Positions 1 to 64,000 of a DNA stretch of 64,000 bases are shown in pieces. Position 1 is the stretch's first letter, and each line of letters opens with the position of its first letter. The stretch comes from Allobosea sp. (GTDB taxonomy: Bacteria; Pseudomonadota; Alphaproteobacteria; Rhizobiales; Beijerinckiaceae), in the NCBI RefSeq assembly GCF_017308075.1, contig NZ_JAFKFX010000030.1, positions 186,001 to 250,000 of the forward strand, written 5' to 3'. The notes under the pieces were generated by a model, which saw nothing but the letters and a program-made list of their open reading frames with translations, did no database searches and was not told the origin of the DNA. The translations under genes were made by a program, and so were the position numbers.

Positions 1-15
1 GTCCATGTCGCGGTT

Positions 16-261
16 TCAGGGTCCCTTCGGACGGCGGCTCCGTGATGCCTTCTCCTTTACGGCCGCCAAGCAGCCTTCATAGAACGACTGCCTCCAGACG
101 ACCACCGGGCATTCGGCGCTCTTTCGGAGCCCCTTATTGTAAGCCCAGTTATAGCCTGCCTGATGCTCGGAGCAGTCAGAGGAACATTGATAGCCCTTGA
201 AGCTGGCGGCAGCAGCGCCACCACTCGCAATCGCCATGAGCACGACGGCAATAAGGCGCAT
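16..261 (-). CDS. Small secreted four-cysteine protein of unknown function
   Basis: Predicted 81-aa protein. I chose the internal ATG at 261 because it places a clean signal peptide (hydrophobic residues 3-19, Ala-rich cleavage region ASGGAAAA) at the N-terminus; the open frame reaches 342 but the extra 27 residues do not look like a leader. The mature part has four cysteines (about residues 26, 30, 51 and 64), a GYNWA segment and a SFYEGC segment. This Cys/aromatic layout resembles small exported proteins that I have seen in other Hyphomicrobiales, but I know no function for them. Two disulfides in the periplasm are an inference. The tail (residues 70-81) is basic. Confidence 0.6.
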   Translation of the reverse strand: MRLIAVVLMAIASGGAAAASFKGYQCSSDCSEHQAGYNWAYNKGLRKSAECPVVVWRQSFYEGCLAAVKEKASRSRRPKGP

Positions 262-525
262 GGTGTTGTCCCGATCTGACGAATGGCTGCTTCCGACAAT
301 CAGAAGACAAAATCGGGTATCGCAAGGCAATAGCGCTTCCACGCAGCCAGGCCCGCGCCGCCATCTGCAGCCCGGTTTCCCTGCACGACAACCGCCGGCG
401 TTTTTTGGACTTCACGGAGGATCGGGCGAAGCAGAGAAGGCGGCGTACAGATGCCGAGCGCCGCGCCAAATGCGATGCTTCATGAAAACGCCAGACGGCC
501 CCAGGCGTCTAAGCCTTTGAGATCG

Positions 526-601
<76 letters not shown>

Positions 602-720
602 ATACGCCACGAAGACGTCGTCGGCGAGGCGTGGACCGCGTCCCGACAGGCGGCGATGTAGCAAACACCCCCTGCCCTGTCCACCCGTCTACGACAGAAA
701 TATGCAAACTTCTTTGAAGA

Positions 721-767
721 GCTCCGGCACGCCTTGGGGACAAATCCGCCAGATGGCACGCCGGAGC
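721..767 (-). terminator. Candidate hairpin terminator downstream of the uracil permease gene
   Basis: Arms at 721-733 and 755-767 form a 13-bp stem in minus-strand RNA (two G-U wobbles in the middle; they would be mismatches on the plus strand) around a 21-nt loop. It lies 37 nt past the permease stop codon. There is no good U-run on the minus strand, so this is a weak call. Confidence 0.35.
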
Positions 768-803
768 GATTTTTCGGCCGTTTTCGGCTGCATTCTTCAG
801 TGA

Positions 804-2081
804 TCAGGCAGTCTTCCGGCGATCCAGAAGATGATAGAGCGCGATGGCCGCGAAGGTCGCCGTGCCGATGCCACCGAGCTCATAGCCGAAGATCGGCAGC
901 TTCAGGTCGCCAGCACCGAGAATCAGCGCCGTCGCGACGGTGAGCAGATTCTTCGGGTCGGCGAAGTTCACCTTGTTCTCGACCCAGATCCGGCCGGCAG
1001 TCGCCGCGATCAAGCCGAAGACGACGACCGCAAGCCCCCCCAGCACCGCGACGGGGATCGTACCGATCACCGCGCCGAACTTCGGCGAGAAGCCGAGCAG
1101 CAGCGCAATCACGCCGGCAGCGACGAAGACCAGCGTCGAATAGACCCGCGTCACCGCCATCACGCCCATGTTCTCGGCATAGGTGGTGACGCCGGTGCCG
1201 CCGCCCGAACCTGCGATCATCGTGCCGACGCCGTCGGCGAAGAAGCCGCGCCCGATCAGATTGTCGAGATTGCGCCCGGTCATCACCGAGATGCCTTTGA
1301 TGTGCCCGAGATTCTCGGCGACCAGAATGATCGCGACCGGCACGATCAGGGCGATCGCCTTGGCCTCGAAGACCGGCGCGACGAAGTTCGGCAGCCCGAA
1401 CCAGGCGGCGGCAGCGACCTTGCCGAAATCGATCGGCGGCGCGCCGAAGGCGGAAGCCGTCGCGGAATAGAGGATATAGGCGGCAAGGCCGCCGATCAGA
1501 ACGGGCAGCCGCTGGGCCAGGCCGCGACCATAGACGGCGATCATGGCGACCGCGACCACGGTGAACAGCGCGACCCATTTGGTGTAGGGGCTGGCCGAGA
1601 TCATGTTGATCGCGACCGCGGTCAGATTGAGACCGATCGCGGCGACCACCGCGCCGGTGACGACCGGCGGCAGCAGCTTCTCGATCCAGCGCGTGCCGAC
1701 CCCCTGCACGATCAGGCCGATCAGCGCATAGACGGCGCCGCAGGCGATGATACCGCCGAGCGCCACAGGCAGGTTGAGATTGGGACCGGAGCCGGAATAG
1801 CCGGTGGCGGCGATGACGACGCCGATGAAGGCGAAGGAGGAGCCGAGATAGCTCGGCAGCCGCCCGCCGGTGATGACGAAGAACAGCAGCGTCGCGATGC
1901 CCGAGAAGAAGATCGCGACATTGGGGTCGAACCCCATCAGGATCGGCGCCAGCACCGTCGAGCCGAACATGGCGACGACATGCTGCAAGCCGGCGATCAC
2001 GGTCTGCCCGGTCGGCAGGCGCTCGTCCGGCATCACGTCGCCGGAGGTCTTCAAAGTCCAGTTCGGAAAATAGCCAGCCAT
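804..2081 (-). CDS. Uracil/xanthine permease (NCS2/NAT family)
   Basis: Predicted 425-aa integral membrane protein with about 12-14 hydrophobic segments, the usual length and hydropathy of the UraA/NAT family, which imports uracil or xanthine with protons. The family signature is present near residue 300 as TYAENMGVMAVTRV, and an earlier AENLGH segment lies near residue 250. Both carry glutamates at the positions that bind the base in UraA. I chose ATG 2081 because it is preceded by a GGGAG ribosome site and starts the conserved part; the frame stays open to 2174. It sits alone between tRNA-Lys and phhA. The substrate (uracil versus xanthine/urate) cannot be settled from sequence alone, but the TYAEN form is closer to uracil carriers. 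Confidence 0.88.
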   Translation of the reverse strand: MAGYFPNWTLKTSGDVMPDERLPTGQTVIAGLQHVVAMFGSTVLAPILMGFDPNVAIFFSGIATLLFFVITGGRLPSYLGSSFAFIGVVIAATGYSGSGPNLNLPVALGGIIACGAVYALIGLIVQGVGTRWIEKLLPPVVTGAVVAAIGLNLTAVAINMISASPYTKWVALFTVVAVAMIAVYGRGLAQRLPVLIGGLAAYILYSATASAFGAPPIDFGKVAAAAWFGLPNFVAPVFEAKAIALIVPVAIILVAENLGHIKGISVMTGRNLDNLIGRGFFADGVGTMIAGSGGGTGVTTYAENMGVMAVTRVYSTLVFVAAGVIALLLGFSPKFGAVIGTIPVAVLGGLAVVVFGLIAATAGRIWVENKVNFADPKNLLTVATALILGAGDLKLPIFGYELGGIGTATFAAIALYHLLDRRKTA

Positions 2082-2407
2082 CTCGCCCGCTCCCAGCCAT
2101 CGCGCCCGCGCGCACCGGGAGGCAATAGTGGCAAGAATCAGGCCGGCGCCAAGCGAGTGGCCGGCGCCGTCCACCGCAAACAGGGGGCAACGTTACAAAA
2201 CCAGCCGAAAACCCGGCACCTGCCCGGGGGAGCTCCGAGGGCGCCGGCTCAAAAGCTGCTTCAGCGAGCGCAGATCCGCTTCGGCCCTGTAGTCATTGCG
2301 GGCAAGTCGCGCAGCGGCGCAAATCCGGAAGCCGGAATGACGGCGCAGATAGAAGGGAGCCCCCGCTCGACTGCCCGGTCGGGCACTCCGAATAATGCCA
2401 TTGCTGA
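2082..2407. other. 326-bp intergenic gap between permease start and phhA stop
   Basis: No convincing gene on either strand. It must contain the permease promoter, but I see no clear -35/-10 pair. A short hairpin (TGCCC loop GACC, GGGCA) lies near 2370-2385 just after the phhA stop and could help terminate it. A sequence with TCATTGCGGG at 2293-2302 and CCGGAATGACGG at 2332-2343 resembles the ends of the dispersed intergenic repeats found elsewhere in this window. Confidence 0.4.
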
Positions 2408-3271
2408 TCAGGCCGCCGGCCGCCTTTGCCGATCATCGGCCGTGACCAGCCTGTCGCCTGCGATAACGGCATCGGCCTCGAGATCGGGCAGTGCCCGCGC
2501 CTGCACCATCGCCTGCTCCAGCGGCTCCGGGGCGAGGTCGGGCATCGCCTCGAAGCCCGGCAGGACGAAATAGCTCTGCTGAAAGTCGTCGATCTTGTAG
2601 CGCGTCCGCATCACCCGGACCGGATCGAAACGGATGCGGTTGGGCTTGGCGCTCTCCAGCGCATAGAGCGTTTCGCCGGGCGAAGAGGCGATGCCGGCAC
2701 CGAAAATGCGCAGGCCCGCCTCCGTCTCGATCAGCCCGAACTCGACGCTGTACCAGTAGAGCCGCGCCAGCCGCGCCAGATCGGCCGGATCGGCATAGCG
2801 CAAACCGGCCGCGCCATAGGCCGCGACGAAATCGGCGTAGGAGCGGTTCATCAGCAGCGGCACATGGCCGAAGATGTCGTGGAAGATGTCCGGCTCCTCG
2901 ATATAGTCGAACTCCTCCGGCCGCCTGATCCAGAACCCCGCCGGAAACCGGCGTGCAGCAAGATGGGTGAAGAAGACCCGATCTGGTACCAAGCCCGGCA
3001 CCGCGACCACCTCCCAGCCGGTCGCTGCCTTGAGGACGCGGTTGATCTCGCGGAAATCCGGGATCGCATCGGCGGCGATGCCGAGTGCCGTGAGTCCGGC
3101 GAAGAACGGCTCGCAGACCCGGCCCTGAAGCAGATCATGCTGGCGCCGGTAGAGCCGGCCCCAGGTGCCGTGGTCGGCGCCACTGTAGCGGTCGAAGCCC
3201 TGATCGACGACGAAATCGGCCGGAACCTGGTCAGGCCTCAAGCCCGAGCGGCTGAGCGGGTCGGTTGTCAT
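2408..3271 (-). CDS. phhA: Phenylalanine 4-monooxygenase (phenylalanine hydroxylase)
   Basis: Predicted 287-aa pterin-dependent, non-heme-iron enzyme that converts phenylalanine to tyrosine, the first step of Phe breakdown. The iron site is complete: H131 and H136 in DIFHDIFGHVP and E177 in YWYSVEFGLIE, the family's 2-His-1-carboxylate triad. Length matches bacterial monomeric PAH (about 260-300 aa) with no regulatory ACT domain. The start at 3271 gives a normal N-terminus. It is divergent from an Lrp/AsnC regulator gene starting 122 bp away; such a regulator is a common partner of phhA, so Phe/Tyr-responsive control from the shared intergenic region is a fair inference. No separate carbinolamine dehydratase gene is visible nearby. 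Confidence 0.95.
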   Translation of the reverse strand: MTTDPLSRSGLRPDQVPADFVVDQGFDRYSGADHGTWGRLYRRQHDLLQGRVCEPFFAGLTALGIAADAIPDFREINRVLKAATGWEVVAVPGLVPDRVFFTHLAARRFPAGFWIRRPEEFDYIEEPDIFHDIFGHVPLLMNRSYADFVAAYGAAGLRYADPADLARLARLYWYSVEFGLIETEAGLRIFGAGIASSPGETLYALESAKPNRIRFDPVRVMRTRYKIDDFQQSYFVLPGFEAMPDLAPEPLEQAMVQARALPDLEADAVIAGDRLVTADDRQRRPAA

Positions 3272-3393
3272 GGCGCATCTCCCAATGCTGCCCCATATTG
3301 CGCCGCTCCTCCAGTCACATCCTGACTTTCTGTTGCGCGTCAGCGCGGAGATGCGTCAGAATATGCGCACCGACTTCGCCAAGAGGTCCGATC

Positions 3394-3876
3394 ATGCCCC
3401 ATCCGGCGAATTTCTCGTCACGCCTCGACGCGACCGACCGGCGCATCCTGCGCGCCTTGCAGCGCAATGGACGGCTGACCAATGCCGCCCTCGCCGAGGA
3501 AATCGGCATGGCCCCCTCGCCTTGCCTGCGTCGCCTGAGGGCGCTGGAGGAAGACGGCGTAATCGCCGGCTATCGGGCGCTGATCGACCGCCGCAGGCTC
3601 GGCCACGGCGTCGAGGCCTATGCCCTGGTCAAGCTCGCCCAATCCGATCCGGATTGGCGTACCAGGCTGATCGAGCAGTTGCAGGCTTTCGACGAGGTCA
3701 TCTCCTGCCAGGCGATGACCGGCGAATGCGACCTGCTCGTCCACATCGTCGCCAGCGACATCGAAGCCTATGGCGAATTCGCCATGCAGCGCCTGCTGAC
3801 GCTTCCCGGCGTCGCCGATATGCGCTCCTCCTTCGTGCTGGCGACGATCAAACCGGATCGCGGCTGGCCGATCTGA
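3394..3876 (+). CDS. Lrp/AsnC family transcriptional regulator
   Basis: Predicted 160-aa protein. The N-terminus has the Lrp winged helix (LDATDRRILRALQRNGRLT, then LAEEIGMAPSPCLRRLRALEE as the recognition part) and the C-terminus has the AsnC effector-binding fold (CQAMTGECDLLVHIVASDIEAY). The frame is open from 3265, but ATG 3394 is preceded by an AAGAGGT ribosome site and matches the normal family length. Divergent to phhA, so it probably senses phenylalanine or tyrosine and controls phhA; this is inferred from context. The segment 3272-3393 between the two start codons is the expected operator region. Confidence 0.88.
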   Translation: MPHPANFSSRLDATDRRILRALQRNGRLTNAALAEEIGMAPSPCLRRLRALEEDGVIAGYRALIDRRRLGHGVEAYALVKLAQSDPDWRTRLIEQLQAFDEVISCQAMTGECDLLVHIVASDIEAYGEFAMQRLLTLPGVADMRSSFVLATIKPDRGWPI

Positions 3877-3901
3877 GGCGGCGGCCCGCGCCCAGCGCCG
3901 T

Positions 3902-6412
3902 TCAGGGCGTCACACCATAGGCGCGATAGCGCTCGCCGGCGCTGCCATCTAGCGCGCGCGCCCGGGCGAAATCGGACGCCGCCTCGGCCTCGTCGCCGCG
4001 GCGCTGATGGGCGATCGCCCGGCCATACCAGGCCTGTCCCAATCGGGCGTCCAGCGAGAGCGCCCGGTCATAATCGGCGATGGCGCCGTCGAGATCGCCG
4101 CGCTTGAGCTGGACCAGCGCGCGCGTATGCAGGACGCCGCTCTGGTTCGGTGCAAGCCGCAGCGCCTCCTCGCAATCCGGCAGGGCGCCTGCCACCTGCC
4201 CGCTGACCGCGCGGATCAAACAGCGCATGTTCCAGAAGCCCGCCTGCTCGGGATAGCGCTTGATCAGCCGGCCGAGCTCGTCGATGGCCAGGCTCGGCTG
4301 CTCGGCGCTGACCAGCGCCTGGGTCAGGCCGAGCGCGACATCGATGCGGTTCGGCGCCAGCGCCAGCGCTTCGCGGTAATCGGCGATCGCGGCCTCGGGC
4401 TCGCCGAGCGCCACCCGGATCCCGGCCCGCGAGAGCCAGCCATCGGCATCGCTGCGGTCGATACGGAGCGCCGCGTCGAAATCGCCGAGCGCGCGCTGGA
4501 ACTGGCGGAAACGCTGCAGGAGCTGGCCGCGATTGAGCAGTGCGGCATGATTGGCGGGCGCAACCGCGAGCACATCGTCATAGGCTTTCAAGGCCGCCGC
4601 GCCCTGCCCGCGCGCCTCCAGTGCACGGGCCCGCTGGAACAGCGCCTCGACCGAGCGCGGCGCCCGCAACAGCGCGGTCTCGGCGTCGGTGAGGGCCTCC
4701 GCGAAGACGCCCTCACGGAAACGCAGCCGCGCCCGCAGCACCAAGGCGACAGGGTGGCCGGGGTCGAGCCCGAGCGCCGTCGCGATATCCTCCCGCGCCT
4801 GCGCTTCGCGTTGTGGCTGGCCGATACCGAATTGCGCGCGGCGCACGAGGCGCTGCAGGTCGAGCCCGTCGACCGCCAGAGCCGCATCGAGCTCGGCGAG
4901 CTCGTTCCGACCGGATGGGGCGGGCGGCGTGCGGGCGGCGCTGTAGGCGAGCCAGAAGGCCTCGCGCTCCCGCCCGAACTGGATCTTGGCCGCATGGACG
5001 AAGGCGGCCAGGCGCATCGGCCAGGCCTCGATGGAACGTCCGAGCGCCGGAAGCAGCACCTCCCGCCGCGCGATCGCGCCTTCATGCGACGGGTCGAGCG
5101 CCAGCACCGCACCATAGGCCGCCAGCGCCGCCAGCCTCTCGCGGAGCATCTCCTCGGCCAGCGCCAGGCCGAAGCGAAGCGCCACGTCCTTCGGATCGGC
5201 GCGCAGGGCCGCCTCATAGGCCGTCCTGGCCGCCTCCGCCCGACCCGACGCCAACAGCGCATCGGCGCGCAGCGCGTTCCAGCCGGAAGCATCGGGACCG
5301 GGGCCGGCCAGGTCGAGATCGCGCAGCGCCTCGGCATTGCGGCCGAGCGACAGCAGCAGGCGGGCGCGATTGCGCAGGCCGTTGCCGTCTCGCGGCGCCA
5401 GCACCAGCGCCCGATCGAGATCGGCCAGCGCCTCGGCCTGCCGCCCCTGCTCGATCAGCAGCAGAGCGCGGTTGTTGAAGGCGAAGACCGTCTCCGGATA
5501 GGCGGCGATCAGCGTGCCATAGGCCGAGATCGCCTGGAGCGGCCTGCCGCTGCGTTGCAGCACCAGAGCGCGACGCGCCAGGGCGGTCTCGTTGCGCGGC
5601 TCGAGCCGCAGCGCCTGCTCATAATTCGCGAGCGCCGCCTCCATCTGCCGCAGGGATTCGAAGGCCCGGCCGCGCTCGACCCAGCCCCGCGCCACCGCCG
5701 GTTCGAGACGCAGGGCGCGCTCGAACGCCTGGACCGCCTCGGCCGGACGCCCCAGTGCGGACAAGGACAGACCGCGGCGATAGTGATGCGAGGCGACCGC
5801 GGGCTCGATCTCGAGCGCCATGTCGAGATCCTCCAGAGCGCCTTCGTCCTCGCCGATGCGCTGCAGCAGCCGCGCCCGCGCCAGCCGCGCCCAGGCGCTG
5901 GACGGATCGAGCCGCAGGCCGTGATCGAGATCCTTGCGCGCCCCGGCGAGGTCACCGCGTCGCTCGCGCAGATTGGCCCGGTCGACCAGCAGGCTGGCGG
6001 TCGCCTGACCGGCCTCGAGACCTGCGGCGAGTATTGCCTCGGCCGCGCGATGCCGGCCGAGCTCGGAGAGCACCGCCGCCCGCCCGCGCAGCGCGGCGAG
6101 GTGGCCCGCGTTGATCCGCAGCGCGGTTTCGAAAGCGCGCAACGCCGCTTGCCTGCGGCCTCGCCCCTGCTCCAGCCAGCCGCGGCTGGCGAGCAGATCC
6201 GCCCGGTCGGCACGGCCTAGCTCGACCTGCAGGGCAGCGTCGCAGGCGCTGCGGCGCTCCGCATCCGGCGCCTCGATCTCGCCCATGCAGATCTGCGCAT
6301 ATTCCTCGGACTGCGCGACCGGCGATACCGGCGGCAACGCCGTATGGGCCGTTGCCGGAGCGGCCTGAAACAGGGCGAACGCGCCCAAGAGAACAAGGCG
6401 TCGCGACGTCAT
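3902..6412 (-). CDS. Exported tetratricopeptide-repeat (TPR) protein
   Basis: Predicted 836-aa protein with a signal peptide (residues 1-22, ending near ATAH) followed by roughly 20 consecutive 34-residue TPR units. Typical units read A-x-x-x-LG-x-x-x-A-x-x-x-Y/F-x-x-AL-x-L-x-P, for example YDRALSLDARLGQAWYGRA near the end and YEQALRLEPRNETALARRA near the middle. TPR solenoids are protein-interaction scaffolds. No catalytic domain, transmembrane segment or anchor is visible beyond the signal peptide, so it should be periplasmic. Partner and pathway are unknown; neighbours (Lrp regulator, leuA) give no hint. The very high Ala/Arg/Leu content explains the long false frames on the other strand. 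Confidence 0.85.
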   Translation of the reverse strand: MTSRRLVLLGAFALFQAAPATAHTALPPVSPVAQSEEYAQICMGEIEAPDAERRSACDAALQVELGRADRADLLASRGWLEQGRGRRQAALRAFETALRINAGHLAALRGRAAVLSELGRHRAAEAILAAGLEAGQATASLLVDRANLRERRGDLAGARKDLDHGLRLDPSSAWARLARARLLQRIGEDEGALEDLDMALEIEPAVASHHYRRGLSLSALGRPAEAVQAFERALRLEPAVARGWVERGRAFESLRQMEAALANYEQALRLEPRNETALARRALVLQRSGRPLQAISAYGTLIAAYPETVFAFNNRALLLIEQGRQAEALADLDRALVLAPRDGNGLRNRARLLLSLGRNAEALRDLDLAGPGPDASGWNALRADALLASGRAEAARTAYEAALRADPKDVALRFGLALAEEMLRERLAALAAYGAVLALDPSHEGAIARREVLLPALGRSIEAWPMRLAAFVHAAKIQFGREREAFWLAYSAARTPPAPSGRNELAELDAALAVDGLDLQRLVRRAQFGIGQPQREAQAREDIATALGLDPGHPVALVLRARLRFREGVFAEALTDAETALLRAPRSVEALFQRARALEARGQGAAALKAYDDVLAVAPANHAALLNRGQLLQRFRQFQRALGDFDAALRIDRSDADGWLSRAGIRVALGEPEAAIADYREALALAPNRIDVALGLTQALVSAEQPSLAIDELGRLIKRYPEQAGFWNMRCLIRAVSGQVAGALPDCEEALRLAPNQSGVLHTRALVQLKRGDLDGAIADYDRALSLDARLGQAWYGRAIAHQRRGDEAEAASDFARARALDGSAGERYRAYGVTP

Positions 6413-6496
6413 GGGAAACTAGGTCTCGCGATGGCCCCCCGCAGCATGAGAGCGACATCCGTTTCGCGAATCCAGAATTTGTTCCCGGTCCCGGCC

Positions 6497-6544
6497 AGAA
6501 AAAAGGCCGGTGTGCCGCGCCGGTCACAGCGCGGCACACCGGCC
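6497..6544 (-). terminator. Rho-independent terminator of leuA
   Basis: Minus-strand RNA forms a 15-bp perfect stem (6530-6544 with 6505-6519; GGCCGGTGTGCCGCG arm) and then runs into a U-rich tract (6497-6504 reversed). It begins 27 nt past the leuA stop codon. One of the strongest terminators in the window. Confidence 0.88.
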
Positions 6545-6570
6545 TTGAGAGCATGCTCTCGGTGGGCGCC

Positions 6571-8133
6571 CTATTCGGCGGCAGCCTGCGCGTGCGTGCG
6601 CGCGCCGCGCGCGATCAGCTTGTTCAACGCCACCAGATAGGCCTTGGCCGAGGCGACCAGCGTATCGGGATCGGCACCGCGACCGGTAACGGAAGCTCCG
6701 TCCTGCGACAGCCGCACCGAGACCTCGGCCTGCGCATCCGTGCCCTCGGTCACGGCGTGGACATCATAGAGCTCCAGGCGCGCCTCATGCGGCACGATCG
6801 CCTTGATCGCATTGAAGACGGCGTCGATCGGCCCGTTGCCCTCGGCCTCCTCGGTGACGGCGCGACCTTCGACATCGAGCTTCATCAGCGCGCGCTGCGG
6901 CCCGCGCGTCCCGGCGATGACGGTCAAAGAGAGCAGCTTCACGCGGTCATGGGCGGTGGCGATGTTCTCGTCGACCAGCGCCTCGATATCCTCGTCGTAG
7001 ACATGCTTCTTGCGATCGGCCAGCGCCTTAAAGCGGGTGAAGGCGTCTTCCATCTGGTTGTCGCCGAGATCGTAGCCCATCTCCTTCAGCTTGGAGCGGA
7101 AGGCGGCACGGCCGGAGTGCTTGCCCATCACCAGCGAGGTCTTGGTCACGCCGACCGATTCCGGCGTCATGATCTCGTAGGTCTGCTGATGCTTCAGCAT
7201 GCCGTCCTGATGGATGCCGCTCTCATGGGCGAAGGCGTTCCGGCCGACGATCGCCTTGTTGTACTGCACCGGGAAGGAGCAGGCGGTCGAGACCGCCTTG
7301 GAGGCGCGGGTCAGCATGCTCGCCTCGATGCCGGTATCGTAGGGCAGCACGTCGCCGCGCACCCGCAGCGCCATGACGATCTCCTCCAGCGCGGCATTGC
7401 CGGCACGCTCGCCGATGCCGTTGATGGTGCATTCGACCTGGCGGGCACCGCCCTCGATCGCCGCCAGCGAATTGGCGACGGCGAGGCCGAGATCATTGTG
7501 GCAATGTGCCGAGAAGATCGCCTTGTCGGCGTTCGGCACGCGCTCCCGGATCTGGCGGAACATGTCGCGGTATTCGTCCGGCGTCGCATAGCCGACCGTG
7601 TCCGGCAGGTTGATCGTCGTCGCGCCGGCCTTGATCGCCGTCTCGACCGCCCGGCACAGATAGTCGATCGGCGTACGGGTCGCGTCCATGCCCGACCATT
7701 CGACGTCCTCGACCAGGTTGCGGGCCTGCGTCACCGTCTTGGTGATGATCTCCAGCACCTCGTCCTCGGTCTTGCGCATCTGGTGCTGCAGATGGATCGG
7801 CGAGGTCGAGACGAAGGTGTGGATGCGCGGCTTCACGGCATGGCGCACCGCCTCGCCGGCGCGGGCGATGTCGGCGGTGATGGCGCGGGCGAGCCCGGCC
7901 ACGGTGGCGCGCTTGATCCGCCGGGCGATCTCGGAGACCGCCTCGAAATCGCCGTCGGAGGCGATCGGGAAGCCGGCCTCGATCACGTCGACGCCCATCG
8001 CGTCCAGCAGGTCGGCAACCTCGAGCTTCTCCTCGAAGGTCATGGTCGCGCCGGGGCACTGCTCGCCATCGCGCAGGGTGGTGTCGAAGATCAGGACGCG
8101 ATCCTTCGACGAAGCATTGTTGGAGACGGTCAT
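6571..8133 (-). CDS. leuA: 2-isopropylmalate synthase
   Basis: Predicted 520-aa enzyme condensing acetyl-CoA with 2-ketoisovalerate, the first committed step of leucine synthesis. The TIM-barrel HMGL-like domain starts with [12 protein letters not shown] (residues 17-28) and contains the metal-binding HCHNDLG motif and NGIGERAGN. The C-terminal third (from about residue 390) is the LeuA allosteric domain that binds leucine for feedback inhibition. Length is typical for LeuA type I (about 510-530). The ATG at 8133 has AGGA eight bases upstream. Upstream lies a leucine-rich leader ORF at 8248-8298 with a hairpin, so expression is probably set by attenuation as well as by enzyme feedback. A strong terminator follows at 6497-6544, so it is a single-gene transcript. 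Confidence 0.96.
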
Positions 8134-8211
8134 GCTGCTGTTCCTTGGCTCGGAACGCGCCGCTATGCGAGATATCCGGCGCGGAGGGTCTGGATTTCGG
8201 TTCTCGTCACT

Positions 8212-8254
8212 CCCCTGAGCGCCCAGGCATGCATGCCCGGTCGGCCCTCAGGGG
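8212..8254 (-). promoter_or_regulatory. Hairpin in the leuA leader (candidate attenuator)
   Basis: Arms CCCCTGAG (8247-8254 in minus sense) and CTCAGGGG (8212-8219) form an 8-bp stem; an inner perfect palindrome GGCATGCATGCC makes a second hairpin in the loop. The upstream arm overlaps the last codon and stop of the leader ORF, so a ribosome finishing the leader would cover it. There is no U-run after it, so it may be an anti-terminator, a Rho-dependent pause or a ribosome-site switch and not a simple intrinsic terminator. The position between leader ORF and leuA is what makes it likely regulatory. Confidence 0.55.
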
Positions 8255-8298
8255 CTGATAAGGAGAAGAAGCTGACCAAGAACGAGGGAAGCGCGCAT
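8248..8298 (-). CDS. leuL: Leucine leader peptide for leuA attenuation
   Basis: A 16-residue ORF, MRASLVLGQLLLLISP, ending at TGA about 110 nt before the leuA start. Six of 16 residues are leucine, with four in a row encoded CTT CTT CTC CTT. CTT is a rare codon in this high-GC genome, which argues for purposeful ribosome stalling when charged tRNA-Leu is scarce. A GGAG ribosome site lies about six bases before the ATG. The stop codon lies inside the first arm of the downstream hairpin, the expected geometry of a leader peptide. A weak promoter-like pair (TTGCAC, 17 bp, TTACAC) lies about 100 nt upstream. Too short to be confident by coding statistics, but the codon pattern and place are convincing. 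Confidence 0.75.
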   Translation of the reverse strand: MRASLVLGQLLLLISP

Positions 8299-8418
8299 GC
8301 CGTCGCTCCGCGCGGTCGCGCGGTCTGTCTTCAGGGCATGGGTGGCGGATGCGGCCACGGGCGTTCCTCTTCGAATGAGGCTGTGTAACCGATTTCCGGG
8401 CCGCTGTGCAAGGCGCGA

Positions 8419-8919
8419 TCAGCGGCTCGCGCCAGCCTTCTCCTTCAAGGTCCGCAATCCGGCCAGCGGAGCCGGCCAGAGCTGCAGCCGGTAGAAGTCG
8501 TCGCCGTCGAGCCCGTCCTCGCTCAGGCTGTCGAGGCCGGAATAGGAGACCCGCAGCCGATAGGGGCCGGGCGCGAGCGAAATCCGCGCCGCCTCCGGCA
8601 GCGCATCCGTACAGCCGAGAATCGCGATCCGGCCCGAACGCACCGTGAAGGAGCATTCGTTGACCAGGTCCCACTCATCGAAATCATCCTCCGGCTCGTC
8701 CGCGTGGATCGTCAGCGCGACCGGTACCGACATGTTGCGCACCGTCCCGATCCCGACGCTGCAATCGCCGGCAGCGATCAGGCGCTCGACCGCCTCATCG
8801 GTCCAGAGCGGACCGAAATCCTCATTGGCCGCTTCGTCCTGGACGAAGAACTGGAAATAGTCGGCGAAGACGGCGAGCACGATCTGGGCTTCGATGGTCA
8901 TGGCGGCAGCATCCGGCAA
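8419..8919 (-). CDS. Conserved hypothetical acidic protein
   Basis: Predicted 166 aa (160 if the second ATG at 8901 is used; neither has a strong ribosome site). It is markedly acidic, with HADEPEDDFDEWDLVNEC in the middle and a segment RVSYSGLDSLSEDGLDGDDF near the C-terminus. No signal peptide, membrane helix or catalytic motif is visible, so it should be cytosolic. The pattern of a beta-rich acidic domain with a conserved LSEDGLDGDD stretch occurs in uncharacterised proteins of many bacteria; I cannot name the function. It lies upstream of the leuA leader on the same strand and divergent from the lipoprotein gene at 9013. Confidence 0.6.
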   Translation of the reverse strand: MPDAAAMTIEAQIVLAVFADYFQFFVQDEAANEDFGPLWTDEAVERLIAAGDCSVGIGTVRNMSVPVALTIHADEPEDDFDEWDLVNECSFTVRSGRIAILGCTDALPEAARISLAPGPYRLRVSYSGLDSLSEDGLDGDDFYRLQLWPAPLAGLRTLKEKAGASR

Positions 8920-9012
8920 TCCGGTGACGAGACTGTGTCCACAGGCCGCTCATGATTGGCTGGCGGCACGGAATCGGTCATGCTCGTGGCCGATCCCGCT
9001 TCGGAGCCGACC

Positions 9013-9342
9013 ATGCGCGCTGGACTTCTCGCAACCGCCCTTTGCCTAGCGCTCGCCGCCTGCCAGAGCGCCGGCCCGCCGCCGGCCCCCTCGCCGGAGC
9101 AGGCGCCGACCGGCGTGACCCCGAACACCTTCCGCATGCCGACCGGCAGCGGCTGCGGCGGCGAGATCGAGCGCTTCCAGGCGGTCGTCGACAACGATGT
9201 CCAGACCGGCCACACCACCCGCAATGTCCATGTCCGCGTCAGCGCCGAGATCGAGAAGGCGCGCGCCACCTGTTCGGGTGGCAACGAGGCCGGAGCGCTG
9301 TCCCAGTTGCGCGCGACCAAGTCGAAATTCGGCTATCCCTGA
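9013..9342 (+). CDS. Small lipoprotein of unknown function
   Basis: Predicted 109 aa. ATG 9013 gives a textbook lipoprotein signal: MRAG, hydrophobic residues 4-13, and lipobox LAAC with Cys17 as the lipidation site. The next 25 residues are Pro/Ala-rich, a typical tether. The mature domain (GCGGEIERFQAVVDND ... KARATCSGGNEAGALSQL) holds two more cysteines and a C-terminal aromatic GYP. Similar small lipoproteins are found in other Hyphomicrobiales, but I know of no assigned role. The residue after Cys17 is Gln, which argues against inner-membrane retention. It ends in a palindromic intergenic repeat facing the convergent M3 peptidase gene. Confidence 0.7.
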   Translation: MRAGLLATALCLALAACQSAGPPPAPSPEQAPTGVTPNTFRMPTGSGCGGEIERFQAVVDNDVQTGHTTRNVHVRVSAEIEKARATCSGGNEAGALSQLRATKSKFGYP

Positions 9343-9352
9343 GAACAACCGC

Positions 9353-9446
9353 CGTCTTGCTCGCCAGTGCGGCGAGCATCGACGTCTTGGGCAGCGACAC
9401 GCGACCAGCGAAGACGCGGATGGTCGGGACAAGCCCGACCATGACG
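9353..9446. repeat. Dispersed palindromic intergenic repeat, copy A
   Basis: A roughly 94-bp hairpin-rich element between convergent genes. Its outer 29 bases (9418-9446, read on the minus strand) are identical to 56300-56328, and the following CGTCTT...AAGACG and GATGCTCGCC parts also match. It holds the small inverted repeat ATGGTCGGG/CCCGACCAT and GCTCGCC/GGCGAGC. Probably a family of repeats scattered in the genome; it may also end transcripts from both sides. Confidence 0.7.
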
Positions 9447-9460
9447 CCCCGAGTTCCCGA

Positions 9461-11533
9461 CTACCCCGCCAGTCCGCGCTTCTCGAGCAGGGCGTCCGGC
9501 GTCGGCAGCCGGCCCCGGAACAGCGTGTAGGCCTCGGCCGGGTCGCGCGTATCGCCGGCCGAATAGATGTAGCGCCGCAGCTTCCCGGCCACTTCCGGCG
9601 CGAAGACATCGCCCGCCTCGATGAAGGCGTTGAAGGCGTCAGCGTCCATCACCTCGGACCAGAGATAGCTGTAATAGCCCGCAGAATAGCCGTCACCCGA
9701 GAAGACATGGCTGAAATGCGGGGTGCGGTGGCGCATGGTGATCTCGCCGGGCATGCCGATCCGGGCAAGCTCTGCCGCCTCGAAGGCGAGCGGATCGACC
9801 TCTGCCGGCAGCTCCAGCGAGTGGAAGGCGAGATCGACCAGCGCCGACGAGGTGTATTCCACCGTGGCGAAGCCCTGGTTGAAGGTTTGAGCCTTCCGGA
9901 TCCTTTCGATCAGCGCGTCGGGGATCGGCTCGCCGGTCTCGGCATGCAGGCAGAAGCGCTGCATCACCTCTCTGGTCAGGAACCAATGCTCATAGAGCTG
10001 CGAGGGCAGTTCGACGAAATCGCGGGAGACCGAGGTTCCCGCCAGCGAGCCATAGGTCACGTCCGAGAGCAGGCCGTGCAAAGCGTGCCCGAACTCGTGG
10101 AACAGCGTACGGGCGTCGTCGATCGAGAGCAGCGCCGGCTTGCCCTCCGCCGGCTTGGCGAAATTGCAGACGTTGACGATGATCGGCCGGACCTCGCCGT
10201 CGAGATTGCGCTGGCCGCGATAGGCGCTCATCCAGGCGCCCGAACGCTTCGAGGCGCGGGCGAAATAATCGCCGAGGAAGAGCCCGATATGCCGGCCGCT
10301 CGCCGCCTCCGTGACATCCCAGATGCGGACGTCGGGATGGTAGCCGGCGAGGTCCTTGCGCTCGGCGAAGGCGAGCCCGAAGAGCTTGCCGGCGGTGTCG
10401 AAGGCCGCGGCGATGATGCGGTCGAGCTGGAGATAGGGTTTCAGCACCGCCTCGTCGAGCGCATAGGTCTTCTGCCGCACCTTCTCCGAGTAATAGCGCC
10501 AGTCCGAAGGGCGGATCGGGCCGTTCTCGCCCTCCTCCCGGGCGAGTGCCGCGAGGTCGGCGGCCTCCTGCGCGGCGCGCGCCTTGGCCGGTTTCCAGAC
10601 CAGCTCCAGCAGTTCGCGCACGCGCGCCGGCGTCTTCGCCATGCTGTCGTCGAGCTTGAAATCGGCGAAGGTGGCAAAGCCGAGCAGGCGCGCCTTCGCG
10701 GCCCGCAGCTTGACCATCTCGGCGACGATGGCGCGGTTGTCGGTCTCGCCGCCATTCTCGCCGCGCCTGCTCCAGGCGGCGAAGCTCTCCTCGCGCAGAT
10801 CACGTCGCTTCGAGAAGGTCAGGAAAGGCTCGATCACCGAACGCGACAAGGTCACCGCATGCTTGCCTACCTCGCCGCGATCGGTCGCGGCCCGGGCCAT
10901 CGCCGCGACGACGAAGGGCGGCAGACCGACGAGATCGGCCTCGTTCTCCAGCACCAGCGCATAGCCCGCCTCGTCCTTGAGCAGGTTCTGGCCGAAGCTG
11001 GTGCCCAGCATGGCGAGCCGCTCGTTGATCGCCGCGAGCCGCGCCTTGTCCTCGGGCCCGAGCTGCGCGCCGGCGCGGACGAAGCCGCGATGCGTGCGCT
11101 CCAGCAAGCGCATCTGCTCGGCGTCGAGGCCGAGGCTCTCGCGCCGACGGAAAACTGCCTCGACCCGCGCGAACAGCCCCTCGTCCATCATGATCATGGA
11201 CCAGTGACGCGACATCACCGGCGACATCTCGCGTTCGATCGCCTGCAAAGCCTCGTTCGTGTCCGCCCCGGCGAGATTGTAGAAGACGCCGCCGAGCCGA
11301 CTCAGCCCGCGGGCCGAACGCTCCAGCGCCTCGATCGTGTTGGCGAAATCGGGCTCAGCCTTCTCGGCCTTGATCGCCTCGATCTCGGCCCGGTGCCTGT
11401 CCAGCGCCGCCGGATAGGCCTCATGGATATGTTCCGGGCGGATCTCGGCGAAGGGCGGCAAACCGAAAGGCGTCTCCCAGACCCGCGCGAAGGGATTGCC
11501 GGCCGGCAGGTTCAGGGCTTCGGATGCGGTCAT
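9461..11533 (-). CDS. M3 family metallopeptidase (oligopeptidase/dipeptidyl carboxypeptidase type)
   Basis: Predicted 690-aa zinc peptidase, the usual length of the Dcp/PrlC branch. The zinc motif HEFGHALHG lies near residue 480, inside LFHEFGHALHGLLSDV, with the downstream glutamate supplied by the following helix (SRDFVELPSQLYEHW contains the conserved E). The C-terminal part shows the family's HFSHVF-GDGYSAGYYSYLW active-site loop with the conserved Tyr/His. No signal peptide, so cytosolic: it should degrade short peptides left by larger proteases. Whether it cuts dipeptides from the C-terminus (Dcp) or internal bonds (OpdA/PrlC) is not decidable here. A NUDIX gene lies upstream on the same strand. 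Confidence 0.93.
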   Translation of the reverse strand: MTASEALNLPAGNPFARVWETPFGLPPFAEIRPEHIHEAYPAALDRHRAEIEAIKAEKAEPDFANTIEALERSARGLSRLGGVFYNLAGADTNEALQAIEREMSPVMSRHWSMIMMDEGLFARVEAVFRRRESLGLDAEQMRLLERTHRGFVRAGAQLGPEDKARLAAINERLAMLGTSFGQNLLKDEAGYALVLENEADLVGLPPFVVAAMARAATDRGEVGKHAVTLSRSVIEPFLTFSKRRDLREESFAAWSRRGENGGETDNRAIVAEMVKLRAAKARLLGFATFADFKLDDSMAKTPARVRELLELVWKPAKARAAQEAADLAALAREEGENGPIRPSDWRYYSEKVRQKTYALDEAVLKPYLQLDRIIAAAFDTAGKLFGLAFAERKDLAGYHPDVRIWDVTEAASGRHIGLFLGDYFARASKRSGAWMSAYRGQRNLDGEVRPIIVNVCNFAKPAEGKPALLSIDDARTLFHEFGHALHGLLSDVTYGSLAGTSVSRDFVELPSQLYEHWFLTREVMQRFCLHAETGEPIPDALIERIRKAQTFNQGFATVEYTSSALVDLAFHSLELPAEVDPLAFEAAELARIGMPGEITMRHRTPHFSHVFSGDGYSAGYYSYLWSEVMDADAFNAFIEAGDVFAPEVAGKLRRYIYSAGDTRDPAEAYTLFRGRLPTPDALLEKRGLAG

Positions 11534-11613
11534 GAACGGGTCTTTCAGCGCTTCTGCATCGATCGAAAGGAAAGCTCGCCCGGGCGCGGCAGGGCCGCGC
11601 CTCCCAGGGCGGA

Positions 11614-12333
11614 TCAGTCCCGCCCGAAGATATGGGCGAGATAGGCGATCATGAAGGGGGGCATGTCATGCTCGCCGCAATCGGCCAGTTCGCGGACGAT
11701 CACCATGTCGGCGAGCTCCGGCTCCTGCTGCGCGGCGATGCGCTCCAAGATCAGCGCCCGCGCCGCCTCGGCCGGCAGATCGATCCGAACCGGGCGCATG
11801 AAGGCGACGCGACCGGGCACGATCACCGCGTCCCAGCTCTCCGCCACCGCGATCTCGTCGAGCGAAAGCCCGGTCTCCTCGCAGAGCTCGCGGGTGACGC
11901 TGCCGGCAAGATCGAGCGTGTCATCGGGCAGGATGTCGTCCGCATCGGGCGTGCCGGCCGCGAAGTAGACCTTGCCGGCATTGGCGGTGTGCTCGCCCAT
12001 CCGGCCGAGGAGGAAGCCGCCATCGGCCGCGCGCAGCGCCGCCATGCCGAAACCGTTGCGGACCGCCGGAGGCGGCAGTCCGAAGCTCCGCCAGGCCAGG
12101 AGCGCCGCATAATCGGCACCGAAATAGCCGGCATGGAAGACCCCGTCCTCGATCGCGCCGCGATGCTGCAGCAGGACGCGGCCATTGAACATCGCCGGCT
12201 TGTCCGCGGTCAGACTGCGCCAATGCTCGGCGATCTCCGCGGCTCGCTCGCTGGCGAAGCTCCATTCATAGGGCTCCACCCGGGCTTCGACCCCCCGGAG
12301 CGCGATAATATTGCCATCCTCGACGCCGTTCAC
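11614..12333 (-). CDS. NUDIX hydrolase-like protein
   Basis: Predicted 239 aa. The C-terminal half carries a degenerate Nudix box: the RELCEETGLS core (REUxEExGU) is intact, but the first Gly-x5-Glu part is stretched by an insertion (GTPDADDILPDDTLDLAGS). The N-terminal half (about residues 1-110) is an extra domain seen in a group of alphaproteobacterial NUDIX proteins. Nudix enzymes cleave nucleoside diphosphates linked to another group, and the substrate here is unknown. It is on the same strand as PhzF (12347), ending 13 bp before the end of that gene's own upstream neighbour chain, so co-transcription with PhzF and the endonuclease is likely. Confidence 0.78.
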   Translation of the reverse strand: MNGVEDGNIIALRGVEARVEPYEWSFASERAAEIAEHWRSLTADKPAMFNGRVLLQHRGAIEDGVFHAGYFGADYAALLAWRSFGLPPPAVRNGFGMAALRAADGGFLLGRMGEHTANAGKVYFAAGTPDADDILPDDTLDLAGSVTRELCEETGLSLDEIAVAESWDAVIVPGRVAFMRPVRIDLPAEAARALILERIAAQQEPELADMVIVRELADCGEHDMPPFMIAYLAHIFGRD

Positions 12334-12346
12334 CGCCCCGGTCTCC

Positions 12347-13249
12347 TCACAGCAGGTGTCCCTCGCTCATCACCACCGCCATCCCGCCGATCGTCGCCGA
12401 GACCAGCGCACCGTCGACGACCCTCAACCCGAGCTCGATCTGCGAGGGTCGGCCAATCTCATAGCCCTGCTCGATCACCAGGCGATGCTCGCCATCCCCC
12501 GGCCTCTCGAAGCACATCACCGCCCCTGCGAATGCGGCGACGGCCGAGCCGGTGGCCGGATCCTCGACGACCCCCATGCCTGGTGCGAACATGCGCGCAT
12601 GGAAATGATGGCCCGCTTCGGCCGTCTCGCGGCAATATGCGAAGGCGTTCTCTTGGCCCACCGGTCGCATCGCCTGCGACCAGAGGCTGGTATCGAGGCG
12701 GATTTCCGCGAGCGCCTTGCGGGTCGCCACCGGCACCAGCGTGAAGCCGAGCCCGGCCGAGAACACACTGGGCACATGCGCTTCGAAGCCAATATCACGC
12801 CGGTCGAGCCCCAGCGCTCCGGCGAGCAGAGGCAAGGCCGCGGCCGGCTCGACCTCCTCCGGCAGGCGCGGCAAGGTGAAGGTGGCATAGCCCGAGCGCG
12901 CCGTACCGCAGCCCACGGCGCAGGGCACGAAACCGACCTCCTCCTCCAGAACGAGCAGCGCCGCGGGTCGGCCCTCGGCAGCGTCGCGCAGGGCCAGCAG
13001 CACCGCGGTGCCGACGGTCGGATGTCCGGCGAAGGGCAGCTCGCGCTCCGGCGTGAAGATGCGCAGCGCAGCCCGGTGCGCAGGATCGGTCGGCGGCAGG
13101 ACGAAGACCGTCTCCGAAAGATTGAACTCGCGCGCGATCGCCTGCATCGCCGCGACGTCGAGTCCGTCGGCGTCGAGCACGACCGCCAGCGGATTGCCGG
13201 CATGCGGGCGAGCGGCGAAGACGTCGAGCGTGACGAAGCGACGCTGCAT
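12347..13249 (-). CDS. PhzF family isomerase/epimerase
   Basis: Predicted 300 aa, the normal length for the PhzF fold (two diaminopimelate-epimerase-like domains). The N-terminus has the typical [20 protein letters not shown] and the first domain ends in a [11 protein letters not shown] motif; the second carries [18 protein letters not shown], the second family hallmark with the catalytic-acid region. Two adjacent ATG codons (13252 and 13249) are possible starts; I prefer 13249 because GGAAGG then has normal spacing. The upstream gene's stop overlaps it (ATGATG), so they are translationally coupled. No phenazine genes are present, so this is one of the many stand-alone PhzF homologs, substrate unknown. 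Confidence 0.85.
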
Positions 13250-14376
13250 CATGACCTTCCTTGCGCTTTCGGGATCGTCAGCTCGATCGTCAGGGGACAA
13301 TGATCCGAGGCCTTGGGCCGGTCCCAGCCGACGCGCGGATAGCGATCATTGGTCAGGGCCAGCTTGCCCATCGAACGATCGGCCTCGCGCGGATCGAGCG
13401 GCACACGATAAGGCAGACCGCGCCGGATCAACTGGATGACGGGCTTCGGATTGGCCGCGGCCAAGGCCGGCGACAGCAGGATATGGTCGAGCGGCATGTG
13501 GCTCTCGAGCAGCTTCTGCTGCGCATCCGACCAGTAGCGCCGGAAATGCGTCCAGCGCTCATGCTCGGGCAGGCTCGTCATCGGATCGACGGCGAAATCA
13601 TCCAGCAGCGGCTCGAGACCGCTATCGCCCTCGTCGACCGGCTCCGCCAAAGGCCCGAGCCCGATGCGATACCCGTTGAGATCGCCGAGGATCGCCCAAT
13701 TCGCCTGCCGCCAGCCAGCGCCGAAACGCTCCTGCACAAGGCGCCGCACCGCCAGCGCTTCAGCCCGGCGGATCGGCAGCGTCGCTTGCCTGCCATCGTC
13801 GCGGCCATTGTTCATCGACTTGAAATGGCAGCCGAACAGGGTCAGTTCGCGGTCGCCGAAATCGAGCGCGATCACCAGGCAATCGCGCGCGAAGACCCGA
13901 TCGCCCGGGCGGATGCCGAAAGCCGCGACCGCGGGCGAAAAGGCTCCGGCCTCGGCGAAGCTGAGCTCACGATAGGAGTGGACCGAAACCTGCGAAGGCG
14001 CCAGCAGGTCGCGCCGGGCGGCGAAGCCGATATCGATGCTGCGGCGGTCATTGCCGTCGATCAGCGTGAAATGCCCATAGCGGTGATCGGCGATGCGGTG
14101 AACATAGTTGGCGAAGAAAGCCTGCAGGCTGGCGAGCGAATCGACTTCCTGCAGCATCCAGAGGTCGGCATTGGCCTCGGCGAGGGCAAGCGCCGTCATC
14201 TGGCGCTTGTCGTCTTCCAGCGCGACCGCGAGCGAACGCTCGACCGCATCGCGCTCATCGGCACGCGGGAAATTGAACAAGGACATCGCCGCCGCCGTCT
14301 CGGTGCGGCCGCCAGCCTCGAAGCGGTGGCGCGTCAGCAGGTTCTCGACGTTGAAGGTGCCGAGGCGAAGCTTCAT
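13249..14376 (-). CDS. Endonuclease/exonuclease/phosphatase family protein
   Basis: Predicted 375 aa with the EEP (DNase I-like) fold motifs in order: [10 protein letters not shown] at the N-terminus, an LQEVDS metal-binding glutamate segment near residue 75, [14 protein letters not shown] in the middle and [10 protein letters not shown] at the C-terminus (the final D-H pair). ATG 14376 has no strong ribosome site but starts the conserved block. Members hydrolyse phosphodiester bonds in DNA, RNA, lipid or small molecules, and the exact substrate cannot be told. No signal peptide, so cytosolic. Coupled to PhzF downstream by overlapping stop/start codons. Confidence 0.82.
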
Positions 14377-14425
14377 CGCAGGTCCGCGGAATGCCGCTGC
14401 TGCCAAGGCCGGCAATCATCCAGAG

Positions 14426-14444
14426 GCCCAGCCCAAGGCTGGGC
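14426..14444 (-). terminator. Short GC hairpin after pdxY
   Basis: GCCCAGCC and GGCTGGGC pair around a CAA loop (8 bp). Located just past the pdxY stop (14493) on the minus strand, before the endonuclease gene. No U-run follows, so it may be a weak or Rho-assisted terminator. Confidence 0.35.
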
Positions 14445-14492
14445 GCGAGGGCGGCTTCTCGGAATCAGGACCGAGGGCGAGGACAGCACCGT

Positions 14493-15341
14493 TCAGACCG
14501 CCTCGGGCGTGAACTGGTGCGAGGGCGCCACGAACTCGTCCTGCGCCGCGACGGTCAGGATCTCGCGCGAGCCGGCATCCTTGGTGCGCTTGAGCAGCCC
14601 ATAGATCGAGGACGAGGCCTTGGCGAGCGCGCTCGCCGCCGAGCCGTCGCGCAGATAGTGGACATAGAACAAGGCCGCGATGGCATCGCCGGCGCCGTTG
14701 ACGCTGATGTCGATCTTCGGGGTGCGCACCCGGAACGCACCCTGCGCATCGGCGGCCATCAGGTCGATCGCATCGTCCGGCGTCTCGTCGGTGATCAGTG
14801 AGGTCACCAGCACGACCTTCGGCCCGGCATCGCGCAGCGCCTCGACGGCACGGTGGGCGTCGCCGATATTGCGAACCTCGACATCGGTCAGCAATTCCAG
14901 CTCGAACTGGTTCGGGGTCACGATATCGGCGGCCGGCACCGCCTGCTCGCGCATGAATTCGGGAATCCCCGGCCGCACGAAAATGCCGCGCCCGACATCG
15001 CCGATCACCGGATCGCAGCAATACATCGCCTTGGGATTGGCGACCCGCACGCGCTCGACGGCCGAGAGGATGGCATGGCCGATATCGGCCGAGCCCATAT
15101 AGCCGGAGAGCACGCCATCGCAGGTGGGCAGCACGCCGCGCTCGGCGATTCCCTCGACCACCTCGTCGATCATGCCGCCATCGAAGACCCGGCCCTTCCA
15201 GTCGCCATAGCCGGTATGGTTCGAGAACTGCACGGTATGGATCGGCCAGACCTCGACGCCGAGGCGCTGCATGCAGAAGGCGGCGGAGGCGTTGCCGACA
15301 TGGCCATAGGCGACATGCGACTGGATCGAGAGGATGTTCAT
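14493..15341 (-). CDS. pdxY: Pyridoxal kinase
   Basis: Predicted 282 aa, typical of the PdxY group, which phosphorylates pyridoxal to PLP in the vitamin B6 salvage route. The N-terminus MNILSIQSHVAYGHVGN is the family signature, HTVQFSNHTGYG follows, and the C-terminal GAGDAIAALF segment supplies the anion hole and catalytic Asp of the ribokinase fold (the usual GTGD is GAGD here). I chose ATG 15341 over the ORF start at 15371 because it places the MNILSIQSH signature at the N-terminus. Stand-alone gene, upstream of a NTF2-like gene on the same strand. Confidence 0.93.
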   Translation of the reverse strand: MNILSIQSHVAYGHVGNASAAFCMQRLGVEVWPIHTVQFSNHTGYGDWKGRVFDGGMIDEVVEGIAERGVLPTCDGVLSGYMGSADIGHAILSAVERVRVANPKAMYCCDPVIGDVGRGIFVRPGIPEFMREQAVPAADIVTPNQFELELLTDVEVRNIGDAHRAVEALRDAGPKVVLVTSLITDETPDDAIDLMAADAQGAFRVRTPKIDISVNGAGDAIAALFYVHYLRDGSAASALAKASSSIYGLLKRTKDAGSREILTVAAQDEFVAPSHQFTPEAV

Positions 15342-15435
15342 GGGCACGACAGGTTCGTGGCAGGAGGGCATGGTCTAGCGCCTTCCCCGGCCCCGTCGCA
15401 AATCGAAAGCGATCTTGCGGGTGCCTGCACGCCCC

Positions 15436-15840
15436 TCACGCCGACAATCTGGCCACGCCGGCCGTGTCGGTGAACTGCGTCACGCTGGTCAGCTTGCCGT
15501 CGGCGAAAGTGAACAGGTCGATGATCTCGAAGGAGCCGGTGCGGCCGCTCGGCAGGCATCGGACATCGGCCCGCCAGTGCAGCGTTGCCCGATCGCCATC
15601 GACCATCAGCGCGAGTTCCTCGATGTTGCTGAAGACATAGGTGGCGATCAGCGCGGCCATCTGCGCACGTACGGCGGCATGCCCCTGCGGCTGGACGAAG
15701 ACGTCGGAAGCGGTGGGGCCGCCCGCGAGGCGATAGCTGCACTGCTCGTGGAAATAGCCCATCAGCTCATCTAGGTCGCCGCGATGGCGGGCCGCGTAAG
15801 CGCTTCTGATCAGTTCGGCGACGGCGGCGTGCTCGCTCAT
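15436..15840 (-). CDS. NTF2/SnoaL-like protein
   Basis: Predicted 134 aa with the alpha+beta cone fold pattern: an N-terminal helix pair (AAVAELIRSAYAARHRGDLDELMGYFHEQC), then a beta-sheet rich in aromatic and Asp residues (FEIIDLFTFADGKLTSVTQF) ending in the typical strand. Members bind or act on small molecules in a hydrophobic pocket. The ATG at 15840 was chosen because it begins the fold; the frame upstream (to 16125) has low-complexity sequence and overlaps the kinase gene's 3' end. No active-site residues can be assigned. Confidence 0.72.
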   Translation of the reverse strand: MSEHAAVAELIRSAYAARHRGDLDELMGYFHEQCSYRLAGGPTASDVFVQPQGHAAVRAQMAALIATYVFSNIEELALMVDGDRATLHWRADVRCLPSGRTGSFEIIDLFTFADGKLTSVTQFTDTAGVARLSA

Positions 15841-15932
15841 GGCACATTCCCAAACGTCAGAGCGATACTGTGCTCCGCGCGCCGCGGAGAGTCCAGTTCC
15901 GGGTCCGGCGCCGGGACAGCGCCGCCACGCGC

Positions 15933-17024
15933 TCAGTTCGCATGGACCGGCTCGGCATTTGCGATCGCCGACATCGTCGTCTCCAGCGCGTAGCGCAGGC
16001 CCTCCTGCCGATAGTCCAGCGAGACCCTGCCCTGGAAATCCAGCGCCACGACCCGCTCGAGCAGGCGCGACCCGAAGCCTTTGCGTGCCGGCGTATTCAC
16101 CGGTGGCCCGCCGCTCTCGCTCCACCCGAAGGCGAAAAGCTCCTCGCTTTCCGGCGAACCGATTCGCCAGGAGATCGCGACCTGGCCGCCCTCACCCGAC
16201 AGCGCACCATATTTGATCGCATTGGTCGCGAGTTCGTTGATCGCCAGCGCCAGCGTCAGGGACTGCTTGGCCCCGAGTTCCAGGGCCGGGCCGCTGAGCA
16301 AGACACGCCCGGCAGCGATGCGGTGCGGCGCCAGAGCGCCTTCGATCACCGCACGGATCGGTGCGCCGCTCCAGCTCGACTGGGTCAGGATCGTATGCGC
16401 CTCGCCGAGCGCGGCGACCCGCTCGCCGAAGGTCACCTGCGCCTCGTCGAGCGAGCTCGCCGAGCGGAAGGTCTGGTTGGCGACCGCACCGATCATCGCC
16501 AGCACATTCTTCATCCGGTGAGCCAGCTCGGCGTTGAGCAGGCGCGAATTGCGCTCCGACTGCATCTTGGCGGTGGTCTCGACCACGGTGTCGATCATCC
16601 CGACGACGGCGCCGTTCTCGTCGCGGATCGGGCTGTAGCAGAAGGTGAACCAGACGCGCTCGGGATGACCATAGCGGTCGATGACGAGCGGGAAATCCTC
16701 GATGAAAGTCGCCTCGCCAGCATAGGCCTTTTCGACCAGTGGACCGATCTGCGGCCAGACCTCGGCCCAGACCTCGCTGAACGGCTTGCCGAGCGCCGGC
16801 GGCTTATCCCCCAGGATCGGCCGGAAGGCGTCGTTGTAGATGGTGATGAGGTCGGGACCCCAGACGATGCATTTCGGGAAATGCGAATTGACCATCATTC
16901 CGACCGCCACCCGCAAGGCGGCTGGCCAGTTCTCCGGCGGGCCGAGCGTCGTCGTCCAGTCATGAGCTGCGATGGCCGCCGCCATCGCGCCGCCACCATC
17001 GAGAAACCGCGTGCCGCTGTTCAA
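15933..17024 (-). CDS. HWE-type sensor histidine kinase with PAS domain
   Basis: Predicted 363 aa. Residues about 40-150 form a PAS domain (DPNDAFRPILGDKP and FCYSPIRDENGAVVGMIDTV type elements), then the HWE kinase core: H-box with HRMKN near residue 170 (LLNAELAHRMKNVLAMIG), N-box ELATNAIKYGAL, and WSESGGPPV, which carries the W-x-E trait that names this family. HWE kinases are common in Alphaproteobacteria and often signal in general stress or light/redox responses. There is no receiver domain and no adjacent response-regulator gene, so its partner lies elsewhere. No transmembrane segments, so cytosolic. Confidence 0.9.
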   Translation of the reverse strand: MNSGTRFLDGGGAMAAAIAAHDWTTTLGPPENWPAALRVAVGMMVNSHFPKCIVWGPDLITIYNDAFRPILGDKPPALGKPFSEVWAEVWPQIGPLVEKAYAGEATFIEDFPLVIDRYGHPERVWFTFCYSPIRDENGAVVGMIDTVVETTAKMQSERNSRLLNAELAHRMKNVLAMIGAVANQTFRSASSLDEAQVTFGERVAALGEAHTILTQSSWSGAPIRAVIEGALAPHRIAAGRVLLSGPALELGAKQSLTLALAINELATNAIKYGALSGEGGQVAISWRIGSPESEELFAFGWSESGGPPVNTPARKGFGSRLLERVVALDFQGRVSLDYRQEGLRYALETTMSAIANAEPVHAN

Positions 17025-17141
17025 ATATCACCTGAAGTGGCGACCTGCGTCGCCGAAGGGAAAGCTTCTTCCCTATTGAAAGCATCGCGTGACCGGCGGC
17101 AAGCGACTTCCCGCTCGCCGCCGGTGACGATGCCTACCGGA

Positions 17142-18158
17142 TCAGGAACCCGCCCCGGCCTTCTTGGCGAAGCTGTCGATGAAGGTCTTGCTCAGGTCGA
17201 CATCCGACTTCGCCAGCTCGGGATCGAGCAGCTTAAGCGAATCATACATGCTCTTCATCGCATCGGGCGTCGAGATGCCGGTGCGCGAATAGCTCTCCAG
17301 CGAGTTCTTGACCGCGCGCAGATAGAGCGGCTTGTCGCCGAGATGGTATTCGGCCGGGACGAGATCGGCGACGTCCTCGGGTTTGGCCGTCTCCAGCCAT
17401 TTCAGCGACTTCATCAGCGCGTTGACCAGTTTCTGCGTGGTCACCGGGTTCTTCTCGGCGAAGTCGGCCTTGAGATAGAGCACCGCGGCCGGATTGGCGC
17501 CGCCGAACAGGCCCTTCGTGCCGGCCTCGGTGCGCGTATCGATCAGCGTCGTGATGTCGCCATCGGCCTCCAGCTTGGAGATCACCGGGTCGAGATGCGA
17601 GATCAGGTCGACCTGTCCCTGCTTCATCGCCGCGACCGCGCTGGCGCCACCGCCGACACCGATGATCGGCGCATCCGTCGCCTTCAGCCCGGCCTTGACC
17701 ATGGCGTATTGCGCGGTCAGCGCCGTCGAGGACCCCGGCGCGGTGACGCCGATCTTCAGGCCCTTGAAATCGGCGGCCGACTTGACCTTACCGGCCAGGT
17801 CCTTGCGCGCCGCGATGACGATGCCCGGGAAGCGGCCGAGTTCGATCACCGCGCGGATGTCCTGGCCCTTGGCCTGCATCCGGATGGTATGCTCATACGC
17901 GCCGGTGACGACGTCGACCGAGCCGCCGACCAGGGCCTGCAGCGACTTGGCACCGCCGCCGAAATCATTGATCTCGACGTCGAGCCCCTGCTCCTTGAAG
18001 TAGCCCTTCTTCTCGGCGACCGTCAGCGGCAGATAATAGAGCAGCGGCTTGCCGCCGACGCCGAGCGTCAGCTTCGGCTTCTCGGCGTTCTGGGCGAAGG
18101 TCGGCGTGGAGAATACCGCCAGTGCCAGGCCGGCAGCGATCAGATGTCTGCGGTTCAT
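17142..18158 (-). CDS. ABC transporter substrate-binding protein (NitT/TauT family)
   Basis: Predicted 338 aa with a signal peptide (MNRRHLIAAGLALAVFSTPTFA) and the NMT1/SsuA-like fold (LTLGVGGKPLLYYLPLTVAEKKGYF and a GGGAKSLQALVGGSVDVVTGAYEH segment typical of this group). It should capture a sulfonate, nitrate, taurine, pyrimidine precursor or similar anion in the periplasm; the ligand is unknown. It is the third gene of the operon ATPase-permease-binding protein (19957-19082, 19085-18297, 18158-17142), separated from the permease by 138 bp. Confidence 0.9.
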   Translation of the reverse strand: MNRRHLIAAGLALAVFSTPTFAQNAEKPKLTLGVGGKPLLYYLPLTVAEKKGYFKEQGLDVEINDFGGGAKSLQALVGGSVDVVTGAYEHTIRMQAKGQDIRAVIELGRFPGIVIAARKDLAGKVKSAADFKGLKIGVTAPGSSTALTAQYAMVKAGLKATDAPIIGVGGGASAVAAMKQGQVDLISHLDPVISKLEADGDITTLIDTRTEAGTKGLFGGANPAAVLYLKADFAEKNPVTTQKLVNALMKSLKWLETAKPEDVADLVPAEYHLGDKPLYLRAVKNSLESYSRTGISTPDAMKSMYDSLKLLDPELAKSDVDLSKTFIDSFAKKAGAGS

Positions 18159-18296
18159 TTGGTTTCCTTCCCTGCCAAATCTTCTTGTCCGGCCGGAGCT
18201 TTTTGCGACCCCGCCCCTTGTCCAAAACCTAGGCCGCGGTCACGCAGCGTGCAATTCCCGAAGGCCACCGGCCCTTCGTCTCGCCTCCGTCTCCGT

Positions 18297-19085
18297 TCAG
18301 GTCGTCGTCGAGCTCTGCCCGGGGCGCCAGACCAGGAGCCGGTTCTCGACCATGGTCACCAGCGAGTCGATCAGGATCACGAACAGCGCCAGGATCAGCA
18401 TGCCCGAGAACACCCCGGTGACGTCGAAGACGCTTTCGGCCTCGTGGATCTTGTAGCCGAGCCCGGCCGAGGAGCCGAGATATTCGCCGACCACCGCGCC
18501 GACCAGCGCGAATCCGACCGAAGTGTGCAGGGAGGAAAACATCCAGGTCAGGGCCGAGGGCCAATAGACATGGCGGAAGAGCTGGCGCTCGTTCATGCCG
18601 AGCATGCGGGCATTGGCGAGCACGGTCGGTGAGACCTCCTTCACGCCCTGGTAGACGTTGAAGAAGACGATGAAGAACACCAGCGTGAAGCCGAGCGCCA
18701 CCTTCGACCAGATGCCGAGCCCGAACCAGAGCGCGAAGATCGGCGCCAGCACGACGCGCGGCAGGGCGTTCGCCGCCTTGATATAGGGATCGAACACCGC
18801 CGCCAGCAGCGCATTCCTGGCGAAGGCGAAGCCGAAGAAGACACCGGCGGCCGAGCCGATGACGAAGGCGAGCACGGTCTCGGTCAGGGTGATGCTGAGA
18901 TGCCAGTAGATCTCGGCACCGGTGAGCTGCTTCCAGGTCCGCGCCAGCACGTCGAACGGCGTCGAAAAGAAGAAGCGGATCGTCTTGACGTCGCCGAAGA
19001 TCGGGAAATTGCTGATCACGTGCCAGATCGTCAGGACGACGACCATCACCAGGATCTGCAGCAAGAGCAGCTTGAGTCGGCTCAC
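18297..19085 (-). CDS. ABC transporter permease (NitT/TauT family)
   Basis: Predicted 262-aa membrane protein with six hydrophobic segments. The EAA loop, which contacts the ATPase, is at TVLANARMLGMNERQLFRHVYWPSA. Its start overlaps the ATPase stop codon by four bases (ATGA), a sign of translational coupling. Length is normal for SsuC/TauC-type permeases. Works with the binding protein 17142 and the ATPase 19082. Confidence 0.92.
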   Translation of the reverse strand: MSRLKLLLLQILVMVVVLTIWHVISNFPIFGDVKTIRFFFSTPFDVLARTWKQLTGAEIYWHLSITLTETVLAFVIGSAAGVFFGFAFARNALLAAVFDPYIKAANALPRVVLAPIFALWFGLGIWSKVALGFTLVFFIVFFNVYQGVKEVSPTVLANARMLGMNERQLFRHVYWPSALTWMFSSLHTSVGFALVGAVVGEYLGSSAGLGYKIHEAESVFDVTGVFSGMLILALFVILIDSLVTMVENRLLVWRPGQSSTTT

Positions 19086-19957
19086 GGGCTTCCCTCCCCG
19101 ACCAGTTCCTTGCCCTCGCCCATGGCATAGGCCTTCTGCACCTCGATCCTCAGCGACGACCAGATGTCGCGATGGATCTCATGGAAGGCCTTCTCCAGCC
19201 TGATCTCGGCGATGTCGCGCGGGCGCGGCAGCGGCACCTTGTAGTCGGCGACGATGCCGGCGGCAGGGCCGGCCGACATCACCACGACGCGGTCGGAAAG
19301 CGCGATCGCCTCCTCGAGATCATGGGTGACGAAGATCAGCGCCTTGCGATCCCTCGACCAGAGGTCGAGCAGGAGATTGCCCATGATCTGGCGGGTCTGC
19401 GCATCGAGCGGGCCGAACGGCTCGTCCATCAGGAGGATCTCGGGGTCGCGGATCAGCATCTGCGCCAGCGCCACGCGCTTGCGCTGGCCACCCGACAACA
19501 TGTGCGGGTAGCGCTCGGTGAAGGCGCGCAGGCCGACGCGGGCCAGCCAGTCGCGGGCCCGCTTGTCGGCCTCGGCGTCGGAGACGCCCATCGGCTCCAG
19601 CGCCACCTTGACGTTGTCGAGCGCCGTCTTCCACGGCATCAGCGCGTCCTGCTGGAAGAGATAGCCGGCGCGCCGGTTGAGCCCGACGAGCGGCTTGCCG
19701 AAGATGTCGACCTTGCCGGCCGAAGGGGTCAGCAGCCCGGCAGCGGCGTTGAGCAGGGTCGACTTGCCGCAGCCGGTCGGTCCGACCACCGAGACGAACT
19801 CGCCGCTGGCGACGCTGAGGTCGATCGCCTTCACCGCCTGGTAGCGCGTCCCGCCCTTGAGATGGAAGGTGATGTCCAGCCCGCTCAGGCGGACCGCTGG
19901 TGCCGAGGCGGCACTCCCCGCGCCCGCCGCACCCGGCGGGCTGTCTTCAGACTGCAT
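19082..19957 (-). CDS. ABC transporter ATP-binding protein (NitT/TauT family)
   Basis: Predicted 291 aa. Walker A is GPTGCGKSTLL, signature is LSGGQRKRVALAQ, Walker B is EILLMDEPFGPLDAQ and the H-loop is VTHDLEEA. All the catalytic parts of an active ABC ATPase are present. I used ATG 19957; the frame runs open to 20065, but the N-terminal 36 residues there look unconserved. Nearest match by pattern is the SsuB/TauB/NrtD group. It is first of the operon. The promoter should lie in 19958-20160, shared divergently with DedA; I see no operator there. Confidence 0.93.
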   Translation of the reverse strand: MQSEDSPPGAAGAGSAASAPAVRLSGLDITFHLKGGTRYQAVKAIDLSVASGEFVSVVGPTGCGKSTLLNAAAGLLTPSAGKVDIFGKPLVGLNRRAGYLFQQDALMPWKTALDNVKVALEPMGVSDAEADKRARDWLARVGLRAFTERYPHMLSGGQRKRVALAQMLIRDPEILLMDEPFGPLDAQTRQIMGNLLLDLWSRDRKALIFVTHDLEEAIALSDRVVVMSAGPAAGIVADYKVPLPRPRDIAEIRLEKAFHEIHRDIWSSLRIEVQKAYAMGEGKELVGEGSP

Positions 19958-20169
19958 CAGTGTCGTTTCCCCCGCCGAGTACAGCGCCGCGCCTTGCAGG
20001 CACCGGCTGCCCCGGTCGATTTTTCCCGTCGGCGGCGAGAGTAGGCGATCATCCGGCGAAGGCAACCCGTACGATAGCAGAGCGCCGCGGCAGTTTTTTA
20101 ACGCCGGCCAGCTAGCGAAACGCCGAAGCTTCTGTTGTATCGCTGCATTCCCTTGAAGGAGACCGGCCG

Positions 20170-20709
20170 GTGACCGCGCAACTCGACCTATGGATTCAGG
20201 CTCTCGTCGAGTTCATGCGCACCAACCAGCAATGGGCGCTGCCGATCGTCTTCTTTGTCGCCTTCGCCGAATGTGTCGCGATCTTTTCCTGGCTGGTGCC
20301 GGCCACGCTCTTCTTCACCGCCTTCGGCGCGGTCGCCGGCGCCTCCGGCCTCGACCTGATCCCGCTTTCGTTCGCCGCCTCGCTCGGCGCGGCCTTCGGC
20401 TTCTGGCTGTCCTACTGGGTCGGCCTCCGGCTCGGCCCGCGTGTCGACGACTACTGGCCGCTGCGCGACAATCCCAATCTGCTGCGCAAGGGCCACGACT
20501 TCTTCGAGAAATGGGGTTTTCTCGGCATCATCATCGGCCATTTCGTCGGGCCCGTGCGGGCGGTGATCGCGCTGGTCGCCGGCATCGTGCAGATGCCGTT
20601 CTGGCTCTTCCAGCTCGCCAATTTCGTCGCCTCCTTCGCCTGGGGCTTCGGCCTGCTCTATGGCGCCGGACGCGCGACGGAGATGATGATGCAGTTCACC
20701 GGCAAATAG
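20170..20709 (+). CDS. DedA family membrane protein
   Basis: Predicted 179-aa protein with five hydrophobic segments and a DedA-type EFFEKWGFLGIIIGHFVGPVRAVIALVAG core (the GR/GP-arginine region essential in the family, around residues 113-135). GTG start at 20170 preceded by AAGGAG. DedA proteins act as membrane flippases or transporters that affect lipid distribution and division. Divergent from the ABC operon. Followed by a GC hairpin at 20753-20780. Confidence 0.87.
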   Translation: MTAQLDLWIQALVEFMRTNQQWALPIVFFVAFAECVAIFSWLVPATLFFTAFGAVAGASGLDLIPLSFAASLGAAFGFWLSYWVGLRLGPRVDDYWPLRDNPNLLRKGHDFFEKWGFLGIIIGHFVGPVRAVIALVAGIVQMPFWLFQLANFVASFAWGFGLLYGAGRATEMMMQFTGK

Positions 20710-20752
20710 CGACGGCGCCCCTCCGAAACGTTCCGCCGAAACACAACGCCAG

Positions 20753-20780
20753 CTGAACGGAGGTCTCAGACCCCGTTCAG
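20753..20780 (+). terminator. Hairpin downstream of dedA
   Basis: CTGAACGG (20753-20760) pairs with CCGTTCAG (20773-20780), and an inner GGTC/GACC continues the stem through a one-base bulge, leaving a TCA loop: about 12 bp. It starts 43 nt after the dedA stop. No T-run follows, so this may be a Rho-assisted or processing hairpin. Confidence 0.45.
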
Positions 20781-20912
20781 GCTGTCCGGCCGAAAGTCCG
20801 GCCATCGCGTCGAGACCGGCCTACCCGGTTCGCAACCGACGCGGCGGCGCGGACGGCCCGGCATCCGCGCGGCTCGAAATCCTCCGGGCAGGACTTAACA
20901 GGAGTCCATGCC

Positions 20913-21275
20913 ATGACCCTCTCCCGCTTCGCCACCGGCCTCGCCGCGCTCGCCCTCGCCGCCGGCCCGGCCCTCGCGCAGACCGCGACCCAACCTGCGA
21001 CCCCGGCCAAGCCGGCGGCCCCGATGACGACACCCGCCGCTCCGGCCGCGAAACCCGCAGCGCCCGCCGCGACGCAGGCCCAGGCCAAGAAGATCAACAT
21101 CAACACCGCCAGCGCCGCCGAGCTCGACACGCTGAAGGGCATTGGCGAGGCCCGCTCGAAGAAGATCATCGAGGAGCGCGCCAAGGCGAAGTTCAAGAAT
21201 TTCGACGATCTGGTGAAGCGCAACGTCCTGCCGGCCAATGTCGAGGCCGACATCAAGGACAAGATCACTTTCTGA
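20913..21275 (+). CDS. Exported helix-hairpin-helix protein (ComEA-like)
   Basis: Predicted 120 aa. Signal peptide (residues 1-21, ending at LAQ), a 30-residue Ala/Pro/Thr-rich linker, then the ComEA-type helix-hairpin-helix domain (KKININTASAAELDTLKGIG and GEARSKKIIEERAK). ComEA binds incoming DNA in the periplasm during natural transformation; this short stand-alone type is common in Proteobacteria. The C-terminal KITF-like end is typical. No competence genes are nearby. Followed by a strong GC-rich terminator at 21284-21314. Confidence 0.85.
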   Translation: MTLSRFATGLAALALAAGPALAQTATQPATPAKPAAPMTTPAAPAAKPAAPAATQAQAKKININTASAAELDTLKGIGEARSKKIIEERAKAKFKNFDDLVKRNVLPANVEADIKDKITF

Positions 21276-21283
21276 AACTGAGC

Positions 21284-21314
21284 GAGGCCGGCCGCTGCGA
21301 AAGCGGCCGGCCTC
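21284..21314. terminator. Strong bidirectional terminator
   Basis: GAGGCCGGCCGCT (21284-21296) and AGCGGCCGGCCTC (21302-21314) form a perfect 13-bp stem with a GCGAA loop. On the plus strand GTATTTCTCC follows. It lies between a plus-strand gene end (21275) and a minus-strand gene end (21345), so it can serve both. Confidence 0.75.
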
Positions 21315-21344
21315 GTATTTCTCCGATGCCGGAGAATTGGCCTT

Positions 21345-21458
21345 CTACAGCAGACCGATCACGATCATCACGAGCAGGGCGAAAGAGGCGCCCAACGCCA
21401 GATGCGAAAGGCCGAGTTGAAGGCCATGTGACTCATGCAGCGTTCTCACCGGTTCCAT
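21345..21458 (-). CDS. Very small membrane protein, unknown function
   Basis: A 37-aa ORF starting MEPVRTLHESHG and ending in a single hydrophobic helix (ASFALLVMIVIGLL). ATG 21458 is preceded at a good distance by GGAGG, a near-perfect ribosome site, and the stop is followed by the strong terminator. That combination supports real expression. It is first in a row of three small same-strand membrane-protein genes (next at 21537 and 21808). I do not recognise the family. Confidence 0.55.
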   Translation of the reverse strand: MEPVRTLHESHGLQLGLSHLALGASFALLVMIVIGLL

Positions 21459-21536
21459 GGTCGCCTCCATCTGTTGAAAGCCGTTTCGTTCGCCGTATCT
21501 CCGTTTCTTTTCTGAAGCCGCGCCGGCCGCGCCGTC

Positions 21537-21758
21537 TCAGTATGCGATCATCTCGACCGCGATCCAGGCAACGACCGCGAGGATCAGTCCCCAGACCAGC
21601 ACCATCAGCACCGGCCTGCCGAGGAACCCCTGGCGCGCTTCGACCGGCGTTTCCACCGCCGGATCGGTATCGGAATGCGTATCGGCCCGCATCGGCGGAA
21701 TCGGCTGACCGCCTTCCCTCGGAATCCGGGACTCGCGCTCCCTGACATCCTGTTCCAT
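21537..21758 (-). CDS. Small single-pass membrane protein, unknown function
   Basis: Predicted 73 aa. The first 45 residues are charged and Pro-rich (MEQDVRERESRIPREGG, then PIPPMRADTHSD) and the C-terminus is one hydrophobic helix (VLMVLVWGLILAVVAWIAVEMIAY). The design (acidic/polar N-tail in the cytoplasm, tail-anchored helix) suggests a regulator or a bitopic peptide. Second member of the three-gene cluster of small membrane proteins. No named family recognised. Confidence 0.55.
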   Translation of the reverse strand: MEQDVRERESRIPREGGQPIPPMRADTHSDTDPAVETPVEARQGFLGRPVLMVLVWGLILAVVAWIAVEMIAY

Positions 21759-21807
21759 TGCCGTCTCCCTTCTCGGTGCCCGAAGGCCGCGTTCAGCCGG
21801 GACGCAT

Positions 21808-21996
21808 TCAGCCGTTTACCAGCTGCAACATCGCGCTCGCGAGCAGCGTGAGCCCGAGACAGCCGCCGAGCAGAGCGAGAAAGAGCCGCTCCTGCCGCGA
21901 GATCGGATGGGCCGCATGGGAACTCCCATGGCCCGCATGGTGGTGTCGGCGGCCGTGCCTGGCGGCCCGCTGCGTCAGCGTCTCCTCGTGGATCAT
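21808..21996 (-). CDS. Small histidine-rich membrane protein, unknown function
   Basis: Predicted 62 aa from ATG 21996, which has GGAG seven bases upstream (GCAGGAGCGTCCG). The N-terminal half is histidine-rich (RHGRRHHHAGHGSSHAAH), a possible metal-binding stretch, and the C-terminal half is a hydrophobic helix (LFLALLGGCLGLTLLASAMLQL). Third of the three small genes. Its 5' region is next to the ilvC terminator at 22074-22099. Confidence 0.5.
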   Translation of the reverse strand: MIHEETLTQRAARHGRRHHHAGHGSSHAAHPISRQERLFLALLGGCLGLTLLASAMLQLVNG

Positions 21997-22073
21997 CGGA
22001 CGCTCCTGCTGTTGTGACTGCAGCATCAACGCCGGCGAGGCAGCCCGGTTCCAGAGACGCTCCCGAAACGTAA

Positions 22074-22099
22074 AACGGGCACCCTCGCGGGCGCCCGTT
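22074..22099 (-). terminator. Rho-independent terminator of ilvC
   Basis: Minus-strand RNA pairs AACGGGCGCCC with GGGTGCCCGTT in an 11-bp stem (one G-U) around a GCGA tetraloop and then reads TTTACG. It begins 59 nt past the ilvC stop at 22158. Confidence 0.8.
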
Positions 22100-22157
22100 C
22101 CTGATCTTCCATGGGCTGGAAGCGAAGCCGCAATCGGCCCCGCCACCCTCCTCCGGA

Positions 22158-23862
<1,705 letters not shown>

Positions 23863-23875
23863 GGTCGGGAACAGT

Positions 23876-23890
23876 ACCGTACGTTACGGT
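23876..23890. promoter_or_regulatory. Candidate TetR operator (perfect palindrome)
   Basis: ACCGTA CGT TACGGT is a perfect inverted repeat (6-bp arms, 3-bp spacer) located 13 bp upstream of the TetR start codon at 23862. Position and symmetry fit a self-regulated TetR operator. Not verified. Confidence 0.55.
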
Positions 23891-24023
23891 TCCGTGATCT
23901 ATCCCAGGGCCCGCGGGCGTGCAAGCGGAAAGCGGCGGGGGAATGCCGGCCTACCCTGCGGCGCGCCACGGCCTATATAGGCGCAGAGCCGACCACATTG
24001 CCGAAACCCGACGGAGCCTGCCG

Positions 24024-24569
24024 ATGACCCCGCCTGCCGCTACCGCGATCCTCGATTTCTGGCGCGAGGCCGGGCCGGAGAAATGGTTCGCCAAGGACGA
24101 TGCCTTCGACGCGCTGATCCGCCGGCGCTTCCTCGCCGAGGTCGAGGCCGCCGCCCGTGGCGAGCTGAGCGCCTGGGAAGAGACGCCGGAAGGCGTCTAT
24201 GCCCTGCTGCTCCTGCTCGACCAGTTCCCACGCAATCTCTATCGCGGCTCGTCGCAGGCCTTCGCCGCCGACCCGTTGGCTCTCGCAGTAGCCGAGCGCG
24301 CCGTCGCGCGCGGCTTCGACCAGGCATTCGAGAACCCGGAACGGCGCTTCATCTACATGCCGTTCATGCATTCGGAGGACCTCGCCGACCAGCAGCGCTG
24401 CATCGCGCTCTGCGAGGCCGCCGACGACCCGGAGGGCGTGAAATTCGCGGTGATCCATCGCGACATCATCCGCGATTTCGGCCGTTTTCCGCATCGCAAT
24501 CCCGTCCTCGGCCGGCAGAGCTCGGCCGAGGAGCGGCGTTTCCTCGACGATGGCGGCTTCAGCGGCTGA
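24024..24569 (+). CDS. DUF924 family protein
   Basis: Predicted 181 aa. Recognised by the family pattern: AILDFWREAGPEKWFAKDDAFD near the start, LLLLDQFPRNLYRGSSQAFA in the middle, then RFIYMPFMHSEDLADQ and FGRFPHRNPVLGR near the end. DUF924 proteins are all-helical and of unknown function. I chose ATG 24024. The gene is convergent with HAD 24573 with a three-base gap. Confidence 0.9.
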   Translation: MTPPAATAILDFWREAGPEKWFAKDDAFDALIRRRFLAEVEAAARGELSAWEETPEGVYALLLLLDQFPRNLYRGSSQAFAADPLALAVAERAVARGFDQAFENPERRFIYMPFMHSEDLADQQRCIALCEAADDPEGVKFAVIHRDIIRDFGRFPHRNPVLGRQSSAEERRFLDDGGFSG

Positions 24570-24572
24570 AGC

Positions 24573-25298
24573 TCAGCCGCCCACCTCCTCTCGATGCGCC
24601 TGCGCCAGCTCGGCCAGGCTCTTGAAATGGAAATCGACATGCGGCCGCGTCGCGGGATCTTGCGTCGCGCCGCTGCCCGCCATGCCGAAGCGCCGGTCGA
24701 TCCAGGCGCGCGCCAGCCCGGCTCGCTCGGCCGGGACATGGTCGTGGAACAGGCTCTGCGCGGTGTGCAGCACCTCCCCGGCCTCAAGGCCGAGATCGGC
24801 CTCCAGATGCGCGAGCAGATGGGCGAAGTTGCGTGGATCGGGCTTGTAGGAGCCGATATCCTCCGCGGTATAGATCGCGTCGAATGCGACGCCGAGCTTG
24901 CGATTGCTGGCGGCGAAGCTCACCCGGTCGACATTGGAGAGGATCACCAGCCGGTAGTGCCGCTTGAGATAGGCGAGCGCCCCGGCGGAATCCGGGAAGG
25001 CCGGCCAGTCCGGCACCGAGCCGCCGAAGCGCTCGTTCAGATCGGCGTGGATGGCGACGCCCAGATCTTTGGCGAGACGGGCATGGACAGCGGCGAGCAA
25101 CGTCGAATAGCGCAGCGACGGCGCCGCCTCCTCGAGCTCGCTCTCGATACGACTGAAGCGCGCCAGCGCGTCTTCGCGTCCAAGATCGAGCCGGCCGGCG
25201 CTGATCAGCGGCTGCAGCGCGTTCCAGATGCCGGTCTCCCAGTCGATCAGCGTGCCGTAGCAATCGAAGGTCAGGACCTTGAAATCAGTGAGTTTCAT
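24573..25298 (-). CDS. Haloacid dehalogenase type II-like hydrolase
   Basis: Predicted 241 aa HAD-superfamily protein. The catalytic Asp is in VLTFDCYGTLIDWETG, the family form with DCYGT. Later motifs include LVILSNVDRVSFAASNRKLG (motif II Ser/Thr) and YKPDPRNF (Lys of motif III). Members include (S)-2-haloacid dehalogenases, but many unclassified relatives exist, so the substrate is uncertain. Next in the same strand is the AraC gene, separated by a palindromic repeat. Confidence 0.82.
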   Translation of the reverse strand: MKLTDFKVLTFDCYGTLIDWETGIWNALQPLISAGRLDLGREDALARFSRIESELEEAAPSLRYSTLLAAVHARLAKDLGVAIHADLNERFGGSVPDWPAFPDSAGALAYLKRHYRLVILSNVDRVSFAASNRKLGVAFDAIYTAEDIGSYKPDPRNFAHLLAHLEADLGLEAGEVLHTAQSLFHDHVPAERAGLARAWIDRRFGMAGSGATQDPATRPHVDFHFKSLAELAQAHREEVGG

Positions 25299-25418
25299 CG
25301 CGGTTGTTCCTCATGGCCTTGGGTCGCGTCGACCGTAGCGAGGGCCCGGCAAGCTGTGATGAGGCAAAGCTCCGAACGGCTTGACCGAAACTGCGCTTCT
25401 TCATCCGCTCTCCCAGGT

Positions 25419-25532
25419 CCTCATCCTGAGGAGGCCGCGTGAGCGGCCGCCTCGAAGGATGATCCAGGAGGCTCCTGAGACAGCTGAAGCATCCTTCGAG
25501 ATGCAGCCTGACGGCTGCTCCTCAGGATGAGG
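25419..25532. repeat. 114-bp nested palindromic intergenic repeat
   Basis: Outer perfect 14-bp inverted repeats CCTCATCCTGAGGA (25419-25432) and TCCTCAGGATGAGG (25519-25532), inner 11-bp CTCGAAGGATG (25451-25461) and CATCCTTCGAG (25490-25500), and a small CAGGAG/CTCCTG core. The whole can fold into one long cruciform. The element is of the type scattered in many Hyphomicrobiales genomes; it carries no ORF. It lies between two same-strand genes. Confidence 0.75.
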
Positions 25533-25543
25533 GCTGTGAGGGA

Positions 25544-26284
25544 CTAGCCGCCTCGCCGGGTCGCCGCGCGGAACTCCGATGGCGTCAGGCCGAAGCGCCG
25601 CTTGAACTGCCGATTGAAGGAGGAGGCGTTCTGATAGCCGAGCCCGTAGGCGATCTCGGAGATCGGCAGCGCCGTCGTAACCAGCCGGTCGGCCGCCTCG
25701 TCGAACAGCAGCGTCAATTGCGCCTGTCTCGGCGACTGCCCGGTCGTCGCCCGGAACAGCTCGTGGAAGCGGCTCTGACCGAGGCCCGCCGCCTTCGCCA
25801 TCTGCGAGACGCTTCCTGGCCGCGTCTCATGAGCGACCTCGAGCACGCGGCCTTCCGCGCGTGACAACGGCCGCGAAAATGTCTGCGGCTCGAGCAATTG
25901 CAGCCCTGCCAACGCCATGCGCGCCGCATCGCCTGCCCGGCAGGCCCCGGCCTCGACCTCGGCGCCGAGCTGGCGGAACATCCGCCACAGCCAGGGCTCG
26001 ACCCGCGTCAGCGACGGCGCGGGGTCGCGCAGCAGCGCCGGAGCGGCCTCGCCCGCGAACGCGTTCGCCTCGACATCGAGGATGAGCATGCTGCAATCGG
26101 CGGTCGGCTCGAAATCATGCGCGTGGTCGCGCGGAATGACCGCGACGCAATTGCTCGAGACGACACTGCGGTGCCCCTCGACATCGAGCCGCATCGCACC
26201 CTGCATGGGCAGCAGAATCTGAGCGTAGTCGTGGCTATGGCGGTCGGCGCCACGATAGCTGCGGATTTCGAGTTGGATCGACAT
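25544..26284 (-). CDS. AraC family transcriptional regulator
   Basis: Predicted 246 aa. N-terminal cupin-like sensing domain with RHSHDYAQILLPMQGAM (His-rich strand) and a C-terminal pair of helix-turn-helices: MAKAAGLGQSRFHELFRATT then ISEIAYGLGYQNASSFNRQFKRRFGLTPSEFRAA, the classic AraC signature. The effector is unknown. It is not close to a transporter or enzyme gene that would hint at a target. Confidence 0.92.
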   Translation of the reverse strand: MSIQLEIRSYRGADRHSHDYAQILLPMQGAMRLDVEGHRSVVSSNCVAVIPRDHAHDFEPTADCSMLILDVEANAFAGEAAPALLRDPAPSLTRVEPWLWRMFRQLGAEVEAGACRAGDAARMALAGLQLLEPQTFSRPLSRAEGRVLEVAHETRPGSVSQMAKAAGLGQSRFHELFRATTGQSPRQAQLTLLFDEAADRLVTTALPISEIAYGLGYQNASSFNRQFKRRFGLTPSEFRAATRRGG

Positions 26285-26362
26285 CGCTTGCGCACCGGCG
26301 AGGGATCATGCGGCCCATTTGCCGCCGAACACCGCGCACGATCAAGGGCTACTTGTCGCGGC

Positions 26363-26578
26363 TCAGCCGCCGCCCTGCTGAGCCGCAAGCCGCTGCAGGA
26401 AGATCGCGATGACGGTCAGACCGAACCCGGCCCACCACAGCGGCGAGCGCAGGCTCCTGCCGCTGCCGAGAGGCTCGGGCTGGGCCCGGCCCGAAAGCCG
26501 CTGCAGGATCGGCCAGGTAAAGCAGGCGAGGCCGAGGATGCCGAGGCCGAGCGCGAACTGTTCCAACCCCATCATCAT
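26363..26578 (-). CDS. Small two-helix membrane protein, unknown function
   Basis: Predicted 71 aa with two hydrophobic helices (EQFALGLGILGLACFTWPIL and PLWWAGFGLTVIAIFLQRLAAQ) joined by a polar, Arg/Gly-rich loop. Start is one of three consecutive ATG codons; the first (26578) has GGGAGG at a good distance. The gene is same-strand with AraC upstream and ilvN downstream; no family name recognised. Confidence 0.55.
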   Translation of the reverse strand: MMMGLEQFALGLGILGLACFTWPILQRLSGRAQPEPLGSGRSLRSPLWWAGFGLTVIAIFLQRLAAQQGGG

Positions 26579-26658
26579 GCGCCAACCCTCCCGGCCGCGA
26601 AGGCCGAAAGGCCGTATCCATCAACCATGCGGGGGCTCCTTCATCGCGCTGGCCGATC

Positions 26659-27198
26659 TCACATCGCATCCGGGCCGCGGCTCATCGCGGCGATGCCGGT
26701 GCGCGACACCTCGGTCAGGCCGACCACGGTCATCAGCTTGATGAAGCGCTCGATTTCCTCGGTCGAGCCAGTCAGCTCGAAGACGAAGGAGGTCAGCGAG
26801 GCATCGAGGGTGCGGGCGCCGAAGGCCGAGGCGAGACGCATCGCCTCGACGCGGTGATCGCCCTTGCCGACGACCTTGAGCAGGCAGAGCTCGCGCTCCA
26901 GCGCCTCGCCCTGCAGGGTCAGGTCAACGACGCGGTGCACCGGCACCAGCCGGTCGAGATGCGCCTTGATCTGGTCGATGACGCTCGCCGTGCCGGAGGT
27001 CACCACCGTGATGCGCGAGATGTGCTTCTCATGCTCGGTCTCGGAGACGGTCAGGCTCTCGATATTGTAGCCACGGCCGGAGAACAGCCCGGCGATCCGG
27101 GCCAGGACGCCGGGTTCGTTGTCGACGATCACCGCCAGCGTGTGACGGGCGATCGGCTGGGCGGTCGGGGCGGTCGGATAATGCGTCGTGTTCATCAT
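26659..27198 (-). CDS. ilvN: Acetolactate synthase small (regulatory) subunit
   Basis: Predicted 179 aa with an ACT domain (HTLAVIVDNEPGVLARIAGLFSGRGYNIESLTV near residues 18-50), the valine-binding feedback module, and the family's C-terminal half (SAFGARTLDASLTSFVFELTG). Start codons 27198 and 27195 are adjacent; the GST stop (27195-27197) overlaps, so translation of ilvN is coupled to GST. It works with IlvB (28757) to control acetolactate formation, yet ilvB and ilvN are separated by a racemase and a GST gene, which is unusual. Confidence 0.92.
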   Translation of the reverse strand: MMNTTHYPTAPTAQPIARHTLAVIVDNEPGVLARIAGLFSGRGYNIESLTVSETEHEKHISRITVVTSGTASVIDQIKAHLDRLVPVHRVVDLTLQGEALERELCLLKVVGKGDHRVEAMRLASAFGARTLDASLTSFVFELTGSTEEIERFIKLMTVVGLTEVSRTGIAAMSRGPDAM

Positions 27199-27905
27199 TG
27201 GGCCTTGCTGCGGCTGAGATGGGGGCGAAAATCCTCGAGGACCGGCTCGTCGGCCTCGTCCTCCTCGATGATCCAGGGTTCGGCGAGCGCGGCCGTGCGC
27301 CAGGACTTGTAGCCGCGCGTCGCCTGTACCGCCTCGGCATAGGCGGCACTGACGGGGTCGAGCCCGATGCCGTAACCGGCGAAGCGCGCCACGACCGGCG
27401 CGAACATCGCGTCCGCGGCGCCGAAGGCACCGAACAGGAAGGGCCCACCCTCCCCGAACCGAGCCCTGGCGTCCCGCCAGATCGCGGTGATGCGCGCCAC
27501 ATCGGCGGCGACGCTGGGGCCGCGGTCGCGCGCGTGGAACCCGCGCCCCAGATTCATCGGGCAGGCGCCGCGCAGGGCCGCGAAGCCGGCATGCATTTCG
27601 GCCGCGATCGAACGCGCCATGGCGCGTGCCGCCCGCTCGCGCGGCCAGACCGGCAGCTCGGGCCTGAGTTCGGCGACATGGTCCATGATCGCCAGCGTTT
27701 CCCAGACCTGGATCTCGCCGTCGAGCAGCGCCGGCACCTTGCCGGCCGGAGTGAAGGCCGAGATCGCGCGCTTCCATTCGGGATCGTCGAAGGTCTGCCC
27801 GAACGGGATCAGGACCTCCTCGAAAGGGATGCCGAGCTCGGTTAGCAGCAGCCAGGGCCGCAGCGACCAGGACGAGTAGGTCTTGTTGGCGATGACCAGT
27901 TTCAT
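27195..27905 (-). CDS. Glutathione S-transferase family protein
   Basis: Predicted 236 aa with the thioredoxin-like N-terminal domain (KLVIANKTYSSWSLRPWLLL) followed by an all-helical C-terminal domain. The N-terminal active site is a Ser/Tyr type with TYSSWS, a pattern found in the YfcF-like group. It probably conjugates or reduces an organic substrate with glutathione. Overlaps the racemase gene (27902) and ilvN start by four bases each, so all three are co-translated. The insertion into the ilvB-ilvN pair is a notable oddity. Confidence 0.82.
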   Translation of the reverse strand: MKLVIANKTYSSWSLRPWLLLTELGIPFEEVLIPFGQTFDDPEWKRAISAFTPAGKVPALLDGEIQVWETLAIMDHVAELRPELPVWPRERAARAMARSIAAEMHAGFAALRGACPMNLGRGFHARDRGPSVAADVARITAIWRDARARFGEGGPFLFGAFGAADAMFAPVVARFAGYGIGLDPVSAAYAEAVQATRGYKSWRTAALAEPWIIEEDEADEPVLEDFRPHLSRSKAQ

Positions 27906-28615
27906 GCCGCGACCTGCTCCGACAGGTCAGCAGCGAAATCGAGAGCGGCATCGACGTGCAGCGCCGTCGTGTCGAACACCGGCTGGGCGAAATCGGACTG
28001 TGAGAGCAGCAGCGTGATCTCGGTGCAGCCCAGAATCACGCCGTCGGCGCCCTCCTCCCGGACCACCCGATCGACGATCTCGCGATAGCGCGCCTTCGAT
28101 ACCGGCTCGACCCGGCCGCGACAGAGTTCCTCATAGATGATGCGATGGACCTCACCCCGCTCCGTCTCGTCCGGCACGAGTGCCTCGACGCCGAAGGCGG
28201 CCAGCCTATCGCGATAGAAGCGCTGCTCCATGGTGAAGCGCGTCGCCAGCAGCAGCGGCCGGCGGCTCTGCGTCTTGCGGATCGCCTTGGCGGTGACGTC
28301 GGCGAGATGCAGGAAAGGCAGGTTCGTCGCCTGGGTGATCTGGTCGGCGAGCTTGTGCATGGTGTTGGTCGCCAGCACGATGCAGGAGGCACCACCGCTT
28401 TCCAGGCGACGCGCGCTGTTGGCCATCGCCGCGCCGGCAGACGCCCAATCCCCGGCCGCCTGCATTTCGGCGATCGGCGAGAAATCGACAGAATGCAGGA
28501 GGATATCGGCCGAGTGCAGCCCGCCTTGGCGCCGCCGCACCCCCTCGTTCAGCAGCCGGTAATAGACCGCCGTCGATTCCCAGCTCATCCCGCCGATCAG
28601 GCCGATGGTCGCCAT
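27902..28615 (-). CDS. Aspartate/glutamate racemase family protein (YgeA-like)
   Basis: Predicted 237 aa. N-terminal MATIGLIGGMSWESTAVYY is the family start; the first active-site segment is IVLATNTMHKLAD, with Thr where classical members have Cys, and the second is GVILGCTEITLLL with the catalytic Cys. As I remember it, the E. coli broad-range amino acid racemase YgeA also uses a Thr/Cys pair, so an L- to D- or D- to L-amino acid racemase of that kind is likely. Substrate unknown. It lies between ilvB and GST, overlapping GST by four bases. Confidence 0.85.
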   Translation of the reverse strand: MATIGLIGGMSWESTAVYYRLLNEGVRRRQGGLHSADILLHSVDFSPIAEMQAAGDWASAGAAMANSARRLESGGASCIVLATNTMHKLADQITQATNLPFLHLADVTAKAIRKTQSRRPLLLATRFTMEQRFYRDRLAAFGVEALVPDETERGEVHRIIYEELCRGRVEPVSKARYREIVDRVVREEGADGVILGCTEITLLLSQSDFAQPVFDTTALHVDAALDFAADLSEQVAA

Positions 28616-28640
28616 GTGGTCCCCCCTATCGTGCCGACGC

Positions 28641-28747
28641 CGTCATTCTCGGGCGCGGCGAAGCGCAGATCCGAGAATCTCCCGGCGAGAAGGGGCTGGT
28701 CGGCGCCTCTCCCTGCCTGAGATACTCGGGCCAGGCCCGAGCATGAC
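28641..28747. repeat. Palindromic intergenic element (CGTCATT type), copy 1
   Basis: The ends CGTCATTCTCGGGC (28641-28654) and GCCCGAGCATGACA (28735-28748) are near-complementary inverted repeats. The interior is hairpin-rich. It has the ATTCTCGGGCGCGGCGAAGC stretch also seen at 45991. It sits between the ilvB stop and the racemase start. Confidence 0.5.
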
Positions 28748-28756
28748 AGTGCACCA

Positions 28757-30520
28757 TCAAACCAGCTGCTTGCCCTTGGCGTCGATGATGTCGCCGGTGT
28801 CGCCCTCGAAATCGGGCAGGATCATCTCGTTATGCGCCTTGCCGGACGGGATCATCGGGAAGCAGTTCTCCTCCTTGGCAACGAGGCAGTCGAAGATCAC
28901 CGGGCCGGGCGTCTCGATCATCTGCATGATCGCGGCGTCGAGCTCGGCCGGGTCGGAGCAGCGGATGCCCTTGCCACCATAGGCCTCCGCCAGCTTGACG
29001 AAGTCCGGCAGCGAGGCGGAGTAGCTCTCCGAATAGCGCCCGCCATGCAGCAGTTCCTGCCACTGGCGCACCATGCCCATGTACTCGTTGTTGAGGATGA
29101 AGATCTTGACCGGCAGCCGGTACTGAACCGCGGTCGACATCTCCTGCATGTTCATCAGGATCGAAGCCTCGCCAGCGATGTCGATGACGAGCGCGTCCGG
29201 GTTCTTCATCTGCGCGCCGATCGCCGCCGGCAGGCCATAGCCCATGGTGCCGAGCCCGCCCGAGGTCATCCAGCGGTTCGGCTCCTGGAAGCGGAAATAC
29301 TGGGCCGCCCACATCTGATGCTGGCCGACTTCGGTGGTGATGTAGGTGTTGCGATCCTTGCTCAGCTCATAGAGGCGCTCGATCGCATATTGCGGCTTGA
29401 TCACCGAGCCGGACTGCTTGTAGCCGAGGCTGTTGCGCGCGCGCCAGCCATCGATCTGCGTCCACCAGGCGGTCAGCGCCGTCTTGTCGATCTGCGGCGA
29501 GGTTTCGCGCCAGATCCGGACCATGTCTTCGAGCACATGGGCGCAGTCGCCGACGATGCCGATATCGACCTTGACGTTCTTGTTGATCGAGGACGGGTCG
29601 ATATCGATGTGGATCTTCTTCGAGCGCGGCGAGAAGGCATCGAGCCGGCCGGTGATGCGGTCGTCGAAGCGCGCACCGATATTGATCATGACGTCGCAGT
29701 CATGCATGGCGAGATTGGCTTCGTAGGTGCCGTGCATGCCGAGCATGCCGAGCCACTGCTTGTCGGCCGCCGGGAAGGCACCGAGGCCCATCAGCGTCGA
29801 GGTCACAGGATAGCCGGTCAGCCGCGCCAGCTCGCGCAGCAGCGCCGAGGCGTGCGGCCCGGAATTGATGACGCCGCCGCCGGTGTAGAACACCGGCTTC
29901 TTGGCCTTGGCGATCAGCTCGACCGCAGCCTTGATCTTGCCGAGGTCGCCCTTGACCGTCGGCCGATAGGTCTTGTGCTGGTTGTCGCGCGGCCGGCTAT
30001 AAGCGCCCGTCGCGAACTGGATGTCCTTGGGGATGTCGATCACGACCGGGCCGGGCCGGCCGTTTGCCGCGACATAGAAGGCCTCATGCAGGATGCGCGG
30101 CAGGTCGGCGATGCTCTTCACCAGATAGTTGTGCTTGGTGCAGGAGCGGGTGATGCCGACCGTGTCGCATTCCTGGAAGGCGTCCGAGCCGATCAGATGG
30201 GTCGGGACCTGGCCGGTGATGACGACGAGCGGGATCGAGTCGAGCAGCGCATCGGTCAGGCCGGTGACCGCATTGGTCGCCCCGGGGCCCGAGGTGACGA
30301 GGACGCAGCCGACCTTGCCGGCGCCGGAGCGGGCATAGCCCTCGGCCGCATGGACCGCACCCTGCTCGTGCCGAACGAGCACATGCTTGACCTTCTCCTG
30401 CTGGAAGAGCGCGTCATAGATCGGCAGCACCGCACCGCCGGGATAGCCGAAGAGATGCTCGACGCCCTGATCCTGAAGTGCGCGAACGACCATTTCGGCG
30501 CCAGTCATCATCTCGCTCAT
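28757..30520 (-). CDS. ilvB: Acetolactate synthase large (catalytic) subunit
   Basis: Predicted 587-aa thiamine-diphosphate enzyme that makes acetolactate or acetohydroxybutyrate, the first common step of branched-chain amino acid synthesis. Contains the catalytic-Glu region (LFGYPGGAVLPIYDAL with GGA) in the N-terminal half and the TPP-Mg binding region with IAGEASILMNMQE plus NNEYMGMVRQWQE near the C-terminus. ATG 30520 has GGAGACC at a good distance; the frame is open to 30571. Upstream is a 120-bp leader with an 11-residue peptide and a terminator, so transcription is under attenuation. Partner IlvN is at 26659. Confidence 0.96.
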   Translation of the reverse strand: MSEMMTGAEMVVRALQDQGVEHLFGYPGGAVLPIYDALFQQEKVKHVLVRHEQGAVHAAEGYARSGAGKVGCVLVTSGPGATNAVTGLTDALLDSIPLVVITGQVPTHLIGSDAFQECDTVGITRSCTKHNYLVKSIADLPRILHEAFYVAANGRPGPVVIDIPKDIQFATGAYSRPRDNQHKTYRPTVKGDLGKIKAAVELIAKAKKPVFYTGGGVINSGPHASALLRELARLTGYPVTSTLMGLGAFPAADKQWLGMLGMHGTYEANLAMHDCDVMINIGARFDDRITGRLDAFSPRSKKIHIDIDPSSINKNVKVDIGIVGDCAHVLEDMVRIWRETSPQIDKTALTAWWTQIDGWRARNSLGYKQSGSVIKPQYAIERLYELSKDRNTYITTEVGQHQMWAAQYFRFQEPNRWMTSGGLGTMGYGLPAAIGAQMKNPDALVIDIAGEASILMNMQEMSTAVQYRLPVKIFILNNEYMGMVRQWQELLHGGRYSESYSASLPDFVKLAEAYGGKGIRCSDPAELDAAIMQMIETPGPVIFDCLVAKEENCFPMIPSGKAHNEMILPDFEGDTGDIIDAKGKQLV

Positions 30521-30572
30521 AACGGTCTCCTGCGCGATCTGTCTTTTCGAGTTCAGCTGGAAAAAAGGCAAT

Positions 30573-30595
30573 AAAAAAGGCCCTCTGAGGGGCCT
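30573..30595 (-). terminator. Attenuator terminator in the ilvB leader
   Basis: Minus-strand RNA has GGCCC and GGGCC around a CTCAGA loop (5 bp; 6 with A-T), then six T residues (30573-30578). It is located 52 nt before the ilvB start codon and 46 nt after the leader stop, which fits an attenuator that ends transcription when branched-chain amino acids are plentiful. Confidence 0.8.
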
Positions 30596-30652
30596 GGGCG
30601 TGCGCTGGCGTTGGGGACACCCGGTTTGTTAAACCGGCCCCTACCAGCGCAC
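30596..30652 (-). promoter_or_regulatory. Alternative RNA structures of the ilvB attenuator
   Basis: Minus-strand RNA segments: GTGCGCTGG (30644-30652) pairs with CCAGCGCAC (30600-30608), 9 bp; the hairpin CCGGTTT/AAACCGG lies within (30621-30637); and AGGGGCC (30636-30642) can instead pair with GGCCCCT, the 5' arm of the terminator (30588-30594). These mutually exclusive pairings are the classic make-up of a terminator/antiterminator switch. GTGCGCTGG covers the last codons of the leader peptide, so ribosome position would decide the outcome. Confidence 0.7.
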
Positions 30653-30676
30653 CTTTACGAGAATGAGCTTGCGCAT
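30641..30676 (-). CDS. ilvL: Branched-chain amino acid leader peptide for ilvB attenuation
   Basis: An 11-residue ORF, MRKLILVKVRW, with Leu, Ile, Leu, Val and Val among 11 residues, the amino acids produced by the downstream enzyme. Codons include CTC, ATT, CTC, GTA and GTG; GTA and ATT are unfavoured in this genome. An AAGGG ribosome site precedes it. The stop is followed by the antiterminator and terminator structures described separately. A good promoter (30708-30736) lies 32 nt upstream. I consider this a real leader despite its length. Confidence 0.78.
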   Translation of the reverse strand: MRKLILVKVRW

Positions 30677-30707
30677 GTCGCGCCCTTGCAGTGAAAGAAT
30701 TTGGCGG

Positions 30708-30736
30708 ACGCTAGACGAGCGCCGCCGGCCGGTCAA
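30708..30736 (-). promoter_or_regulatory. Candidate sigma-70 promoter for ilvB leader
   Basis: On the minus strand, TTGACC (30731-30736) and TAGCGT (30708-30713) are separated by exactly 17 bp. Transcription would start near 30701, about 25 nt before the leader ATG. The -10 is weak, so moderate confidence. Confidence 0.5.
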
Positions 30737-30853
30737 GCAGATTGCGCTACGGATTTTCGGGCTGCCGGGCAATTGCCAGCGGATTCGTTGCCCCAAGGGA
30801 ACACTTTCTCAAGATCAGGCTGATAGCGATCCCGGAGACGGAAGCCGGGCCCG

Positions 30854-32317
30854 ATGCATCAGGAAGTCCATACCCACAACATCGTCGAGCGAGCCTACGC
30901 GCCCGAAGTCGCCGACCTGCTGGGCCGGTTCGATCGCAGAGCGCTGCCCGACTTCGCCGGCGCCTCCTTCGAGGCGCTGAGCAGCGAGCTTCTCTCCTTC
31001 TGCGCCCGTGACCTGATGATCATGGCGCCGACCGGAACGGGCGACTACCGCTACGAGCATTTCGGCCAAGACATCATCCGCTTTGTCGGCTGCGACCGCA
31101 CCGGCGGTCACGTCACCCAGATGCGCCCGGCGGTCGCTCGCTTCACCATCGCCTGCTATGACGAGGCTCTCTCCAGCGGCAAGCCGCTCTATTCCATCCA
31201 TCGCGCCGTCAAGACCGTCCGCGTCAGCCTGTGGGAGCGGCTGGTGCTGCCGACCACCTGCGCCGATGGCCAGCGCCGGCTGATCGTCTTCAGCAAGCCC
31301 TTGCAATTTCACGAAGAACTTCTGACAACCGTGCTCGACACCTCGCCGGCGGGCATCGTCGCCCTGCGCGCCCTGCGCGACGAGGACGGCAATATCGATC
31401 GCACCGTCATCATCACCGCCAACCGGCGCGCCGCCGCCATGGCCGGCCTGGCCGGAGATGCGCTGGTCGACCGCGAGGGCCGCCAGGCGCTGCCCTTCCT
31501 AGCCGACGAGACGATCTGGCGCCGCTGCCTCTATGTCATGGAACTCCGCCGCAACGATATGTTCGAGGCGTCCTACACCGTCGACGGGCGCGATCTCTGG
31601 CTGCAGGTCGCGCTGGCACCGCTCGGCGACGGACTCGTGATGACGCTGTCCGACATCACCGAGCTCAAGCTCGCCAACCTCACCCTGCAGAGCCGGGCCG
31701 CGACGCTGGCCCTGGAGATAGGCAAGGAACGCGCGACCCGGCGGGCTCTCTCGCACGAGCTCGGCCAGCGCGAGGAGCGCGAGCAGGAGCTGCGTCGGCT
31801 CGCCGAGACCGATCCGCTGACCACCCTACTCAACCGCCGCTCGATGATCGAGAAGGCCAACGCCGAAATCCGGGCCGCAGCCGCCTTAGGGCACGAGACC
31901 TCGCTCTTCATCATCGACATCGACCATTTCAAGCGGGTCAACGACACGCATGGCCATCCGGCCGGCGACGCCGTCATCCGCGCCTTCGCCGATCTGCTGC
32001 TCGGACAGATGCGCGCCGGGCACGATCTCGTCGGCCGGCTCGGCGGCGAGGAGTTCGCCGTGCTGCTGCCACGCACGGGCGCCAGAGAGGCGCGGCGCTT
32101 CGCCGAGCGCCTGCATAAATGCCTGCGCCGCAGCCATCTGCCGGTCTCCGAGACGCTCGATCTCCAGGTGACGGCCAGCATCGGCGTCGCCACGCGCCGC
32201 GCCGACGAGGATTTCGGCGCTCTGGTCGCTCGCGCCGACAAGCAGCTCTACCGGGCCAAGGACGAAGGCCGCGACTGCATTCGCTGCGCCGAGGACGAGA
32301 TCGCGGCCGCCGCTTAA
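30854..32317 (+). CDS. Diguanylate cyclase with N-terminal sensing domains
   Basis: Predicted 487 aa. The C-terminal GGDEF domain has the active GGEEF motif (near residue 397) and the DIDHFKRVNDTHGHPAGD metal/substrate segment, so it can make cyclic di-GMP. The inhibitory RxxD site is absent (AGHD in that place). The first ~300 residues contain PAS-like sensing regions (TVIITANRRAAAMAGLAGD near residue 190, and the later EASYTVDGRDLWLQVALAPLG near 240) followed by a coiled-coil of Glu/Arg repeats. No transmembrane segment, so a cytosolic signal. Divergent from the ilvB leader and convergent with miaA. Confidence 0.87.
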   Translation: MHQEVHTHNIVERAYAPEVADLLGRFDRRALPDFAGASFEALSSELLSFCARDLMIMAPTGTGDYRYEHFGQDIIRFVGCDRTGGHVTQMRPAVARFTIACYDEALSSGKPLYSIHRAVKTVRVSLWERLVLPTTCADGQRRLIVFSKPLQFHEELLTTVLDTSPAGIVALRALRDEDGNIDRTVIITANRRAAAMAGLAGDALVDREGRQALPFLADETIWRRCLYVMELRRNDMFEASYTVDGRDLWLQVALAPLGDGLVMTLSDITELKLANLTLQSRAATLALEIGKERATRRALSHELGQREEREQELRRLAETDPLTTLLNRRSMIEKANAEIRAAAALGHETSLFIIDIDHFKRVNDTHGHPAGDAVIRAFADLLLGQMRAGHDLVGRLGGEEFAVLLPRTGAREARRFAERLHKCLRRSHLPVSETLDLQVTASIGVATRRADEDFGALVARADKQLYRAKDEGRDCIRCAEDEIAAAA

Positions 32318-32324
32318 GCGCAGC

Positions 32325-33245
32325 TCAGTCCCGAAGGGCCAGCTCCGCCAAGGCGAAGGCGAGGCCGGCCTCCGGCGCGACGGCGTGCCAGCCCGCCATT
32401 TGATGGCGGAACCAGGTCACCTGCCGCTTGGCATAGGCGCGCGTATCCGCCTTGCCGCGCACCACGGCCTCTGCGAGCGAAAGCTGGCCGTCGAGATAAG
32501 CGATCAGCCCGGGCACGCCATGGGCGCGCATCACCGGCAACAGCGGATCGAGCCGCCTGTCCCGCAACGCCGAGACCTCGTCCAGCGCGCCTGCCGCCAT
32601 CATCGCGTCGAAACGCCGGTCGATCCGCTCCCGCACCAGCTCCCGTTCCGGAGCCAGGAAAATCTGCAACAGCTTTTGACCTGCGAGCGGCCCCGGCTGG
32701 CGCTCGCCCTGAAAGCTTGAGAGCGAGCGACCGGTCGCGGCCAGCACCTCCAGGGCCCGCATCACCCGCAGCCGGTCGCTGGGACGCAGCCTTGCTGCCA
32801 TCTCCGGGTCCCGCACCGCAAGCTCGTCGTGCAATTCACCAGTCGTACGCCCAGCGGCATGGGCCCGGAAATCGGCACGGACCGCCTCGGGAACCGGCGG
32901 AATTGCGGACAGGCCCTCGGTCAGCGCCTTGAAATAGAGGCCGGTGCCGCCGACCAGCACGGGCAGGCGGCCCTGTGTCGCCAACTCCGCGAGCAGCGCC
33001 GCCGCCTCGGCGACATAAGCCGCGACCGAATGGTTCCTGGCGCCGTTGACATGGCCGTAGAGATCGTGCGGGACGTCTCCCATCTCCTCCCGGGTCGGCC
33101 GCGCCGTGATCACCGAGAGGTCGCGATAGACCTGCATCGAATCGGCATTGATCACGACACCGCCGAAGCGCTGCGCCAGCGCGACGGCCAGTGCCGACTT
33201 GCCGCTCGCCGTCGGACCTGCGATGAGCACCGCGCTGTACCTCAC
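32325..33245 (-). CDS. miaA: tRNA dimethylallyltransferase
   Basis: Predicted 306 aa. The P-loop [11 protein letters not shown] lies at about residues 10-20, followed by [19 protein letters not shown] and the tRNA-binding [15 protein letters not shown]. It adds an isopentenyl group to A37 of tRNAs reading U-starting codons. I take the GTG at 33245 ([11 protein letters not shown]); AGGAGG is a few bases upstream, though its spacing is short, and the frame stays open to 34091 but overlaps serB there. It is divergent to serB with 18 bp between start codons. Confidence 0.92.
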
Positions 33246-33263
33246 CTCCTGCCCGGCTCCCTC

Positions 33264-34154
33264 ATGACGCTCGTTGCCACCTTCGTCTCCGCCCATGGTC
33301 AGGCCCTGCTCGGCGAGGCGCTGCTCGCCCGCCTGCGCGACGCCGCCCCCGCCCCGGCCCGGATCGAACGCCTGGATGGCGAGATCGCGGCCGATCTCTT
33401 CGCGGAAGCGGACGATGCGCGCAAGCTCGAAGCCGCGCTGCGCCCCGCACTCGACGGCGCCCCGGTCGACATCATCGTCCAGCCGGCGGCGACGCGCCGC
33501 AAGCGCCTGTTCCTTGCCGACATGGATTCGACGATGATCGGCCAGGAATGCATCGACGAGCTCGCCGCCTATGTCGGGCTGAAGGAGAAGGTCTCGGCCA
33601 TCACCGAGCGGGCCATGCGCGGCGAGCTCGAATTCGAGCCGGCGCTGCGCGAGCGTGTCGCGCTGCTCAAGGGGATTCCGCTCGCCGTCGTCGACGAGAT
33701 CATCCGCGAACGCATCACGCTGACCCCGGGCGGCAGCGCCCTGGTGCGGACGATGCGGGCTCATGGCCATTACACGGCACTGGTCTCCGGTGGCTTCACC
33801 GTCTTCACCGGCCCGATCGGCCGCATGATCGGCTTCAACGAGGACCGGTCCAACACCTTGCTCAGCAGCGGCTCGGCGCTGAGCGGAGCGGTCGCCGAGC
33901 CGATCCTCGGTAAGCAGGCCAAGCTCGACACGCTGGTCGAGCTGCGCAGCCGCTTCGGCCTGCCCGATGAGGCGACACTCGCCGTCGGCGACGGTGCCAA
34001 CGACCTCGCCATGCTCGGCGAGGCCGGGCTCGGTGCCGCCTATCGCGCCAAGCCGGCCGTCGCCGCCGCGGCCGATGCCCGGCTCGACCATGCCGACCTC
34101 TCCGCCCTGCTCTACGCCCAGGGCTATCGCGGCGATGAGATCGTCAGGGACTGA
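33264..34154 (+). CDS. serB: Phosphoserine phosphatase
   Basis: Predicted 296 aa. The catalytic HAD motif [10 protein letters not shown] (DxDxT) begins at about residue 86; [14 protein letters not shown] and [16 protein letters not shown] follow. The first 80 residues are an N-terminal ACT-like domain typical of longer SerB proteins. It hydrolyses phosphoserine to serine in the last step of serine synthesis. ATG 33264, with miaA reading away from 33245, leaves only 18 bp, so each promoter must lie inside the other gene. Confidence 0.94.
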
Positions 34155-34170
34155 AGGCGGCTGAACACGC

Positions 34171-34318
34171 CGTCTTTCCGGGGCTTCGCGATGCGAAGAG
34201 CCCGGAACCCATGAACACTGAACAAGCCGGTCAGAGTGCCGCAGATACAGCGCTCCGCTGGACGCGCGCGATGTTCATGGGTTCCGGGCTCGGCCCTGCC
34301 GGCCGCCCCGGAATGACG
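34171..34318. repeat. 148-bp palindromic intergenic repeat with 19-bp perfect inverted repeat
   Basis: Outer ends CGTCTTTCCGGGGC (34171-34184) and GCCCCGGAATGACG (34305-34318) are near-perfect inverted copies. Inner arms AGCCCGGAACCCATGAACA (34199-34217) and TGTTCATGGGTTCCGGGCT (34272-34290) match over all 19 bases. It lies between convergent serB and the cupin gene. No ORF inside. Similar to the other dispersed elements in structure. Confidence 0.75.
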
Positions 34319-34346
34319 CGGAACTGCCGCGCGAAATCGATCAGCG

Positions 34347-34688
34347 CTAGTCGACGATGAAGAGCCGCGCGCCCTTCGGCGCCCGCGAGCGATGCGGTTC
34401 GGCATTGTCTGCGACCTGATAGCTCATGCCGGCGCGCAGCAGCATGACGCGCCCGTCCGCCAACGTGGTCTCGAGCTCACCCTCGAGGCAGAGCAGGATA
34501 TGCCCCTTCTCGCACCAATGGTCGGAGACATAGCCCGGCGAATACTCGACCATCCGCACCCGGATCGCATTGTCCTGCGGCCCGAAGCGGCGGGTGCGCC
34601 AGCTCGCCTGGCCCTGCTCCCCGGCATGGTATTCCGGCTCGATGTCCGACCAGTCGGTCGTCCCGAAGGGAATTTCGCTCATCCGCAT
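34347..34688 (-). CDS. DHCW-motif cupin-fold protein
   Basis: Predicted 113 aa with a single cupin barrel. The family name motif is recognisable as DHWCEKGHILLC (residues about 56-67), followed by LEGELETTLADGRVMLLRAG. Metal-binding His residues H57 and H63 are present. Function is not known; small cupins often bind a metal and a small acid. ATG 34688 has GGGAGG eight bases upstream. Downstream is a DegP gene on the same strand. Confidence 0.8.
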   Translation of the reverse strand: MRMSEIPFGTTDWSDIEPEYHAGEQGQASWRTRRFGPQDNAIRVRMVEYSPGYVSDHWCEKGHILLCLEGELETTLADGRVMLLRAGMSYQVADNAEPHRSRAPKGARLFIVD

Positions 34689-34777
34689 GCCATGTTCCTC
34701 CCGCAGCGGCCGGAATCTCCGCCTCTGCCCGCGCCCTGCACCGTTGCAATAGGGCGATCACGCCAGCCGGCCAAGCA

Positions 34778-34805
34778 AAAGGGGCGGACTTCCGCCCGCC
34801 CCTTT
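34778..34805 (-). terminator. Rho-independent terminator of degP
   Basis: Minus-strand RNA pairs AAAGGGGCGG with CCGCCCCTTT (10 bp) around an 8-nt loop and ends in CTTTTGC. It lies 25 nt past the degP stop (34830). Confidence 0.82.
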
Positions 34806-34829
34806 GCGATTTTCCGGCGAGAGCCGTGA

Positions 34830-36344
34830 TCAGTTCATCGAGACCGCGACGAAGCGGACTTCGCCCTGGGCGTTCGAGACCAGCAGCAGAGCCGACTTCT
34901 TGCCCTCCTTCTTGAGGGCGTCGAGGCGCTTGGTCACGTCCTCGGGCGAGTTCACCGCCTCCTGGCCGACCTCGACCACGAGCTCGCCGACCAGGATGCG
35001 CTTGTCGGCGGCGTTCGAGTTGCTGTCGACCTTGGTGATCACCACGCCCTTGAGCCCGTCCTTGATCGAGTAGCGCTTGCGCAGTTCCTCGCTCTGGGCC
35101 GAAAGCTCGAGGCCGAGCGCCGAGGTCACGGCGGGCTTGGCGGCTTCGGCCGGCTTGTTGTTGGCCGAGGCCTGCTGGACCTTCTCGCCATCCTCGAGCC
35201 GGCCGAGCTTGACCGTCTTGGTGACTTCCTTGCCCTTGCGCATCACCTGCATCGGCACGTCTTTGCCGACCGGCGTCGCCGCGACGATGCGCGGCAGGTC
35301 GCGCGAATCCTTGACGTCCTTGCCGTCGAACTTGACGATCACGTCGCCGATCTCGAGGCCGGCCGGCTTGGCCGGGCCCTTGTCGTCGACGCCGGCGACG
35401 AGCGCGCCGCGCGCCGTGCCGAGGCCGAGCGCCTCGGCGGTCGCCTCGTCGACATTCTGGATGCGCACGCCGAGCCAGCCGCGGCGGGTCTCGCCGAACT
35501 CCTTGAGCTGGTCGACGACGTTCATCGCCAGCGAGGACGGCACGGCGAAGCCGATGCCGACCGAGCCGCCGGTGGGCGACAGGATCGCGGTGTTGATGCC
35601 GATGACTTCACCGGCCATGTTGAACAGCGGACCGCCCGAATTGCCCTTGTTGATGGCTGCGTCGGTCTGGATATAGGTGTCGTAGGGGCCCTGGTTGATG
35701 TCGCGGTTGCGGGCCGAGACGATGCCCGACGAGACCGAGCCGCCGAGGCCGAACGGGTTGCCGATCGCCATCACCGGGTCGCCGATCCGCATCTTGTCGG
35801 AATCGCCGAACTTGACGAAGGGCAGCGGCTTGTCGTGCTTCACACGCAGCACGGCGAGGTCGACCTTGGTGTCCTTGCCGACCACTTCGGCCTTGAGGCG
35901 CAGCCCGTCGCCGAACACCACCGTGATCTCGTTGGCGTCGCCGATCACGTGATTATTGGTGACGACGATGCCTGACGGATCGATCACGAAGCCCGAGCCG
36001 GCCGATTGCGAGCGGCGCTGCTGCGGCGCCTGACGCTCGCCCTGCTGCCCGCCCTGGCCGCGGCGGTTGAAGAATTCCTCGAACAGATCGCCGAACGGGG
36101 TGTCGGGGCCGAGCTGCGGCAATTGCGGCAGCGTGCGCCCGCGGGTCTCGCTCGTCGTCACCGCCGCGATGTTGACCACGGCCGGCATCACCCGCTCGGC
36201 GAGATCGGCCAGCGAGATCTGCCCCTGCACCTGCGGCGAGGCCGCCTGACCGAGAGCCGGCGCCGCAAGCGGAACGCCGAGCGCAACGCCGGCGACGAGC
36301 GCGATACGGGTCAGGCGGGAGGCATGGGAGAATTTGCTTGCCAT
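34830..36344 (-). CDS. degP: Do/DegP family periplasmic serine protease
   Basis: Predicted 504 aa. Signal peptide at residues 1-33, trypsin-like domain with the catalytic triad H (VVTNNHVIGDANEI, near residue 130), D (DTKVDLAVL, near 160) and S (NKGNSGGPLFN, near 235), then two PDZ domains (GVRIQNVDEATAEALGL; LKGVVITKVDSNSNAADKR). It degrades or refolds damaged proteins in the periplasm. I chose ATG 36344; the frame extends to 36449 without an upstream feature. Followed by a terminator at 34778-34805. The 20-bp palindrome at 36444-36463 lies in its promoter region. Confidence 0.95.
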   Translation of the reverse strand: MASKFSHASRLTRIALVAGVALGVPLAAPALGQAASPQVQGQISLADLAERVMPAVVNIAAVTTSETRGRTLPQLPQLGPDTPFGDLFEEFFNRRGQGGQQGERQAPQQRRSQSAGSGFVIDPSGIVVTNNHVIGDANEITVVFGDGLRLKAEVVGKDTKVDLAVLRVKHDKPLPFVKFGDSDKMRIGDPVMAIGNPFGLGGSVSSGIVSARNRDINQGPYDTYIQTDAAINKGNSGGPLFNMAGEVIGINTAILSPTGGSVGIGFAVPSSLAMNVVDQLKEFGETRRGWLGVRIQNVDEATAEALGLGTARGALVAGVDDKGPAKPAGLEIGDVIVKFDGKDVKDSRDLPRIVAATPVGKDVPMQVMRKGKEVTKTVKLGRLEDGEKVQQASANNKPAEAAKPAVTSALGLELSAQSEELRKRYSIKDGLKGVVITKVDSNSNAADKRILVGELVVEVGQEAVNSPEDVTKRLDALKKEGKKSALLLVSNAQGEVRFVAVSMN

Positions 36345-36443
36345 CGATGTCCTCGTGAGAAGGTCGCGCCTTGCCGGCATTGCAGCGCAGCCGAAATCCG
36401 AACGCAACTCAGAACGCCAAAATACGGCGGAAGGGCGACGCAA

Positions 36444-36463
36444 GATCACGCGATCGCGTGATC
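36444..36463. promoter_or_regulatory. 20-bp perfect palindrome upstream of degP
   Basis: GATCACGCGATCGCGTGATC is a perfect 20-bp inverted repeat about 100 bp before the degP start. The same ATCACGCG/CGCGTGAT half-site occurs upstream of the AsmA gene (49771-49784). Could be a regulator site, or may be chance in GC-rich DNA. Confidence 0.4.
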
Positions 36464-36526
36464 GGCGAGGCCGGCGCCGCTTCTCGTGGCTGCGGAAAGC
36501 TGCGGGCGCAGGGCAGCCGTCCCCGG

Positions 36527-36560
36527 AAAAAATCCGATCGGGCCGAGCCGGCCCGATCGG
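36527..36560 (-). terminator. Rho-independent terminator of the hflK-hflC-DUF2065 operon
   Basis: Minus-strand RNA pairs CCGATCGGGC with GCCCGATCGG (10 bp, loop of 7) and then reads ATTTTTTCC, a good U-run. It begins 19 nt past the DUF2065 stop at 36579, so degP is a separate transcription unit. Confidence 0.87.
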
Positions 36561-36578
36561 TAATATGCCTTGCCGGCG

Positions 36579-36764
36579 CTAGCCGCGCACCAGCCAGACC
36601 AGCAGCACGCCGATGATCGCCGAGACGATGCCGATCAGCCGCATCCGATCGGGCGGCGTCTCGGCGGCACTGCGCAGCGCGTCCTTGGCGAGATGCGGGA
36701 TCGCGGCGAACAATATCCCCTCGATGGCGAAGACCAGGCCCAATGCCGCGAGGAAATCCGTCAT
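36579..36764 (-). CDS. DUF2065 family small membrane protein
   Basis: Predicted 61 aa with two hydrophobic helices (LAALGLVFAIEGILFAAIP and LIGIVSAIIGVLLVWLVRG), the known pattern of DUF2065, commonly encoded next to hflC. A role with the HflKC complex is likely but unproven. Last gene of the operon hflK-hflC-DUF2065. Confidence 0.88.
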   Translation of the reverse strand: MTDFLAALGLVFAIEGILFAAIPHLAKDALRSAAETPPDRMRLIGIVSAIIGVLLVWLVRG

Positions 36765-36787
36765 GCCGCCCCGACGCCCGCTTGAGA

Positions 36788-37720
36788 TCAGGGCCGGGCC
36801 GCGCCGGCCGCCGGAGCAGCGCCGGAAGCGGCAGGCGCCGCTCCCTGCTTGCCGCCGGCCGGATCGTTGAAGAAGCGGAAGAACGGCGAATCCGGCGAGA
36901 GCAGCATGCGCGTATCGCCCGCCTTCAGGCTTGCTTCATAGGCCTGCATCGAGCGGTAGAAGGCGAAGAACTCCGGATCCTTGCCGAAACCTTCGGCGAA
37001 GATGCGGTTGCGTTCGCCTTCGCCCTGGCCGCGGATCTCGTCCGACTTGCGCTGCGCCTCAGCGACGATGATCGTCGCCTCGCGCTCGGCCCGGGCCCGG
37101 ATCTCCTGCGCCTGCTGGGCACCGAGCGCGCGGGCTTCGGCAGCCTCGCGCTGACGCTCGGTCTGCATGCGCTGGAACACCGCTTGCGAGTTGGCCTGCG
37201 GCAGGTCGACCCGGCGCAAGCGGACATCGACCACGGTCATGCCGAAGCGCGCCGCCTCGCGGTTCACGTCGTCGCGGATGCGGTTCATCAGCCGCGAGCG
37301 GTCATTGCGGACCATCGAGGTGAAGGTCGCCTCGGCCAGCACCGAACGGACGTTACCGTTGACGATCGAGGCCAGCTGCGAATTGGCGCGCGGGATGTTG
37401 TTGACCGCCTGATAGAAGCGCAGCGGATCGGAGATCCGGTAGCGCGTGAAGGCGTCGACCACGAGACGCTTCTGGTCGGCGGCGATGATTTCCTGCGCCG
37501 GCAGGTCGAGGTCGAGGATGCGGTTGTCGAGATAGACCACCTGCTCGAACGGCGCCGGCAGCTTGAAATAGAGGCCGGGCGCGGTGACGACGCTGCGCAC
37601 CGCGCCGAAGCGCAGTACGATGGCCGACTGGGTCTGCTGCACCACGAAGGTCGCGACGTAGAACACGACGGCCGCAATGCCGATCAGCGCGAGCGCGCCG
37701 ACGCGAAGGAAGCCGTTCAT
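36788..37720 (-). CDS. hflC: HflC, protease modulator (SPFH family)
   Basis: Predicted 310 aa with one N-terminal transmembrane segment (LALIGIAAVVFYVATFVV) and the SPFH/band-7 domain (LRFGAVRSVVTAPGLYFKLPAPFEQVVYLD; later RRVDLPQANSQAVFQRMQTERQREAAEARA). With HflK it forms a large complex around the FtsH protease that controls degradation of membrane proteins. Overlaps hflK by four bases. Confidence 0.93.
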   Translation of the reverse strand: MNGFLRVGALALIGIAAVVFYVATFVVQQTQSAIVLRFGAVRSVVTAPGLYFKLPAPFEQVVYLDNRILDLDLPAQEIIAADQKRLVVDAFTRYRISDPLRFYQAVNNIPRANSQLASIVNGNVRSVLAEATFTSMVRNDRSRLMNRIRDDVNREAARFGMTVVDVRLRRVDLPQANSQAVFQRMQTERQREAAEARALGAQQAQEIRARAEREATIIVAEAQRKSDEIRGQGEGERNRIFAEGFGKDPEFFAFYRSMQAYEASLKAGDTRMLLSPDSPFFRFFNDPAGGKQGAAPAASGAAPAAGAARP

Positions 37721-38886
37721 CGCACCGCTCCCTGCTGCTGCTGGGCCTGGCCGGCCGGACGACGGGGCTGACCAAGTTCGGAGAGAGGCAGATAGGGGAC
37801 GACGCCGCTGCCGGACTTGTTCTGATCGAGGATGATCTTGTCCATGCCGCCGAGGACACGCTCCATGGTTTCGATGAAGAGACGCTCGCGGGTCACGTCC
37901 GGTGCGTTCTTGTACTGCTCGTAGACAGCGGTGAAGCGGCTGATCTGGCCGAGTGCCTCATTGACCGTCTGGTCCTTGAAGGCTTCGGCGGACTGGATCA
38001 GCTGAGCCGAGCGACCGCGCGATTCCGGCACGACCCGATTGGCATAGGTCTCGGCCTCGTTGCGCAGGCGCTCCTGGTCGGCGCGCGCCGCCTGGACGTC
38101 GCGGAAGGCGTCGATGACCTGCTGCGGCGGGTCGACCTTCTGGAGCTGGACCAGCCTGATCTGCACGCCCGCCCGATAGGAGTTGAGCGTGTCCTGCATC
38201 AGCTGGCGCACCTCGGTCTCGATCTGGGCACGGTCGGTGGTCAGCACCGGCTGGATGTTGCGCCGGCCGATGACCTCGCGCATCGCGCTCTCGGCCACGG
38301 CCTTCACCGTTCCGGGCGGATCCTGAATGTTGAAGACATAGGCTTCAGGCGCGCCGGGATCGATCTGCCACTGCACGATCACGTCGATGTCGACGATGTT
38401 CTCGTCGCCGGTCAGCATCAGGCTTTCCTCGGGCACGTCGCTCTGGCGCGAGGCGCGCACGGATTCGACGGTCCGGAAGCCGACCTCGGTGGTGATGACG
38501 TTGGTGACCTGCGGCTTGATCACGCTGCCGATCGGATAAGGCAGGTTGTAGTTCAGACCCTGCCCGGTCTTGCCAACATATTTGCCGAAGATCAGGTTGA
38601 GGCCGACCTCGTTCGGGCGCACCGTGTAGATGCCGGTCGCCAGCCAAACGAGGACGAGGCCGAGGCCGATCACGAGCGCGCCACGGCCACCGAGATTGCC
38701 GCCGGGCATGAAATTCTTCAGCCGGTCCTGGCCGCGCCGGATGATCTCCTCGAGATCGGGGGGCGTATTGCCGCCCGATGGACCGCCGCCCCAGGGACCG
38801 CCGCCATTGCCGCCGCCGCGCTGGCCCCAGGGACCACCTCCGCCGCCGCTTCCCCCGCTACCGCCGCTCTGGTTGCTCCAAGGCAT
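37717..38886 (-). CDS. hflK: HflK, protease modulator (SPFH family)
   Basis: Predicted 389 aa. Gly/Pro-rich N-tail (first 45 residues: SGGSGGGGGPWGQRGG type), one transmembrane segment (ALVIGLGLVLVWLATGIYTV), then the SPFH domain and a C-terminal coiled region (RNEAETYANRVVPESRGRSAQLI). Together with HflC it limits FtsH activity. First gene of the operon; its promoter lies in 38887-39055. ATG/GTG overlap with hflC gives tight coupling. Confidence 0.93.
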   Translation of the reverse strand: MPWSNQSGGSGGSGGGGGPWGQRGGGNGGGPWGGGPSGGNTPPDLEEIIRRGQDRLKNFMPGGNLGGRGALVIGLGLVLVWLATGIYTVRPNEVGLNLIFGKYVGKTGQGLNYNLPYPIGSVIKPQVTNVITTEVGFRTVESVRASRQSDVPEESLMLTGDENIVDIDVIVQWQIDPGAPEAYVFNIQDPPGTVKAVAESAMREVIGRRNIQPVLTTDRAQIETEVRQLMQDTLNSYRAGVQIRLVQLQKVDPPQQVIDAFRDVQAARADQERLRNEAETYANRVVPESRGRSAQLIQSAEAFKDQTVNEALGQISRFTAVYEQYKNAPDVTRERLFIETMERVLGGMDKIILDQNKSGSGVVPYLPLSELGQPRRPAGQAQQQQGAVR

Positions 38887-39055
38887 TCTTCAGCCGTTCC
38901 TCACTTTAAATACCGACCGTGCAATAACCGAACGGCAGTTCATTGTCAGCGCCGGGCGGCGCGATGGGCTGTGACTTGGGCATCGGCCACGGATTCGTCA
39001 ACGACGCAAGCCCCTTTCGACGTAAGTCATTTGTCGCGTGGGCACTCGAATGGGC

Positions 39056-39595
39056 TCAAATGCGCCGCTCGAAGCTGGCGAAGCTGAAGGCATGCTCGTC
39101 ATCGGCCGAGGCGGGATGCTCGCTGCGCGCAGTCTCGCTGAAGGCGGCACGGTCCCAAGCCGGAAACACCGCGTCGCCTGCCGGGGCAGCATGGACGAAG
39201 GTGAGTTCCATCCGGTCGACCAGCGGCAGGGCGAGAGCGTAGATCTCGCTACCACCGCCGATGATCACGGCACCGGCGCCCTTCTGCGTCCCGAGCCGCT
39301 GCGCGATCGCGAGCGCCTCCTCCAGCGAGGTCGCGACCGCGACGCCTTCGGCCCGGAAGTCCGGATCGCGCGTCAGCACCACCGTCTCGCGGCCCGGCAG
39401 CGGCTTGCCGATCGAAAGGAAGGTCTTGCGGCCCATGATGATCGGGCAGCCCATGGTCAGCGCGCGGAAACGTCGCAGATCGGTCTTCAGCCGCCAGATC
39501 AGGCTGTTCTCGCTGCCGATCACGCCATTGTCGGCAATCGCCGCGACCAGGACGACGGGCAGCTGCGCTGCGTCTGCGGACATCGACTCAGCCAC
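39056..39595 (-). CDS. folA: Dihydrofolate reductase
   Basis: Predicted 179 aa. N-terminal AAIADNGVIGSENSLIWRLKTDL and GRKTFLSIGKPLPGRETVVLTRDP, the folate and NADPH contact loops; IIGGGSEIYALALP follows. It regenerates tetrahydrofolate for thymidylate synthase, encoded just upstream. Start is ATG 39595, with overlap of 8 bp into the GNAT gene (39588). Third gene of the operon thyA-GNAT-folA. Confidence 0.94.
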   Translation of the reverse strand: MAESMSADAAQLPVVLVAAIADNGVIGSENSLIWRLKTDLRRFRALTMGCPIIMGRKTFLSIGKPLPGRETVVLTRDPDFRAEGVAVATSLEEALAIAQRLGTQKGAGAVIIGGGSEIYALALPLVDRMELTFVHAAPAGDAVFPAWDRAAFSETARSEHPASADDEHAFSFASFERRI

Positions 39596-40070
39596 CTTGC
39601 GCCAGCCTCGCCAGCGCCTCGCCGTCGAGCCGCTTCACCGTCCACTCATCCTGCGCGACGGCGCCGATCGAGCGGTAGAAGACCCGCGAAGGCTCGTTCC
39701 AGTTCAGCACCCACCAGGCGAAGCGCGACAGCCCCTCGTCGACGCAGCGCCGGGCGAGGCGGACCATCAGCGCCTTGCCGATACCCCGGCCGCGATACTC
39801 GGGCTGCACATAGAGGTCCTCGAGCCAGATGCCGTGCCGGCCGGTGAAGGTCGAATAGGTGTAGAACCAGATCGCGAAGCCGGCGGGCTTCCCGTCCCAT
39901 TCCGCGATGTCGCAGAAGACCTTCGGCTCGGGCTCGAACAGCGCCCTGGCGATGTCGGCCTCGCTCGCCACCACCTCGTGCAGCAGCTTCTCGTATTCTG
40001 CGAGCTCGCGGATGAAGCCGAGCACGAGGCCGGCGTCCTCGGGCCGGGCGGGGCGAATGGAGAGCGTCAT
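39588..40070 (-). CDS. GNAT family N-acetyltransferase
   Basis: Predicted 160 aa with the acetyl-CoA binding motif A ([23 protein letters not shown], with the RGRGIG loop). Starts [19 protein letters not shown], a common GNAT start. Acetyl acceptor unknown. Overlaps thyA by four bases and folA by eight, so it is translated together with thymidylate metabolism genes; it may act on a small molecule or protein that is coregulated. Confidence 0.86.
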
Positions 40071-40861
40071 ACCGCGATCGGCGCCTTGATGCCGGGATGC
40101 GGATCATAGCCCTCGATCGCGATGTCCTCGAAGCGGAACTCCTCGAGCTTCGTCACCGCCGGATTGAGCTTCAGCGTCGGCAGCGCCCGCGGCTCGCGCG
40201 AGAGCTGCAGCTTCGCTTGGTCGAGATGGTTCACATAGAGATGGGTGTCACCGAAGGAGTGGACGAACTCGCCGACGCCGAGCCCCGTCACCTGCGCCAC
40301 CATATGGGTCAAAAGCGCATAGCTCGCGACATTGAACGGCACGCCGAGGAAGACGTCCGCCGAGCGCTGGTAAAGCTGGCAGGAGAGCTTCCCGTCCGCG
40401 ACGAAGAACTGGAACAGGCAATGGCAGGGCGCCAGCGCCATTTTCGGGATGTCGGCCGGATTCCAGGCCGAGACGATCAGGCGGCGCGAATCCGGGTTGC
40501 GGCGGATCTCATCGACCAGCCAGGCGATCTGGTCGATGGTCTGCCCGTCGGGCGCCGGCCAGGAGCGCCACTGCCGGCCATAGACCGGGCCGAGATCGCC
40601 ATTCGCATCGGCCCACTCGTCCCAGATCGTGACGCCGTTCTCCTGGAGATAGCGCACATTGGTGTCGCCGCGCAGGAACCAGATCAGCTCGTGGATGATA
40701 GATTTCAGATGCAGCTTCTTGGTCGTCACCAGCGGGAAGCCGGCTGCGAGGTCGAAGCGCATCTGATGGCCGAACACGGCGAGCGTGCCGGTACCGGTGC
40801 GGTCGTCCTTGCGGACACCCTCGTCGAGAACGCGTTTCAGGAGGTCGTGATACTGGCGCAT
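40067..40861 (-). CDS. thyA: Thymidylate synthase
   Basis: Predicted 264 aa, the standard length. Catalytic Cys lies in [12 protein letters not shown] (near residue 145); other motifs include [18 protein letters not shown] (dUMP/folate) and SNSWNPADI-like segment [11 protein letters not shown]. It converts dUMP to dTMP using methylene-tetrahydrofolate, releasing dihydrofolate that FolA recycles. ATG 40861 is the start that fits the family; an open frame reaches 41911. First gene of its operon. Confidence 0.95.
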
Positions 40862-41093
40862 GCCGGCATCTAGCCGGATTCGAGCCCGCTCCAAAAGAGC
40901 CGTGGCGGCGCCGTCCAGAGACGTTTGCGCATGCCGCCCCGCAGCCCCGCGCAGGCGCTCACGAAAACGGCATCGTCTGTGACGCCCTGCTCCGCTGCAT
41001 TGCCGGACCCGCGCCCCAATCTGAGAGCCCGATGACAGACAAGGGGCGCTTCGGGCCTGCGCAAAATCGGCCCGTGCTGATGAGGATTGAATC

Positions 41094-41366
41094 ATGAGCA
41101 GAACGAAGTTGCTGGCTGCCTTGGCCGTCGCGGCCTTCATGGCCAATGGGGCGCTTGGCGCCGCCGCCGAACCACGGGAAACCAAGACCGCCGCCATCGA
41201 GGGGATCAGCGAGGCGCAGGCCCGCGCCATCGCCTTCGATACCGGCCTCGTCCATGTCGAGGAAATCGCGCTGCTCGAAGGCCGGTGGGAGCTCGCCGGA
41301 CGCGACCGATCGGGCGACGAGCGCGTCATCGACATCAATGCGCATGACGGAACGCTGCTGCGCTGA
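41094..41366 (+). CDS. PepSY domain-containing secreted protein
   Basis: Predicted 90 aa with signal peptide ([25 protein letters not shown]) and a PepSY-like tail ([52 protein letters not shown]). PepSY domains usually bind or inhibit peptidases in the envelope. Stand-alone gene just upstream of the tmRNA promoter. Confidence 0.78.
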
Positions 41367-41494
41367 GCCCGTTTCCGCCGATTTTCCGGCAGGTTGCGCT
41401 TCATTTGGCCATGTTTGTGCCGCCGGGCGATTATTGAGCCGGAAAACCCTCCTGCTCTCTTTCCCCCCGCGATCACAGTGCCTATATTCGCCAT

Positions 41495-41847
41495 GCCGCT
41501 CGCAAGAACGGCTATGGCGATAAACGGACGTCGGAATAAGCCTTTCGGACCCGGGGGCGGTACCCGGCGCCTCCACCCCAGCCCTGCGGCGCGAGCAGCA
41601 GGAAACTTGCAGCCTCGAAGCTGCAGGGCTGCGGCGGGGGCGAAATAGGATCGACGAGGGTGTAAAGGTCGTTCTTTTGCTCGGCATGGTTCCGCCGTTA
41701 TCGGGCCAAAGCATAGTTGCCAACGACAACAATGCTCGGGTTGCTGTCGCCGCGTAAGCGGTGCTGGTTCCCAAACCAAAGCCCTTGCGCTTAGCCGCGT
41801 AAGGCGGGGCTCGGAGGCGCCTGGCAACAGAAGCCTCCACTTTTTTT
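41495..41847 (+). ncRNA. ssrA: Transfer-messenger RNA (circularly permuted, two-piece type)
   Basis: Rescue RNA that frees stalled ribosomes and tags their peptides. The gene is permuted: the acceptor piece comes first, with T-stem CCGGG/CCCGG (41551-41555/41563-41567) around a 7-nt loop and acceptor strand CGCCTCC (41568-41574) followed by ACC; then a spacer hairpin region; then the coding piece starting at GGGGGCGAAATAGGATCG (41636). GGGGGCG pairs with CGCCTCC to close the tRNA-like domain. The tag ORF (41720-41758) reads [12 protein letters not shown] then TAA. The transcript ends in a GGAGGC/GCCTCC terminator plus T7 (41813-41847). Promoter -10 candidate TATATT at 41483; exact 5' end unknown. 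Processing removes the spacer. Confidence 0.92.
41813..41847 (+). terminator. Rho-independent terminator of ssrA
   Basis: GGAGGC (41813-41818) pairs with GCCTCC (41833-41838) around a 14-nt loop, followed by ACTTTTTTT (41839-41847). Confidence 0.85.
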
Positions 41848-41934
41848 GATGAAGGGCGGCATGCCCTCTTATGCATGTGCCGGATGCCCGGCGTCCGGGC
41901 ATGCAGGACATGATCGAAACGGAATCCGGACGCG

Positions 41935-42534
41935 ATGACGAAGGACATTCTCCGCTACGACCTGATGGTACAGGACGCGCTCAAGGGCGTGGTACGCAAG
42001 ATCCTGTCCGAGGCCGGCCGCGACGGTTTGCCGGGCGATCATCATTTCTACATCACCTTCCGGACCACGGCGCCGGGCGTGCGCCTGTCGCAGCGCCTGC
42101 GCGAGAAGCACCCGGACGAGATGACGATCGTGCTCCAGCACCAGTTCTGGGACCTGAACGTCAGCGAACACGCCTTCGAGGTCGGGCTGTCTTTCTCGGG
42201 TGTGCCTGAACGGCTGCTGATCCCCTATGATGCGATCACCACCTTCTTCGATCCCTCAGTGCAGTTCGGCCTGAAATTCGAGACCCAGGACGCGCAGGCC
42301 GAGGCCGCCCCGGATGCCCAGGAGGCTCCGAAGGGGCCGCGCGCCGTCGGCACCGAGCCGAACGCCGCCCCGGCAGCCCTGGCGCTTGCCGGCAAGCCGA
42401 AGCCGACGCCGCCCCCCGCCGCGAAGCCCGCCAGCGAAACCGGCGAGGCGCAGGCCGAAGACAAGGAAACCGAGGCCGAGGGGGAAGGTGGCGCGCAGGT
42501 TCTCAGCCTCGACGCCTTCCGCAAGAAGACCTGA
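41935..42534 (+). CDS. sspB: SspB family protein, ClpXP adaptor for tagged proteins
   Basis: Predicted 199 aa. The first 115 residues are the folded SspB-alpha domain ([72 protein letters not shown]). The rest is a Pro/Ala-rich linker with an acidic end, ending in [10 protein letters not shown], the C-terminal peptide that docks ClpX. It delivers ssrA-tagged proteins to ClpXP. Directly downstream of ssrA, which makes the tag: a tight functional pair. Start ATG 41935. Confidence 0.93.
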
Positions 42535-42541
42535 GCCGGCC

Positions 42542-43936
42542 ATGACCGAATATCGCAGCGAAACCGATTCCTTCGGTCCGATTTCCGTCGCTGCCGACCG
42601 CTACTGGGCGGCGCAGACCCAGCGCTCCCTCGAGAATTTCCGCATCGGCGGCCCGGCCGAGCGCCTGCCCTTGCCGCTCGTGCACGCGCTTGTGCTGGTC
42701 AAGAAGGCCGCCGCCATCGTCAACGCCCGCCTCGGCCTGCTCGATCACAAGCTGGAGGCCGCCATCGTCCAGGCGGCCGACGAAGCGCTTTCCGGCCGCT
42801 TCGACGACCATTTCCCGCTGGTGGTCTGGCAGACCGGCTCCGGCACCCAGTCCAACATGAACGCCAACGAGGTGCTGGCCAACCGCGCCAACGAGATCCT
42901 CGGCGCGGGCCTCGGGGCCAAGAGCCCGGTGCACCCCAATGACCATGTCAACAAGGGCCAGTCCTCCAATGACAGCTTCCCGACGGCGATCCATATCGCC
43001 GCGGCGCTTGCCGTCTCGCGGGACTTGCTGCCGGCCCTGACCCGGCTGAAGGACGCGCTCGACGCCAAGGCCAAGTCCTATGCCGACCTCGTCAAGATCG
43101 GCCGCACCCATCTTCAGGACGCGACCCCGGTCACGCTCGGCCAGGAATTCTCCGGCTATGTCGCCCAGATCGAGCTCGGCATCGCCCGGATCGATCAGAC
43201 CCTGCCCGGCCTGCTGGCCCTCGCCCAGGGCGGCACTGCGGTCGGCACCGGCCTCAACGCCCATCCCGATTTCGCCAAGGCCTTCTCGGCCGAGATCGCC
43301 CGTCTGACCGGCCTGCCCTTCCGCACCGCAGACAATCTCTTCGAGGCGCTGGCGAGCCATGGCGCGATGACCTACAGCCATGGCGCGCTGACCGCGCTCG
43401 CCATGGACCTGTTCAAGATCGCCAACGACATCCGCCTGATGGGCTCGGGCCCGCGCTCGGGCCTCGGCGAGCTCAGCCTGCCCGAGAACGAGCCGGGTTC
43501 CTCGATCATGCCGGGCAAGGTCAACCCGACCCAGGCCGAGGCCTTGACCATGGTCGCGACCCGCGTGCACGGCAACCAGGCGACCATCGCCTTCGCCGCC
43601 AGCCAGGGTCATTTCGAGCTCAACGTCTTCAAGCCGGTGATCGCCCAGGCTTTTCTGCAATCCGCCCGGCTGCTGGCCGATGCGGCAGAGAGCTTCCGCC
43701 TCAACTGCGTCGAGGGCATCGAGCCCAATCGCGAGCGGCTGGAAGAACTGCTCTCGCGCTCGCTGATGCTGGTCACCGCGCTCGCCCCGGCGATCGGCTA
43801 TGACAAGGCCGCCGCCATCGCCAAGGCGGCCCATCACAACGGCACGACGCTGCGCGAGGAGGCTCTGCGCGCCGGCGTCGAGGCGGCGCTGTTCGACCGT
43901 ACGGTCGTGCCCGGACACATGCTCGGCCCGGCCTGA
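42542..43936 (+). CDS. fumC: Fumarate hydratase class II
   Basis: Predicted 464 aa. Family signature [15 protein letters not shown] at about residue 319, with [13 protein letters not shown] near residue 100 and [12 protein letters not shown]. Converts fumarate to malate in the TCA cycle without an iron-sulfur cluster. ATG 42542 lies seven bases after the sspB stop. The following DUF4169 gene begins three bases after its stop, so fumC, DUF4169 and RHH are one transcript. Confidence 0.95.
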
Positions 43937-43939
43937 GGC

Positions 43940-44140
43940 ATGGCGGAGATCATCAATCTCCGGCGCGCCCGCAAGGCCCGCGACCGTGCGACGGCCGAGG
44001 CGCAGGCCGCGCAGAACCGGATCGAATTCGGCCGCACCAAGGCCGAGCGCAAACTGACAGCGGCGGAAAAGACGTTGCAGGCGACCCGTCTCGACGGGCA
44101 CCGCCTCGACGCGACGAAGGACGACAAGGGCGAGGCATGA
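43940..44140 (+). CDS. DUF4169 family small protein
   Basis: Predicted 66 aa, strongly basic and helical: MAEIINLRRARKARDRATAEAQAAQNRIEFGRTKAERK. The pattern matches DUF4169, always found downstream of fumC in this group. Function unknown; high Arg/Lys suggests nucleic acid or ribosome contact. Overlaps the RHH gene by four bases. Confidence 0.88.
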   Translation: MAEIINLRRARKARDRATAEAQAAQNRIEFGRTKAERKLTAAEKTLQATRLDGHRLDATKDDKGEA

Positions 44141-44379
44141 GCGGCCTGCACAAGCGCTCGCTCGCCATTGCCGGCCATCGAACCAGCGTCTCTCTCGAAG
44201 AACCGTTCTGGGAAGCGCTGAAGGAGATCGCCGCTGCCGAAGGCCGGCCGCTCGCCGGCCTGGTCGCCGAAATCGATCTCGCCCGCGGCGAAGCCAATCT
44301 CTCCTCCGCCCTGCGCCTGCATGTCCTCGCACATTACCGCGCCCGCGCCGGAGCTGCGCCGCTCAGCCCTGCGGATTGA
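44137..44379 (+). CDS. Ribbon-helix-helix domain protein
   Basis: Predicted 80 aa with an RHH fold: beta strand HRTSVSLEEPFW, then helices ALKEIAAAEGRPLAGLVAEIDL and SALRLHVLAHYRARA. RHH proteins are small dimeric DNA-binding regulators. Start overlaps the DUF4169 stop (ATGA). Its 3' end overlaps the convergent argP gene by 17 bp. Confidence 0.83.
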   Translation: MSGLHKRSLAIAGHRTSVSLEEPFWEALKEIAAAEGRPLAGLVAEIDLARGEANLSSALRLHVLAHYRARAGAAPLSPAD

Positions 44380-45271
44380 CGAGAACCTGGCGTGCCGTCT
44401 CGACCATGGCGTGCGTCAGGTCCGCGAGCCGGTCCGAGGCGATCCGGTTGACCTGCCAGAACAGCGGAATGTCGAGCGATGTGCCGGGCACGAGTTCATG
44501 CAGCCGTCCGGTCGCGATATGGTCCCGCACCAGCAGTTCGGGATTGACGCACCAGCCGATGCCCAGAAGGCTCGCATCGACGAAGCCCTGCGTCGAAGGA
44601 ACCCAGTGGACGGGGTGATCCGGACTCGCGCCGAAGGCGAGCTGCATCCACTGGCGCTGCAGCCGGTCCTTCTGGTTGAAGACCAGCGAGGGCGCCTGTG
44701 AGAGCGCCTCCAGCGTCACGCCCCCGGGGAAATGCCGCACGATGAACTCCGGGCTCGCCGTCGCCAGATAGCGCAGCGAGCCGAGCGGTGTGACGCGGCA
44801 GCCTTGAATGGGCTTGGCTAGCGCCGTGACCGCGGCGAGCACGCGCCCCCGCCGCAGCCACTCGGCCGTATGGTCCTGATCGTCGACGGCGATGTCGAGA
44901 AGATGCGTGCTGCGCCGGGCGAAGGCCGCGACCGCGCCGAGGAACCAGGTCCCGAGGCTGTCCGCATTGGTGGCGATCCGCAGCGTGGCGCGTCGCTGGG
45001 GCTGATCCGGCTCGGCCAGCGCCGGCAACCGGGCCATCAGCTCCTCTTCGAGCAGACCGAGTTGCTCCATATGGCGGCAGAGCCATTCGCCCCTTTCGGT
45101 CGCGGTGCAGGGCTGCCCCCTGATGACCAGCACGGTGCCCATCCGCTCCTCGAGCAGCTTGACGCGCTGCGAGACGGCAGAGGGCGTTACGTTCAGGGCC
45201 TGCGCAGCCTTCTCGAAACTGCCGGTCCGCACCACCAGGGATACGGCCTGCATGGCCGGATAATCGAGCAT
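44363..45271 (-). CDS. argP: LysR family regulator ArgP
   Basis: Predicted 302 aa. N-terminal LysR helix-turn-helix (MLDYPAMQAVSLVVRTGSFEKAAQALNVTPSAVSQRVKLLE) matches the ArgP/IciA subgroup, and the rest is the periplasmic-binding-like effector domain. ArgP senses lysine and arginine and activates argO, divergent and 95 bp away. Target binding is likely in the AT-rich intergenic 45280-45312. Confidence 0.93.
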   Translation of the reverse strand: MLDYPAMQAVSLVVRTGSFEKAAQALNVTPSAVSQRVKLLEERMGTVLVIRGQPCTATERGEWLCRHMEQLGLLEEELMARLPALAEPDQPQRRATLRIATNADSLGTWFLGAVAAFARRSTHLLDIAVDDQDHTAEWLRRGRVLAAVTALAKPIQGCRVTPLGSLRYLATASPEFIVRHFPGGVTLEALSQAPSLVFNQKDRLQRQWMQLAFGASPDHPVHWVPSTQGFVDASLLGIGWCVNPELLVRDHIATGRLHELVPGTSLDIPLFWQVNRIASDRLADLTHAMVETARQVLVNPQG

Positions 45272-45279
45272 GACCTTAG

Positions 45280-45312
45280 CTGAGCTTAATTCGCATAATC
45301 AAATTTAACTAC
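45280..45312. promoter_or_regulatory. AT-rich argP-argO intergenic control region
   Basis: The stretch TTAATTCGCATAATC with CAAATTTAACTAC nearby is far richer in A+T than its surroundings and has inverted repeat character (TTAAT...ATAAT, AAATTTAA). It lies between the divergent argP and argO start codons, where LysR-type regulators bind T-N11-A sites. The exact footprint is not known. Confidence 0.45.
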
Positions 45313-45365
45313 ACTAATGCCGGTATCGAGCCTAGGCGGAACCTCACCAACCGGAAACCGCGCCG

Positions 45366-45974
45366 ATGCCCCTCTCCGTCTATGTCACCGGCTTCACCAT
45401 GGGCCTCAGCCTGATCGTCGCCATCGGCGCCCAGAACAGCTTCGTGCTGCGCCAGGGCCTGCGCAACCAGCACGTCTTCGCGGTCTGCCTGACCTGCGCC
45501 CTCTCCGATGCGGTGCTGATCCTCCTCGGCGTCGTCGGCCTGCGGCAGGCGACGGCGATGCTGCCAATGCTGGAGCCGGCCCTGCGCTATGGCGGCGCCG
45601 CCTTCCTGGTCTGGTACGGCGCCCGCAGCCTGCTTTCGGCCTTGCGTTCCTCCGAGGCCCTGGCGGTCGGCACCGCCGGCGGCGCCAGCCTGTCGGCGAG
45701 CCTCGCGACCTGCGCCGCCCTGACCTGGCTCAACCCGCATGTCTATCTCGACACGGTCCTGCTGATCGGCAGCATCGCCAGCCAGTTTCCCGGGCAGGAG
45801 CTGATCTTCGCCGCCGGCGCGATGACCGCCTCCTTCCTGTTCTTCTTCGGGCTCGGCTATGGCGCGCGCTGGCTGCGCCCGCTCTTCGCCAACCCGGCGG
45901 CCTGGCGCATTCTCGACGGCATCGTCGCCGCCACCATGTGGGCGATCGCCTTCAAACTGCTGCGGGGCGTCTGA
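45366..45974 (+). CDS. argO: LysE/ArgO family amino acid exporter
   Basis: Predicted 202 aa with six hydrophobic segments and the LysE signature GLSLIVAIGAQNSFVLRQGLRNQHV near the N-terminus, then LNPHVYLDTVLLIGSIA. It exports arginine, lysine or similar basic amino acids. Divergent from its probable activator argP. ArgO is the closest name, though LysE is an alternative. Confidence 0.9.
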   Translation: MPLSVYVTGFTMGLSLIVAIGAQNSFVLRQGLRNQHVFAVCLTCALSDAVLILLGVVGLRQATAMLPMLEPALRYGGAAFLVWYGARSLLSALRSSEALAVGTAGGASLSASLATCAALTWLNPHVYLDTVLLIGSIASQFPGQELIFAAGAMTASFLFFFGLGYGARWLRPLFANPAAWRILDGIVAATMWAIAFKLLRGV

Positions 45975-45990
45975 TCGCCTCTCGACCCTC

Positions 45991-46053
45991 CGTCATTGCG
46001 GGCGCGGCGAAGCAATCCAGAAGGACTGGATGCGCGCTTGAATCGACGTCCCG
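45991..46053. repeat. Palindromic intergenic element (CGTCATT type), copy 2
   Basis: Starts with CGTCATTGCGGGCGCGGCGAAGC, which is shared almost exactly with 28641 (one mismatch region). Inside is ATCCAG/CTGGAT. It lies between convergent argO and the AsmA gene, the same kind of context as the other elements. The right end is not clear. Confidence 0.5.
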
Positions 46054-46063
46054 GCGAGCTGAA

Positions 46064-49000
46064 TCAGTTTGGCGAGCGCGACAGCGGACGCGGCACCGGC
46101 TGGATATCCAGTGGCGGCGCAAGCGGCGGCGCTTCACCACGCGGCCTGACATAGGGGTCGCCCGGAATGTAGGAGGGCGGCGCTCCCTGCAGGATCATCG
46201 GCCCGGACCGGCCCTCGATCGCGGCCCGGATCGCCGCTTGCCTGGCCCGTTCCTCGGCTTCGACCCTGCGTCGCTCTTCCTCGGCCTTGCGCGCTTCCTC
46301 CTGTCGCTTCGTCAACTCCAGCTTGCGCGCCTCCTCCGCGAGCCGCGCCTCCTCCAGCCTTCGGGCGATCTCGGCCCGGCGTGCCTCCTCGGCCTGCCGC
46401 GCCTCTTCGGCGCGTCTTGCGAGTTCGGCCTTGCGGGCATCTTCGGCGAGCCGGGCTTCCTCGAGCTTGCGCGCCTCCTCGGCCCGCTTCTCCTCGGCGA
46501 GACGCCGCTCCTCCTCGGCTTTCAGGAACTCGGCGAGCTTGCGCTCGTTCTCGCGCATCTCGCGCTCGGCCCGGAGCCGCCGCGAGAAGAAGGCACGCTC
46601 GCGCTGATCGGCCTCGAAGGCCTCGACCCGTTCGATCTCCTTGGCAAGCGCCCGTGCCGCGACGACATTCGACAAGGCCGCGACATCGGCCTCGCGGCGT
46701 GGCGCCGCGATCGGACCGCGCCAGGCGAAGCCGACCTGCGGCAATTGCTGCGGCCAGTCCTTCGGCGGCGCGGAAAGCGGACGCAATGCCAGCCTGAGGT
46801 CGAGATTCATCGCCCGCCAGTCGACCGTACCGCTCGCCTCGGCGCGTAGCCCGGCCCGCTCGAAGGTGACCGGCTGGACACGCAGCACGCCACCCGCCTG
46901 GGTGAACGGCACCGTCACATCACCGAGCGGCCAGTTCGCCTGCTCCAGCGCCGTTGCGATCCGGTCCTGCAACCGTTCGGTCTCGCTTTCGGACGCGTCT
47001 TCCCCCGTGGCTGCGATCACCCGAGACAAAGCAGCCGGATCGAAGCGGCTCATCCCGGCACCGCTGACGCTGATCGAGCCGGCACCGCCGAGCCCGGCGA
47101 TCAGGCGCGCCGGGCTTTCGCCCGAGCCGCCGGCCTCGAACCGGCCCGAGAGCTTGCCGGTGAGCGCCCCCCCAGTCAGCGTCGCCAGGTCGAGTCCCGC
47201 CAGCCCGAGCCGGCCCGAGAGCTGTGCCAGCCCGCCTTCGCGGCGGATCGAGAGTCCACCGCTAACCTCGCCGCCGGCATGGCGCCCGCTCAGATCGCTG
47301 ATCGAGAGCCCGTCAATCCCGGTCGCGAGCTGGAACGCGGCCTTGTCGAGCGCGAACTGCTCGCTCACCGCGAGCCGCTCCGTCGTAATCGCAAGCCTGA
47401 TCTCTCCGAGCCCGGGCGCCGCCTGGAAGCGCGCCGGCGACCAGACGCTGCCCGGTACCGGCGACGCGCTGCCGAGCGTGGCCGTCAGCAGCGGCTGCAA
47501 GGCGAAAGCCGGCAGCGCCAGCTTTCCCCCGATCGCGCCATCGGCGCCGAGCGCCAGCGCACCGCGCGCCGTGCGCCCGCCGCTGTTGACGACGAGATCT
47601 TCGAGCATGCTCTCCTCGCCGAACCGGATTTTTCCGGAAGCGTCGATCACGCCCTGGGGCAACAGGCGCGCCAGCCCTTCGGGCATCAGCAGCCCGGGTG
47701 CCTCGGCCTGCAGGTTCAGCCTCACGCCTTCCCCCGCTCCTTCCAGAACCATAGCCAGCCCGGGGCCGCTCAGCGAACCGGCCGGGCCGCCGGCGCCGAA
47801 ATCGAGCCTGAGCTCGCCCGGCCCGCCCTGCGCCGGCCGCGGCAGGCCGAAGGCGGCAAAAGCCCGGCGGCGATCATCGAGCGCCAGGCGCAGCTCTCCG
47901 CCGGTCCAGTCTCCTGTCCGACCGAGACCGGCGTTCAGGCTGAGCTTTCCGGCCTGCGCCGTTCCCTCCGCGACGAGGCCGGTCTCGCCGCTGCTGGCGC
48001 GGGTCAATCTGAAGCTGCTGTCGAGCCCGGCCAGCCCGTCCTCGATGCGCGGCAGGATGCGCCGGGCCTGGTCGGGCAGCAGCGCGCCGGCCAGAGCGGC
48101 CAGCGCAGCAAAACGTGGCGCACGCACCCGGCCGCTGATCTCGCCGCCATCCGGCAGCAGGGCGCCCTGGCCCTCGACGCGCACGCCGCCGAAGCCCTCG
48201 ACCGACAAACGGCTGAGCCGCCAGTCACTGCCCTGCCGCGTCAAGGCGAGCCGGGCCGAACCCGGCGCCGTGGCCCGGTAGCGCACGCCGCCGAGCGTCA
48301 GGTCGAGCGCGAGATCGCGGCCGCCGGCAAGGCCGGTCAGGCTCTCGCCCGGCGGCAGATTGGCGAGGTCGAGCCCGTCCAGCCGCAGCTTCGCTTCGAG
48401 CTTGCCGGGAGTGACCGCCGCCGAGCCCTCGAGGCGCTGGCCGGAGCCGGTCTTGACCGACAGGCGCTCGACGCCGAGCTGCCCGCTGCGCCAGTCGAGC
48501 GTCGCGGCGCCTTCGAACTCGCGGAAGGCGGCGAAGCCATCTGCCAGCGCCGGCTCGACGCCGAGCCGGGCCAGGGCCAGCGCCGCCCGCCGTGCATCCG
48601 GGGCCTTCAGCGAAAGCTCTCCACGAAAACCGGCCTCACCGAGGTCGCCGCTCGCCTGCAGCGTCGCATTGGCGATGCGGAGGCCGGCACGCGCGCCCGA
48701 AACACCGGACTGGTCCAGGCGACCGCGCAAGGAAAAGCCGCTGAGATCCTCGCCTCGCCAGGCGATCTGGTCGAGATCGAGCGAGAGATCGAGGGCGCCA
48801 GGCAGGGCCTGCAGCGCGCGCTCGAAGCCCGGGCGCTGATCCAGCGCCTCGATCAGCGCGTCGGCGTCGAGGCGGCGCGCGCGCAGTTGAAACCCGCCGG
48901 AGCCCGTCGCCGGAAGCACGTGGCCCTCGCCCTCGAGCCGGGCGGCCCCGCCGGCTATCTCAATCGCGAGGCTGCTGAAATCGAGCTGCCGAGCCCCCCC

Positions 49001-49750
49001 ACCGACCGTACCGGACAGGCTGAGCGCACCGCCCGGCGTCAGTGTGAAGGCCCCCTGGAGCGACGGCTGCAGCCGCCCTCCAGCCATCGGCAGGGAGAGC
49101 GCGCCATCGAAGGACAGCTGGTTCTGCTCGCCGGTGACGAAGATCTTGGCACGCAGGCGGCCATCGGCCTCGGCCTCACCGGTGGCGAACCGCAGCGAAG
49201 CTCCCGCCACCTCGCCCTCGATCCGCCAGGGGCCGCCGAGGCCGGCGGCGGCGAGATCGACCGAAATCGGCGCGAGCACCTTCGCCGGCTTGCCGGCCTC
49301 GCGCCAGATGATCGCCGAGCGACGAATGGCGAAGCGGTCGATCGCCGTCGCCGCCGGCAACCCCGTACCGTGGCGTGGCGGCATCGACACCGCCCCGTCG
49401 GCATCGCCGATCAGGGTCAGGGCCATGCCGTCGGCTTCCGCCTCGGTCAGGCGGAAATCGCCGCGCGCCAGCGCCGCCAGGGCGAGCTCGACCGTCAGGC
49501 GTTCGATCGTCGCGGCGCTGCTTTCACCATCGGCCGCACCGAGCTTCACCGCCCGCAGCGTCAGGCGCGGCGAAGGCAGCAGGCGCAGGCCGATATCGCC
49601 GGCAATGCGCGTCTCCAGCCCGAGCGCCGCGCCGATCCGCTGCTCGAAATGGCCACGATACTCCCGCCAATCGACAAAGCCGGGCCCGAGCAGCGCCGCC
49701 AGCAACGCCGCCACCAAAAGCCCGGCCAGGAAGGTCAGGGCCTCACGCAC
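46064..49750 (-). CDS. AsmA family protein with long coiled-coil tail
   Basis: Predicted 1228 aa, GTG start at 49750. Residues 3-25 are a membrane anchor (ALTFLAGLLVAALLAALLG), then the AsmA beta-rich domain (TRIAGDIGLRLLPSPRLTLRAVKLG) through about residue 1030. Residues about 1040-1179 are an unbroken Glu/Ala/Arg coiled coil (LARRAEEARQAEEARRAEIA type heptads) and the last 49 residues are Pro-rich. AsmA/TamB relatives are thought to carry phospholipids or help outer-membrane proteins across the periplasm. The coiled tail is not a usual part of the family. The palindrome at 49771-49784 lies just upstream. Confidence 0.88.
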   Translation of the reverse strand: MREALTFLAGLLVAALLAALLGPGFVDWREYRGHFEQRIGAALGLETRIAGDIGLRLLPSPRLTLRAVKLGAADGESSAATIERLTVELALAALARGDFRLTEAEADGMALTLIGDADGAVSMPPRHGTGLPAATAIDRFAIRRSAIIWREAGKPAKVLAPISVDLAAAGLGGPWRIEGEVAGASLRFATGEAEADGRLRAKIFVTGEQNQLSFDGALSLPMAGGRLQPSLQGAFTLTPGGALSLSGTVGGGARQLDFSSLAIEIAGGAARLEGEGHVLPATGSGGFQLRARRLDADALIEALDQRPGFERALQALPGALDLSLDLDQIAWRGEDLSGFSLRGRLDQSGVSGARAGLRIANATLQASGDLGEAGFRGELSLKAPDARRAALALARLGVEPALADGFAAFREFEGAATLDWRSGQLGVERLSVKTGSGQRLEGSAAVTPGKLEAKLRLDGLDLANLPPGESLTGLAGGRDLALDLTLGGVRYRATAPGSARLALTRQGSDWRLSRLSVEGFGGVRVEGQGALLPDGGEISGRVRAPRFAALAALAGALLPDQARRILPRIEDGLAGLDSSFRLTRASSGETGLVAEGTAQAGKLSLNAGLGRTGDWTGGELRLALDDRRRAFAAFGLPRPAQGGPGELRLDFGAGGPAGSLSGPGLAMVLEGAGEGVRLNLQAEAPGLLMPEGLARLLPQGVIDASGKIRFGEESMLEDLVVNSGGRTARGALALGADGAIGGKLALPAFALQPLLTATLGSASPVPGSVWSPARFQAAPGLGEIRLAITTERLAVSEQFALDKAAFQLATGIDGLSISDLSGRHAGGEVSGGLSIRREGGLAQLSGRLGLAGLDLATLTGGALTGKLSGRFEAGGSGESPARLIAGLGGAGSISVSGAGMSRFDPAALSRVIAATGEDASESETERLQDRIATALEQANWPLGDVTVPFTQAGGVLRVQPVTFERAGLRAEASGTVDWRAMNLDLRLALRPLSAPPKDWPQQLPQVGFAWRGPIAAPRREADVAALSNVVAARALAKEIERVEAFEADQRERAFFSRRLRAEREMRENERKLAEFLKAEEERRLAEEKRAEEARKLEEARLAEDARKAELARRAEEARQAEEARRAEIARRLEEARLAEEARKLELTKRQEEARKAEEERRRVEAEERARQAAIRAAIEGRSGPMILQGAPPSYIPGDPYVRPRGEAPPLAPPLDIQPVPRPLSRSPN

Positions 49751-49770
49751 GCTCTTGCAACATTCCGTTC

Positions 49771-49784
49771 ATCACGCGCGTGAT
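49771..49784. promoter_or_regulatory. Palindrome upstream of the AsmA gene
   Basis: ATCACGCGCGTGAT is a perfect 14-bp inverted repeat 21 bp before the GTG start. Shares ATCACGCG and CGCGTGAT halves with the site in front of degP at 36444-36463. Confidence 0.35.
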
Positions 49785-49853
49785 CATGCACCCAAGTCGC
49801 GGCGGGATCACGACCTCCCTGAAGAAATAACCCTCCTGCCGCCAAAGATAATC

Positions 49854-51299
49854 TCACAGCGTGACGATCTTGCCGGGATTGAGGATGTTCTGCGGGTCGA
49901 GCGAGCGCTTCAACAGGCGCATGACGGCGAGCGCGGGCGCGCCATGCTCGGCCTCGAGGTACTTCATCTTCTTCTGGCCGACGCCATGCTCGCCGGTGCA
50001 GGTGCCGCCCATGGCGAGCGCGCGCTTGACCAGACGGTCGATGAAGTCCTGGCAGACCGCCACCTCCTCGGGGTTGGAAAGGTCGACCATCGGCTGGGTA
50101 TGGAAATTGCCGTCGCCGACATGGCCGACGATCGGCGCGATCAGCCCGAGCGCCTCGATGTCGCGCTTGGTCTCCTCGACGCAGTCCGCCAACCGCGAGA
50201 TCGGCACACAGACATCGGTCGCGACCGATTCAGCGCCCGGCCGGAGCGTGCGCGCCGCCCAGTAGGCGTCGTGCCTTGCCTGCCAGAGCTTCGAGCGGTC
50301 CTCGGCCTTGGTCGCCCAGTCGAACGGTCCGCCGCCGAACTCGGCGGCGATCTCGCCGAAGCGCTCGGCCTGCTCCTTCACGCCCTCGTCCGAGCCGTGG
50401 AACTCGACGAACAGCATCGTCGTCTCCGGCAGGCCGAGCTTGGAGTGCAGGTTGACGCCGCGCATCATCACGTCGTCGACGAGCTCGATCCGCGCCACCG
50501 GCAAGCCGGACTGGATGGTGACGATGGTCGCATCGCACGCCGCCTTGACCGACGGGAACGGGCAGACGCCGGCCGAGATCGCCTCGGGGATGCCGTGCAG
50601 CTTCAGCGTCACCTCGGTGATGATGCCGAGCGTGCCCTCCGAGCCGACGAGCAGCCGCGTCAGATCGTAGCCGGCCGAGGTCTTGCGGGCCCGGCTCGAC
50701 GTCTTCACGATCGCGCCATCGGCCATCACCGCCGTCAGGGCGACCACATTGTCCTTCATCGTGCCGTAGCGCACGGCGTTCGTACCGGAGGCGCGCGTCG
50801 CCGCCATGCCACCGATCGAGGCGTCGGCGCCGGGATCGATCGGGAAGAACAGGCCCTGGTCGCGCAGATGCTCGTTCAGTTCCTTGCGCGTCACGCCCGC
50901 CTCGACGACGCAGTCGAGATCCTCGGCATGGACGGCCACGACCTTCTTCATCTGGCTCATGTCGATGCAGACGCCGCCATAGGGCGCGTTGACATGGCCT
51001 TCGAGCGAGGTGCCGGTTCCGAACGCGATCACCGGAACACCGTGCGCCGCACAAAGTTTCACGATGGCGGAGACCTCTTCGGTGCTCTGCGGGAAGACCA
51101 CCGCGTCCGGCGGCTGGTTCGGAATCCAGGTCAGCGTGTGCCCGTGCTGCTGACGAACCGCCAGGCTGGTTACCAGACGGTTACCGAAGCGGGCAGCGAG
51201 ATCCTGGGTGACGGCGGCGATCGCCTGCGCTGAAGGCGGCAGCTCTGCGGCAGGGACAGGGGGGGTCTGAGCCATCGCGTCGGGAGAGTGCATTGTCAT
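49854..51299 (-). CDS. FAD-binding oxidoreductase (D-lactate/glycolate oxidase type)
   Basis: Predicted 481 aa. FAD-binding PCMH domain with AFGTGTSLEGHVNAPYGGVCIDM and the family's GADASIGGMAATRASGTNAVRYG; C-terminal cap ends with THGEHGVGQKKMKY-like TGEHGVGQKKMKYLEAEHG, and LDPQNILNPGKI. Members oxidise D-lactate, glycolate or similar 2-hydroxy acids with electron transfer to quinone or cytochrome. Start could be 51299, 51293 or 51275; the family N-terminus is variable. No glcE/glcF partners nearby, so a stand-alone D-lactate dehydrogenase is most likely. Confidence 0.87.
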   Translation of the reverse strand: MTMHSPDAMAQTPPVPAAELPPSAQAIAAVTQDLAARFGNRLVTSLAVRQQHGHTLTWIPNQPPDAVVFPQSTEEVSAIVKLCAAHGVPVIAFGTGTSLEGHVNAPYGGVCIDMSQMKKVVAVHAEDLDCVVEAGVTRKELNEHLRDQGLFFPIDPGADASIGGMAATRASGTNAVRYGTMKDNVVALTAVMADGAIVKTSSRARKTSAGYDLTRLLVGSEGTLGIITEVTLKLHGIPEAISAGVCPFPSVKAACDATIVTIQSGLPVARIELVDDVMMRGVNLHSKLGLPETTMLFVEFHGSDEGVKEQAERFGEIAAEFGGGPFDWATKAEDRSKLWQARHDAYWAARTLRPGAESVATDVCVPISRLADCVEETKRDIEALGLIAPIVGHVGDGNFHTQPMVDLSNPEEVAVCQDFIDRLVKRALAMGGTCTGEHGVGQKKMKYLEAEHGAPALAVMRLLKRSLDPQNILNPGKIVTL

Positions 51300-51475
51300 A
51301 ACCTGAAAGGATCGCCTAGTCTGGAATCGTTCGGCTTTCGAGCAGCCGCCATGGCGCTGTTTTCCCGCGCGCCGTGAGCGACGGCAAGTGCCAAGCTGCG
51401 AAGCCGGGCAGGTCTGTGACGCAGGGCTCCGGGGCGGACTCGCGAGTTACGAAGCGAGAGCAAGAGGAGGCGCCC

Positions 51476-52036
51476 ATGCATGACGAACCCCGCACGACCG
51501 CTCTTTTCTTCGCGCCCTTTGTCTCGTCGAACATGCGGGTCGAGCCGCAATGGATCGATTACAACGGCCATCTCAACATGGCCTATTACCACGTCCTGTT
51601 CGACCGGGCCGTGGACGAGTTGTTTTCGCTCATCGGCCTCAACCAGGACTATGTCGAGACGCGCAATGCCTCGGTCTTCGCGGCCGAGTGCCACATCCTC
51701 TACAAACGCGAGCTGACCGAGAGCGACCAGGTTCGCGTCACCGCCCAGTTGATCGCCTTCGACCAGAAGCGGCTGCACTTTTATCTCGAGATGCGCCATG
51801 CCAGCGAGGGCTGGCTGGCGGCGACCTCCGAAAACCTCTCGCTGCATGTCGACATGGCGAGCCGCAAGGTCACGCCCTTCCCGGCCGATATCCTCGCCGG
51901 CCTCGCCTTGATGAAAGCCGCCCATGCCCGCATGCCGCTGCCGGCCATCATCGGCCGGATGATCGGCATGCCGGTAAAGACCGCGATCACGGTCGAGGCG
52001 ATGAGCGGCGAGCGCGAGCGGGAGACGCGCCACTAG
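51476..52036 (+). CDS. Thioesterase family protein
   Basis: Predicted 186 aa with a hotdog fold; the active-site motif is IDYNGHLNMAYYHVLFDRAVD (YNGHLN Asp/His region). Similar thioesterases are linked to carnitine or acyl-CoA breakdown. ATG 51476 has AGGAGG seven bases before. Divergent from the FAD oxidoreductase. Confidence 0.83.
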   Translation: MHDEPRTTALFFAPFVSSNMRVEPQWIDYNGHLNMAYYHVLFDRAVDELFSLIGLNQDYVETRNASVFAAECHILYKRELTESDQVRVTAQLIAFDQKRLHFYLEMRHASEGWLAATSENLSLHVDMASRKVTPFPADILAGLALMKAAHARMPLPAIIGRMIGMPVKTAITVEAMSGERERETRH

Positions 52037-52150
52037 CCGTGAGCTTTCGACAGGCGCTCGTCGCTCTCGCTCGACGGGCGCGACCGGGAATTCGGCAGGA
52101 CGCTCCCGGCGTGCAATAATCCCGGGATTGTCGATCTTGGGCAGGTTCGC

Positions 52151-52816
52151 ATGCCGGCTGCGGTCAACACATTCCTGATCGTGCTCGCGGCCATTTTTCC
52201 CGTGGTCAACCCACCGGGCTCGGCCCTCGTCTTCCTCGGGCTGACGCGGGGCGCGACTGCCGAAACCAGGCGCGTTCTCGCCCGCCGCATCGCCGTGAAC
52301 TCGCTCTTCGTGCTGATGGGCTCGTTCCTTCTCGGCTCGCTCGTGCTCCAGTTCTACGGAATCTCGATCCCCATCCTGCGCGTGGCCGGCGGGCTGATCG
52401 TCGCCGTCTCCGGCTGGAAGCTGCTCAACGAAGGCAGCCAGAAGGATATCGAGGCGTCCGCCGGCGATGTCGCCCGCACGGACCTGATGTCCCAGGCCTT
52501 CTACCCGCTGACCCTGCCGCTGACGACGGGCCCCGGCACGATCGCCGTCACGATCAGCATCGGGCTGTCGCGCGTGACCTTCACCGGCGGCTCCGGCGAG
52601 CTCCTCTTCGTGCTGGCGAGCCTGCTGGCGATCTTCGTGATCGCGCTCAGCATCTGGTTCTGCTTCGCCTATGCCGTGCGCGTGCAGAAACTGCTCGGGA
52701 GAGGCGGCACGGAAATCGCCGTCCGGCTCTCCGCCTTCATCCTGTTCTGTCTCGGCGTGCAGATCCTGTGGTCGGGTCTGAGCGAGCTTCTGACCTCGAC
52801 ATTCGCACCCCGGTAG
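52151..52816 (+). CDS. MarC family membrane protein
   Basis: Predicted 221 aa with six hydrophobic segments, the MarC/NAAT pattern (AAIFPVVNPPGSALVFLGLT near the start; SQAFYPLTLPLTTGPGTIAVTI in the middle). The family transports amino acids or their relatives in some cases but MarC itself has no confirmed substrate. Stand-alone gene convergent with the K+ channel gene. Confidence 0.88.
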   Translation: MPAAVNTFLIVLAAIFPVVNPPGSALVFLGLTRGATAETRRVLARRIAVNSLFVLMGSFLLGSLVLQFYGISIPILRVAGGLIVAVSGWKLLNEGSQKDIEASAGDVARTDLMSQAFYPLTLPLTTGPGTIAVTISIGLSRVTFTGGSGELLFVLASLLAIFVIALSIWFCFAYAVRVQKLLGRGGTEIAVRLSAFILFCLGVQILWSGLSELLTSTFAPR

Positions 52817-52891
52817 AGGCCGCCGCCCTGCCCCGCCGCTGCCGCACCGGCCGGGCCAGGAACAGGAACAGGAACAGGGGCAGCGGACGCC

Positions 52892-53692
52892 TCAGTCGTC
52901 ATGGTCCGGAATTTTCAGGATATGGCCGCAGGCCTTGCAATGCACCGCGTCCGGCTCATGGCGCTGGAGGGCGCATTGCGGGCAGGGAAAGGTCACCTTC
53001 TGCGGCCGGAACACCGCCTGGGCCAGCCGCACGAACAGCGAGATGCCGACGATCATCACCACGATCGAGGTCAGCTTGCCGCCGATGCCTGGCAGGGTGA
53101 TGTCGCCGAAGCCGGTCGTCGTCACCGTAGCGACGGTGAAATAGAGCGCCTCGACATAGCCATCGATGCCGGGCCGGCCCATGAAGAAGAAGGTGTAGAC
53201 GAAGCCGGTGACCACGAAGAGGAAGGTGACGAGGTTGATCAGCGCCCTCGCGACATTCTCCCATTCGCGATAGCGGGTCTCGCGCAGCTGCGACCAGATC
53301 AACCCGCGCTGCGACAGCGACCAGAGCCGCAGGATGCGCAGGAAGCCGAAATTCTCCAGCCATTGCGGGGCCAGCAGCGTCGCCAGGATGAAGAGGTCGA
53401 GCAGCATACTGGGCTGCCGCAACAGCCGCGGGATGTTGGAGGCGGCCAGCATCCGCGCGACGATCTCGATCAGCACGATGGTGGCGACCGTATAGTCGAG
53501 CCAGAGAAAGGCCGGCCGGTCGCGCAGCAGCGGCGTCGCGATGAAGAAGCCGATGATCAGAAGATCGACGATCAGGGTCGCGAACTGGAAGCGCAGCGCC
53601 GCCGGGGTGCGGCCGTGATAGAGCTGGCGCAGGCGATCGCAGGTGCGCTCGAAACGCTCCGACGGCCCAGCCTGATCCTGCGTTTCGCTCAT
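52892..53692 (-). CDS. Voltage-gated-like potassium channel with zinc ribbon
   Basis: Predicted 266 aa with six transmembrane segments. S4-like helix FLRILRLWSLSQRG carries arginines at 119, 122 and 129; pore helix and filter TVTTTGFGD at residues 189-197 (a TGFGD variant of TVGYGD). The C-terminus has four cysteines at 237, 240, 252 and 255 (CPQC ... CKAC), a zinc-ribbon-like tail. No ligand domain (CNBD/RCK) follows. Most likely K+ selective; the ribbon could tune gating. Convergent with MarC. Confidence 0.85.
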   Translation of the reverse strand: MSETQDQAGPSERFERTCDRLRQLYHGRTPAALRFQFATLIVDLLIIGFFIATPLLRDRPAFLWLDYTVATIVLIEIVARMLAASNIPRLLRQPSMLLDLFILATLLAPQWLENFGFLRILRLWSLSQRGLIWSQLRETRYREWENVARALINLVTFLFVVTGFVYTFFFMGRPGIDGYVEALYFTVATVTTTGFGDITLPGIGGKLTSIVVMIVGISLFVRLAQAVFRPQKVTFPCPQCALQRHEPDAVHCKACGHILKIPDHDD

Positions 53693-53734
53693 CTGGATGG
53701 CGTATCAGCCGAAGGGCCGCGCCGTCCAGATGGC

Positions 53735-54400
53735 TCAGCCTCGCCGGGTTGCGAGCCCTTGCACAGCATAGCCGCCATAGAGCCGGCGCGTGCCGCTGCT
53801 CGCCTCGGCTTCGGCGCAGAGCCGCTCCAGTTCGGCTCCGAGCTCCGGCCGCGGCGTGACCTGGAACAGCGCCAGCCAGCGATTGAGCACAGCCCGGAAC
53901 GGCCCCGGCAGATGCGCCTGATCGCCAAAGTCGACGATATGGAGGGAACCGCCCGGCGCCAGCGTCGCGAGCGCCCGCGCCAGCACGGCGCGCCAGGGCG
54001 GGATCATCGACAGGGCATAGGAGATCACGACCCGGTCGAAATCGGCCCGGCCGAACAGCGCTTCCGGCTCGAAACTCGTCGCATCGGCCTGCCTCAGGGT
54101 GATGCGGCCGGAAAGCCCCGCTCTCGCAACCGCCCGGCGCGCCGTCGCCAGCATCTCCTCGGAGACGTCGAGCCCGTAGCAGCGCGCCTGCGGATAGGCG
54201 CGCGCTATCTTGATCAGGTTTCGCCCCGTCCCGCAGCCGACCTCGAGCACGCTGCCGCCCGTCGGCGGCTGCAGGCTGTCGACCAGCTCATCACGGCCGA
54301 GCAGGTAGAATTTCCGGGTGGCGTCGTAGATGTGCCGCTGGAAGCGGTACATCCGGTCCATCAGCCCGGCGGCATCATCGCTTTGCCGGACCTCGCTCAC
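53735..54400 (-). CDS. btaB: Methyltransferase BtaB, betaine-lipid synthesis
   Basis: Predicted 221 aa with SAM motif VLEVGCGTGRNL (residues about 52-63). With btaA upstream, which overlaps its start by four bases (ATGA), it completes diacylglyceryl-trimethylhomoserine by three N-methylations. BtaB identity comes mainly from the pairing; by itself it could be another class I methyltransferase. Confidence 0.85.
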   Translation of the reverse strand: MSEVRQSDDAAGLMDRMYRFQRHIYDATRKFYLLGRDELVDSLQPPTGGSVLEVGCGTGRNLIKIARAYPQARCYGLDVSEEMLATARRAVARAGLSGRITLRQADATSFEPEALFGRADFDRVVISYALSMIPPWRAVLARALATLAPGGSLHIVDFGDQAHLPGPFRAVLNRWLALFQVTPRPELGAELERLCAEAEASSGTRRLYGGYAVQGLATRRG

Positions 54401-55650
54401 GCCTTCACCCCGCCCTGCGTGTAGAGGTGGAAGGCGCCGTAGATCGAGGAGCGGTCGCGCGCGCCGAGTTCGCGGCTGCGGGCTTCATGGTACTGCCATT
54501 GCGCCAGGATCGCCTCCGGCACCCGCCCCGGCAGCAGACGCTCATCGGCGGCGGTGCGGAAGATCACGCGGCCCCCGGGCGCTGCCGTCCGGGTGATTTG
54601 CGTCCATAGCGCCGTCAGCTCGGCATCGTTCATCCAGTCCTGCGCATCGAGCAGGACATAGCCATGGCAGCTCGCCGCGGGCTGCTGCGCAAGATAGGCC
54701 GTGACCGAGCCCTGATGGTAGCCGACCCGGCTGGCACGTGCCCGCACCGTCTCGAAATGGCGCGGCTCGAGATAGGGCGGCACGGAAGCCTCGGGACCGG
54801 GGCCATAGCCGCGGCCGAAGGCCTGCCAGGCGAAATAATTGGATTGCAGGTCGAAGCCGCAGGCCAGCCGTTCCAGCCGGTGGCGCAGCACGCCGAGAAT
54901 TCCGGCATCGCCATCGGCCGCCAGAGCCTCGTATTGCGCCGGTGGGATGCCGAGCCCGTAGAGCGAGGCCGGCTGGCGCACCAGCCAGCGCACCAGCTTC
55001 TTCTCGAAGACCGGCGCGAGATGGGCATCGAACAATGCCCGCTGCTCCTCCATCGTCTTCGCCTGCAGCATGATCCGCGGATCGCAGCCGAGCCGGCGCC
55101 CGAGGAAATGCCCGGCACCGATGAAGCGGCCGAGCAGGCCGTGGCGGTAGAAATTGCGGGCGAAGGCCTCGATCCGCCGCCGCCCGATCAGGCTCCGCCC
55201 TTCCCAGTAGGCGCGCGAGAGCGCATCGAGCCGGGGCGCGATCAGCCGGTCATAGGTCTCGACATTCGCCCGCGATTGCGCCTCGCCGAAGAAGCGCCGG
55301 AAGGTCGGCTGATCGTCGATCTCGGCCAGTGCCGCGAGCTTGAGATGACCGAGCGCGATATGGGCACCGTTGAGATCGACGGCGCTGATCCTCGCCGGGT
55401 CGGCGGTGAGATAGGACAGGATGTTGCAGGAGCCCGAGGCGATCGCGACCAGATGGTCGCCCGGCTGCAGCGCCAGCGCCTCCATGTCGACGACCGGATC
55501 CTCCCAGATCTGCGGATAGACCAGGCCGGAGAAGGCGAGCGTGAACATCCGCTCCAGCAGACCGGCGCGCGACAGCGCCTTGCTGCGATGGACCGCGCTG
55601 TTGAGCCCGAGGCTGGTGTTGCGCTTGACCGCCCTGACCGTCTGCGTCAC
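54397..55650 (-). CDS. btaA: BtaA, S-adenosylmethionine:diacylglycerol 3-amino-3-carboxypropyl transferase
   Basis: Predicted 417 aa, DUF3419/BtaA family. Recognised by the AFSGLVYPQIWEDPVVDMEA start, the LQPGDHLVAIASGSCNILSYL SAM-binding segment, and the YVLLDAQDWMNDAELTALW region. Transfers a homoserine unit from SAM to diacylglycerol, the first step of the phosphorus-free betaine lipid made under phosphate starvation. Coupled to btaB. I saw no Pho box in the 200 bp upstream. Confidence 0.92.
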   Translation of the reverse strand: MTQTVRAVKRNTSLGLNSAVHRSKALSRAGLLERMFTLAFSGLVYPQIWEDPVVDMEALALQPGDHLVAIASGSCNILSYLTADPARISAVDLNGAHIALGHLKLAALAEIDDQPTFRRFFGEAQSRANVETYDRLIAPRLDALSRAYWEGRSLIGRRRIEAFARNFYRHGLLGRFIGAGHFLGRRLGCDPRIMLQAKTMEEQRALFDAHLAPVFEKKLVRWLVRQPASLYGLGIPPAQYEALAADGDAGILGVLRHRLERLACGFDLQSNYFAWQAFGRGYGPGPEASVPPYLEPRHFETVRARASRVGYHQGSVTAYLAQQPAASCHGYVLLDAQDWMNDAELTALWTQITRTAAPGGRVIFRTAADERLLPGRVPEAILAQWQYHEARSRELGARDRSSIYGAFHLYTQGGVKA

Positions 55651-55848
55651 GCCTGCCTCGATGTCATGATTGCGATGGCGAGCCGACTAGAGGAGTCGCG
55701 TGACGGTTGGGTGACGCGGCAAGGCTGCGGCGCCACCGCCTCTCGACGCCTTTGTGATCGGGAGTAGGCTTGCCGCAGGCTGCAATCGCCCTCGCCGATC
55801 GCCATATACCGGCGGACCGGAGCAAGCCGCGCAGAAAGGAGCATCACC

Positions 55849-56289
55849 ATGGGCCTGACGAGCATGTTCGCCAAGCAGAAGAAGCAGGATCACGACTTCC
55901 CGTTCCAGCTCTCCGACGCCGAATGGCGGTCGAAACTGACGCCGGAGCAGTATCACGTGCTGCGCAACCACGGCACCGAGCGCGCCGGCTCCTGCGCCCT
56001 GAATTTCGAGAAGCGTGCCGGAACCTTCTCCTGCGTCGGCTGCGACCAGCCCCTGTTCCGCTCGCACAAGAAGTTCGAGAGCGGCACCGGCTGGCCGAGC
56101 TTCGACCAGCCGCTGGAAGGCGCCGTCGAGACCAGCGAGGATTACAGCTTCGGCATGCATCGGATCGAGGTCCACTGCGCCAATTGCGGCGGCCATCTCG
56201 GCCATGTCTTCCCCGACGGCCCGCCCCCGACCGGCCTGCGCTACTGCATCAACGGCGTCGCGATGGATTTCGCCCCTGAAGTGGGGTGA
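55849..56289 (+). CDS. msrB: Peptide-methionine (R)-S-oxide reductase
   Basis: Predicted 146 aa. Zinc cysteines C62, C65, C110 and C113 (SCVGC ... HCANC), the GTGWPSF substrate loop at residues 79-85, and the catalytic C133 in RYCINGVAMDF. Repairs methionine-R-sulfoxide in proteins. Divergent from btaA. Followed by a dispersed repeat. Confidence 0.96.
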   Translation: MGLTSMFAKQKKQDHDFPFQLSDAEWRSKLTPEQYHVLRNHGTERAGSCALNFEKRAGTFSCVGCDQPLFRSHKKFESGTGWPSFDQPLEGAVETSEDYSFGMHRIEVHCANCGGHLGHVFPDGPPPTGLRYCINGVAMDFAPEVG

Positions 56290-56299
56290 GCACGCTCGC

Positions 56300-56392
56300 C
56301 GTCATGGTCGGGCTTGTCCCGACCATCCACGTCTTCCCTCCTGCAATGCGGTGTTCAAGACGTGGATGCTCGCCACAAGGGCGAGCATGACG
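56300..56392. repeat. Dispersed palindromic intergenic repeat, copy B
   Basis: A 93-bp element bounded by CGTCATG and CATGACG, holding the inverted repeats ATGGTCGGG/CCCGACCAT, ACGTCTT/AAGACGT and GCTCGCC/GGCGAGC. Bases 56300-56328 are identical to the reverse of 9418-9446. It lies between convergent msrB and the acyl-CoA dehydrogenase gene. Confidence 0.75.
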
Positions 56393-56399
56393 GATGAGA

Positions 56400-58043
56400 C
56401 TAGGCCAGTTCCGGCACCGCCCGTCGCGCCAGCGCCGCCGCGTCGACGCCATGCGGCAGATCGCCGAAATGGCCCGACCAGCGCCCGGCGAGCCGCGTCG
56501 CGACGAAGGCGTCCGCCACCGCATGCGGCGCGTGGCGGATAAGTAGGGCGCCCTGCAGCATCAGCGCCAGCCGCTCGGTCAGCCGCCTTGCCTGGCCCTC
56601 GTGGCGGATGAGCTCGGGCAGGTCGCCCTCCAGCGCCTGTAGCGCCGCATCATAGCGCCTGTCCTGCCCCGAGGCCGCATGCAGCTCCTTGAGCAGTGCC
56701 TGCAATGAGCCGGGCTCACGTTCGAGCGAGCGCAGCACATCGAGGCAGATGACATTGCCCGAGCCTTCCCAGACCGAGTTGAGCGGTGCCTCGCGATAAT
56801 GCCGTGCCATCGGGTTCTCCTCGATGAAGCCGTTGCCGCCATGGCATTCCAGCGCCTCGACCACCACGGCGGGCGTGCGCTTCGCCACCCAGTATTTGGC
56901 CAGGGGCGCGCCGATCCGCGCCAGCAACTTCTCGCTCTCCGAGCGCTCCTGCCGGTCGACCGCCGCGAACAGCCGAAAGGCGAGCCAGGCGGCGGCTTCC
57001 GCCTCGATCGCGAGGTCGGCGATGACGTTCTGCATGATCGGCTGGTCGATCAAGAGGCGCTGGAAGGCGGTGCGGTGCCGGGCATGATGCGCGGCGAGCG
57101 CAACCGCCTGCCGCATCAACCCGGCGGAGGCGGCGGCGATGTCGAGCCTTGTATTGTGGTTCATCGAAAGCCCGGTCCGCAGGCCCCGGCCGGGATCGCC
57201 GAGCATATGGCCGATGGCGCCGCGGAACTCGATCTCGGACGAGGCGTTCGAGCGGTTGCCGCATTTGTCCTTCAGGCGCTGGATCGCGATGCCGTTGCGC
57301 ACGCCATCGGGCAGCCAGCCCGGCACCACGAAGCAGGAAATCCCCTCCTCCGTCTTCGCCAGCGTCAGGAAGACGTCGGAATGCGGCACCGAGAAGAACC
57401 ATTTGCTGCCATGCAGCGAATAGGTTCCGTCGCGATTGTCATAGGCGATGGTCTGGGTCTGGCGCAGATCCGAGCCCCCCTGCGTCTCGGTCATCGCCAT
57501 GCCGACAGTGGCGCCCGTCTTGCCCGCCGCCGGCCCTTGCCTGCCATCATAGCTTTTCGAGGAGATCAGCCCGCCCCATTCCGCCCAGCGCGCCCGGTCC
57601 TGCCTGAGCACGGGAATGGCGGAATAGGTCATCGAGATCGGGCAGCAGATGCCGCTCTCGCAGCCATACCAGAGATATTGCAGACCGGCCCGCGCCACCT
57701 GCGCCCCCGGGCCGGGCTTGTTCCAGGCCAGCGCATGCGTCTCCTGACCGATGGCCCGGGCCATCAGCGCATGCCAGGCCGGATGGAATAGGATCTCGTC
57801 GATGCGGTTGCCGAAGCGGTCATGGCTGCGCAATTCCGGCCCGTACCGGTTGGCGAGCCGCGCCATCTCGATCGTCTCGGCCGCGCCGACCGTCCGCCCG
57901 GCCTCGTGCAGCCGCTCATCAGCCCAGCCGGCGTCGAAAGCCCTGACCGCCGCCTTCAATACGGGATCGGCGGCATAGGCGTCATAATCGGCCAGCGGCG
58001 GCACCTGATTGGTGACCTGGTGGGCGTGCGACACCTGGGCCAT
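56400..58043 (-). CDS. Acyl-CoA dehydrogenase family protein (AidB-like)
   Basis: Predicted 547 aa, long for a simple acyl-CoA dehydrogenase (about 390) but the right length for AidB (E. coli 541). Segments GMAMTETQGGSDLRQTQT and GSKWFFSVPHSDVFLTLAKT match the AidB FAD site, and ALECHGGNGFIEENPMARHYREA is present. AidB binds DNA and may protect against alkylation. ATG 58043 starts MAQVSHAHQVTNQVPP, typical of AidB. Confidence 0.88.
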   Translation of the reverse strand: MAQVSHAHQVTNQVPPLADYDAYAADPVLKAAVRAFDAGWADERLHEAGRTVGAAETIEMARLANRYGPELRSHDRFGNRIDEILFHPAWHALMARAIGQETHALAWNKPGPGAQVARAGLQYLWYGCESGICCPISMTYSAIPVLRQDRARWAEWGGLISSKSYDGRQGPAAGKTGATVGMAMTETQGGSDLRQTQTIAYDNRDGTYSLHGSKWFFSVPHSDVFLTLAKTEEGISCFVVPGWLPDGVRNGIAIQRLKDKCGNRSNASSEIEFRGAIGHMLGDPGRGLRTGLSMNHNTRLDIAAASAGLMRQAVALAAHHARHRTAFQRLLIDQPIMQNVIADLAIEAEAAAWLAFRLFAAVDRQERSESEKLLARIGAPLAKYWVAKRTPAVVVEALECHGGNGFIEENPMARHYREAPLNSVWEGSGNVICLDVLRSLEREPGSLQALLKELHAASGQDRRYDAALQALEGDLPELIRHEGQARRLTERLALMLQGALLIRHAPHAVADAFVATRLAGRWSGHFGDLPHGVDAAALARRAVPELA

Positions 58044-58196
58044 GGGCTTCCCTTCCGATCCGCAAACCGCCCCGTGATTAACCACCAGATTATGCCGGCG
58101 CCCCGGAATTGCGAACCTGCCCGATTGCCGCCCGAGTTTGCCCGGCACCTCGCCGCGCGCGCCATGACCGGCGCGGGCCTATGAGAGAGCCTTCAC

Positions 58197-59123
58197 GTGC
58201 TGCGACGCGTCCTGAGTACCCTGCTGATCCCCCTTGCCGCCGGCTTCGCGCTCGTCACCATTCCGGCGAAAGCCCAGCCCCAATCGGCCGCGAAGGTTCA
58301 GCCGGGCGAAGGCCGACCCTACGAGGTCGCCGACAGCGAGGTCTGGGACGTGCCCGATCCGGTCTCCGGCCGTGGCTATCAGGTCTTCGTCGCCCTGCCG
58401 CCTTCCTATGCCAGGGAGCCGCAGCGGAAATATCCGGTGCTTTATGTCACCGATGCCGACTACGCCTTCCCGATCATCCGGCAGATCAGCCGCCGCCTGA
58501 ACCTCGACGGCCCCAAACTTGAGGAATTCATTCTGGTCGGCCTGTCCTATGCCAAGGGCGAGGATGGCGCGGCCAGCCGCCGGCGCGATTACACCCCGAC
58601 ACCGAACGGGCCGAGCAGTGCGCCGGCCGGCACAGTTCATGGCCAGGGACGGGCCTACCAGACCTATCTGCGCGATCAGGTGAAGCCGTTCATCGCCGCC
58701 CGCTATCGCGCCCATCCGGCCCGGGCGCTCTTCCTCGGCCACTCCTACGGGTCATTGCTGGGAGCGCAGATCCTCTTCACCGAGCCCGGCCTGTTCAGCG
58801 GCTACATCCTCGGCAGCCCGTCGCTCTGGTACGACAAGCGTCACGCTCTGGGCCTTGAAGCGAGCTATGCCGCCCAGAACCGCGATCTGCCGGCCAAGGT
58901 CTATCTCTATGTCGGCAAGTACGAGGCGCTGCGCAAAGGCGACCGGCGCTACAGCCAGAACGTCGACATGGTCGCCGACAACCGGACCCTGGAGACGGCG
59001 CTGCGCGGCCGAAAATACCCCAATCTGAGCCGGAAATCGGTGGTCCTCGACGACGAGGATCACCTCTCAATCGCGCCGCGCGGCTTCACGCAAGGCCTGA
59101 AACATCTCCTGCCAGCGCGCTGA
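58197..59123 (+). CDS. Alpha/beta hydrolase, siderophore-esterase type
   Basis: Predicted 308 aa from GTG 58197 with signal peptide (LSTLLIPLAAGFALVTIPAKA). The nucleophile motif is LFLGHSYGSLLGAQILF (GHSYG) and the Asp/His are later (DDEDHLS near the C-terminus). The pattern resembles the Fes/IroE/BesA siderophore-esterase group. Periplasmic. No siderophore genes nearby, so the substrate is unclear. Confidence 0.78.
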   Translation: MLRRVLSTLLIPLAAGFALVTIPAKAQPQSAAKVQPGEGRPYEVADSEVWDVPDPVSGRGYQVFVALPPSYAREPQRKYPVLYVTDADYAFPIIRQISRRLNLDGPKLEEFILVGLSYAKGEDGAASRRRDYTPTPNGPSSAPAGTVHGQGRAYQTYLRDQVKPFIAARYRAHPARALFLGHSYGSLLGAQILFTEPGLFSGYILGSPSLWYDKRHALGLEASYAAQNRDLPAKVYLYVGKYEALRKGDRRYSQNVDMVADNRTLETALRGRKYPNLSRKSVVLDDEDHLSIAPRGFTQGLKHLLPAR

Positions 59124-59251
59124 ACGGGAGGGTTTAGGGTGCCCCAGACGCCGTCGCGGAAAACCCTCCGCGGCGGCGAGCAATCCAGACCGCCTGCCCC
59201 TATATTGACCGTGAACGAATCACGATCACGCAGAAAACCCAAGCCAGCCCC

Positions 59252-61615
59252 TTGTCAGACCAGTTCACCTCCGCCCCCCTGCCCCGCCCCGGCGGCCTCG
59301 CCGCGCGCGCCGCCGCGCAGCCTGCGGCCGGCTATCTGCAAGGCCTCAACCCGGAGCAGCGCCAGGCGGTCGAGGCGACCGACGGTCCCGTGCTGGTGCT
59401 GGCCGGCGCCGGCACCGGCAAGACCCGTGTTCTGACCACCCGCATCGCCCATCTGATCGCGACCGGCCGCGCCTTTCCCTCGCAGATCCTGTCGGTGACC
59501 TTCACCAACAAGGCGGCGCGCGAGATGAAGGAGCGTGTCGCGAACCTCGTCGGCCCGGTCGCCGAAGGCATGCCCTGGCTCGGCACCTTCCACTCGATCT
59601 CGGCCAAGCTTTTACGTCGCCATGCCGAGCTGCTCGACCTGCGCTCGGACTTCACCATCCTCGACACCGACGACCAGATCCGGCTGATGAAGCAGGTGAT
59701 CCAGGCAGAGGGGATCGACGAGAAGCGCTGGCCGGGCCGCATGCTGGCGGGCTTCATCGACAGCTGGAAGAACCGCGGCCTCAGCCCCAAGGACGTGCCG
59801 CCCGGCGAGGCCGGCGTCTTCGCCAACGGCAAGGGCGGCAAGCTCTATGCTGCCTACCAGGACCGGCTGAAGACGCTGAACGCCGTCGATTTCGGCGATC
59901 TGCTGCTGCACTGCCTGACGCTGTTCCGCGAAAACCCCGACGTGCTCGCGAGCTATCACGAGCGCTTCCGCTATATCCTGGTCGACGAGTACCAGGACAC
60001 CAACGTCGCCCAGTATCTCTGGCTGCGCCTCCTAGCGCAGGGCCGCCGCAACATCGCCTGCGTCGGCGACGACGACCAGTCGATCTATGGCTGGCGCGGC
60101 GCCGAGGTCGACAACATCCTGCGTTTCGAGAACGATTTTCCGGGCGCGGTCGTGGTGCGCCTCGAACGCAATTACCGCTCGACCGGCCATATCCTCGCCA
60201 CCGCCGCCAAGCTGATCGCCCGCAATGAGGGCCGGCTCGGCAAGACGCTGCGCACCGAGGACGAGGCCGGCGAGAAGGTCACCATCACCGGCGCCTGGGA
60301 CAGCCAGGAGGAGGCGCGCCTGATCTCGGACGAGATCGAGGCGATGCAGTCCAAGGGCGAAAATCTCGGCGAGGTCGCGATCCTGGTGCGCATCTCCGCG
60401 CAGATGCGCGAGATCGAGGAGCGGCTGATCCATGTCGGCGTGCCCTATCGCGTCATCGGCGGCCCGCGCTTCTACGAGCGCGCCGAGATCCGCGACGCCA
60501 TGGCCTATCTGCGCTGCGTCGTCTCAGCCACCGACGACCTCGCCTTCGAGCGCATCGTCAATGTCCCGAAGCGCGGCCTCGGCGACGCTACCATCCAGCT
60601 CCTGCACAACCATGCGAGGGCCACCGGCTTCTCGCTGATGCAGTCGGCGCGGGCCGTGGTCGAGACCGAGGAGCTGAAGCCCAAGGCCCGAACCGCGCTC
60701 CGCGAACTGGTCGAGGCCTTCGCCCGCTGGTCGGCGCGGACCGAGAGCATGCGGCAGGGCGAACTCGCGGAACTGGTGCTGGAGGAGAGCGGCTACACCG
60801 AGATGTGGCAGAAGGACCGCTCGGCCGACGCCGCCGGTCGGCTCGAGAACTTGAAGGAACTGGTCCGTTCGCTCGACGAGTTCCCCGATCTTCCGGCCTT
60901 CCTCGAGCACGTCTCGCTGGTCATGGACGCCGATGGCGGCGAATCCGGCGCCCGCGTCTCGATCATGACTCTGCACGCCGCCAAGGGGCTGGAGTTCGAC
61001 ACCGTCTTCCTGCCCGGCTGGGAGGAAGGATTGTTCCCCAACCAGCGCGCCCTCGACGAGAGCGGCCGCGCCGGTCTGGAGGAGGAGCGCCGCCTCGCCC
61101 ATGTCGGCCTGACCCGCGCCCGCAAGCGGCTGAAACTCTATTTCGCCTCGAACCGGCGCATCCACGGTCTCTGGCAGTCGAGCCTGCCCTCGCGCTTCAT
61201 CGACGAATTGCCGGAGGACCATGTCGAGGTCGTCCAGGCGCCGACCGCCTACGGCCAGGGCGGCTATGGCGCCTCGCGCTTCGAGCGCATGGAGAGCTTC
61301 GGCTCCTCCTACCAGACGCCGGGCTGGCAACGCGCCCAGGAGAACAAGGCGAAGTTTGGCTCGGGCGGCGGCTCGGGCTTCTCCGATGCCGGCCAGCGCG
61401 GCTTCGGCGGCGGCAAGCGCGGCCCGCTGATGATCGAGGGAGAGCTGACGGCGAAATCGACCGGCGGCTCGGCCTATGAGCCCGGCGCCCGCGTCTTCCA
61501 CGTCAAGTTCGGCCCCGGCTCGGTCGCCAGCGTCGACGGCAACAAGCTGACGGTGGATTTCGACAAGGCCGGCCGGAAGATGGTGCTGGATAGTTTTGTT
61601 CAGAAGGCGGGGTAG
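59252..61615 (+). CDS. uvrD: ATP-dependent DNA helicase UvrD/PcrA
   Basis: Predicted 787 aa. Walker A AGAGTGKTRVL (residues 51-61), Walker B with ILVDEYQDTN near residue 244, QSIYGWRGAEV, then the second RecA domain with TLHAAKGLEFDTVFLPG and LTRARKRL. The C-terminus holds the tudor-like domain (VFHVKFGPGSVASVDGNKLTVDF) that binds RNA polymerase. Unwinds DNA in repair and removes roadblocks. Start is TTG at 59252. Confidence 0.94.
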   Translation: MSDQFTSAPLPRPGGLAARAAAQPAAGYLQGLNPEQRQAVEATDGPVLVLAGAGTGKTRVLTTRIAHLIATGRAFPSQILSVTFTNKAAREMKERVANLVGPVAEGMPWLGTFHSISAKLLRRHAELLDLRSDFTILDTDDQIRLMKQVIQAEGIDEKRWPGRMLAGFIDSWKNRGLSPKDVPPGEAGVFANGKGGKLYAAYQDRLKTLNAVDFGDLLLHCLTLFRENPDVLASYHERFRYILVDEYQDTNVAQYLWLRLLAQGRRNIACVGDDDQSIYGWRGAEVDNILRFENDFPGAVVVRLERNYRSTGHILATAAKLIARNEGRLGKTLRTEDEAGEKVTITGAWDSQEEARLISDEIEAMQSKGENLGEVAILVRISAQMREIEERLIHVGVPYRVIGGPRFYERAEIRDAMAYLRCVVSATDDLAFERIVNVPKRGLGDATIQLLHNHARATGFSLMQSARAVVETEELKPKARTALRELVEAFARWSARTESMRQGELAELVLEESGYTEMWQKDRSADAAGRLENLKELVRSLDEFPDLPAFLEHVSLVMDADGGESGARVSIMTLHAAKGLEFDTVFLPGWEEGLFPNQRALDESGRAGLEEERRLAHVGLTRARKRLKLYFASNRRIHGLWQSSLPSRFIDELPEDHVEVVQAPTAYGQGGYGASRFERMESFGSSYQTPGWQRAQENKAKFGSGGGSGFSDAGQRGFGGGKRGPLMIEGELTAKSTGGSAYEPGARVFHVKFGPGSVASVDGNKLTVDFDKAGRKMVLDSFVQKAG

Positions 61616-61773
61616 CGTCTGATCGAGCGGTTCAATTTATCCCCAGGAGCATATTCCTCGGCTCGGTAACACGCCTGTTTCAAAACAATGAATTGAACGT
61701 TCAGCACTGCGACAGACGATGCGCGAGACAAGCGCACCCGCTTGAGAATGCCGGCGCTATGGAAATGTAGTTT

Positions 61774-61792
61774 GTCCGTGGAGATCACGGAC
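61774..61792 (+). promoter_or_regulatory. Perfect inverted repeat enclosing the hicA ribosome site
   Basis: GTCCGTG GAGAT CACGGAC, 7-bp arms, with the GGAG ribosome site at the top of the loop and the hicA ATG directly following (61793). It could be the HicB/HicA operator or an RNA hairpin that hides the ribosome site. Both are inference. Confidence 0.5.
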
Positions 61793-61987
61793 ATGCTCAA
61801 CAACAGCGCCGACATCATTCGCCGCCTCGAACGCGAAGGCTGGCAATGTGTTCGGGTCGCCGGCTCTCACCACGTCTTCAAAAAGTCCGGCATCCGTGAC
61901 ACTATCGTCGTGCCGCATCCGAAGAAGGCTCTCGGACCCGGTCTCGTGCTGAAGATTTACAAGCAGGCAGGCTGGCCGCGCGATTGA
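61793..61987 (+). CDS. hicA: HicA toxin, mRNA interferase
   Basis: Predicted 64 aa, normal for HicA. The dsRBD-like fold starts ADIIRRLEREGWQCVRVAGSHHVF with catalytic H26 or H27 in GSHHVF; VVPHPKKALGPGLVLKIYKQAG follows. Cuts mRNA and stops translation until bound by HicB. ATG 61793 chosen because the upstream part lacks the family pattern. HicB starts one base after its stop. Confidence 0.93.
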   Translation: MLNNSADIIRRLEREGWQCVRVAGSHHVFKKSGIRDTIVVPHPKKALGPGLVLKIYKQAGWPRD

Positions 61988-61988
61988 G

Positions 61989-62285
61989 ATGACCCACTAC
62001 GTCGCCATCATCGAGGATGCAGGACCAAACCACGCCGTTGGCGTCTGGTTCCCGGACCTGCCCGGCTGCTTTTCGGCCGGCGACACGCTGGACGAGGCGA
62101 TGGCGAATGCGCCCGAAGCGCTGGCGCTCTGGCTGGAAGATGCGGAGCAAGAAGGCCGCGCCCCCCCCGCTCCACGCACACCGAGCCAATTGAAAGCCGT
62201 TCCCGAAATCGCAGCCGACATGGCGCAAAATGTCGTCGCCCTCATCGCCGTCCCCGACGCCGCCTTCAGCCCTGCCGCCGAATAG
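61989..62285 (+). CDS. hicB: HicB antitoxin
   Basis: Predicted 98 aa with the HicB fold (YVAIIEDAGPNHAVGVWFPDLPGCFSAGDTLDEAMANAPEALALWLE), a partly degenerate RNase H-like domain that masks HicA. The C-terminal part may be short for a DNA-binding domain, so repressor function is uncertain. ATG 61989 overlaps no gene; it starts one base after the hicA stop. Confidence 0.93.
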   Translation: MTHYVAIIEDAGPNHAVGVWFPDLPGCFSAGDTLDEAMANAPEALALWLEDAEQEGRAPPAPRTPSQLKAVPEIAADMAQNVVALIAVPDAAFSPAAE

Positions 62286-62432
62286 CGCCTTTCCTCCGTC
62301 TTGAGGCTCTGCCGCAGGCATCAACCCGGAGCGCACGCCTTGCCGCGGCGATGACGACCGGAGCCTCGATACGTCGGCCAGTGGTTGTTCGCGCTCCCGC
62401 CGTTACGGAATGACAGGCGCGGTTCGCCGCCC

Positions 62433-63218
62433 TCAAGCGGCCTGCGCCACCCGGCCCGCGAACGCCACCCGGTCGCGGCCGCGCCGCTTTGCCTTGTAGA
62501 GCAGCCGGTCGGCCTCGGTCATCACCTGTTCGAAATTGCGCCCCGGACCGGCCCGCGCACCACCGATGCTGACACTCAAGGGAACCTGGGTGCCGTCCGG
62601 CGCCTCGAACCGGACGGCTGCGACGGCCGCGCGCAGCCTTTCCGCGATCACCCGCGTCTCAGCATCGGTCGTGCCGGGCAGGTAGATCGCGAACTCCTCG
62701 CCGCCGATCCGGCCACAGAGATCACCCTTGCGCAGCACGCCCTTCATCGCCGCGGTGATCGCGAGCAACGCAGCATCGCCGGCCGGATGTCCGAACCGGT
62801 CATTGATCGTCTTGAAGTGATCCGCATCGACGACCAGCAGCGCGCCACCCTCGTCCTGTGCGGACAGGCGCGAGGCGTCGCCGAAGAAACTCTCCCGGTT
62901 CAGCAGGCCCGTCATGCCGTCACGCCGCGCCCGCTGGGCCAGGGCCGCATGGGCCCTCGTCAGTTCTCCATGCAGCCGGCCGATCTCGTCACGGGCCGTG
63001 CGCAGCCGCTCGTGCTGCCAGAACTGGTAGGCGCTTGCCGGAAAGGCGATCAGCAGCGGGCACAGCACCGTCATCAGCCAGGCGTTGCCGTCCACCACGC
63101 CGCCCAATAGCGGAATGATGCTCATCGCGAGCCCCAGTGAAGCGGCGATGGAAAGAACGGTCGCGATCGACGCCTTGACGACGATCCTGCGCATGGAAGC
63201 AGTCATGCCTGTTGGCAT
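62433..63218 (-). CDS. Membrane-bound diguanylate cyclase
   Basis: Predicted 261 aa. Two N-terminal transmembrane helices (about residues 15-35 and 42-63), a short coiled linker (RTARDEIGRLHGELTRAHAALAQRARRD), then a GGDEF domain with GGEEF at about residue 173 and inhibitory RxxD (RKGD) five residues before. It should make cyclic di-GMP and be product-inhibited. Very short sensory part. Confidence 0.88.
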   Translation of the reverse strand: MPTGMTASMRRIVVKASIATVLSIAASLGLAMSIIPLLGGVVDGNAWLMTVLCPLLIAFPASAYQFWQHERLRTARDEIGRLHGELTRAHAALAQRARRDGMTGLLNRESFFGDASRLSAQDEGGALLVVDADHFKTINDRFGHPAGDAALLAITAAMKGVLRKGDLCGRIGGEEFAIYLPGTTDAETRVIAERLRAAVAAVRFEAPDGTQVPLSVSIGGARAGPGRNFEQVMTEADRLLYKAKRRGRDRVAFAGRVAQAA

Positions 63219-63380
63219 GGCAGCAATTGTTGAACACCCCGTTTCCGCTGCGCCACCTCAGGCCGCGTCACGCTGCCCGCACGGCCGAGCGACCGATCGC
63301 CAGCCATCCCGGGGGCAAGCCATGGCGGGAGGCCCGCTTTCGCCCACGCCTGACCTTTGCGGATCGAGGCGCAGACATGG

Positions 63381-63410
63381 GTCCCGGGCCTCGCGGCGCT
63401 CGCCCGGGAC
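63381..63410. repeat. Short GC palindrome in the 63.2-63.45 kb gap
   Basis: GTCCCGGGC (63381-63389) and GCCCGGGAC (63402-63410) form a 9-bp stem. It lies in a 235-bp gap between the cyclase start and the ABC exporter stop. I see no other gene there. It may end the ABC gene's transcript or be one more dispersed element. Confidence 0.4.
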
Positions 63411-63453
63411 AAGGGCTGATGACTGTATCGGTTCGCTCAGATCGAGACCGCCC

Positions 63454-64000
63454 CTACGCCGCCTCGCGCCCGAATTGCAGCGCCGCCAGCCTCGCATAGA
63501 GCCCGCCCTTGGCGACGAGAGCGGCATGGGTGCCCTCCTCGACGACCCGGCCCTCCTCCATCACCAGGATGCGGTCGGCCGAGAGAATGGTGGCGAGCCG
63601 ATGGGCGACGACCAAAGTGGTGCGGCCCTGCATCAGCCGGTCGAGCGCGTCCTGCACCGCCCGCTCGCTCTCGGAATCGAGCGCCGAGGTCGCCTCGTCG
63701 AGCAACAGGATCGGCGCGTCCTTCAGCACCGCCCGCGCGATCGCGAGGCGCTGGCGCTGGCCGCCGGAGAGCGTCACGCCGCGCTCGCCGATCACCGTGT
63801 CGTAGCCCTCCGGCAAGGCGCGGATGAAATCATCGGCCGCGGCGAGCTTCGCTGCCTCCTCGATCTCGGCCCGGCTGGCGCCGGGGCGGCCATAGGCGAT
63901 GTTGTCGGCGACCGAGACGCCGAACACGGTCGGCTCCTGCGGCACCAGCGCGAAACGGCTGCGCCAATCGGTCGGGTCGGCCTCCGGCCCGGCGACGCCG
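63454..64000 (-). CDS. ABC exporter, fused permease-ATPase (3' part only)
   Basis: Only the C-terminal 181 residues are in the window; the gene continues past 64000. They hold the ATPase half: Q-loop [20 protein letters not shown], signature [14 protein letters not shown], Walker [13 protein letters not shown] and H-loop VAHRLATI. The order and the signature match ABC lipid or multidrug exporters (MsbA type). The transmembrane part and start are outside the window. Confidence 0.9.

Follow-up and report, generated by a model that had tools for sequence, protein, structure and literature searches.

A probable ribosome-mediated attenuator of the classical ilv type before ilvB in Allobosea, with a GTA valine codon as predicted main sensor

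Introduction

In the trp attenuator of Escherichia coli, a leader transcript follows a three-segment logic in which the position of the ribosome chooses between an antiterminator and a terminator. For alphaproteobacterial ilvB, too, an attenuator is on record: the one in the ilvBN leader of Caulobacter crescentus was described by Tarleton, Malakooti and Ely in 1994 (as cited in PMC4117421), and an alphaproteobacterial "ilvB leader peptide" had been described by Vitreschak et al. in 2004 (as cited in PMC1273637). The element studied here is therefore a further member of that known kind. As the citing paper describes it, the C. crescentus leader resembles ours in belonging to an Alphaproteobacterium, in its target gene, in its tandem Ile and Val leader codons and in its rho-independent terminator (PMC4117421); the likeness to Caulobacter is thus to that paper's description, and the Caulobacteraceae relatives in the present set (L047, L051 and L059) have leaders of 11-15 amino acids. 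The ilvB leader peptide of Vitreschak et al. is, in the citing paper's words, alphaproteobacterial and so from the same bacterial class (PMC1273637). The 11-codon form and the GTA rule presented below come from the present analysis. The trp attenuator leader (trpL/rnTrpL) shares the three-segment logic and, in the S. meliloti accounts consulted, gives a stable terminated RNA; it differs from our leader in that the codons there are Trp codons. Our search of the literature found no study of an ilvB leader element in the genus under study.

Results

Architecture of the ilvB leader

By the window we mean the whole 64-kb stretch of Allobosea DNA that was analysed (64,000 nucleotides). Its minus-strand ORF at 30676-30641 (ATG CGC AAG CTC ATT CTC GTA AAG GTG CGC TGG TAG) encodes MRKLILVKVRW, and it has two features of an attenuator, being a short ORF rich in codons for the pathway's products just before a biosynthetic gene and being separated from that gene, ilvB, by an intrinsic terminator. 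The parts of the leader and the genes behind it are as follows.

30683-30687, minus strand: AAGGG, probable weak Shine-Dalgarno sequence of the leader ORF (from the sequence)
30641-30676, minus strand: leader ORF MRKLILVKVRW with stop codon TAG (sequence; homologue in 67 of 67 same-genus genomes)
30656-30658, minus strand: codon 7, GTA (Val), main predicted stall codon (GTA in 59 of 59 distinct leaders)
30643-30652, minus strand: segment a, 5' arm of the protector stem, codons 9-11 plus the T of the stop codon (folding, alignment)
30636-30642, minus strand: segment b, AGGGGCC, 5' arm of the antiterminator (nascent-RNA folding, alignment)
30613-30641, minus strand: inner hairpin within the protector stem, sequestering segment b (folding, alignment)
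30600-30609, minus strand: segment a', 3' arm of the protector stem with CCAGCGCAC as its core (folding, alignment)
30588-30594, minus strand: segment b', GGCCCCT, 3' arm of the antiterminator, overlapping the 5' arm of the terminator (main-clade pairing counts)
30573-30595, minus strand: intrinsic terminator, 30595-30590 paired with 30583-30578, T run 30578-30573 (sequence, folding)
28757-30520, minus strand: ilvB, acetolactate synthase large subunit, the regulated gene (three TPP-enzyme domains, PF02775, PF00205, PF02776)
26659-27195, minus strand: ilvN, acetolactate synthase small subunit, downstream of ilvB in the same direction (PF10369 and PF22629 over 26659-27186; start codon near 27195 inferred)

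The protector stem joins GTGCGCTGG to CCAGCGCAC, AGGGGCC and GGCCCCT are complementary, and the terminator hairpin AGGCCC-CTCAGA-GGGCCT is followed by six T before the ilvB start at 30520. The leader folds at -47.9 kcal/mol (z -3.61), and none of 200 shuffles was equally stable. Sequence and folding thus bear out what the sequence-only reading had described here, namely an 11-residue ORF, two competing pairings and a terminator with six T before ilvB. The window comes from a Bosea-type soil bacterium, its IlvB protein being 93% identical to two Bosea sp. records.

Genes for an Asp/Glu racemase and a glutathione S-transferase (GST) lie between ilvB and ilvN (27195-28615 of the window, minus strand) and point in the same direction. 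Among loci L002-L030, checked over at most 1500 bases of downstream flank, both genes occur downstream of ilvB in L002, L003, L004 and L007, and the GST gene alone in L006 and L008.

Conservation across the genus and the order

A DNA search matched the leader in 60 of 67 same-genus genomes, and in the remaining seven, once the ilvB start had been located, a leader built alike, though diverged and 15 codons long, was found there. An ATG leader, GTA as codon 7 and the terminator were present in all 73 same-genus loci inspected; with several genomes represented twice, these amount to 59 distinct sequences, made up of 51 main-clade leaders and 8 of the 15-codon form. The terminator is found in each of the 59, with a mean of -11.2 kcal/mol. 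Conservation in close relatives, proposed in the sequence-only reading as the check on an attenuator, accordingly came out in its favour, the ORF and the terminator being kept in 67 of 67 genomes.

Outside the genus, an automatic rule picked a BCAA (branched-chain amino acid) leader ORF plus terminator at 74 of 98 ilvB loci, at least three of these picks being doubtful (L011, L022 and L094, the last of which lies outside the named loci and was retained in the 74); L010 and L110 are apparently one contig that was fetched twice. At loci where nothing was picked, a leader may nonetheless exist whose terminator went unrecognised; BCAA ORFs are indeed present in L023, L026, L028 and L038. A leader search at a 33% BCAA threshold missed many relatives, and looser rules were used for the counts. 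Under stricter filters (E <= 0.01), a covariance model built from the 59 sequences matched 115 of the 297 genomes searched in the order.

Chance might be thought to have placed a spurious ORF beside hairpins, short BCAA-rich ORFs alone being common (31 in the window on both strands). When such an ORF had to be followed by a terminator, the scan returned two places in the 64-kb window, the ilvB leader and 36608-36579; on both strands of 20 dinucleotide-shuffled versions of the window it returned two in all. An origin by chance is refuted by the conservation of the element at the same place in 67 of 67 same-genus genomes, with terminator and codons kept, and its probability is practically negligible.

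Covariation evidence within the genus is thin because the sequences of the a:a' stem are nearly identical; this stem is nearly invariant in the main clade, and the eight longer leaders are misaligned there. In the terminator, alignment pair 85:96 is C-G in 40 rows, T-G in 7, T-A in 1 and C-C in 11 rows that are gap-shifted.

One record, named Bosea sp. 117 (L031), differs from the Bosea of this genus both in its ilvB leader, MRNNIILIVGRRVAAEAA, and in its IlvB (76%). The leader is similar to the one in Ancylobacter L030, and the record is possibly misnamed.

A GTA codon as predicted main sensor

The regulatory codons are conserved, as in an attenuator: codons 5, 6 and 7 are Ile, Leu or Val in all 59 distinct leaders. 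Codon 7 is GTA in every one of them, a codon that accounts for 17 of 1007 Val codons (1.7%) in 37 long ORFs of the window, these background ORFs having been picked with GC3 above 0.75, a filter that itself lowers the share of A-ending codons. Around this core, codon 4 is Leu in 54 leaders (Phe in 3, Pro in 1 and Gln in 1), codon 8 is free to vary, and codon 9, which lies within the stem, is Val in 53.

The same leaning toward rare codons appears outside the genus. We counted codons in the BCAA runs of 52 named relatives, that is, of the 54 loci with a pick among the 78 named loci L004-L081 after L011 and L022 had been dropped, and compared them with the relatives' own ilvB genes, a background to which no GC3 filter was applied. 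GTA made up 58% of 107 Val codons against 1.4% in ilvB, ATT 62% of 66 Ile codons against 12%, and CTT 48% of 66 Leu codons against 5.5%. Biased regulatory codons are known from attenuators and are explained, in the account given in PMC1183508, by selective charging of tRNA isoacceptors; the preference for GTA, ATT and CTT over the common GTC, ATC and CTG in the 52 relatives suggests that particular isoacceptors are read here. Val-7 (GTA) is our predicted main sensor codon because two separate kinds of evidence, codon conservation in the 59 leaders and the modelled geometry described below, agree on it.

The sequence-only reading had also remarked that the leader is short and ends in Trp, which holds for the window. 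As for tryptophan sensing by this codon, we rejected that possibility: the residue is Trp in 50 of 59 leaders and Arg or Cys in 9 of 59, and its position lies in the stem. The final Trp is a by-product of that stem.

Pairing in nascent transcripts

Equilibrium folding of the full transcript with the ribosome as a block let the terminator win at every ribosome position (P 0.96-0.98), which means that any switch must be kinetic. A terminator dominant at equilibrium would also fit a constitutive element whose short ORF merely tunes basal ilvB expression without sensing amino acids, and a precedent pointing the same way is Streptomyces coelicolor, in which, as PMC1262725 reports it, codons of a candidate ilvB leader were replaced and regulation was unaffected. 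We kept the attenuator reading despite the equilibrium result because the 3' arm of the terminator is made last, and the switch was modelled on nascent RNA, using transcripts that end before this arm.

In the nascent RNA of the window, b:b' formed with the ribosomal A site at codons 7 and 8 and partly at codons 6 and 9, and no b:b' was seen with the A site at codons 2-5 or 10-12. The main clade behaved alike: at a footprint of 12 nt, P for b:b' exceeded 0.5 in 84, 98, 100 and 88% of the 51 leaders at codons 6, 7, 8 and 9, respectively; the share was 12% at codon 2, 0% at codons 3-5 and 2-8% at codons 10-13. Taken one by one, the seven b:b' pairs form in 48 to 51 of these 51 leaders, and the antiterminator with codon 7 in the A site forms in 50 of them (12-nt footprint). 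Across footprints of 9-16 nt, codon 7 stayed at 84-100% and was the sole codon inside the antiterminator window at all footprints, while Leu-4 entered only at the widest one (16 nt), in 0.37 of leaders. When the spacer of the window leader was shuffled, 4 of 500 shuffles scored as high. A mutually exclusive antiterminator set by ribosome position, a further attenuator feature, is thus seen for the window and the main clade in nascent RNA only.

These results narrow the stalling range of codons 4-9 proposed in the sequence-only reading: codons 6-9 stand at a 12-nt footprint and Val-7 at every footprint, but the range was too wide, Leu-4 being mostly outside it and less conserved. Two observations speak against a constitutive leader: what is conserved centres on codons 5-7, BCAA positions at which rare codons are used, next to drifting codons 4 and 8, and this codon window coincides with the antiterminator window. 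We regard such an element as quite improbable.

The same folding model showed no antiterminator window at codons 6-9 in 8 of the 59 leaders, those of the 15-codon form. In these, two or more positions of the b arm fail to match b', and the model pairs upstream weakly, mostly with the ribosome at about codons 11-13, which encode no BCAA. An alternative antiterminator of GGACC with GGTCC was considered by eye, and the modelled pairing fell mostly at non-BCAA codons. For relatives from other genera the model gives a less clean window, which often opens at or slightly after the last Val of the BCAA run.

Predicted promoter and leaderless forms

Upstream of the leader ORF the window contains a promoter-like pair, TTGACC-17-TAGCGT at 30736-30708.

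30731-30736, minus strand: -35 box TTGACC (sequence; conserved in same-genus upstream regions)
30708-30713, minus strand: -10 box TAGCGT, with the transcription start predicted at about 30700-30702 (same-genus comparison)

Of 67 distinct same-genus upstream regions, 60 have TTGACC-17 and then a TA hexamer (usually TAGCGT) at a distance of 30-32 nt from the leader ATG, and six, all with the 15-codon leader, have TTGACG-17-TAAC[CG]A 7 nt before the ATG; no promoter-like pair was found in the last one, a region cut by a contig end. The conservation of the pair implies that transcription probably begins upstream of or at the leader ORF, and it makes unlikely a start downstream of 30641, which the sequence-only reading had named as the case that would speak against an attenuator.

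Same-genus loci L100, L166-L171 and L173 carry the 15-codon leaders, whose peptides end in RRSRAV or RRKRAV. Except at L100 and L169, a distance of 7 nt separates the end of the promoter-like pair from the AUG at these loci; the leader mRNAs of the six loci concerned are therefore probably leaderless, but a 5' UTR of some 25 nt is predicted for the main clade. Boxes likewise end 6-8 nt before the ATG in 19 of 34 ilvB loci from the RF02502 search described below; in these 19 and in the six 15-codon regions, transcription likely starts at the AUG itself. Leaderless translation is on record for trpL of S. meliloti, according to PMC10117765.

Proposed mechanism

We conclude that the ilvB leader is very probably a ribosome-mediated transcription attenuator of the classical ilv type (probability about 0.92). 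Conservation, regulatory codons and nascent-RNA pairing agree with the ilv-type design that had been proposed from the sequence alone. Sequence, conservation, codon choice and pairing potential carry this reading, and from them we infer promoter use, translation, stalling and read-through in the following scheme. The promoter at about 30736-30708 would make the leader RNA, and a ribosome would translate the 11-codon ORF. With Val-tRNA (in part also Ile- or Leu-tRNA, at codon 6) plentiful, the ribosome would reach the stop codon and cover a and b, the terminator would form and RNA polymerase would halt before ilvB. With the charged tRNA scarce, the ribosome would wait with codon 7 (GTA) or codon 6 in the A site and thereby hold the protector stem a:a' open, b could pair with b' before the 3' arm of the terminator is made, and ilvB would be read through. 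If the leader is not translated, the protector stem would form, making termination the default.

Under this scheme, an enzyme for the synthesis of valine, leucine and isoleucine would be made only in a shortage of valine and, to some extent, of isoleucine or leucine. The element itself is textbook regulation; what the analysis singles out is one codon, GTA for Val, as the predicted main sensor, a proposal that is sharply testable.

RF02502 and copies before transporters

The window leader aligns end to end with RF02502 ("Rhizobiales sRNA Atu_C8"), scoring 28.2 bits, under the gathering cut-off of 50, with an E value of 4e-4 to 7e-4 on a short stretch and 0.0036 on the whole genome. The two have in common a place before ilvB, a leader, a protector stem and a terminator. 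Of 20 chosen relatives, 17 gave an RF02502 match above the cut-off at their ilvB leader, the exceptions being L004, L006 and L051.

Within 1279-1451 of each, match over the cut-off at the ilvB leader: L069, L062, L070, L072, L076, L077, L081, L073, L067
Likewise within 1279-1451 of each: L074, L075, L078, L060, L063, L061, L071, L039

In L069 the match runs from the G of the leader's AUG to a point just beyond the terminator; the L069 RNA therefore looks leaderless, in contrast to the 5' UTR of about 25 nt predicted for the Bosea main clade.

In 297 genomes of the order, RF02502 matched 178 at E <= 0.01, 48 of them over the cut-off. Control genomes gave 0 of 14 in one search and 1 of 14 in a later one, and this match, in Thermotoga maritima and below the cut-off, indicates that low RF02502 scores alone prove little. 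We fetched 30 loci, one best match per genome, and an ilvB relative follows in 28 of them.

The label of the family raises the question of whether the leader RNA is chiefly a trans-acting small RNA whose place before ilvB is incidental. The end-to-end match of the window and the 17 relatives above the cut-off favour this, and a dual role has a precedent in rnTrpL, the trp attenuator RNA of S. meliloti, as set out in PMC10117765 and PMC7143759. The neighbourhood argues otherwise, given the ilvB relative behind 28 of the 30 order-wide loci, and so does the BCAA leader ORF present in 34 of 34 examined loci with an ilvB relative, since neither an ORF nor codons for what the adjacent enzyme makes would be required of an sRNA. 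A reassignment to 5' UTRs has, moreover, been made for other Agrobacterium "sRNAs": by the account of Lee et al. 2013 (PMC3738593), three of the sRNAs of Wilms et al. were moved to 5' UTR leaders and 32 were flagged as parts of long 5' UTRs. A chiefly trans-acting RNA is in our judgement very improbable, and the "sRNA" label of RF02502 probably hides an attenuator. We claim no priority for equating the two; a literature search for Atu_C8 or RF02502 found no relevant paper.

Copies of the element also occur away from ilvB. The other two of the 30 fetched loci (L185 and L186) and two second copies (L204 and L206) all lie before transporters.

L185, 1501-1621: attenuator-like copy before a transporter
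L186, 1501-1621: attenuator-like copy before a transporter
L204, 203-322: attenuator-like copy before a transporter
L206, 3008-3128, minus strand: attenuator-like copy before a transporter

All four transporters, which are of the MFS type, have TIGR00710 (Bcr/CflA family) as their best NCBIfam model, and two of them score above its cut-off. A terminator and a leader ORF containing Val or Ile codons (MMIAIDMVVVGRRMGTAA, with GTC GTA GTA, is one example) are retained in the transporter-linked copies, and all four genomes also have an ilvB-linked copy. Judged from the sequences, this looks like one attenuator copied to another gene. In the nine genomes with more than one RF02502 match, the extra copy lies before a Bcr/CflA-type transporter in four and before a second ilvB-like gene in three, an assignment that leaves out low-scoring matches of G026 and G513 and the third match of G505.

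Taken together, RF02502 may be an order-wide BCAA attenuator that in some genomes was copied as a cassette before Bcr/CflA-type transporters, where it would turn on an efflux-type pump at valine or isoleucine shortage, and the terminated leader may in addition act in trans like rnTrpL; we offer this joint reading tentatively, at somewhat less than even odds. Re-describing RF02502 as an attenuator leader with copies before transporters would enlarge the range of genes that are controlled in this way.

Two genomes of one genus (L208 and L209) have two ilvB-like genes around ilvN with an RF02502-like leader before each, and a third genome (L205) has a further RF02502-like copy before a more distant ilvB relative (62% identity).
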